Origin: Prosthecobacter sp.
Lineage (GTDB): Bacteria; Verrucomicrobiota; Verrucomicrobiia; Verrucomicrobiales; Verrucomicrobiaceae
Direction of reading: 5' to 3'
Length of the DNA: 33,065 nucleotides
Assembly (NCBI GenBank): GCA_030827515.1
Contig: JAUREI010000025.1
Span: 1-33,065, forward strand
Every line of letters starts with the position of its first letter. Position 1 is the first letter of the stretch. A program made the translations under genes and the position numbers. This document shows positions 1 to 33,065 of the stretch, one piece after another. Under the pieces are notes generated by a model that worked only from the letters and a program-made list of their open reading frames with translations, made no database searches and was not told the DNA's origin.

Positions 1-1202
1 TCCAGATCCACCCGCTGGACGCTGCCGGCGCCGCAGTTGTGGAACTTGGGGTCGTCGGGCAATTCGAGTGTCTGCCAGGCGCTCCAGGTGCGGCGTTCGG
101 CATCGTAGACCGACCAGGCGGTCTCACGCCGGCGATTGGGAATCACCTTGTCATCCCGATACCTCACCGTGTGGCCGATGCCAAGCAACCTGCCGCTTCG
201 GGCATGCCACTTTGGGGTGAAATCGCAGGCGGCGACGATGACCCCGTCCGGTTCGTGACGGCGCCCCAGCGTCGCCGCGTGCGGGGTGATCACACTCCAG
301 GTGCGGCCGAGGTCGTCGCTGCGAAGGTCGTTGAGTTCGTAAAACACGTCACTGCCGGTCAGCAGCAGTTTCTGCATCGTCAGCACCACCGAGGGCGTGG
401 TTCCGGGAATCGCGCCGGCGCGCGGGTGCACCCAGCAGGTTTCGCCGTCATAACCCTTCGTCAGGGTGTCGAGTTGCAGTCGGAACGGGGCGTTTTCCGG
501 CAAGGCTTGGAATAGTCGCAGGGCTGCGACCAACTCCGGAACGGCCCTGGAGAGACCCTCGGCGACCAGTCGGGCCATCATCCGCGCGCCCTCGGCAGAG
601 AAATGCGTGCGATCCGTGGCGGACGGGCCATAGGTGGCCTGGCTGAAAACTTCCCCGCGCTGCTCGAAGAGTTGGAAGCTGGCGCGGTGCAAATCGATCA
701 CCGGCACGTTTTCCTCTCGACCGACGGCCTGAACGGCCTCGGCGTAGGGGGCGAGTGAGGAAGTCAGTCGTCCGTTGTCAAAGGTTCTCCGGGCAACCGG
801 GGTGATCAAAACGGGTCGTGCCCCCGCAGTGCGAGCTTCGTGGATGAAGCGGCGCAGGTTGTCGCGGTAGGAATCGGCGGGATCCGTTTCACGGTCCGGT
901 CCCTTGCCGGGTTGGTCGTTGTGGCCGAATTGGATCAGGATCCAATCGGCCTTTTCCGCCAGCACGCGGTCCCACAGACCGAGGTCGCGAAAACTCTTCG
1001 TGCTGGCGCCGCCGCGCGCATGGTTGGCCACCGTGACACCCTCGGCCAGAAATGCATCGAACAGCTGTCCCCAGCCGGCTTGTGTGGCCCGGGTTTTCGA
1101 TGGCTTGCTGACGCTGGCCATGGTGGAGTCGCCGGCGAGGGCAAAATGCAGGGCTTTGGCCTGTATGGGGAGGATGGCGGCAAGGCAAAGGAGCAGGCGC
1201 AT
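1..1202 (-). CDS. Secreted SGNH esterase (rhamnogalacturonan acetylesterase type) fused to a sialidase/BNR-like domain, C-terminus cut off by window edge
   Basis: The reverse strand is open from the ATG at 1202 to the left edge (400 residues seen, no stop). Residues 1-16 form a signal peptide. An SGNH hydrolase domain follows: GDST at 24-27 (Ser26 nucleophile), the glycine block ARGGAS near 62-67, GHND at 93-96, and DRTH at 197-200 supplying the Asp/His pair. This block order matches the rhamnogalacturonan acetylesterase (CE12-like) family, which removes acetyl groups from pectic or similar polysaccharides. From about residue 220 a second region begins, with LTKGYDGETCWVHPRAG near 246-262 and an SDDLGRTW Asp-box-like motif; such regions are usually labelled exo-alpha-sialidase/BNR. 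The full protein must exceed 400 residues. The start lies 107 bp after the FAD oxidoreductase stop, in the same direction. The esterase call is firm; the substrate and the second domain's activity are inferred. Confidence 0.88.
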   Translation of the reverse strand, partial: MRLLLCLAAILPIQAKALHFALAGDSTMASVSKPSKTRATQAGWGQLFDAFLAEGVTVANHARGGASTKSFRDLGLWDRVLAEKADWILIQFGHNDQPGKGPDRETDPADSYRDNLRRFIHEARTAGARPVLITPVARRTFDNGRLTSSLAPYAEAVQAVGREENVPVIDLHRASFQLFEQRGEVFSQATYGPSATDRTHFSAEGARMMARLVAEGLSRAVPELVAALRLFQALPENAPFRLQLDTLTKGYDGETCWVHPRAGAIPGTTPSVVLTMQKLLLTGSDVFYELNDLRSDDLGRTWSVITPHAATLGRRHEPDGVIVAACDFTPKWHARSGRLLGIGHTVRYRDDKVIPNRRRETAWSVYDAERRTWSAWQTLELPDDPKFHNCGAGSVQRVDL

Positions 1203-1309
1203 GGTGGAGTCAACGCTGCGGTGGGCACGAGGTTCACCGGGAAAATCTCCCCCCAAGCTGATTTGCCCGCGGATGCTGGCCGTTGCGGGCCATGCGTTTC
1301 TGAGGAGCG

Positions 1310-2521
1310 TCAGGGCGATTGGGCCACCCAAGCCGACGCCATTCGGCCTGCCGCCTGCCCGGTGGCCAGGCAGGTCCCCATGACCCGCACGGAGGCGAGG
1401 GCCTCATGATCCGCGGAGAGGCAGCGACCGGCGAAGAACAGGCCGGGTGCGTCTTGCCGTCGCAGGCAACCGGCGGGGATGCCCGCCGGTTCGGGTCGGT
1501 CGAAATAACGGAATTTGGGTCCGCGGGCATCCTCACGCTTTTCCATGGGCCAGCCGGCCAGCGCCACTTCGTCGGGGAAACGCCGGCAGGAGGCCAGGTC
1601 GTCGCCACCCAGCAGATGGTCGCCGGAATAGCAGGAACCCTCGCGCACCCCGAGTTCTTCGGCATGGCTTGGCGGGGGGCAATCGGCAAAGTCGGGATGA
1701 TTTGCCCGCAGCCATTGCCAGAGTGACTGAATGATGGCACGGCCCTCCTGCAAGACGGCCGCATGGTGTTGCGCGTCGAGCGGATCCCAAGCGGTGCCAC
1801 CGGCATCAAGATCCACCGTGACAAACATCTCGGCATTCACGGTGGCATTGCGGAAGGCGGTGCCAAGAGCGGCATTGGGCAGTTCGCCCTGCCGGACGGC
1901 ATGGGCAAGCATGGCGGCCATCGACAGATGCCAGGAGTCGTCGCGCCGGCCGCCGACGCTGGTCAGGGAGGCAATGCAGGCGGGACGATAGAGTCGCGCC
2001 GGCCGGGGCTGCAGCCAGGCGGGATTCATCAGTCTGGCTCCTGTGGCGTCACCTGTGGTGTCGATGAGTGCGCGGCATGCGACGCGCCGCCGCTTGCCGG
2101 CTTCCTCCAAATCGAGTTCCCAGCCGGTTTCCGTGCGGAGCAGACCGGTCCAAGCGACACCATGATGACAGTTCAGGGAACTCTCCCGTGCGCACAGTTC
2201 GGCGGCAAGGCTCGCAAAAAGTTCGGGTGATTGTCGAAGGACATAAACCCGGCCCATCAGGTCGGGGGCGGTCTGTCCCGTGCGTTCCATCATGTGACGT
2301 CCGATTTCCTCCGGGATGCCCGGGTTGAGCCAGGCCCAGGGGCGCGAGACGTCGGGGTGAAAGAGGCCGCAGAAGGTGTGCACCCGCGCAAGGCTGCCCA
2401 TGCCGCCGGGGCGGTTGCCGCGTTCAATCAGTAGGGTGTGTGCTCCGGCGCGTGCGGCGGTCAGCGCAGCGGCGATGCCGGCGCTGCCACCCCCGGCGAC
2501 GATGACATCGGCCTGGGTCAT
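1310..2521 (-). CDS. FAD-dependent oxidoreductase (FAD_oxidored family)
   Basis: This 403-residue protein opens with a Rossmann FAD-binding site: VIVAGGGSAGIAAAL near 6-20, followed by an acidic strand end (LLIER). The C-terminus carries the family signature FFAGRCLSADHEALASVRVM and then GTCLATGQAAG, typical of the FAD_oxidored (PF12831) proteins common in Planctomycetes and Verrucomicrobia. Substrates in that family are mostly unknown. The frame is open further upstream, but the ATG at 2521 is preferred because it overlaps the stop of the preceding acyl carrier protein as ATGA (2518-2521) and places the FAD motif at the very N-terminus. That coupling suggests the flavoenzyme could act on an ACP-bound substrate, which is inference. 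No signal peptide is visible, so it is probably cytoplasmic. Confidence 0.9.
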   Translation of the reverse strand: MTQADVIVAGGGSAGIAAALTAARAGAHTLLIERGNRPGGMGSLARVHTFCGLFHPDVSRPWAWLNPGIPEEIGRHMMERTGQTAPDLMGRVYVLRQSPELFASLAAELCARESSLNCHHGVAWTGLLRTETGWELDLEEAGKRRRVACRALIDTTGDATGARLMNPAWLQPRPARLYRPACIASLTSVGGRRDDSWHLSMAAMLAHAVRQGELPNAALGTAFRNATVNAEMFVTVDLDAGGTAWDPLDAQHHAAVLQEGRAIIQSLWQWLRANHPDFADCPPPSHAEELGVREGSCYSGDHLLGGDDLASCRRFPDEVALAGWPMEKREDARGPKFRYFDRPEPAGIPAGCLRRQDAPGLFFAGRCLSADHEALASVRVMGTCLATGQAAGRMASAWVAQSP

Positions 2522-2808
2522 GACGCCGGAACCTCCACCGGCTGGGCATTCAGCCAGTCGGCGAGGGCGCGGGCCGTGGCACATCGCGCACGACTGATCT
2601 CGGCGGGCGGCAAACGCCTGCCAAAGGCCTGCTCTGCGGCAACCAGCAGTCGCATCAGCGCCAGGGAGTCGAGGCCGCAGGCAAAAAGGTCGGTGTCAGC
2701 CGCGAGGGGTTCGTCCGATTCCACGATGGCTTCCCCGTGGAGCAGCTGCAGGACGGCGTCGGCGGTGATGGCAGCGGGCATTGGGACATCATGCAGGCGG
2801 CGGCACAT
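2518..2808 (-). CDS. Acyl carrier protein (first of three in the window)
   Basis: This is a small phosphopantetheine-attachment protein of 96 residues. The motif FACGLDSLALMRL at 42-54 contains the modifiable Ser48 in the canonical DSL context, followed by the acidic/hydrophobic helix II (LLVAAEQAFG). An alternative ATG at 2781 would give an 87-residue protein with Ser39, closer to the usual ACP length. I kept the ATG at 2808 because AGGACGG lies 8 nt upstream (2817-2823), one of the few plausible Shine-Dalgarno sites in the window. It starts 16 nt after the prolyl oligopeptidase stop and overlaps the FAD oxidoreductase start by 4 bp. No adenylation or ketosynthase gene is adjacent, so what it carries is unknown. 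GLDSL resembles the PKS/NRPS-type carrier consensus more than the WDS motif of the other two ACPs. Confidence 0.88.
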   Translation of the reverse strand: MCRRLHDVPMPAAITADAVLQLLHGEAIVESDEPLAADTDLFACGLDSLALMRLLVAAEQAFGRRLPPAEISRARCATARALADWLNAQPVEVPAS

Positions 2809-2824
2809 CCCTGCAACCGTCCTG

Positions 2825-4945
<2,121 letters not shown>

Positions 4946-5022
4946 GGACGGAATTGGCACGCCGGGATGGAGGACGTTCCGGCGAGCCAATCGCACGGTT
5001 TTGGCCGCGGGCAAGCGCGTCG

Positions 5023-6093
5023 TTAGGGCGCGGTCAGCGCCAGGCGCGCGGCCACGGCGCGGTGTTGTGAGGCGCGTTCGGCCTCGGTGGTGCAGGTCAT
5101 CGCGGACCAATGGCGGGTGAAAAAGATGTAGTCGATGCGCAGCCAGGGACCGCCGGCACTGAGCGGGTTGCGGGTCTTGCCGGGGAAGGTGAAGCCAAAG
5201 CCCGCACCGGCCTGCGCATGGGCATCGCCCAGTTCCCTTGTGAGGAGGAGGTGAACGTGACCCGTGTGGGGCGAGTTGAAGTCGCCGGCGACCAGGGCGG
5301 GCAGGGGATCCTGGCGGACGGCGTCAAGAATCATTCGAGCATCGTCGAGTTGGCCATCCCAGAAGACCTGATACTGGGCGCTGCGCTCGGCCCAGGGCGT
5401 GCCTTGAAAGCCGAACAGCCCGTAGAAGAGCCCGCCTTTCCACTGGCCGAGCAGCACATCGCGCGGCGTGCGCAGATGCACAGAGTAGACCGCGATGCGG
5501 CGGCCGTTCCAGTCGACCACGAAACGCGCCGCGCGGGCCGCACGAGGGGTTGTTCCCGCCGGCAGCAACGAGCTTTCGAGGATTGGAAATTTGCTCAGGA
5601 GAGTGTGCTCGCCGGCGCTTTGGAAGACCTTGTAGTCACCGTAGTCCGATGATCTTGAGAGCGCTCGTTCTCGAAGCGTTGCCTCCTGCAGCACCAACAG
5701 GTCGGGCTGTTGGCGTCGCTTGAAATCCAAGGGAGTTTGACCGCCATTTTGACCTCGGTTCCAGGTCATCAGGGTCAGCGAGGGTGCGGCGTAGGACTCT
5801 GCGGATGGTGCGCCGGGATCCGGTCGCCATCCCATGAGTGGCCCTAGAATCACCATTGCGGAAACCGCCAGCAGGGGGAGCGAGCGCCAGCTCCAGATCA
5901 GGGTCAGGGGAAGCAGCAGCAACCCGGGCAGCAGCCATGCGAGAGGAGGTGCAAAAAGCAGCAGGGCCAGTCCATGATTGGCTTCTCCGACATGGCGCAG
6001 GAACAGCAGCAACGCGAGGACGAGCAGCAAGTTGAAGACAGCCAAAGCCGCCAGAAAAGGCGCGGCACGGCGGCGTGGCGCTGCGGAATCCAT
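5023..6093 (-). CDS. Membrane-anchored endonuclease/exonuclease/phosphatase (EEP) family protein
   Basis: The protein has 356 residues. Three hydrophobic segments (about 12-33, 40-66 and 70-88) anchor it, and an EEP fold follows from about 105: WN at 111-112, LQEAT with the metal-binding Glu137, GDFN at 270-273, DYIF at 321-324 and SQHRAV with His344. These are the hallmark metal-ion and catalytic positions of the DNase I/sphingomyelinase-like superfamily. The anchored arrangement resembles YafD-type proteins; whether it cleaves nucleic acid, phospholipid or a phosphorylated sugar cannot be told from sequence. The ATG at 6093 lies 17 nt after the pseudopilin stop, so it probably belongs to the same minus-strand transcript. 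No Shine-Dalgarno motif is visible. Confidence 0.92.
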   Translation of the reverse strand: MDSAAPRRRAAPFLAALAVFNLLLVLALLLFLRHVGEANHGLALLLFAPPLAWLLPGLLLLPLTLIWSWRSLPLLAVSAMVILGPLMGWRPDPGAPSAESYAAPSLTLMTWNRGQNGGQTPLDFKRRQQPDLLVLQEATLRERALSRSSDYGDYKVFQSAGEHTLLSKFPILESSLLPAGTTPRAARAARFVVDWNGRRIAVYSVHLRTPRDVLLGQWKGGLFYGLFGFQGTPWAERSAQYQVFWDGQLDDARMILDAVRQDPLPALVAGDFNSPHTGHVHLLLTRELGDAHAQAGAGFGFTFPGKTRNPLSAGGPWLRIDYIFFTRHWSAMTCTTEAERASQHRAVAARLALTAP

Positions 6094-6110
6094 GAAGCGA
6101 TGAATGTCGC

Positions 6111-6410
6111 TCAGGGCGCCTGCTTACTGGCGTCCTTGTTGAGCTGGATCTCGGTGTCAGACGTCATGTCTGGCAAGAGGCCAGGATCTTCGGCGGATGG
6201 CAGTCCAGGCGAGAGCCGGGACGCGTCGCCACCTTCCGACATCCAGCGCAGTTCCTCATCGCTGGCACTTGCGGGGGCTTTGATCCACAGGGCCGTGGAC
6301 ACCACGGTCAGCACCGTCAGCAGCACCAGCACGAGCAGGGACTCTAGAACGGTAAAACCCCGGCGCGACGCAAGTCGCACAGCGGTGGATGCACAGGAGA
6401 GTGGCGCCAT
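6111..6410 (-). CDS. Type IV pilin/pseudopilin-like protein with prepilin signal
   Basis: This is a 99-residue protein with a prepilin peptidase site: basic leader ending in RRG, then FTVLESLLVLVLLTVLTVVS, i.e. cleavage after Gly with Phe+1 and Glu+5 and an uninterrupted hydrophobic helix. The rest is a short acidic tail with no conserved Cys pair. It looks like a minor pseudopilin (GspH/I-like) or a stand-alone prepilin-type protein. The ATG at 6410 is preferred over an in-frame GTG at 6419; GAGG sits 4 nt before it. No other pilus or type II secretion gene lies in the window, so its assembly machinery must be elsewhere. It sits between a small lipoprotein gene and the EEP-family gene. Confidence 0.8.
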   Translation of the reverse strand: MAPLSCASTAVRLASRRGFTVLESLLVLVLLTVLTVVSTALWIKAPASASDEELRWMSEGGDASRLSPGLPSAEDPGLLPDMTSDTEIQLNKDASKQAP

Positions 6411-6425
6411 CAGCCTCACAAGGCT

Positions 6426-6602
6426 TCAGAAAATTTCCGGTTCGCGGCGCAGGTCACGCGGGTTGTAGACGTTTGGCGCCGTGGACATGCCCTGGCCACC
6501 GAAGTAGTCGCCATTGCGGCTGTGGCCGAGCGGGTAGAAGTTGGTGCAGCTCGACAGAAGGGTGGAACTTGCGAGAGTGATCAGCAGGAGACACAGTTTC
6601 AT
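6426..6602 (-). CDS. Small lipoprotein (58 residues)
   Basis: This short reading frame begins with a lipoprotein signal peptide: MKLCLLLITLASSTLLSSC, giving a lipobox with Cys19. The mature part is only about 40 residues and rich in Asn, Gly, Tyr and Arg, with no domain I recognise. It is the first gene of the minus-strand run and lies 15 nt before the pseudopilin. The ATG at 6602 is chosen because it begins the signal peptide; the frame stays open to 6710 but the added part has no signal character. The bases just before the start are pyrimidine-rich (CACTCCTCCTGCC) with no Shine-Dalgarno motif. Coding status rests on the lipobox and position. Confidence 0.65.
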   Translation of the reverse strand: MKLCLLLITLASSTLLSSCTNFYPLGHSRNGDYFGGQGMSTAPNVYNPRDLRREPEIF

Positions 6603-6809
6603 GGCAGGAGGAGTGAAGGGTGGAACCGTGACAGACAGGGCATCAAGCCATGGGTAGGGGCCGAACGCAAGGCCAAATCCGAAGGCGGCAAGACAACATG
6701 GCACAACCAAGAGGTTATTAAAATTATAATATCTATAAAAAATAATTCATAATTTGATGGACAAATCCTGCCCGGGTTCTACAATTTTTGCGCAGCTGCA
6801 TCACCCGAA
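6603..6809. promoter_or_regulatory. AT-rich divergent intergenic region
   Basis: These 207 bp separate the minus-strand lipoprotein operon from the plus-strand export operon. The stretch from about 6715 to 6760 is strikingly AT-rich against the GC-rich surroundings. On the minus strand TATAAT occurs at 6723-6728, but no good -35 is seen 16-18 bp upstream. The plus-strand promoter candidate is listed separately. Both operons are probably controlled from here. Confidence 0.55.
6758..6785 (+). promoter_or_regulatory. Candidate sigma-70 promoter for the export operon
   Basis: TGGACA (6758-6763) and TACAAT (6780-6785) are separated by 16 bp and stand about 25 bp before the ATG at 6810. Each matches the housekeeping consensus at five of six positions. 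It is the best promoter-like pair in the AT-rich divergent region, but short matches occur by chance and promoter consensus in this lineage is not well known to me. Confidence 0.4.
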
Positions 6810-7088
6810 ATGCGAACGGTCATCACACGCTTTATAACCTTCGACGCTGAGAATACGGCGCCAGAGGTCTATGCGGTGTTGGCGTTTGCCTACCTGACTC
6901 TGCTGGCGCTGTGTTTGGCCAGTTTGGCCCGGTCTAACATTAAAGGAAAGTTGGCATGGTCCCTGTATATTCTTTTCATTCCTATGGTGGGGATGTATAT
7001 GTATACGTTCTGGTGCCTGCTCCGAGCTGACTACTCCTTTCTGGCGCGACTTGGCCTTGGCGCTCTCGCCAAGACGGGCACGCGCTGA
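6810..7088 (+). CDS. Small membrane protein, PLDc_N-like
   Basis: The 92-residue protein has two hydrophobic segments (about 19-41 and 48-69) separated by a short basic stretch (ARSNIKGK). The second segment, with KLAWSLYILFIPMVGMYMYTF, resembles the phospholipase D N-terminal transmembrane module (PLDc_N), which is often found alone as a small inner-membrane protein. Function is unknown. It is the first gene of the plus-strand export group, 25 bp behind a promoter-like pair, and its composition is less GC-rich than most of the window. Its stop lies 106 bp before the chosen start of the beta-barrel gene. The ATG at 6810 has no Shine-Dalgarno motif. Confidence 0.65.
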   Translation: MRTVITRFITFDAENTAPEVYAVLAFAYLTLLALCLASLARSNIKGKLAWSLYILFIPMVGMYMYTFWCLLRADYSFLARLGLGALAKTGTR

Positions 7089-7194
7089 CTTTCCCGACTC
7101 CCACAACTCCCACCCGCGCTCCCGTGCGGCAAACTCTCCCAAAACCATGCGCCTCTCCTCCCGAATCTTCCGCTCAACCCAGCGGTTGCAGGTG

Positions 7195-8862
7195 ATGAGT
7201 CACTCCTTGAAGTTGGCTCTTCTTGGATTGACACTCCCCGCCGCGGCCCAGTTCGCGGAACCCATGCTGCCAGTGCAGCCCTCTCAGCCCACGGGCTTTT
7301 TCCCGACGCTGAACGACATGACCGTGCTGCGAGGTGGGAACTATGCACGCAGTATTACCAGAGGCACTAACAACGGCGAGGAGGGGCCAGACCTTCGGCT
7401 AATGACAGCTACTGGCCTCTTTCCTTATGACGGACCTGAGGAGAATTTTTACGAGCGTTACGATGGTTTCTTCCGCCCGCTTGACCACACACTGGGTGTT
7501 TTCACGCCGCACGATGCTTGGACCCTCGAAAGCGAGCGTCTCAGTCATATGTCGATGACCGTTGATGGTCGTTTGGGGGCACTTACGCGGAATTTTTCTC
7601 CTGATCGTGCCCACGTGAAGCTCGGTCTGTTGTACTTTGATGTGCTTTGGGCAGGTGGCGGTGTGGTCTATTCGGATTACCAAGGCGACCGCACTTTTGA
7701 GGGCGAAAATGGCGATGGCTGGACCGGCTACATGGATGTGGCGGTGCGCGGTCTGGTGCGCCTGAGCGACTCGCTCTACCTTTCAGCAGTGGCGGATCTG
7801 ATGTATCTGCCGTTCGAAAATGAGTTTGCCCTGCGCCTCGGCAATCACTACACGCCAGCGGTGTTCCTGCGCTTCAACTGGTCGAAGTCCTACGGCCCGT
7901 GGGACTTCCTTCTCTACAGCGAGTTCCGCGGCGCGCCAGGCCTCGACTTCTATGCCGACGCCGATTCCCCGGCCCGAGATCGTGCCGGTCGCTACTTCTT
8001 TGGATTTAATGAACGAGGCCGTACCAATGAGTTCCAGAACGATGATCTGGCCTACTTCTCGAACCGTCTTGGCTTCAAGGCCAACCGCCTTGTCCTCGAT
8101 GAACAGTGGCGCTTGGGGTTTATTGCCGAACACTATGATTTCTTTCGCAGCTTTGACTTTGTGGAACATCGCACCCGCGATCACCTTGGCACCTTCTTTG
8201 GCTATGAGGGCTCTGTGATCCCCTTCGCACCACGCTTCAACTACGATCTCTTTTCCTTCGATGGCTATGAAAGCCTCTGGCACCGCGTCGAGGGCCGGCT
8301 TACGGGCCGCCTGACCGAAAACCTCCACTGGACAGGCATGGCGGGCTACCGACGCTCGACCGGTACGATTGTCGAGCGCGACGGCTTTGTCTGGGAAGTG
8401 GGTTTGGACCATGCGCTCACCCAAAACACCCGCCACTGGCTCTACGTGGGTGAAAACTTCTTCAACAACGAGATGCTGCCTGAGACGCTCACCGCCCGGT
8501 ACGCCCGCTACGTGATCGAACAGCGCATCGACAAATCCCTGCGCCTGCGCGGTTTTGCCCAGTTCTCCGATCGTGAGACGAATATTGATCAACTCGCCGT
8601 GCGTGATCGCTGGGGTCTGGGCATGTCGCTGATTTATACTCCTTTGGATTTTACCTCGATCCGCGCTACGGCCATGTATGAAAGCATTGAGCAGGGTGGA
8701 GCCCTCGCTGACGCTGACCGCTGGCTCTATCGTCTTGAACTGCAGCAGCAGCTCGCCTTGCGTCTCACTGGCCGCATCTTCTACCAGTATGAAGACCGCC
8801 AGGGTCGCAGCAACGACTTCAAGGAACACTTGACTGGCCTGTCCATGCGCCGGTATTTTTAA
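7195..8862 (+). CDS. Outer-membrane beta-barrel protein of the export locus
   Basis: The predicted protein has 555 residues. The start at 7195 gives a signal peptide (MSHSLKLALLGLTLPAAAQ); an ATG at 7147 would add a basic 16-residue extension and cannot be excluded. The mature part alternates polar and hydrophobic residues in many short amphipathic strands with aromatic girdles (for example WRLGFIAEHYDFFRSFDF), and it ends in ...LSMRRYF, a C-terminal Phe typical of Bam-inserted barrels. I do not recognise a named family; by size and position (before Wza/Wzc homologues) it could be a polysaccharide export or assembly barrel comparable to GfcD/YjbH or Wzi in role, though no direct homology is claimed. 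It is 44 bp upstream of the next secreted-protein gene. Confidence 0.82.
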   Translation: MSHSLKLALLGLTLPAAAQFAEPMLPVQPSQPTGFFPTLNDMTVLRGGNYARSITRGTNNGEEGPDLRLMTATGLFPYDGPEENFYERYDGFFRPLDHTLGVFTPHDAWTLESERLSHMSMTVDGRLGALTRNFSPDRAHVKLGLLYFDVLWAGGGVVYSDYQGDRTFEGENGDGWTGYMDVAVRGLVRLSDSLYLSAVADLMYLPFENEFALRLGNHYTPAVFLRFNWSKSYGPWDFLLYSEFRGAPGLDFYADADSPARDRAGRYFFGFNERGRTNEFQNDDLAYFSNRLGFKANRLVLDEQWRLGFIAEHYDFFRSFDFVEHRTRDHLGTFFGYEGSVIPFAPRFNYDLFSFDGYESLWHRVEGRLTGRLTENLHWTGMAGYRRSTGTIVERDGFVWEVGLDHALTQNTRHWLYVGENFFNNEMLPETLTARYARYVIEQRIDKSLRLRGFAQFSDRETNIDQLAVRDRWGLGMSLIYTPLDFTSIRATAMYESIEQGGALADADRWLYRLELQQQLALRLTGRIFYQYEDRQGRSNDFKEHLTGLSMRRYF

Positions 8863-8906
8863 GCCAACATCCCATCATCACCCTCAACACTCCTCCTCCT
8901 CCGATC

Positions 8907-9815
8907 ATGAAAACCGCGAAACCGTCAGCTCAGACCCGAGGTCTGCTTCAGCAGGGGCACACTTTGGCCCTCGGTGCCCTCATCGTGTTTGCCTCTCCGC
9001 TTGTGGCGGACGCACAGTCCCCCCTCAGCCTCCCGGATCGTGGGGTTGAAACCAACAAGGATGCCCCCGCCGACTTCCATAAGTATTTCGGCCAGCGCAT
9101 CAACTCCTGGCGCGACCGCCAGCGCCAGATCGCCAAGCTCGACATGGACGCTGACATGAACCAGGACGGTGTGCTCAGCAACACCGACCCGGCCGACAAC
9201 GGCAGTTTCGAAGCCACGCCTCCCGGCCTCGTGCTCGGCAAGGGCGAGCTCACCCGCTTCGTCGTCCGCCTCGTCCCCTATCGGGTCGACTTCGAAGGCG
9301 AGGTGGTTGTCACTCTGGAAGTGGAAGGCGTCAATCGCGGCGATCGCAGCGGTGAATATGCCACCCTCGACGAGGAAATCGCCAGCTCCGGCCATGTGCG
9401 CATTTGGCGCGACAAGGACAAGAAGGACCTGCTGATCGATTCCCGCGATCCCGGCAAGCGTGTGGTCGAGTTCACCACCGACTACAAGACCTATCCCTAC
9501 AACCTGCCGCTGGCGGTGCCGCGCTTCGTCTTCGTCGAGGGCGTCAAGGAGTCGCCGCTGTATTCGGGTGACATCCGCGTCCTGGTCACGGTTTCGCACC
9601 GCTCCCCGGGTCAGCAGCCCTACACCCAGATGACCAGCGGCAAGGGCGCTGAACCGCCGGTGGTCGAATCGCCGCCCAAAAAGATCGGCATCAAGAGCTT
9701 CCGCACGAGCTTTGACCACATCCTGGTGACGGTCGTCAAGAACCATCACCCGAAGGAGTTCATCAACGGCAACAACGAGGGCGTCTGGGTCGCCCCGGCC
9801 GGCAAGAGCTACTGA
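8907..9815 (+). CDS. Secreted protein with one EF-hand/dockerin-like calcium loop, unknown function
   Basis: This 302-residue protein has a basic start and a hydrophobic segment (about 19-35) ending in ADAQ, consistent with a signal peptide. Residues 83-94 (DMNQDGVLSNTD) fit the 12-position calcium loop D-x-N-x-D-G-x-hydrophobic-x-x-x-D used by dockerins and EF-hands, and nearby residues are also acidic. The remainder is probably beta-rich, with FVVRLVPYRVDFEGEVVVTLEVEG suggesting an Ig-like sandwich. I do not recognise a family. It lies between the beta-barrel and the Wza-like gene, all on the plus strand, so a periplasmic or surface role in polysaccharide export is a reasonable inference. 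The start is preceded by a pyrimidine tract (CTCCTCCTCCTCC) rather than a Shine-Dalgarno site. Confidence 0.8.
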   Translation: MKTAKPSAQTRGLLQQGHTLALGALIVFASPLVADAQSPLSLPDRGVETNKDAPADFHKYFGQRINSWRDRQRQIAKLDMDADMNQDGVLSNTDPADNGSFEATPPGLVLGKGELTRFVVRLVPYRVDFEGEVVVTLEVEGVNRGDRSGEYATLDEEIASSGHVRIWRDKDKKDLLIDSRDPGKRVVEFTTDYKTYPYNLPLAVPRFVFVEGVKESPLYSGDIRVLVTVSHRSPGQQPYTQMTSGKGAEPPVVESPPKKIGIKSFRTSFDHILVTVVKNHHPKEFINGNNEGVWVAPAGKSY

Positions 9816-9945
9816 GTCTGCGGGAGGTGCCCGCTTCCCGCTAGCGCCCTGGTCTGCGCCGAATTTCAGCCGTCTGACGGCAAGGTTCGGCCTGACCGGG
9901 GTGTTTTGTTTCCACGAACCCTGATTTGCCGCTCACGATTCTGCC

Positions 9946-10635
9946 ATGTTCAATAAGGTCCGAACCCGTCGTCTGATTGTTGCTCTGCTGCCTGCACTGC
10001 TCGTCGGCTGTCAAAGTTCCTCGGATGAGGGCAATGTCCTGCCGCCTGCGCCCCTTTCCGTCGCGGCCGCTCCTGCACCGCGCACCAACCCCATGGTCTT
10101 TGCGCCCGGTGACTCCCTGGAGTTGTTCGTCAAGGAGGACACCACCCTGAATGGCAGCTACCCCGTGCGCGAGGAGGGGTACATCGTTATCCCCCGTGCC
10201 GGCCGCATCCAGGTCGCGGGCATGGACCGCAGCCAGGCCGAGGTTCGCGTGAAGGAGTTCCTTCAGCGGACCCAGCTGACGGAAGCGACAGTCCTGATCG
10301 AGCGAACGGCCAAGCATGCGGATGCCGGCACGACGCCGATCGCGGAAATGCCCAAGCTGATGGTTTTCCTCACGGGTGCCGTACCTCGCTCGGGTGTTCA
10401 CCACATTCCCCTGCCGAACGGCCGGCCGCTCGGCACCTACGAGGCCCTGCTCATCACGGGGGGCATGAACAAGTTTGCGCGTGAAGATCGCGTGGAAATC
10501 TTCCGCACGGACAGCCAGGGCCGTCGTCGCCGAGCGGTTGTGGATCTGGGGCCGGTCCGCCTGGGCCAGGCGGATGATCCGCCGCTTGCTGAAGGCGACG
10601 TGGTGAATGTGCCCGAGAAGGTGTTCGGCTTCTGA
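9946..10635 (+). CDS. Wza/GumB-like polysaccharide export lipoprotein
   Basis: This 229-residue protein carries a lipoprotein signal with LLVGC (Cys22). A Poly_export domain follows from about 49 (FAPGDSLELFVKEDTTLNGSYPV, then the EEGYIVIPRAGRIQVAGM core), and one SLBB-like domain from about 142 (VFLTGAVPRSGVHHIPL through GDVVNVPEK). Family members form the periplasm-spanning and outer-membrane channel for capsular or exopolysaccharide. At 229 residues it has the short GumB-like form and lacks the extra SLBB repeat and C-terminal membrane helix of E. coli Wza (about 380 residues), so another protein, possibly the beta-barrel upstream, may form the outer-membrane pore. It is 66 bp upstream of the Wzc-like gene. 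Confidence 0.93.
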   Translation: MFNKVRTRRLIVALLPALLVGCQSSSDEGNVLPPAPLSVAAAPAPRTNPMVFAPGDSLELFVKEDTTLNGSYPVREEGYIVIPRAGRIQVAGMDRSQAEVRVKEFLQRTQLTEATVLIERTAKHADAGTTPIAEMPKLMVFLTGAVPRSGVHHIPLPNGRPLGTYEALLITGGMNKFAREDRVEIFRTDSQGRRRRAVVDLGPVRLGQADDPPLAEGDVVNVPEKVFGF

Positions 10636-10701
10636 TCGGCAGAGCATTGGATTCGCCCTCAGCGGGCTTGAAAACAACCCCATTCACGACAAAGCTCCTG
10701 C

Positions 10702-12993
10702 ATGCCCACCAAGCCGCCGACCTCTCCCAAACCGGACAAGATGGACGGCTCCAAACTGCTGCGGCTGATCCTGCAGTATGAAGACTACTGGCGCCTGATG
10801 GTGCTGCTCTTTCTGCTGGGCCTGGTCGCCGGGACCAGCTACTATGTTTATGCAAGAGCTGCCTTTGAATCGACGGCGTTGATTCGGGTCAACCAATTTG
10901 TCGACACGACCCGGGAGGCATCCGGTGCGCAGAAAGAGAACAACGTGCAGATGTTGCGTTCGCTGACCCGGCAATTGCTTTCCGACTATTACCAGCTGGA
11001 GACGGCCAAGCGACTCGGGGTGGCGACCGCCGCCACGACGCCTCAGGAACTGCGGGGCAGCCTCATTCCTGCAGTTCGTCTGGGCTTTCTGGACGGGCAG
11101 CATATGCAACTGCGGGTGATCTCCTACCGACCCAACATAGTTCGGGAGTTTCCCGTGGCCTTGATCGAGGCCTACGAGGCGGCACGCAAGCGCCAGCGCG
11201 AGGAGTTTCGCGACAAGGCGATTCAACGCTATGTGGAGGAACTGGCCGAAGTGCGCAAGAAAGTCACCTCCCAATTGGATTCCCGGTTGAAGTTTGAGGA
11301 GGAAAGCGCCCTCGCCAGCGCCCAGATTGAACTGGAAAGGCTGAGCAATGTGCCGGTCCAGCAGGTCCGGGTCCGTTACAAGCTGGAGGAGATGGATCGC
11401 ATTGCCAAGGTTCTGGCAGAGCAGGAGGGGGGGCTCGCCACCCCGGGCAAGCTGGCCCTGCTGACCAGTGTCGGTGCCGACAAGGACGACCCGCTGGCTG
11501 CGGGGCGCATCATCCGGCGCACCGGTGACCCGCGTGTCGGCGCGCCGGCCGCCTTCGAAACCCCGGAGACGGCCAAGGAGTTCACTCAGGTGGTGGTGCA
11601 GCCGGACATGGTCGAGAGCATTCAGCCATGGATGGAGCTCGACAAGAAGCGCCGTGGCCTGGAGGAGAAATTCACCACCAACCGCGCCCGCTATCTGGAG
11701 GATCACCCCGAGATGATCAAGCTTCGAGACGAGCTCCGCGAGGTGTCCTCCGCCTTGGAACTGGAGCTTGAGGTCGCGCGCAAGGCCTTCGATCTGGAGC
11801 GTGCCCGGCTCAAGGAGCAACTCGTGGAGCTGGAGACCAAGCTTCCTGCCTACTACCAGGCGGCGAAGAGTTACGATGAGAAGAAGCTGGCCTACGAACT
11901 GATGGAAAAGGGCCAGCTTGCCTGGGACAAGGCCTACGAGCAGCTCTCCAAGCAGATCGAGACCCTGCAGTTTGGCGACACCGATCAATCCTCCGTCAGC
12001 TTGGAGTTCCGTGGCTTTACCGACATCCGCAGTGAAAAACCGGTGTCCCCCAGCAAGTCGAAGCTGCTCATGCTCGGCTGCCTGCTCGGCCTCGGCCTGG
12101 CCGGCGGCGTGCCCTTCCTGCTGCGCCAGATGGACAGCACCATCACCGACCTCAACGAGTTTGAGAGCACCCTCGACATCCCCGGCATCGGTCTGGTGCC
12201 GCTGTCCAATCCCAAGGTGCTTGAGCAGGTCAACCGCTCCAGCACCCTTGGCGCCAAGGTGCCGAACGCCCTGCTCGAATGCTTCCGTTTGATTCGCAGC
12301 AGCATCCTGCTCAACCCGGGGCCCAGGGGCGAGCCGCGCGTCATCATGATCACCAGCGCCCGCCCGGGCGAGGGCAAGACCACCGTGTCCGCGAACATCG
12401 CCTGGGCCTTCTCCTCGATGGGGGAAAAGACCCTGCTGATCGACTGCGACTTGCGCCGCGGCCGTGTGCACGGTGTTGCCGGTGTGCCCAATCTTCCGGG
12501 CCTCACCCGGCTGTTGACCGGCGAGGCGCAGCTTGATGAGTGCCTGGTCAAGTCGGAGGCGGACAACCTCTGGCTGCTGCCGCGCGGTCCTGTGCTTGCC
12601 GGCACCACGGAACTGCTCAACACCGAGGTGTTCGCCAAAGTTCTGGTTGAGCTGCGGGGCCGCTTTTCTCGCATTATCCTGGACACGCCGCCGGTGCTGG
12701 GGCTGAGCGAAACCGCCTTTCTGCAGAACCATGCGGACGGGGTGGCCCTGGTGGTCAAGGCGGCGGCGACGACGCGCAGCGATGCCACGCTTGCCTTTCA
12801 GCAGTTGCAGAAGCTCGGTGGCCACTTCTACGGTTTCGTGCTCAACCAGGTCGATTTTTCGAAGGTGCAGAACCAGTACTACTACTATTATTACTCTTCG
12901 AACTACTACGATTCGAACTGGGAGGAAGAGGAGCCGGAAACAGACGACTCACGGCGGATCCCCAAGCACAGGCGGCACAGTCAGGCCGGCTGA
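10702..12993 (+). CDS. Wzc-like polysaccharide co-polymerase with cytoplasmic BY-kinase domain
   Basis: The 763-residue protein is a complete one-piece bacterial tyrosine kinase co-polymerase. A first membrane helix lies at about 31-50, a long charged periplasmic coiled-coil region follows, then a proline-containing segment (EKPVSPSKSK) and a second helix at about 452-475. The C-terminal ATPase has Walker A SARPGEGKTT (about 552-561), Walker A' LLIDCDLRRG (about 577-586) and Walker B IILDTPP (about 655-661). The tail holds a tyrosine cluster, QYYYYYYSSNYYDS, of eight tyrosines, the expected autophosphorylation site. The family controls chain length and export with a Wza partner, here the gene immediately upstream. 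The stop is only 14 bp from the convergent stop of the polymerase gene. No Shine-Dalgarno motif precedes the ATG. Confidence 0.96.
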   Translation: MPTKPPTSPKPDKMDGSKLLRLILQYEDYWRLMVLLFLLGLVAGTSYYVYARAAFESTALIRVNQFVDTTREASGAQKENNVQMLRSLTRQLLSDYYQLETAKRLGVATAATTPQELRGSLIPAVRLGFLDGQHMQLRVISYRPNIVREFPVALIEAYEAARKRQREEFRDKAIQRYVEELAEVRKKVTSQLDSRLKFEEESALASAQIELERLSNVPVQQVRVRYKLEEMDRIAKVLAEQEGGLATPGKLALLTSVGADKDDPLAAGRIIRRTGDPRVGAPAAFETPETAKEFTQVVVQPDMVESIQPWMELDKKRRGLEEKFTTNRARYLEDHPEMIKLRDELREVSSALELELEVARKAFDLERARLKEQLVELETKLPAYYQAAKSYDEKKLAYELMEKGQLAWDKAYEQLSKQIETLQFGDTDQSSVSLEFRGFTDIRSEKPVSPSKSKLLMLGCLLGLGLAGGVPFLLRQMDSTITDLNEFESTLDIPGIGLVPLSNPKVLEQVNRSSTLGAKVPNALLECFRLIRSSILLNPGPRGEPRVIMITSARPGEGKTTVSANIAWAFSSMGEKTLLIDCDLRRGRVHGVAGVPNLPGLTRLLTGEAQLDECLVKSEADNLWLLPRGPVLAGTTELLNTEVFAKVLVELRGRFSRIILDTPPVLGLSETAFLQNHADGVALVVKAAATTRSDATLAFQQLQKLGGHFYGFVLNQVDFSKVQNQYYYYYYSSNYYDSNWEEEEPETDDSRRIPKHRRHSQAG

Positions 12994-13007
12994 GGCTGGA
13001 GGCAGGG

Positions 13008-14309
13008 TCAGAGGTTGAGAAGCACGTATTCCCAGACTTCGATCACGCCCCAGGTCAGGCCGGCGACGGCGACGGCGTCACGCCAGTCGGGACGGTTCCA
13101 AATCCTGGCTGCCGGCAGCCAGGGCTCGGTGTCGGCGGCGTTCTCGGCGTGACAAAGGCGGTGAATGGCGGCGGCGACCGCGATCATGAGGAAGTACTCG
13201 GTGTGGTACTCGCGGTTGATCATCCAGTTGGAGACCGCGTAGGCGAGCACGATGAAGATGGCGGCACGCCGGCTGAATTCACGGGAACGGTCGCCGGCCG
13301 TGAAACGCGGAGCGGAAAAAATCAGGCCGCGCTGGGCGATCCACAGGCCGGCGATGAACAGGAAGAGGCCGTAGAGCCCGAGGTCAGCGCCGATCTGCAC
13401 GTAGCTGGAGTGGGTGGCCTTGACAAAGGATTCGCCCTGCCAGGTGATGAGGGGGACAAACTGCTTCCAGCCAACTCCGGTCGGACTCGCTTCAAAGGTG
13501 GTTTTGGCCATCTCCCAGGCCATGAGCCGCCCCTGCACCCCTTCATTGCTGCTGAGGCTGTTCATGCCGGACATGCGCGGCAGGAAGCTGAGGGCGGAAA
13601 TGCCGAGGGTGCCGGCGGCCGTTAACGCGAGCAGTTTCACAAACAGCGGCCGGCCGATGACAAAGACCATGACCATGAGGCCCCCGGCGACGAGGTAGGC
13701 ACCCTTGGAGGAGGCATGGTAGGCGCAGGTGCCGGCGAGGGCCGCACAGGCGGGGAAGGCGAGCAGTCGTCCTGCCGCGGCGCCCTTCCAGAAGAAGATC
13801 AGGTAACTCAGTGGCAGGGCAACGATGACTGTGTGGGCCAGTGAATTTGGGTTGTTGTGCAGCCAGGTGCCGATGGCGAGACGGCCTTGAAGTTGTTCAG
13901 TTACATCCCGGGCGCCGGTGAGGTCGATGCCGTAGAGGCTGCCGACGGCGAGGCCCGCCACGCCAAGCAGCATCCAGTTCCACATTTTCAGGTAACCGGC
14001 GACCCTCTCCCAGTTGCTCAGGGATTGGACAGTGAGGGCGTAGAACACGACCAGCGGCAGGAAGCCCATGAGGGCGGCCTGGCTGTCGGGGGCATTCCAC
14101 ACCACGTAGGCGTAATAGACCAGCAGGATCCAGTCGTGCGGTGTGCGCAGCAGGCCCGGCAGTGGAGAGCGCTCACGGCTGGAGTACAGGGCCGCCATCC
14201 AGCCGAGCATGAGCGGCTTGACGATGTTCAACCCCGCCCAGCCAGCCATCCAGTCCTGTGGACGGATGTAGTAGAGGAAGAGGAAGAAAAGGGCGAGGCG
14301 GTACTCCAT
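13008..14309 (-). CDS. O-antigen ligase/polymerase-like (Wzy/WaaL) membrane protein
   Basis: This hydrophobic protein of 433 residues has roughly ten or more membrane segments, beginning at MEYRLALFFLFLYYIRPQDWM and including a larger loop in the C-terminal half (about 290-340, with SPTGVGWKQFVPLITWQGE and THSSYVQIGADLGLYGL). This loop/helix pattern, with conserved Gly-rich and H-S/N-x-Y elements, is characteristic of the Wzy_C/O-antigen ligase family that joins lipid-linked repeats or ligates them. The ATG at 14309 is chosen because the first helix starts there; the frame is open upstream to 14444 but that part is not hydrophobic. It converges with the Wzc-like gene (14 bp between stops) and diverges from the MBOAT gene. 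Polymerase versus ligase cannot be settled from sequence. Confidence 0.88.
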   Translation of the reverse strand: MEYRLALFFLFLYYIRPQDWMAGWAGLNIVKPLMLGWMAALYSSRERSPLPGLLRTPHDWILLVYYAYVVWNAPDSQAALMGFLPLVVFYALTVQSLSNWERVAGYLKMWNWMLLGVAGLAVGSLYGIDLTGARDVTEQLQGRLAIGTWLHNNPNSLAHTVIVALPLSYLIFFWKGAAAGRLLAFPACAALAGTCAYHASSKGAYLVAGGLMVMVFVIGRPLFVKLLALTAAGTLGISALSFLPRMSGMNSLSSNEGVQGRLMAWEMAKTTFEASPTGVGWKQFVPLITWQGESFVKATHSSYVQIGADLGLYGLFLFIAGLWIAQRGLIFSAPRFTAGDRSREFSRRAAIFIVLAYAVSNWMINREYHTEYFLMIAVAAAIHRLCHAENAADTEPWLPAARIWNRPDWRDAVAVAGLTWGVIEVWEYVLLNL

Positions 14310-14542
14310 GAGGGCAGGGCAGCCGGCTCGGAGCGTGGACCAGCCCATTCGTGAATGCAACCACGGGTAGGCGCGCGCTGCGAAGGCTTGCCGGGACGCA
14401 AGTGTGTTGAAGATCACTCGCTTGGGGAGGTGGCCGCACCCCAATCCGGCGAGCAGGCTAAAGCCATGCGCGCGCTCCGGAGGGTAGCGCTTGATTCCCC
14501 GGCCGTCCGCGCCGACAGAAACGCCGTCCGTTTTTCCCGAGC
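14310..14542. promoter_or_regulatory. Divergent intergenic region between polymerase and MBOAT genes
   Basis: These 233 bp must hold the start signals for both divergent genes. I see no convincing -35/-10 pair on either strand. A short inverted repeat (TTGGGG at 14422-14427, CCCCAA at 14439-14444, spacer 11) is the only structure noted and may be chance in GC-rich DNA. Confidence 0.35.
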
Positions 14543-15958
14543 ATGTGGTTCAACAGCTTCGAATTCTGGGTGTTCTTCGGCCTGGTGGCGATGGGCTGTT
14601 GGCGGCTCGACCACGCCGGCCGCAACCGGTTGCTGCTGGCGGCGAGCTACTTTTTTTATGGCTGCTATGACTGGCGCTTCCTCGGTCTGATTCTGTTCTG
14701 TTCCGCAGTCAATTACCACGCTGCCGTCAGGATCGTGGCCGCACCCAATCCGATCCGGCGCCGCCGCTGGCTGGTGCTGGCGGTCGCGGTCAGCCTCGGT
14801 GTGCTCGGCGTTTTCAAGTATCTCGGTTTCTTCGTTCGCGAGGCCTCGCGGGTGTTGACCTGGGCCGGCCTCGACGCGGGGCCCTGGGCCTTGGAGATCC
14901 TGCTGCCCGCCGGCATCTCCTTTTTCACCTTCCAGGCGCTCAGCTACACGATCGATGTGTATCGCGGCGACACCCGGCCCTGTCGCGACTTCGCTGACTT
15001 CGCCCTGTTCATCTCCTTCTTCCCCCAGCTCGTTGCCGGTCCGATCGAGCGCTCCTCGCATCTGCTGCCGCAGGTGGAGCGGCCGCGCCCGCCCTGCGAC
15101 GGCGTGCGGTTTCGTCGCGGCCTGCACCTGGTGCTTACCGGCCTGTTCCTGAAGGTCGGGATTGCCGACAACATGGCCTGGCTGGCCGGTCACGTTTTTG
15201 GTGCTGCGCCCGAGACTCTGGCCGGGCCGGAGGTGCTGTTCGGTGTCTACGCCTTTGCCTTCCAGATCTACGGCGACTTTGCCGGCTACAGCGCCATTGC
15301 CTGCGGCACGGCCTGCTGGCTGGGATTCGACCTGATGACGAATTTTCGCAGGCCCTATTTCGCGCTCGATCCGCGAGATTTTTGGCAGCGCTGGCACATC
15401 AGTTTGTCCACTTGGCTACGCGACTATCTGTACATCCCGCTCGGCGGCAACCGCGGTGGCAGCGGCCGCACGGCGCGCAACCTCATGGTCACCATGCTGC
15501 TCGGCGGGCTCTGGCACGGTGCCGCCTGGACGTTTGTGGTCTGGGGCGGCATTCACGGTCTTTGGCTGGGCCTGCATCGCGCCTGCCTGCGCTGGCGGCC
15601 GGGGGCGGCTGTCACAGCGCCCTGGCTGAAGGGAGTGAAGTGGTTTGTCACCTTCCATCTCGTTTGCCTGACCTGGCTGGCTTTCCGGGCCGACAGCCTG
15701 CGGGATGCGCTTACCCTCTTGGGCCGGCTGGGCGCGGATTGGCGATTGACGGATTACAGCCTGACCTGCCTGGGCATGTTCGGCTTCTTCCTCCTGCCCT
15801 GGCTTGCCTATGAGGCCTGGCTGGAGCGGCGGCGCGAGGATGAGGCCTTGCTCAAGATAAGCTGGGGTTGGCGCGCGGTCTTTTACCTTTATCTGATCCT
15901 GATGCTGCTGTTCTTTCCGCCACCGGTGCCGGCCGAATTCATCTATTTCCGCTTCTGA
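14543..15958 (+). CDS. MBOAT-family O-acyltransferase (AlgI-like)
   Basis: The 471-residue multi-spanning protein starts MWFNSFEFWVFFGLVAM and shows the AlgI/DltB-type MBOAT signatures: AASYFFYGCYDW near 33-44, the PAGISFFTFQALSYTIDVYRG segment near 125-145, FFPQLVAGPIER near 155-166, and the catalytic His in GGLWHGAAWTFVVWGGIHG near 320-338. AlgI-like enzymes pass acetyl (or another acyl) groups across the inner membrane to a polysaccharide, normally with an SGNH-type partner. Exactly such a partner starts 3 bp after the stop, forming a two-gene plus-strand unit. The donor could be acetyl-CoA or, given the ACPs in the locus, an acyl-ACP; the latter is speculation. Length is normal for the family. 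Confidence 0.95.
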   Translation: MWFNSFEFWVFFGLVAMGCWRLDHAGRNRLLLAASYFFYGCYDWRFLGLILFCSAVNYHAAVRIVAAPNPIRRRRWLVLAVAVSLGVLGVFKYLGFFVREASRVLTWAGLDAGPWALEILLPAGISFFTFQALSYTIDVYRGDTRPCRDFADFALFISFFPQLVAGPIERSSHLLPQVERPRPPCDGVRFRRGLHLVLTGLFLKVGIADNMAWLAGHVFGAAPETLAGPEVLFGVYAFAFQIYGDFAGYSAIACGTACWLGFDLMTNFRRPYFALDPRDFWQRWHISLSTWLRDYLYIPLGGNRGGSGRTARNLMVTMLLGGLWHGAAWTFVVWGGIHGLWLGLHRACLRWRPGAAVTAPWLKGVKWFVTFHLVCLTWLAFRADSLRDALTLLGRLGADWRLTDYSLTCLGMFGFFLLPWLAYEAWLERRREDEALLKISWGWRAVFYLYLILMLLFFPPPVPAEFIYFRF

Positions 15959-15961
15959 TCC

Positions 15962-16888
15962 ATGAATACGGAACTGCGTGTCTTCATCGCCCTGCTGCTC
16001 GCCCTGCTAGGACTGGAGGCAGCGGCGCGCCTGTTCGAGACACGGTTGTCCAAAGACATCGCCCACCTGCGCAGCCTGCCCGCAGAGGCCGCACGTTTGC
16101 GCGACGCACCGGCGGACTCCTGCAAGGTGTTGATTCTCGGCAACTCGCTGGCTCGTGCCGGTCTGGACCGGGAACGGCTGACGCGCGGCTTGCAAGCAAA
16201 GCTCGGTCGACCGGTGGTGCTGGCGGCGATGCATCCCGACGGCAGCCGCATCGAGGAATGGCAGTACGGCTACCGTCGCTACTTCGAGCAAACCGGCGCG
16301 CGGCCTGATCTGGTGCTGCTTTGCACCGGACGCGCGCACTTGCTCGACGGCCTGCGAGATTTGGATGCCGTCGCCGCCTTTCACGTCTCCTGGCGGGATT
16401 TGCCCGGTTTTGTGCGTGAACAGAAACTCGGGGTCGATGCCCTCTGCCAGGTGATTGCGGCCCGGGCTTCGGCCCTGTTCGCCCATCGCCGGCGCGTCCA
16501 GCCCCTGCTGTTCTATCATTGGATGCCGCGCTACGAGCCGACGGTGAATCTCATCCAGGCCGCCGGGCAGGGCGCGGCAAGACGGTCGGCCGCCCCGGAG
16601 GAGAGTGCCCGCGCCTTTCTGGGGCTGCTGCAGACCTGTCGCGCGGCCGGTACCCGCGTGGCGCTGCTGCCTGTGCCGCTGCCTGAACCCTATGAGCTGC
16701 CTACTGGGGTCGTTGAGGCGGCTCAGCTTGGGGGCGCGTTCACACTGGGGCCACCGCCGCGGCTGCCGGCCCGTCATTTCCCCGACGGCTATCACCTGGA
16801 TGCCGAGGGTGCGGCGCTGTGGACGGCCGCGCTGCTGGAGCAGCGGGGTTGGGATGCCTGGTTGTCGGAACTTCGGTCCGGCCGGTAG
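15962..16888 (+). CDS. SGNH-like membrane-anchored acyltransferase/esterase, MBOAT partner
   Basis: This 308-residue protein has an N-terminal membrane anchor or signal (about 6-24) and an SGNH-like domain: LILGNSLARAGLD near 57-69, where GNS replaces the usual GDS and still provides a Ser, and a C-terminal FPDGYHLDAEG near 280-290 giving the Asp/His pair. AlgJ, AlgX and PatB-like partners of MBOAT enzymes use this triad to move the acyl group onto the sugar in the periplasm. It begins 3 bp after the MBOAT stop, so the two are almost certainly co-translated. Its stop is 1 bp from the stop of the convergent sulfotransferase gene. It is too divergent for me to assign a specific AlgJ or AlgX orthology. 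Confidence 0.85.
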   Translation: MNTELRVFIALLLALLGLEAAARLFETRLSKDIAHLRSLPAEAARLRDAPADSCKVLILGNSLARAGLDRERLTRGLQAKLGRPVVLAAMHPDGSRIEEWQYGYRRYFEQTGARPDLVLLCTGRAHLLDGLRDLDAVAAFHVSWRDLPGFVREQKLGVDALCQVIAARASALFAHRRRVQPLLFYHWMPRYEPTVNLIQAAGQGAARRSAAPEESARAFLGLLQTCRAAGTRVALLPVPLPEPYELPTGVVEAAQLGGAFTLGPPPRLPARHFPDGYHLDAEGAALWTAALLEQRGWDAWLSELRSGR

Positions 16889-16889
16889 C

Positions 16890-17831
16890 TCAGATCTTGT
16901 AACCGTAGCGCCCGGCCAGCCTTCCTGCCGCCGCACGAATGTGCGGGGCTTCACCGGCGGGGATGCGTGCACACCAATCCTCGACCAGGCCCACGCGCAC
17001 ACTCGTTTCGCTCTGGCGCATGGGATTGCCGGCGATGGTGTGCTGCTGGCGCAGGTGAATGATTTCCGGGATGGCGATGTCCTCGCCAATGAAGAGGCTG
17101 AGCTGTTCGGCTGCGGCGTCGGGCTGCAGGCAGAGATCCTCGTAGCGGAGCAGGAGCTGGTGTGCGGCTGGCAGGCGCTGCAGCGCCAGGCTGATGTTGC
17201 GATTGCGGGCGGTCCAGAAGGCGGCGCCCTCGGCGTAGGATGGCTGGCGGCCGCTGGCTTCCGAGGCGTAGGTGATGCCGTCGCGATCGAAATTTTTCAC
17301 GAAGGAATGCGCGACCGCCCGCGGATCGCGGACGAGGTGGATGACGCGCAGTCGTTCCGGTGCAAGGGCGTGCAGATGACGCAGATAGACCGGATCCTTG
17401 GAGGAGTCGATGACGACCGAGGCGCCGGTCATGGCGGCGGCGGTGTCGAACAGGTCGAGGGCGCGTGCGCAGCGATCGCGAAAGTCGCGCACCTCGCGAC
17501 TGAGTGCGCAGAACAACTCCAACGATCCCGGGCCACCCAGCGCGATGAAGGCGTTGTGGATGTGTTTCTGCAGGCCCGACTTGGCGCGCCTGCCCTGGAC
17601 GTGCCAGTCGCGCAGTCGTTGGCCGGCAGCGCCCGGACGTTGCTGCAGCCGCGAATCAAGTTCCTTCCAGAAGCCACAGTCGTCCACCTTTTCGCCGCAG
17701 GAGCAGATCGGCCAGTAGGGCAGCTTGTAGATTTCGCCGAGGTTGAGGCAGCGGGCGTTGCTGCCGAGGATGCTTTCCAGCAGGGTAGATCCGGAATAAC
17801 CGGTGCTGGCAATGTAAACGAGGGTCTTCAT
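16890..17831 (-). CDS. PAPS-dependent sulfotransferase family protein
   Basis: The 313-residue protein opens with the 5'-phosphosulfate loop, YIASTGYSGSTLLESIL (6-22), and has a 3'-phosphate-binding segment, RVIHLVRDPRAVAHS (162-176). IDSSKDP (141-147) and the Cys-containing stretch CSCGEKVDDCGFW (43-55) are typical of bacterial Sulfotransfer_3-type proteins. The likely role is transfer of sulfate from PAPS to a hydroxyl of the polysaccharide or its lipid-linked repeat in the cytoplasm. The ATG at 17831 is chosen because it starts the conserved first strand; the open frame extends upstream into the glycosyltransferase gene without family character. It lies 8 nt after the glycosyltransferase stop. 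No PAPS synthesis genes are in the window. Confidence 0.9.
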   Translation of the reverse strand: MKTLVYIASTGYSGSTLLESILGSNARCLNLGEIYKLPYWPICSCGEKVDDCGFWKELDSRLQQRPGAAGQRLRDWHVQGRRAKSGLQKHIHNAFIALGGPGSLELFCALSREVRDFRDRCARALDLFDTAAAMTGASVVIDSSKDPVYLRHLHALAPERLRVIHLVRDPRAVAHSFVKNFDRDGITYASEASGRQPSYAEGAAFWTARNRNISLALQRLPAAHQLLLRYEDLCLQPDAAAEQLSLFIGEDIAIPEIIHLRQQHTIAGNPMRQSETSVRVGLVEDWCARIPAGEAPHIRAAAGRLAGRYGYKI

Positions 17832-17839
17832 GCGGTCGG

Positions 17840-19171
17840 TCAGCGATGACTCAGCTCCATCAAATCGGCACCGATGAGTTGCGGAAAGCGCTGGTGCAAT
17901 TCGGCGTAGGCGGGCTGCAGTTTTTTGCGGTCGGCAGTCTGCGCGAGGGTGGGGTGGGGACGCCAGTGGGGCACGGCCAGATCCGTGGTCCAGGGGCGGC
18001 CTTCGGTCAGGGCCTGTGCCTGCAACATGGCGTTGATGCGCTGCAGGGTCAGGTCGTTGCTGATGTGTGCGCAGGCCCAGACGCGCGGGTCGAGCGAGCC
18101 GGCTTCGGTGAGCAGGGCCGCGAGGTCCTGGGCGATGTGGCCGGGGCGCAGCCGGCGGCCGGTGTGATCGTTGATGTGTGCGGACGAGCCAATGTGCGCG
18201 TCGGCACGCATGGCCAGCGCGCAGCCGGCGAAGAGCGATTCGACGGCGGCCACGCAGCCGCCCTCGCGGCGGCTGAGGATGACCGAAACACGGGCGTCGC
18301 ATTCCAGCTCCGTGACCCGTTCGATGGGCAGCGACTCGAGCAATTCAAGCTGCTGTGGCACGCCCAGTGAGCGGGCCAGGCGTTCGATGAAGGCGCGGTC
18401 GCGGCCGCCCTCGCGCTGCCCGATGAGGATGACGCGCAGGTTTGCCGGCAGGCGGCGCAGGGCGAGGAAAAACTCCCAGTGGCGTTTGAACTCGCCCCAG
18501 TTCGCCACCATCAGCACGTCGATGCTGCGCTCGGCCATCGGCTTGGGTTGGTAAAACGCCGGATCCACCCAGTCGCAGGCGAGACCGGGCAGGACGATGA
18601 GGCGGGGATCTAGGGCGGCCAAGCGCGCGCGCTCGGCCTCGTTGGCGCACTGCAGGAAAAGTGGGGATTTCAGCCGCAGCAGGGCGCTGCCGAGCAGGGC
18701 GTAGTCGGTGGGCGACCAGCTGGCGACAAGGATCAGGTGGTAGTGGGCGTCGAGCCAGGCGAGGTCGGCGTCCGCAAGCGCAAGCACACGCGCGAGGTTG
18801 TACTCGAAGTAGTTGAGCAGCACGCCCTTCTCGTTCCCGGCGGGCGCTTTCAGCACGATGCTGCGGGTGAGTTGGGACTGGTCGCGCAGCAGCGGGGCAT
18901 AGCGGGGGTGTTCGGCGACCGCGGCGCGCCAGGCGGGTTCGAGATCCGGGCGGAGGAGGAAACGGAAGTCCTCCGTCAACAGGCGGGTCACCGCCGGGTG
19001 TTCGGCCAGGCCGAGCGCCTTGCCGAGGTGGCGGATTTGCGCCACGGGCCGGGGGGCCAGACGGCTGCGCAGCCAGTGCAAGAGGGCGAGGGCGGTGCGC
19101 AGCCGCGGGGAATGGCGCAGCTGGTCCTCGGCGCGCCAGCGCAGGACATGGAAAAAGGTTGCCGGGCTCAT
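17840..19171 (-). CDS. Glycosyltransferase, GT-B (GT4-like)
   Basis: The 443-residue protein has a two-domain GT-B look: an N-terminal half with no clear motif and a C-terminal domain beginning at IDVLMVANWGEFKRHWEF, then VILIGQREGG, LLESLPIERV, and the donor-binding region VSVILSRREGGCVAAVESLFAG, which supplies the GT4-type E-x7-E arrangement (EGGCVAAVE). It probably adds one sugar of the repeat unit. The ATG at 19171 overlaps the methyltransferase stop as ATGA (19168-19171), which decides the start over an upstream in-frame alternative at 19207. The sulfotransferase follows after 8 nt, so methyltransferase, glycosyltransferase and sulfotransferase form one transcript. The sugar donor and linkage are unknown. 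Confidence 0.9.
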   Translation of the reverse strand: MSPATFFHVLRWRAEDQLRHSPRLRTALALLHWLRSRLAPRPVAQIRHLGKALGLAEHPAVTRLLTEDFRFLLRPDLEPAWRAAVAEHPRYAPLLRDQSQLTRSIVLKAPAGNEKGVLLNYFEYNLARVLALADADLAWLDAHYHLILVASWSPTDYALLGSALLRLKSPLFLQCANEAERARLAALDPRLIVLPGLACDWVDPAFYQPKPMAERSIDVLMVANWGEFKRHWEFFLALRRLPANLRVILIGQREGGRDRAFIERLARSLGVPQQLELLESLPIERVTELECDARVSVILSRREGGCVAAVESLFAGCALAMRADAHIGSSAHINDHTGRRLRPGHIAQDLAALLTEAGSLDPRVWACAHISNDLTLQRINAMLQAQALTEGRPWTTDLAVPHWRPHPTLAQTADRKKLQPAYAELHQRFPQLIGADLMELSHR

Positions 19172-19905
19172 GCGGTCGGCGAGCGGACCGCGGCGGGTTT
19201 GCGGCACATGAGGTTCCAGCCCATCGTGTTGAGGGGATCGCGGTCGAAGCGGTCGAGCCAGAGCAGGGGCAGTTTCAGCGCGAAGCCGAACAGGGCTTGG
19301 GCGGCGAGGCGCAGCGGCAGTTTCAGCGGCATTGGCAGGCTGGAGCGGCGGATCTCGCGCACGGTCCAGTTCAGTTCCATGGCGAGCAGGGCGAAGTGGC
19401 CGCCCTGAGGTTCGACCATCTCCCGATCAAGGCCGGCGGCGTCCATGAGCAGGCCGAGGCCGAGGTTGGTGAAGTTGAAGAAATTCCAGGGCAGGTTGTG
19501 CAGGGGCGAGGACTGCGGAGTGGTGAGGAAGAGCAGGCCGCCGGGCTTGAGCACGCGCGCCAGCTCCTGGCAGACCTTGCCGGGGTCCTTGACGTGTTCG
19601 AGCACCTGGGTGTTGAGGACGATGTCGTAGCTGCCGTCCTCGAAGGGCATGTTGGAGACGTCCGCTTCGAAGTCGACCCCGGGGCCGAAATTGAGGTCGC
19701 AGGTGTGCAGGGTGGCGCCGGTGGCGAGGATGGCCTCGCGCAGGTATTGCTCCGGCAGCTTGCCCGAGCCGGCGTCAAGCACCCGCATGCCGGGTTTCAT
19801 GCGCGGCAGCGCCTCGCGACGGATGAACTCATGCACGTACCAGCGCTCCACCTGCAGGCGTTCGTGGAGCTTCTTGGGCAGGAGGAGGGAGCCGAGGGAT
19901 TGCAT
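19168..19905 (-). CDS. Class I SAM-dependent methyltransferase
   Basis: This 245-residue protein has the class I motifs: motif I RVLDAGSG (41-48), an acidic residue after strand 2 (LHTCDLN), DVSNMPFEDGSYDIVLNTQVLEHV (motif II/III in the Methyltransf_11 style) and LKPGGLLFLTTP. It is followed by a C-terminal extension ending in WNLMCRKPAA that is not part of the core fold. The substrate is presumably a sugar or sugar-lipid of the locus, which is inference. The ATG at 19905 is preferred to an in-frame TTG one codon earlier. It is first of three tightly linked minus-strand genes and diverges from the ACP gene at 20151. Confidence 0.92.
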   Translation of the reverse strand: MQSLGSLLLPKKLHERLQVERWYVHEFIRREALPRMKPGMRVLDAGSGKLPEQYLREAILATGATLHTCDLNFGPGVDFEADVSNMPFEDGSYDIVLNTQVLEHVKDPGKVCQELARVLKPGGLLFLTTPQSSPLHNLPWNFFNFTNLGLGLLMDAAGLDREMVEPQGGHFALLAMELNWTVREIRRSSLPMPLKLPLRLAAQALFGFALKLPLLWLDRFDRDPLNTMGWNLMCRKPAAVRSPTA

Positions 19906-19959
19906 CAAGAAGATTTAAAGTGTGCGGACTCAAGAGTGAAGTCAACTCAATCGAAAGCA

Positions 19960-19975
19960 AAGGCTTTCAAGCCTT
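19960..19975. repeat. Short inverted repeat in the 19906-20150 intergenic region
   Basis: AAGGCTT and AAGCCTT form seven-base arms around a two-base centre; as RNA this would fold as a smaller 5-bp stem with a 6-nt loop. It lies in the 245-bp divergent region between the methyltransferase and ACP genes. Two TTGACA-like hexamers (near 20026 and 20113) occur on the plus strand but no matching -10 was found, so I call no promoter. Could be an operator; could be chance. Confidence 0.35.
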
Positions 19976-20150
19976 CATCAACGACCGGGTGGCATAGCCC
20001 TGCTGCCTTCAGGCAATTGCGAATGACTTGACAGGTGAGAGCCCCGAGAGGGCCCATCGGTTCAGTGGTTTGTCTCCGCGTCTGGGGCTTGCCTGGAAGT
20101 TGAATTTGGGATTGACAGCCAACGAGGCTCAGGGGAGACTTACATATCAT

Positions 20151-20387
20151 ATGGAAATTCAGGATTTGATCCGTCTGATTGCAGAGGAGTTGGGCGTTGA
20201 TGAAAGTTTGATCAAGCCTTCGGCAGAACTTGCCGGTCTTCCGAACTGGGACTCCATGTCCGTATTGGGTATGCTGGCGAGCATTGATGAGAAATTCGAT
20301 CTGCAGTTGGATGTTTCACGCCTGGCAACCTGCAAAAGTGTTGCTGATTTGATGGGGTTGGTCAATGAAGCGGGATCCGGTTCCTAG
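20151..20387 (+). CDS. Acyl carrier protein paired with KAS III (second ACP)
   Basis: This 78-residue ACP has the phosphopantetheine motif LPNWDSMSVLGMLASID, with Ser35 as the attachment site. Length and spacing are those of a free-standing type II ACP. WDS in place of the usual DSL is common in ACPs of sugar-modification and secondary-metabolite loci. The ATG at 20151 is chosen because upstream in-frame sequence has no ACP character; GGGGAG lies 13-14 nt upstream, too far for a standard ribosome site. The KAS III gene starts 12 nt after its stop, so they form a two-gene unit. Base composition is clearly more AT-rich than flanking genes on the left. Confidence 0.92.
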   Translation: MEIQDLIRLIAEELGVDESLIKPSAELAGLPNWDSMSVLGMLASIDEKFDLQLDVSRLATCKSVADLMGLVNEAGSGS

Positions 20388-20399
20388 TTTTTATCACTC

Positions 20400-21374
20400 A
20401 TGGCTGGAGCTTACATCAAAGCTGTCAGGGCGCATCTTCCGAGTGTGGAGGTTACGAATTCATATCTTGAAAGGAGATTTCCAGGTTTTACCGCAGATAA
20501 GATTCTGGCCAAGACTGGTATTGAGAAAAGATATGTTGCCGAAGAGGGGGAGTTTTCAACGGACTTGGCTCGCCGTGCATGTGAAAAGTTGTTTGAATCC
20601 TCCGCCATTGATCCTTCGAAAATTGATGCTTTGTTGGTCTGCACCCAAACGCCAGAGACACTGATTCCGACCACGGCCTGCAAGCTTCAAGACACGCTTG
20701 GCCTCCCGAGGGAAATTTTCGCCCTCGATTATAACCTGGGCTGTTCAGGTTATGTTTATGGGTTGTCACTCGCCAGTTCTTTGATCGCTTCAGGGCAGGC
20801 TAAACAGGTTTTGCTGGTTACTGCGGACACCTATTCAAAGATTATAGATCCGGAAGACCGCAGTGTGGTTTCCATCTTCGGTGATGCGGGTTCTGCGACG
20901 TGGATTGCAGGGGTTGAAGGAGATGCGGATGGCATCAGTGGCTTTGTTTTTGGCACGGACGGAAGTGGTGCTGACCATCTGGCTTGCGGATATGGCTTGA
21001 AGGGGAGGGGTGATTCACACGAATTGGCGCTGCGGATGAATGGACCAGAGATCTTCAATTTTACGCTCGGCGTTGTTCCCCGCAGTGTGAAGGAGTCTTT
21101 GTCGAAATTGGGGTTGGGTTTGGAAGATATCGATTTGTTTGTTCTTCATCAGGCGAATGCCTTCATGCTTGAACACTTGAGGAAAAAAATTGGAATTCCT
21201 GAGGAGAAGTTTCTCGTGGCAATGAGAAATACCGGCAATACGGTGTCAACGTCCATACCGATGGCCTTGAGAGAGGCTGAATTACAGGGCAAGCTTCGTT
21301 CCGGAATGAGGATTTTGCTCGCCGGTTTTGGCGTGGGGCTGTCTTGGGCAGCATGTGTGGTCAGATGGCTGTAA
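20400..21374 (+). CDS. 3-oxoacyl-ACP synthase III-like ketosynthase (KAS III)
   Basis: The 324-residue thiolase-fold protein has the full KAS III triad: Cys115 in NLGCSGYVYG, His250 in FVLHQANAFM and Asn280 in NTGNTVSTSIP, at spacings like those of FabH. FabH-type enzymes condense an acyl-CoA or acyl-ACP with malonyl-ACP; relatives in tetronate pathways couple glyceryl-ACP to an acyl chain, and others act as acyltransferases. Which applies here is unknown. The start at 20400 is the first ATG and gives a normal N-terminus (GAYIKAVRAHLP). It lies 12 nt after its ACP and converges with the GNAT-like gene, 9 bp between stops. Codon use is AT-richer than in the surrounding locus, suggesting a separate origin for the pair. 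Confidence 0.95.
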   Translation: MAGAYIKAVRAHLPSVEVTNSYLERRFPGFTADKILAKTGIEKRYVAEEGEFSTDLARRACEKLFESSAIDPSKIDALLVCTQTPETLIPTTACKLQDTLGLPREIFALDYNLGCSGYVYGLSLASSLIASGQAKQVLLVTADTYSKIIDPEDRSVVSIFGDAGSATWIAGVEGDADGISGFVFGTDGSGADHLACGYGLKGRGDSHELALRMNGPEIFNFTLGVVPRSVKESLSKLGLGLEDIDLFVLHQANAFMLEHLRKKIGIPEEKFLVAMRNTGNTVSTSIPMALREAELQGKLRSGMRILLAGFGVGLSWAACVVRWL

Positions 21375-21383
21375 TCCAAGCAA

Positions 21384-22514
21384 TCACAAGTGAATGGGGC
21401 CATCGCCATCTCCGCGGTTGATGTGGAAATCTTCCGTGGGTACTTTCATGGCGTCAAGTTTGTTTGAAAGCTTGGGGGATAGTGCCATCGCAAAGTTGGA
21501 AGGGCCGCGCAGGTAGCCGCTTTGTATCAGGGAATGTCTCCAGGATTGATGAAGTTGATTGGAGATGATCAGGTCTGGCCCCAACTGCCGTAGAAAGCGC
21601 GTGGCGGCTTGCACGACAAGCGGGCTGTGCTCAGGCTTTGATAGGCAGTCCACAATGGCCGCAACCTTCATCGATCCGAAGTATTTGTGATCACAGTGCT
21701 GGGTGCAAACGGCCAGAGCCCATCCAAGGACCGCATTGTCTTGTGTGACTTTCAGGCGAATCAGCCGGGGGTCGGATGAGGTATACCAACAGTTGAGTGT
21801 TTCCGAGGTGCGGCAACCGAGAAGGCCATAGTCTTCCTTGCAGTCATTCCATATCTGATCGGACCATTCGCCAAAATTGCCGACTTGTTCAGCCTGTGAC
21901 TGGGCGGCAAGATGCAGTTTGATGCTGGTAAGCGCATTCAGCAGTGATCCCAAGATTGACGCTAGGCCGGTTGTCACTGTCAGTTTCGCAAGGGATCCCA
22001 AAAGCCTCCTCCCCTTTAGGATGGAAATGTTTTGGAGGAAGGTGGGCAGATTGCAGACTTGGAAGTAGAAGGGCACCTCCAAAGTCCTCCATTTCATTTT
22101 TCGCAAAAGTTGAGGCAACTTTGCGCTCAAGCCCCCCATGCCAAGGGCAAACAGATTGGGGGACCGACGAACGCAGTCCTGAAGAAGCTGAATACCCAAG
22201 GGAGCATGCACGGGATCGATCAGCCCCTCAGATATCGGAAGTTTCAGGAAGTTGAGATCAAGCTTGCGACCGCGGCAAAAAAACGGCTGGAATTTGAGGA
22301 TGTAGCCGCCGCGCACCTTGCGCCCATCAAGTATTAAAAAATATTCCATCCAAATTTTTCCACCAGCCTTTTTCGGGAACTGGCGTGAATGGGGTGATTC
22401 TGAAAAATGGTATTCCGAATAACCCTTGGCTGCCATACGGCAGTTGAAATCATGGACGCTTGCCGATAGGTCGGGATGGTCCGCGAAAGCAACAATGCGG
22501 GGCGGTGTGGACAT
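21384..22514 (-). CDS. GNAT-like (FemAB/BioF2-type) acyltransferase, probable
   Basis: The 376-residue protein looks like the double-GNAT proteins found in polysaccharide loci. An N-terminal half contains KIWMEYFLILDGRKVRGGYILK and a middle segment with DPVHAPLGIQLLQDC; a C-terminal half contains LIRLKVTQDNAVLGWALAV, GSMKVAAIVDCL and then QAATRFLRQLGPDLIISNQLHQSWRH, the strand-helix order of a GNAT acyl-CoA-binding core. No strict Q/RxxGxG/A motif is evident, so catalysis is unproven. The likely role is acylation of an amino sugar. The ATG at 22514 overlaps the deacetylase stop by one base (TGATG), which fixes the start. The pair deacetylase then acyltransferase would suit removal and replacement of an N-acyl group. 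AT-richer than flanks. Confidence 0.7.
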   Translation of the reverse strand: MSTPPRIVAFADHPDLSASVHDFNCRMAAKGYSEYHFSESPHSRQFPKKAGGKIWMEYFLILDGRKVRGGYILKFQPFFCRGRKLDLNFLKLPISEGLIDPVHAPLGIQLLQDCVRRSPNLFALGMGGLSAKLPQLLRKMKWRTLEVPFYFQVCNLPTFLQNISILKGRRLLGSLAKLTVTTGLASILGSLLNALTSIKLHLAAQSQAEQVGNFGEWSDQIWNDCKEDYGLLGCRTSETLNCWYTSSDPRLIRLKVTQDNAVLGWALAVCTQHCDHKYFGSMKVAAIVDCLSKPEHSPLVVQAATRFLRQLGPDLIISNQLHQSWRHSLIQSGYLRGPSNFAMALSPKLSNKLDAMKVPTEDFHINRGDGDGPIHL

Positions 22515-23443
22515 CAGCGATGAAGAAGTCGGGTTGACTGATCCAGCAGCCACTTGAACTCCATGTTCAAAAGTTGTTTTTTTCCAATCTCCACGACACC
22601 ACCGTTTAAGGTTTTGAGGTGATCAAGCAGAGTTTCTGCTGGGACGAACCAGCCATTCATGCGGCCCAGGCGGCGGATCAATTCGACGAAGCGACAGTTC
22701 AGTGATTTCCCGTCGTAAAATCCTTTTCCGAAATGGGTGTACAAAATGCAAAGACCACCTTCCTCTGCGAGTTTGTCCAGGGATGACTCATGTAGGATTT
22801 CGTTGAATGAGCGGAGGTCGGCACCGTTGGATCCGGAGAACCAGGCATTCACCCATGGGCGGGTGGGGTCATGATAGGGCATCCATGGCGAAACGCGGAG
22901 GGTGTTGAGGGAGTCAAATGTAAAATTACGGACGTATTTGATATGCTGTTTACAAAGGTCACCCCAAAACCAAGGGCTGGATGGATCATGGCCGGAAAAT
23001 CTGTTTTTGCTTAAGAGCTTGTAGAGCGCACCCGTTGCGCTGCTGAAGCGGGCACTGCCCCAGTAAATGCTTTCCTCATTTGATGCGTGATTCGCCATCG
23101 TGGCGGGATAGCGCCCAAATTCCTGCCTGAATTTTTCAAGCAATCTTGCTGTTCTGTCCCTCTTGGATCCCTCCCAGGTTGCGTTATGCCAAGCGATCTC
23201 GAAACCTTCGTTTTGCAGGGTCTTGAGCCACTTCAAGTAGGGTTGATTGCTGCAGGTGACACCTGGAATGATGGGGGGGTGGTCCCCGTCCTCCATCCAT
23301 ACGGTTTTAGTGGTAAAAATGCCGGCATCCCGAAGGCAACCGTAGATGGCTTCACAGCCTTCCAAGGTCGCTCTGTCTGTGTCATCAAAGATTGTGAAGG
23401 CAAAGGCTTTGTTGTCTGGCCATGGTGAGGGTTGCGTTCGCAT
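22514..23443 (-). CDS. Polysaccharide deacetylase-like (NodB/CE4-type) protein
   Basis: This 309-residue protein begins with FAFTIFDDTD, the first NodB motif with an Asp pair at 20-21, and has later His-containing stretches EIAWHNATWEG (His86) and MANHASNEESIYWG (His119), plus CILYTHFGKGF near the C-terminus. These fit a metal-dependent deacetylase fold, though the classical H-x3-H spacing is not obvious, so activity could be altered. No signal peptide is seen, implying a cytoplasmic substrate such as a nucleotide- or lipid-linked N-acetyl sugar. The ATG at 23443 is chosen because upstream residues have no family character. It is followed by the GNAT-like gene with a one-base overlap. The 292-bp gap upstream holds no gene. 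Confidence 0.75.
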   Translation of the reverse strand: MRTQPSPWPDNKAFAFTIFDDTDRATLEGCEAIYGCLRDAGIFTTKTVWMEDGDHPPIIPGVTCSNQPYLKWLKTLQNEGFEIAWHNATWEGSKRDRTARLLEKFRQEFGRYPATMANHASNEESIYWGSARFSSATGALYKLLSKNRFSGHDPSSPWFWGDLCKQHIKYVRNFTFDSLNTLRVSPWMPYHDPTRPWVNAWFSGSNGADLRSFNEILHESSLDKLAEEGGLCILYTHFGKGFYDGKSLNCRFVELIRRLGRMNGWFVPAETLLDHLKTLNGGVVEIGKKQLLNMEFKWLLDQSTRLLHR

Positions 23444-23628
23444 GATTATGGTAGTGATCACGCTTCTTGGATGCACACCCTTTTATCGGAGACATATTGT
23501 CCCTTGGGTGTAATGACGAAGGCGCATGATGGTGGTGGCTGCGTTTGTGAGCGACGTTGTTTTGGGCGATCCTCTGACTTAATCAGGTTCTTTGAGTATC
23601 ACGGCTTTTGCACGGCTACGTTCAATGG

Positions 23629-23663
23629 TTGGGTCTTATTGAAACAAGAGTCAGAAGACCCAA
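23629..23663. repeat. Inverted repeat, 9-bp arms, possible terminator or operator
   Basis: TTGGGTCTT (23629-23637) and AAGACCCAA (23655-23663) are perfect 9-base inverted arms with a 17-base spacer. The repeat lies about 73 nt beyond the stop of the beta-helix acyltransferase gene in its direction of transcription and upstream of the deacetylase gene. It has no T-run, so a factor-independent terminator is not certain. The remaining 23444-23735 sequence contains no convincing gene or promoter. Confidence 0.45.
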
Positions 23664-23735
23664 TTGTCTTGTCCGTCAATCAGGGCGGTGAGTCGGGTGA
23701 TGTGTGAACGACGATGGCAGTCTGCTTGGTGGGCA

Positions 23736-24338
23736 TTAGCTGCTTGCCGTGACAGTTATTTCTGTTGTCGGCCAGGGGTTTTTGACAAGATCGTGGGAGC
23801 CTTGGGTGGAAAAGACACGTCCCGGCACGCCGAGAACCACGCCGTTTTCAGGCACGTCCTGCAGCACCACTGAGTTGGCTGAGATCAACGCGTGATTGCC
23901 GACCTTGACGCCGCCCAGCACCGCGCAGCCAGGCCCGAGAAAAACGCCGTCGCCCAGTTGGGGTGCTCCGCGGTTGGCGCCGCTGCCCACCCAGCCAAGG
24001 GTGACACCATGGGCAATGTTGCAGTTGCGGCCAAAAATCACCTCAGGATTGACCCAGATGCCGCCCCAGTGCTCGATCAGCAGGCCGTCGCCCACCTTGC
24101 AGGCGAGTGGGATGCGAATCCCCAATTTGCGACCGAGCCGGGCAAACCAGAACAGCAGCAGGGGATAAAGCGTCCACTTCAACGCAGGCCGGCCTCTGAA
24201 GGCCTGGCAGAGACGCAGCAGCGCCACGTAGCGATAGGTGGCGACCCAGAGGAAGGTGCTGAAGAAGGCACGCAACCCAGTTTTCGCGGCCACCCTGTAG
24301 AGGTCGGCGCAAAGACTCTGCAGTAGGGCGGGCCACAT
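23736..24338 (-). CDS. Left-handed beta-helix acyltransferase (serine acetyltransferase-like)
   Basis: The 200-residue protein has an N-terminal helical region and then hexapeptide repeats forming a left-handed beta-helix: KVGDGLLIEHWGGIWVNPE, FGRNCNIAHGVTLGWVGSG, then PQLGDGVFLGPGCAVLGGVKVGN. The His in NIAHGVTLG matches the catalytic position of CysE-type O-acetyltransferases. A capping QDVPENGVVLGVPGRV motif is typical of sugar and serine O-acetyltransferases. It probably acylates a hydroxyl of a sugar or precursor, using acyl-CoA or possibly acyl-ACP as donor. The ATG at 24338 lies 13 nt after the MaoC-SDR stop; an in-frame GTG at 24365 overlaps that gene and is less likely. It is last in the nine-gene minus-strand operon. 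Confidence 0.9.
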   Translation of the reverse strand: MWPALLQSLCADLYRVAAKTGLRAFFSTFLWVATYRYVALLRLCQAFRGRPALKWTLYPLLLFWFARLGRKLGIRIPLACKVGDGLLIEHWGGIWVNPEVIFGRNCNIAHGVTLGWVGSGANRGAPQLGDGVFLGPGCAVLGGVKVGNHALISANSVVLQDVPENGVVLGVPGRVFSTQGSHDLVKNPWPTTEITVTASS

Positions 24339-24351
24339 GTCGGCAGGGGGG

Positions 24352-25530
24352 TTAGACGGGGCCACCGGTCAGGGGCAGGTTTTGACCGTTGAGATAAGCC
24401 GCGCCATCGCCGGCCAAAAAGGCGATCAGCCCGGCTGAGTCCTCCGGCAGGGCCAGCCGGCGCAGGGGAACCCGTCGGGCTTCGACTTCCTTCAAACGTT
24501 GCGGCACATCGGCGGTGAGATCGGTCACGGTCATGCCGGGCGAAACCAGATTGACGGTGATCTGCTTGGGGCCCAGTTCAGCGGCCAGGCAGCGTGCCAG
24601 CCCCCAGAGCGCCTGTTTGGCGGTGACGTAGGCGCAGAGCTTGGGCGGTGGTTGGCCAAAGAGATAGGACGTGCCAAGGAAGATCATCCGGCCGAAGCCG
24701 CGCTCCGCCATGCCTGCCGCCGCCGCCTGGGCCATTTCCTGGGTGGCTTCGACCTGCATGCGCAGGCAGTCGCGCAACTCGGCCTGGGTGGTTTCCAGCA
24801 CGTCCTTGCCGGGCAGTGGCTGGGTGGCGGCATGCACCAGAATATCCAAACGGCCGAAGCGGTCTTCGACCTGCCTGACCAGCGCGGCGCCTGCACCGGT
24901 CGCCATCAAGTCCACGGCGATGCCGGCGGCCTGGATTCCATGCTCCGCCAGTTCCAGGCACAGGCGCTCGGCTTTTTCACGGTCAGACTTGTAGGCGACC
25001 GCGACATGGCAGCCGGCGGCAGCCAGCGCGCGGGCGGCCGCTGCGCCGATGCCGCGGGAAGCGCCGGTGACGAGGGCGACGCGCACGGCCTTTTGCTCCG
25101 ATGCCGCCGGTTGGGCGGCGATGCGGGTGGCGAGTTTCACCTTGGCCGTGCCCAGCATGAGTGTCTCGCCGCGGCCATTGCAGGCCTTCAGGTTCAGGGT
25201 CATCACCTCGGCCCCTGAGGAGTAGCTGGCGATCTCCGCCTCCACGCGGATGGTTTCGCCGACGAAGGCGGGCCGCAGCCATTCCATGCTCTGATTCATC
25301 CACACGGCCCCCGGGCCGGGCACTTTCATGCCAATCAATTTGGACACGACCGCCGACTGAATGGCGCCGTGGGCCACCGGATGCGCATAGCCGTAGGCAA
25401 GGGCCGCCTCTGAATCCAGATGCAGCGGATTGCGGTCGCCGGAGAAAGCGGCAAAGGCTTCGACCCATTCGGGGGTCAGCTGCACGTCCTCATGGAACTT
25501 CATTCCCGGCCGGAAGTTGGGTTCGTGCAT
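24352..25530 (-). CDS. MaoC-like dehydratase/hydratase fused to SDR ketoreductase
   Basis: The 392-residue protein joins two acyl-processing domains. Residues 1-140 are a MaoC hotdog domain with FSGDRNPLHLD (29-39), carrying the Asp32/His37 pair used by (R)-specific enoyl hydratases, and YGYAHPVAHG (47-56). Residues 148-392 are a FabG-like short-chain dehydrogenase: TGASRGIG (155-162), Ser288, Tyr301 and Lys305 (YVTAK), with NLVSPGMTVTDLT. Together they can reduce a 3-ketoacyl group and add or remove water at C2-C3, the two middle steps of a fatty-acid cycle. It lies 29 nt after an ACP and upstream of the beta-helix acyltransferase. I see no frameshift; the fusion looks genuine, joined by a short Ala/Gln-rich linker around 138-147. 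Confidence 0.93.
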   Translation of the reverse strand: MHEPNFRPGMKFHEDVQLTPEWVEAFAAFSGDRNPLHLDSEAALAYGYAHPVAHGAIQSAVVSKLIGMKVPGPGAVWMNQSMEWLRPAFVGETIRVEAEIASYSSGAEVMTLNLKACNGRGETLMLGTAKVKLATRIAAQPAASEQKAVRVALVTGASRGIGAAAARALAAAGCHVAVAYKSDREKAERLCLELAEHGIQAAGIAVDLMATGAGAALVRQVEDRFGRLDILVHAATQPLPGKDVLETTQAELRDCLRMQVEATQEMAQAAAAGMAERGFGRMIFLGTSYLFGQPPPKLCAYVTAKQALWGLARCLAAELGPKQITVNLVSPGMTVTDLTADVPQRLKEVEARRVPLRRLALPEDSAGLIAFLAGDGAAYLNGQNLPLTGGPV

Positions 25531-25559
25531 GGTCGGCAGGAAATCGAGGTGAAAGCGGC

Positions 25560-25808
25560 TCAGGCCTGGCCCAACTTTTCGTCGAGCATGAGGCGGATGA
25601 GCCGCAGTGAGGTCAGTTCCATGGTTTCCTCCGGCGAGAAGGCGACGCCAAAGGCCTCCTCCAGGGAAACGACCAGGTTCAAGTGGGTGACGGAATCCCA
25701 GGACGGCAGGGAATCCGGGCTGGAGTCGTCGCTGAGATCCATTTCGGCAACGCCCAACACGGCAGAAAGGGTTTGCCGCAGTTTGTCAGTGCGTTCTTGG
25801 GAATTCAT
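25560..25808 (-). CDS. Acyl carrier protein coupled to FkbH enzyme (third ACP)
   Basis: This 82-residue ACP has the attachment motif LPSWDSVTHLNLVVSLEEAFG, Ser39 being the phosphopantetheine site. Like the ACP at 20151 it uses WDS. The ATG at 25808 overlaps the FkbH-like stop as ATGA (25805-25808), so the two are translationally coupled; in characterised pathways the cognate ACP of an FkbH protein often sits next to it and receives the glyceryl unit. The MaoC-SDR fusion follows after 29 nt, suggesting that the loaded group is processed on this carrier. The C-terminus (LIRLMLDEKLGQA) completes the usual four-helix ACP. Confidence 0.95.
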   Translation of the reverse strand: MNSQERTDKLRQTLSAVLGVAEMDLSDDSSPDSLPSWDSVTHLNLVVSLEEAFGVAFSPEETMELTSLRLIRLMLDEKLGQA

Positions 25809-27592
25809 GGAACAAAAATCGTGCCGGTGAGGGCAAAGGTCTCGGGCAGGGGGCGCAATTCGTCAAGGCGCAGATGCCAGTGACCCTCGGTCGCGCCCAG
25901 CTGGTAGCCGTGGCGCGCGTAAAAGTCGGCGGCTGGCTGGTTCTTCGAGGTCGGAAGATACTGGCCAATCAATTCGCGGCCGCCAAGCTCGTGCACCCGT
26001 CGTTCAAGCACAGCCAAGAGGGCGGTTTCAACGCTTCGGCCAATGACGCGGCAGCTCATCAGAAAGGTGTCGATTGTCCAGACACCCTGGTTTGCCTCGA
26101 CGGCGACCGCGGCGGCGACCAGGCCGTTGTCGCCAAAGCGGTCGCGCACCCGGGCCCAAACGCCGATGGCACCAGCCTCGAGCAGTTCAGTCAGATGGGC
26201 GCGATCATGCCGTCGTGTTGTCAAGTTGAACTGGTTGGTTTTGGCTAGCAGTTGGACGATGCGCGGCAGGTTGGCGTCATCAAAGGGGCCGACCTCGACT
26301 TCCATCTGCAGGGAGCGCAGGAAGCCGTCGAGCGAGGCGGCTTCCGCGAGCAGTTCGCTGCGTGCGGATTCCTGCCGGTACAGTTCGGCGCGGCGGCGGT
26401 CTTCGTCGGTGAAGCGGAGGGCGTCGAAGGCGAGCGAATCCTCCAGGGCCTGGCCGTACAGCATGGCGCTTTTCGGCGCTTCAATCACGGTCACTTCGGG
26501 CAGTTGCGAGCGCACCCATTCCCGTTCGACGGGATTGTCATCGAAAAACACGAGAGAGTCGAGCCCGATGTTCAGCTGTTGGGCAATGCGTCTCAGGCTG
26601 GTTGCCTTGTCCTCCCAGTGGATCTCGAAGGCGGCGAAGTGTTCGCGTTTCAGCAGGCAGGCGGGATGTTCGGCCAGGGCCTGCTCGACATCTGCGGCGT
26701 TGTTCTTGCTGGCCGCGGCGAGCAGGATGCCACGATCGCGCAGGGCCAGGACCCGGCGCTGGAAATCGAGGAAAGCGTTGCCCGGGTAATCGACGCCAAG
26801 TTGCAATCCGTCGATGCCGCATTCGCCGAGCACCCCGCCCCAGAGGGTGTTGTCGAAATCAAGAACGAGGCATTTTTTCGGCGGTGTCGTCCAAGCCCGC
26901 AGGCATCTGCCGGCAAGCTTGGCCAGGGCGGCCAGGGCGGCCCCGCTCAGGGGGGCCTTGGCCAGCAGGGCCATGCGTGCATCGCGCCAGCCGGCCCAAC
27001 CGACCGAGCAGGCACTGCCCCAGACATCAAACACGGTGGCGTCCGGCGTTGCCCGGCAAAGTCCGGCAATCCGCTCGTTGACGGCCTGAACGATGGATGT
27101 CAGCGCTCGGTCGAGCATCGGGTCCGCGATTCCCGCGGCCAGCCAGGCTGGAGGTGCCAGGTTGCCGAGCAGGATTTTCATGGGACTGCGGGCACGGATC
27201 GCGGCGAGCACGCTGCGCAGCCGTTCCATCAGGTCTTCCTGCAGGCGCTCGCAGGTCACCTCGTCGCAGGCGAGATGGCGCCAGGCCAGATCCGGCGACA
27301 GGGCTTCGAGTTCCGGCAGGATGAGGACGGCGTCCGCGCCGGTCTGATAAAGTTCGGCTCCGGCATCGAGGGCCTGCTGCTCAATCTGTCCGTAGGGACC
27401 GTTCCAAAGGTTCAGGGCGATGCCGTGGCGCGCGGCCTCCACGATCAGGCTGGGATTGAGGAACTCGGTCGTGCTGCTGCCGAGCAGGGCGAGTTTCAGG
27501 GGGCGCCATTCCGCTGCTGGAGCTGCCTGGATGGCCGCCGCGAGACGTGTGTAATCCGCCCGGCTGAGCGGGGTGTCTGGGATGGCGATCAT
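25805..27592 (-). CDS. FkbH-like HAD-IIIC enzyme (SGNH-like + HAD + GNAT-like)
   Basis: This 595-residue protein has the three-part FkbH architecture. Residues 30-230 form an SGNH-like region (LGSSTTEFL, 38-45). The HAD-IIIC domain starts at CLVLDFDNTLWGGVLGE (241-257; Asp245 and Asp247), followed by AAASKNN (292-298) and FFDDNPVEREWVR (349-361). The C-terminal GNAT-like region has KTNQFNLTTRR (451-461) and IDTFLMSCRVIGR (507-519). Characterised members dephosphorylate 1,3-bisphosphoglycerate and load glycerate onto an ACP for methoxymalonyl or tetronate units; other members occur in capsule and O-antigen loci. The ATG at 27592 overlaps the upstream methyltransferase-like stop (ATGA, 27589-27592), and the ACP follows with the same overlap. 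The start is also fixed by family length. Confidence 0.95.
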   Translation of the reverse strand: MIAIPDTPLSRADYTRLAAAIQAAPAAEWRPLKLALLGSSTTEFLNPSLIVEAARHGIALNLWNGPYGQIEQQALDAGAELYQTGADAVLILPELEALSPDLAWRHLACDEVTCERLQEDLMERLRSVLAAIRARSPMKILLGNLAPPAWLAAGIADPMLDRALTSIVQAVNERIAGLCRATPDATVFDVWGSACSVGWAGWRDARMALLAKAPLSGAALAALAKLAGRCLRAWTTPPKKCLVLDFDNTLWGGVLGECGIDGLQLGVDYPGNAFLDFQRRVLALRDRGILLAAASKNNAADVEQALAEHPACLLKREHFAAFEIHWEDKATSLRRIAQQLNIGLDSLVFFDDNPVEREWVRSQLPEVTVIEAPKSAMLYGQALEDSLAFDALRFTDEDRRRAELYRQESARSELLAEAASLDGFLRSLQMEVEVGPFDDANLPRIVQLLAKTNQFNLTTRRHDRAHLTELLEAGAIGVWARVRDRFGDNGLVAAAVAVEANQGVWTIDTFLMSCRVIGRSVETALLAVLERRVHELGGRELIGQYLPTSKNQPAADFYARHGYQLGATEGHWHLRLDELRPLPETFALTGTIFVP

Positions 27593-28491
27593 GCGTTGGG
27601 ACCAGTGGCGGACGGGGCTTCCAACAGCCGCACCTCCTGCCAGGCGCCACGGGCCAGGCGTGCGTGGTGGCGGCGTTGACGCCAGCGCTTCACAGGAAGG
27701 GTCAGGCTTTCGGGCAGGGCGGCCTGGAGCAGCCGCTTCAGGAACGAGCGGCTCCCCGCAGGAGTCGCACCAGCGGCGGCCTCGCTCCACATGGCGGTGT
27801 AGTTGCTCTGGCCGGGCCAGGCGGGACTGCCGGTGCGTTCGGCGAGTTTCGTCGCGTGGACCAGCATGACGAGCGGCCGGCGGCCGGGCACCAAGGGGCG
27901 GCAGCCGCTGACGGCGGGATCCTTCAGGCGAAACAGCCGCGACTTGGCCGGTGGCGGCCCGAATTCGGCGAGCCAGAGGCCGTCGAGCCGGAAGCCGTTC
28001 TCGGGCGTCAGGAAGCGGAAGAAGAGTTCGGGCTGGGGCTGGTAAAAGCCGTGACCGAGCCAGCCGTCGGCGGGGCTGACGCTGAGCAGGCAGCCGCCGG
28101 GGCGGACCAGATCCATGGCGTTGAGCAGGGCCTGCGGCAGATTGAAGACATGCTCGAGGGTGCCGCCGTCGAAGACCACATCAAACTGCTCCGGTGGCCG
28201 GCCCTCCGGCCAGGGGCGGTTCATGTCGTGGATGAGGCGCGCGCCCTCGTAGTCGGAAAAGTCGAGCGATTCAACGCGGCCGGCGCCGAGTTGTTCGAAC
28301 AGCGGTTCGGCCCAAGTCTTGGCGTTCCAGTCGATGCCGCGCAGGTCGGTGCCGTAGCAGGCGAACAAATGCTCGAGCATGTCGGGGCTCAGGGCCAGCG
28401 ACTGCCGCCCAAGCATGAGGAAGTCGGTCAGGCTCGCACCCGCCCGGCGGGCGTGCATGACGAGGGCGGTTTCCCAGAGTCCGACAGCCAT
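27589..28491 (-). CDS. Methyltransferase-like protein with degenerate SAM motif I
   Basis: The 300-residue protein has the later landmarks of a class I methyltransferase, FDVVFDGGTLEHVFNLPQALLNAMDLVRPGGCLL (about 102-136), and an acidic strand-2 position in VESLDFSDYEGA. The glycine-rich motif I (E/DxGxGxG) expected before it is not recognisable: the corresponding stretch reads GAGRVESLDFSD. It may have lost SAM binding, or may be a family that binds differently. The C-terminal 80 residues are basic (KRLLQAAL, KRWRQRRHHARLARG). It starts 2 nt after the Trm112-type methyltransferase stop and overlaps the FkbH start by 4 bp. Substrate unknown; its place between two methyl-transfer/ACP genes suggests a role in building the same modification. 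Confidence 0.75.
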   Translation of the reverse strand: MAVGLWETALVMHARRAGASLTDFLMLGRQSLALSPDMLEHLFACYGTDLRGIDWNAKTWAEPLFEQLGAGRVESLDFSDYEGARLIHDMNRPWPEGRPPEQFDVVFDGGTLEHVFNLPQALLNAMDLVRPGGCLLSVSPADGWLGHGFYQPQPELFFRFLTPENGFRLDGLWLAEFGPPPAKSRLFRLKDPAVSGCRPLVPGRRPLVMLVHATKLAERTGSPAWPGQSNYTAMWSEAAAGATPAGSRSFLKRLLQAALPESLTLPVKRWRQRRHHARLARGAWQEVRLLEAPSATGPNA

Positions 28492-28493
28492 GA

Positions 28494-29642
28494 TCAGGGG
28501 GCGGTTTGATGTTCGACGCCGCGGGCTTCGAGTTCGGCGATGGAGGCGGTGCGCTGCAGGGTGATTTGCAGGGGCGCCGCCGGGTCCGCGGTGCCGCTTT
28601 CGCGCCAGCCGGTGATCGACAGGCGATAGGGCGTGATCAGCAGTCGCTGGTAGCCAGTCTCAGTGGCAAACCAGTCGATCAGTTCCTCGAGTTCGTGGTT
28701 GTAGTTGTAGGGGGTGGAGTAGGCGTCGAAGTTGCGGGCAATGTTTGACTCGGCGTTTTCCAGGGGCTTGTAGATGTCGGGCAGCGCGAGGAACTGCACG
28801 GCGCGGGCGAGCAGGCGGCCCGGTGGGCCGGCTTTTTTGAGCGGTTCGATCACGCCCATGCGCAGGGCATAGAGCGCCTTGCAGAAGGCCAGGCGCGGGC
28901 CGTTGGGCAGGCGCACGATGAGGCGGCGCAGCGGCTCCGACCAGAGGGCGAAGCGGACCTGCCAGAAGGGCACGCGGGCGACCCGGTCCCAGGGCAGGTA
29001 GGCGCGGGTGTAGAGGTAGATTGACAGCGAGCCGCCAGGCGCGACGGCGGCGGCGACGGAGCGGAAGCCTTTTTCCGGATGGGCGGTGTGATGCAGCACA
29101 CCGATGCTGATGGCGCGGTCGATGCAGCGTTTCTTCAGTGGCAGTTCCAGGATGTGGCCCTGAACAAACGCGACCGGCAGGGACGGGTCGGTTTTCGCTT
29201 TGGCGGCGTCGATGCTGTCGCCGGCATCCAGCGCGATGACGAGACGGGCGCCGGCACGGGCCATGACACGACTGAAACGGCCGATGCCGCAACCGGCGTC
29301 GAGGCAGACGCGGCCGACGTAATCCGCCACCTCAAGGCCGGTGCGCGCGTTGAGAATGGCTTCATTGGCCAGCGACTCGGCCATGGGCGCGTAGACCTCG
29401 CCCTGATAGGCGGAGTACTGGGAAACCGTGAGGTCGACGCGGTCGCTGCCGGTGCGTGCCGGCGAGCCGCTGAGGGGTTCGAGCAGGCGCGGGATGCCGC
29501 GGCGCACGGCGAATCGGGCCGAGCAGCCCTGGCAGACCAGTTCGCCCTCCTGGACGCTGCCATCCGTGGCGGCGCCGTGGCCAATGCGGAAATCGCCTCC
29601 GCACTTGGGGCAGGCCAGGTAATCGAGCAGTTCGGGAGGCAT
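28494..29642 (-). CDS. SAM methyltransferase with N-terminal Trm112-like zinc ribbon
   Basis: The 382-residue protein begins with a zinc ribbon resembling Trm112: Cys11, Cys14, Cys37 and Cys40 in LACPKCGG and VCQGCSARF, followed by GIPRLL. A class I methyltransferase comes after: motif I VCLDAGCGIGRFS (112-124), a downstream acidic position in VIALDAGDS, and GVLHHTAHPEKGFRSVAAAVAPGG. The extended C-terminus has YSTPYNYNHELEELIDWF and ends with ISI/TGWRESG-like strands. The layout is common among sugar or lipid methyltransferases in envelope polysaccharide loci. Its start lies 18 nt after the AsnB-type gene stop, and the methyltransferase-like gene begins 2 nt after its own stop. Confidence 0.9.
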   Translation of the reverse strand: MPPELLDYLACPKCGGDFRIGHGAATDGSVQEGELVCQGCSARFAVRRGIPRLLEPLSGSPARTGSDRVDLTVSQYSAYQGEVYAPMAESLANEAILNARTGLEVADYVGRVCLDAGCGIGRFSRVMARAGARLVIALDAGDSIDAAKAKTDPSLPVAFVQGHILELPLKKRCIDRAISIGVLHHTAHPEKGFRSVAAAVAPGGSLSIYLYTRAYLPWDRVARVPFWQVRFALWSEPLRRLIVRLPNGPRLAFCKALYALRMGVIEPLKKAGPPGRLLARAVQFLALPDIYKPLENAESNIARNFDAYSTPYNYNHELEELIDWFATETGYQRLLITPYRLSITGWRESGTADPAAPLQITLQRTASIAELEARGVEHQTAP

Positions 29643-29660
29643 GTTTGGGAGCGGCGAGAG

Positions 29661-31517
29661 TCAATCCATAAAGCGCCGGAACCAGAGTTCCAGCAAGATG
29701 AAGTTCCAGATCATGCGCGCGCCCTCGCCGCATTGTTCGTAGCGGGCGAGCCGGCCGGCGACCTCATCCGGATCCAGCAGGCCGCGGCGACGGAGGTTGG
29801 CGGGAGTCAGCAGGCCGCGCGCGTAGGCGGCAAAGTTGCCCTGGAACCAGCCTGCCAGTGGCACCAGGAAGCCGTGCTGCCGGCGTTGGGCGATCTCCGG
29901 CGGCAGCAGGCGGGTGGCCAGGCCGCGCAGCACGGCCTTGGTGCGGCCGCCGGCCAGCAGCAGTTCCGGCGCGAAGCCAGCGCAAACTTCGGTGAGACGG
30001 TGATCAAGGTACGGGACACGCGCTTCCAGGCCATGGGCCATGGTCATGCGATCCACTTTCATGAGCAGGTCCTCGCGCATGAAGACGGCGCGACTGAAGT
30101 GCAGCAGGCGCTGCACCGGGTCATGGCTGTCGCAGGTGTCGAGTTCCGCCTGCAGGCGGGACAGCACGGAGGGACGATGGCGGGACAGGTTTGGGACGAG
30201 ACGTGTCAGTGGCGAGTCGGGCGTGCCGGCATCGAACTGGTCGTTGGCGAGCAGGCGTCCGAGTTCGCCGTCGGCCTGCCAGAGCGGCGAATAATGTTCG
30301 AAGCGCGCCCGCGCCGCGGGCAGCCGGCGCAGCAGCGGCCAGAGCAGCCGCGCCAGGCCCAGGGTCGCCGGCCGGCGCTGGAAGAGGGCATAGCGCAGGA
30401 ACTTGGCGTAGCCGGCATTCGTCTCGTCCGAGCCCTCGCCGGTGAGCACGACGCGCACTTCTCGGGCGGCTTCGCGCGAGAGCAGCCAGGTCGGCAGGCA
30501 GGCGGGATCGCCCAGGGGTTCGTCGAGGTGCCAGACGAGTTCCTCTAAAACCTCCGGTGGCGGAGCCCGAATGGCAATGCGCCGGTGTTCCGCGCCGATG
30601 TGCGCGGCCACTCGCGCGGCATGAGCACTTTCATCGCCCGCGCCCTCGAAGCCGGCGGTGAAGCAGACCACCGGCCGGTCGACGCGCTGCTGCACCAGCG
30701 CCGCGAGCACGCTGGAATCGAGGCCGCCGCTGAGGAAGAGGCCGAGTGGCACATCGGCGAGCAGATGCGAGTCAACGGCATCGCCGAGCGACCGTTCATA
30801 GCTGGCCGCGGCCTCAGTCGCGTTGCGGACCAGGGTGGCGGGATGGCGCAGGCGCCAGTACTCGCTCAGCCGGATGCCGCCGGCATCCGCCTCCAGCAAG
30901 GTCGCCGCCGGCAGTTTATGAATGCCGGCAAAGAGGGTGTCCGGCTGCAGGGAGTGACGCAGCAGCAGGAATTGGAAGAGACCTGCCTCGTCGGGGGTGG
31001 CGCTAACCTCCGGATGGGCCAGAAGGGCCTTGATTTCGGAGCCATAGACCAGGCAACCGTTTTTCTCCGTCCAATAGATGGGCTTGATGCCGAGGCGGTC
31101 GCGGGCGAGGACCAGCTTGCGTCGGCGGACATCGTACAGGGCGATGCCAAACATGCCGCGCAGGTGATCGACGAAGCCGGTGCCATGCTCCTCGTAGAGG
31201 TGGGCGATGACCTCGGTGTCGGAGCGGGTGCGGAAGCGGTGGCCGCGCGCCTCAAGCTCTCGACGCAGCTCGGGATGGTTGTAGATCTCGCCGTTGAGGG
31301 TGACCCAGACGGATTCGTCCTCGTTGGCGATGGGTTGGTGGCCGCCCTCAAGATCGATGATGCTCAGCCGGCGAAAGCCGAGGCCGCAGGGGCCATTGAC
31401 GAAGCGGCCGTCATCGTTCGGGCCGCGGTGGGCGATGGCCTGTTCCATCGCGCGCACCCGCGCCGCATCGGCCCGCCGTTCGGGATCGAAAAAAAATTCG
31501 CCGCAGATGCCGCACAT
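29661..31517 (-). CDS. asnB: Asparagine synthase-type glutamine amidotransferase
   Basis: This is a 618-residue class II amidotransferase. Starting at MCGICGEFF, Cys2 (mature Cys1) is the glutaminase nucleophile, and RGPNDDG (31-37), LSIIDLEGGHQP (51-62) and NGEIYN (75-80) line the glutamine site. The synthetase half has the PP-loop SGGLDSS (263-269), VLTGEGSDE and AHGLEARVPYLDHRL. AsnB-like proteins in polysaccharide loci are often used to amidate uronic acids or other carboxylates rather than to make asparagine; a glycerate- or sugar-derived carboxylate here would fit, as inference. The ATG at 31517 is required to place Cys at position 2. It starts 7 nt after the TylF-type stop; the bases before it read GAGACCTCC, with no proper Shine-Dalgarno site. 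Confidence 0.95.
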   Translation of the reverse strand: MCGICGEFFFDPERRADAARVRAMEQAIAHRGPNDDGRFVNGPCGLGFRRLSIIDLEGGHQPIANEDESVWVTLNGEIYNHPELRRELEARGHRFRTRSDTEVIAHLYEEHGTGFVDHLRGMFGIALYDVRRRKLVLARDRLGIKPIYWTEKNGCLVYGSEIKALLAHPEVSATPDEAGLFQFLLLRHSLQPDTLFAGIHKLPAATLLEADAGGIRLSEYWRLRHPATLVRNATEAAASYERSLGDAVDSHLLADVPLGLFLSGGLDSSVLAALVQQRVDRPVVCFTAGFEGAGDESAHAARVAAHIGAEHRRIAIRAPPPEVLEELVWHLDEPLGDPACLPTWLLSREAAREVRVVLTGEGSDETNAGYAKFLRYALFQRRPATLGLARLLWPLLRRLPAARARFEHYSPLWQADGELGRLLANDQFDAGTPDSPLTRLVPNLSRHRPSVLSRLQAELDTCDSHDPVQRLLHFSRAVFMREDLLMKVDRMTMAHGLEARVPYLDHRLTEVCAGFAPELLLAGGRTKAVLRGLATRLLPPEIAQRRQHGFLVPLAGWFQGNFAAYARGLLTPANLRRRGLLDPDEVAGRLARYEQCGEGARMIWNFILLELWFRRFMD

Positions 31518-31524
31518 GGAGGTC

Positions 31525-32160
31525 TCAAGGCTTGATGGCGATGCGTGCCGTGGCGTCAATGCGCACTAGAAGCGGGCGCGGAGCGTGGTGCTCGAAGTAT
31601 TCGTCCACAGCCCGCCGCGATCCCTGCCAGTATCCATAGTCATCCACAATAAGCACTCCTCCAGAGATCAGTCTCGGGTAGAGGTGAACAAGTTCGTGTT
31701 TCGTTGATTCGTACCAGTCCGTATCGAGACGCAAGAGAGCGATGCGTTCAGGCATTTGCTCTGGCAGCGTGTCCTCCACCTTGCCCTTAATGAAGTGGAT
31801 TTGTTGAGTGGGGTACTGAATTGAGGCGAGGTTGTTGCGGACTTCTTCTAGCGGGGAGTAACACCAGACCGAACGCGGATTATGAATGTCCTGCTGTTGC
31901 AATTGTTGTTCTGCAACCTCGCCATCATAGCTCACATCCGCGTCCGTGGGTTTGCTCATTCCTTCGTAGGTGTCGTAGAGCCAAAAGTCACGTCGAGTGT
32001 CTCCACAGGAGAGTAGTGCCATGGCGGCGGCCATGGCAGAGCCTCCCTTCCAGACGCCGCACTCGACGAAATCACCTTTGATGCCACACGACACAAGGTG
32101 GCGAGTTGCCTCAACGAGGACGGCGACACGTTCAGGACTGGTCATCGTGAAAGGTCGCAC
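31525..32160 (-). CDS. TylF/MycF-type O-methyltransferase; true N-terminus probably longer
   Basis: From the first canonical start (GTG at 32160) the protein has 211 residues and shows TylF-family motifs: RPFTMTSPERV (2-12), GDFVECGVWKGGSAM (29-43), YDTYEGMSKPTDAD (65-78), LRLDTDWYESTKHEL and LIVDDYGYWQGSRRAVDEYF. Characterised members are metal-dependent sugar O-methyltransferases in macrolide pathways. The same frame stays open upstream to a TGA near 32330, and the extra residues (for example YDLSELEISILSK just before VRPFTMTS) look like the family's N-terminus, yet contain no ATG, GTG or TTG. A CTG at 32262 would overlap the preceding gene's stop as CTGA and give 245 residues, near family length. 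Coordinates here use the conservative GTG. Confidence 0.85.
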   Translation of the reverse strand: MRPFTMTSPERVAVLVEATRHLVSCGIKGDFVECGVWKGGSAMAAAMALLSCGDTRRDFWLYDTYEGMSKPTDADVSYDGEVAEQQLQQQDIHNPRSVWCYSPLEEVRNNLASIQYPTQQIHFIKGKVEDTLPEQMPERIALLRLDTDWYESTKHELVHLYPRLISGGVLIVDDYGYWQGSRRAVDEYFEHHAPRPLLVRIDATARIAIKP

Positions 32161-32258
32161 CTTGGATAAAATGGAGATTTCGAGCTCGGATAGATCGTAG
32201 GGTAGCGCTGGCAGATCGCTGCCTCGACGGTTCCGTAGTTCGAGGGCCAGAGGTGCGA

Positions 32259-33065
32259 TCAGGCGATTGATGGTCTTGCAGAAGAAGGAAGTCGTGGAAG
32301 AGGCGGGTGGCTCAGAGTCTCGTACAGTTCAGACCATGCGTCCAGAACGCGGCAGAGGTTGTTGTGTGATTCCATCCAGAAGCGGGCACGGCGGCCTATG
32401 TTCAGGCGATGGCTGGATGACGCATCATGCAGGATTTCGGCCAAGCAGGTGCTCCAGGAGCCTGGTTGGTGGTTGAGCGGCAGATAGTGTGCGCCGGCGG
32501 TGCCGAGTTCCTCGCCATCGGGCGGTCGGCCGTCGAAGTCTGCGATCAGGCAGGGCAGACCGCTGGCCATGGCTTCCAGCACGGCATTGGGCAGGCCCTC
32601 GCGACGCGAGGGAAAGGCGAACAGGTCGGCGAGGCGGTACAGCGGGGCGGGGTCGTCCACCTCGCCGAGGAAGCGCACGCTTGCCGGATGAGTCAACTGC
32701 GCGCGCAGCCCGTCGATCCGCTGCACATAGTCTTCGAGCTCCTGTTTGAAGCCGGGGCGTTCGTGGGAGATGCGCCCGCCCTGGCTGCCGGCAATGGCGA
32801 GCACGGCGTCGGGATGGCGCGCGCTGACGGCGTTCCAGGCTTCCAGCAGGATGTCGATGCCCTTGCGCTGCATGAGGCCGCCGACGAAGAGGACAATCTT
32901 TTCCCGGGCGCCGAAGCCGTGACGGGCGCGCAGTTCAAGCCGTTCCGCCGGGTCTGTGGCGGGACGAAAGCGTTCGAGATCAACGCCATTGGGGATGACT
33001 TCGATTTGCCCAGGTCGCAGCGGCCAGCGCGCCTGATAATGCCGGGAGAGCTGGTGGCTCAAGAA
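32259..33065 (-). CDS. GT4-family glycosyltransferase, N-terminus cut off by window edge
   Basis: The last 268 residues of a GT-B glycosyltransferase are present; the frame is open to the right edge and begins mid-protein. It includes the linker PNGVDLERFRP, the donor-domain opening IVLFVGGLMQRKGIDILLEAW, VLAIAGSQGG, VRFLGEVDDPAPLYRLADLF and the retaining GT4 signature SRREGLPNAVLEAMASGLP with the E-x7-E pair. The missing N-terminal acceptor domain should be about 120-150 residues. It most likely transfers one sugar of the repeat from a nucleotide donor at the inner membrane. It is the most upstream visible gene of the nine-gene minus-strand operon, and its TGA (32259-32261) lies inside the probable start region of the TylF-type gene. 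Confidence 0.93.
   Translation of the reverse strand, partial: FLSHQLSRHYQARWPLRPGQIEVIPNGVDLERFRPATDPAERLELRARHGFGAREKIVLFVGGLMQRKGIDILLEAWNAVSARHPDAVLAIAGSQGGRISHERPGFKQELEDYVQRIDGLRAQLTHPASVRFLGEVDDPAPLYRLADLFAFPSRREGLPNAVLEAMASGLPCLIADFDGRPPDGEELGTAGAHYLPLNHQPGSWSTCLAEILHDASSSHRLNIGRRARFWMESHNNLCRVLDAWSELYETLSHPPLPRLPSSARPSIA

Follow-up and report, generated by a model that had tools for sequence, protein, structure and literature searches.

The gene for a TylF-type methyltransferase that lies between a glycosyltransferase gene and asnB in the window (the whole stretch of 33,065 nucleotides of Prosthecobacter DNA analysed here) has no ATG, GTG or TTG codon ahead of the conserved beginning of its protein. 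At the level of the present assembly, this start-codon anomaly is genuine, and the gene probably lacks a normal start because an insertion removed the start signal. The fuller reading, which we prefer but hold tentatively, is that a foreign gene was inserted, that its own start was lost at the junction, and that a full-length enzyme may still be made by weak non-canonical re-initiation. The locus comprises the following features.

32259 to 33065, minus strand: GT4-type glycosyltransferase gene (GT; Pfam PF00534), cut by the contig end
31525 to 32328, minus strand: TylF-type methyltransferase frame from stop to stop, with TGA 32331 upstream and its terminal TGA at 31525-31527
29661 to 31517, minus strand: asnB (asparagine synthase; Pfam PF00733), used for synteny
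31519 to 32354, minus strand: interval without a DNA counterpart in the same-genus genome G009, containing TylF and the last GT codons

The TylF frame opens at 32328, just behind TGA 32331, and holds no ATG, GTG or TTG upstream of GTG 32160, as the first-pass annotation had reported. In fact, these codons are absent from all three minus-strand frames between ATG 32337 and GTG 32160, and ATG 32337 itself is in the TylF frame but is separated from it by GTC and then TGA 32331. A frame break concealing the start was also considered and rejected, because the remaining two upstream frames carry no canonical start from 32337 to 32160. The overlap to which the annotation had drawn attention exists as well: CTG 32262-32260 overlaps the GT stop (TGA 32261-32259) as CTGA, and a start at this CTG gives 245 codons to the stop at 31525. 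No canonical start in the window's TylF yields the conserved N-terminal region; the gene thus has conserved coding sequence without a preceding canonical start, the pattern looked for in near-cognate initiation. A canonical start before the conserved N-terminus is usual among TylF homologues and not strictly family-defining, and its absence weakens the case for an ordinary, expressed gene while leaving the homology untouched.

By profile, predicted fold and core residues, the frame is a member of the TylF methyltransferase family, and its activity is predicted from these. It matches the Pfam profile PF05711 with 151.4 bits (cut-off 23), and its structure model (pLDDT 91.6 overall) has SpnH (4ce0), MycF (4x7u) and NovP (2wk1) as top fold matches. 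The 267 codons contain no stop and no frame break. In an alignment of 84 homologues, 29 columns are identical in 84/84 and 64 columns agree in at least 76 of 84, and the window deviates at none of them. The conserved core is present, including the Asp of RLDTD and DDYG, residues which we take to have a metal role. The protein therefore has the profile match, fold and core residues of the TylF/macrocin O-methyltransferase family (PF05711; SpnH, MycF, NovP), and differs from that family in that the conserved Asp and helix described below are not preceded by a canonical start. An NCBIfam search with TylF gave no match, a PHROGs search gave weak methyltransferase and glycosyltransferase matches only, and viral relatives made up 60 loci among the matches listed. 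A close orthologue was not found, the best having 59% identity over the matched part among the matches listed, so the loss of the start is not traceable, and neither is selection on a replacement.

To describe the N-termini of the family, we used 93 homologues scoring at least 215 bits among 111 loci matched, with the window's own two copies removed; later relatives (L264-L267) were inspected only and stand outside the counts. The alignment of 84 leaves out six homologues without a suitable ATG, two with odd ends (L041 and L061) and L075, which is almost identical to L073. An in-frame canonical codon, which is not a proven start, precedes the GTG site by 17 residues or more in 92 of the 93 homologues, and an ATG does so in 88. 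The Pirellulaceae homologue L024 (at about 4001) has no canonical codon that far upstream, its first being a GTG 6 residues before the core. With the longest form that begins at an ATG no more than 75 residues away, the start lies a median of 42 residues before the GTG site, with 62 of 93 at 36-45. By the same measure CTG 32262 gives 34 residues and ATC 32271 gives 37, and N-termini of 34 residues or fewer occur in 10 of 93, five of these without an ATG in range. The 245 residues that the first-pass annotation called near the TylF norm are inside the family range of lengths, and the usual N-terminus is longer (a median of 42 residues versus 34). The residue aligned with CTG 32262 is present in 81 of 84 homologues and is mostly hydrophobic. 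The homologues' Met residues align by eye, in a poorly conserved region, near 32283-32286, where the window reads TTC TTC. In homologue L070, only three open codons precede the ATG of the frame, and the N-terminus ends level with CTG 32214 by residue count, which implies that short TylF N-terminal forms exist.

The sequence between CTG 32262 and GTG 32160 falls into two parts.

32161 to 32213, minus strand: conserved part of the extension (LP-x-D, then a helix), lost with a start at GTG 32160
32214 to 32262, minus strand: proximal part of the extension from CTG 32262, open, without detectable family conservation

Scored against a profile of the 93 homologues, the protein reaches 370.6-371.9 bits from GTG 32160, 383.7 from CTG 32214, 384.7 from CTG 32262, 384.9 from ATC 32271 and 386.8 for the entire frame. 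The extension from CTG 32262 gains 14 bits, and almost the whole gain lies between 32214 and 32160 (383.7 versus 371.9 bits). When the 34-residue extension was shuffled 1000 times, no version reached the real score (best shuffle, 379.6 bits), and antisense controls gave 373.9-376.1 bits. Wrong-frame controls gave 374.9 and 380.8 bits, the higher one being 3.9 below the real score and above every shuffle, so that the profile discriminates frames only modestly. When the extension was scored in pieces, its residues 18-32 were equalled by 0 of 300 shuffles by mean score and by 10 of 300 by top-ten score; for the first 16 residues from CTG 32262, 222 of 300 shuffles were equally good by mean score. 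A piece starting seven residues further upstream was borderline (25/300), a value that can be read only to a limited extent because a control piece further upstream was likewise borderline (32/300 by mean, 6/300 by top ten). The first-pass annotation had taken all 34 codons for family sequence and had proposed an alignment with TylF-family proteins; in this alignment the extension is conserved next to GTG 32160, where the Asp at 32196 is common to 77 of 84 homologues, and not at the CTG. The claim is borne out from about 32214 to GTG 32160 and finds no support in the 16 residues that begin at the CTG. The structure model is consistent with this division: counted from ATC 32271, a predicted helix spans residues 29-41 and is mostly encoded by the extension, the block pLDDT reaches 89 (residues 21-30) and 96 (residues 31-40), and residues 1-20 are modeled weakly (block values of 62 and 50). 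Judged by profile and model, the distal half of the extension, adjoining GTG 32160, is genuine TylF-family protein; since the sequence just upstream of GTG 32160 is part of the family protein, initiation there or at ATG 32145 would give a truncated product. A host codon model places the beginning of the TylF coding signal 91 codons past CTG 32262, a late onset that is expected from foreign codon usage and lends the extension no support.

The following codons were considered as possible starts.

32259 to 32262, minus strand: CTG in CTGA, the proposed start, overlapping the GT stop; 245 residues
32269 to 32271, minus strand: ATC, near-cognate alternative, second-ranked in both context models and in an accessible stretch; 248 residues
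32212 to 32214, minus strand: CTG, near-cognate alternative, retaining Asp 32196 and the helix; 229 residues
32158 to 32160, minus strand: GTG, first canonical codon; 211 residues, truncated
32143 to 32145, minus strand: ATG, first ATG; 206 residues, truncated further

Two start-context models, cross-validated on 332 genes, placed the true start best among near-cognates in 57% (wider model) and 50% (narrower model) of cases, and for this reason they rank the candidates only weakly. The wider model scored ATG 32145 at 6.4, ATC 32271 at 6.2 and CTG 32214 at 4.6, followed by ATT 32172 (3.2), CTG 32262 (2.7) and GTG 32160 (1.0); in the narrower model, the order was ATT 32172 (3.0), ATC 32271 (2.2), ATG 32145 (1.1), CTG 32262 (0.8) and CTG 32214 (-0.3). 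Among the 332 sampled starts, C stands at -1 in 79% and A follows the ATG in 42%. Accessibility favoured 32271 and 32262 over 32145, around which the stretch is so folded that only 4.5% of sampled starts are equally structured. ATC 32271 may be a mere internal Ile codon, since the aligned residue of the homologues is mostly I, L or V. A GAGG lies 7 nt upstream of CTG 32214 and carries little weight because 4-base Shine-Dalgarno motifs are no commoner at starts than at controls in this genome (7.0% of 345 starts versus 7.4% of 1035 controls); a 16S rRNA, sought for its anti-Shine-Dalgarno sequence, was not found in the assembly. GTG 32160 encodes a Val common to 63 of 84 homologues, and ATG 32145 encodes the Met of a TMTS motif common to 74 of 84. 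The G+C content by codon position is 0.68/0.41/0.59 in the 34 codons downstream of CTG 32262 and 0.64/0.42/0.62 in the TylF body, and the 22 codons upstream of the CTG are unlike the body (0.36/0.64/0.64). Taken over these measures, CTG 32262 is one candidate among several and not the favoured one.

The weight of the CTGA overlap depends on how often it arises by default. In a genome sample of 845 kb (81 pieces including the window, with 582 called ORFs, some possibly spurious), the base before 400 background TGA stops was C in 229, G in 82, T in 60 and A in 29, which makes CTGA the default in this sample. At 64 junctions where an NTG overlaps a TGA and shares its frame with a called ORF downstream, N was C in 27, A in 25, G in 8 and T in 4; these counts use called ORFs because an all-ORF count is swamped by the shadow ORFs of a GC-rich genome. 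A is therefore strongly enriched at the overlaps (25/64 versus 29/400) and C is not (27/64 versus 229/400), which means that the CTGA geometry does not exceed its base rate. In 26 of the 27 CTGA junctions a canonical codon follows within 1-30 codons; the exception is TylF, with 34 codons. At the window stops 28494, 22514 and 17840 the CTGA is likewise in register with a long frame downstream, whose ATG comes 1-4 codons on. The first-pass annotation had compared the CTGA with ATGA overlaps at four other junctions, a count that was not reproduced in a check of 35 hand-chosen main-ORF stops in the window: ATGA 27592, ATGA 19171 and GTGA 14417 enter frames of more than 400 codons, and ATGA 25808 enters one of only 82. 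Its further suggestion that CTG 32262 replaced an ATG in a coupled start is not supported, given that CTGA is the commonest TGA context and that the family signal does not reach the CTG. Overall, its observation is confirmed in part and its interpretation is supported in part. Seven of 500 other start-less ORFs were inspected by eye and gave no clear second case; several of the seven resembled shadow ORFs, and one (L147) a transposase piece.

In a search for asnB in 68 genomes of the family, only G009 (same genus) and the outgroup G056 (from a different genus of the family) gave, besides the window, an asnB of at least 60% identity. G009 is syntenic with the window (GT 63%, asnB 75%, next genes 77% and 71% identity), and its GT stop lies 18 nt from asnB with no TylF between them; in a blastn comparison with the window, similarity ends at 31518 and resumes at 32355. 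In G056 the GT (51%) adjoins asnB directly, again without TylF. Parsimony favours an insertion in the window's lineage over two losses. Codon usage in TylF is foreign (0.4th percentile for GC3 and 3rd percentile for codon score among 540 called ORFs) and that of GT and asnB is ordinary in the same set. The GT C-terminal tail is 12-13 residues longer than in the G009 and G056 orthologues, which fits a junction that would have taken the GT stop and the TylF start together. No convincing direct repeats marking the insertion were found.

The preferred reading would proceed in this way. A foreign TylF-type sugar O-methyltransferase gene would have entered between GT and asnB, and the junction would have deleted its own start codon and also the GT stop, GT then reading 12-13 residues further, to TGA 32259. 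Ribosomes halting at this TGA would most likely re-start at a near-cognate codon nearby, the candidates being ATC 32271, CTG 32262 and CTG 32214; a full-length enzyme would need such weak non-canonical initiation because the conserved Asp and helix precede the first canonical start. Against this stand the facts that conservation stops short of 32262 and 32271, that a wrong-frame extension reached 380.8 bits, that a recent insertion would stay open without being translated, that ATG 32145 has the top score in the wider context model (6.4), and that the host codon model sees TylF coding only 91 codons past the CTG. That a captured start-less gene was revived by termination-reinitiation specifically at a near-cognate codon by the GT stop (the CTGA, or the ATC 9 nt earlier) is possible though doubtful. 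If CTG 32262 itself were the start, coupled to GT termination through CTGA, the protein would have 245 residues; the real geometry, a length inside the family range, the G+C pattern downstream and the accessible stretch agree with it, but CTGA is the default context (229/400), 26 of 27 CTGA cases have a canonical codon at most 30 codons on, the first 16 residues lack the family signal, and the wider model ranks ATG 32145, ATC 32271, CTG 32214 and ATT 32172 above it, which makes this start improbable.

Initiation at GTG 32160 or ATG 32145 would produce an N-terminally shortened enzyme. These are the first canonical codons past the GT stop in any frame, and ATG 32145 is the best candidate of the wider context model; such a start would cost the protein Asp 32196 and most or all of the helix at 29-41, both codons are accounted for by the conserved Val and Met, only L024 of the 93 homologues has no canonical codon at least 17 residues upstream, the stretch around ATG 32145 is unusually structured (4.5%) and the context of GTG 32160 is poor, and we consider the shortened form rather unlikely. 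It is unlikely, too, that the inserted TylF is a recently captured start-less remnant that is not usefully translated. In favour of this reading, its foreign codon usage suggests a recent arrival, a canonical start is absent and two relatives do without the gene; the intact frame and 64 undeviating conserved columns speak against it, although a recent insertion would look alike. We give little credence to a consensus or assembly error masking an ordinary start codon. The draft is broken into 315 contigs, with 96.25% completeness and 3.7% contamination, and the contig end is 803 bases from CTG 32262, but TylF shows no further sign of error over its 267 open codons and conserved columns, and a single changed base would not suffice at the TTC where the homologues' Met aligns. 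Fusion of GT and TylF into one protein by a -1 frameshift is barely conceivable: both frames are open over 32262-32328, but a slippery heptamer (X XXY YYZ) was not found in the overlap, and the GT orthologues of G009 and G056 end before asnB where TylF is absent.

Known systems resemble the locus in part. The 4-nt overlap of a stop with the downstream frame is shared with the -4 nt ATGA/GTGA overlaps coupled by termination-reinitiation, which are the subject of PMC10666635; here, CTG would take the place of the usual codon, and CTGA is what chance gives by default in our sample. Bacterial genes with near-cognate starts (CUG, AUU), as presented in PMC5622118, likewise have a frame without AUG, GUG or UUG at its beginning, as does the frame-shifted gene that PMC6397469 reports to be translated from a non-natural start; the window's TylF differs from both in being known from sequence alone. 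PMC5622118 also gives AUG-to-CUG switches as rare (2/61,358), which calls for caution about a CTG start. Akkermansia is among the organisms scarce in Shine-Dalgarno sequences according to PMC10783764, and the phrase 'CTG start codon' is used in E. coli papers, for example PMC5960689. In titles and abstract openings, we found no description of a coupled CTG start in a captured gene. If the gene is expressed, it would offer a natural test of start-codon strictness in re-initiation where Shine-Dalgarno signals are not evident in the genome, and it would illustrate the re-wiring of captured genes into operons; should it be dead, or the product of an error, the case is ordinary. For annotation, gene callers limited to ATG, GTG and TTG would clip the conserved N-terminus here.

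The cluster around TylF looks like the surface-polysaccharide type, its other genes in the window carrying methyltransferase, FkbH-like, SDR, hexapeptide, glycosyltransferase and sulfotransferase domains. A run of eight T residues at 31489-31496, close to the asnB start, is a possible site of slippage or error. At 24352-27790, FkbH-like and MaoC-SDR genes are unmatched in the syntenic stretch of G009, where the outer neighbours of the missing pair adjoin, pointing to another gene gain or loss within the cluster.
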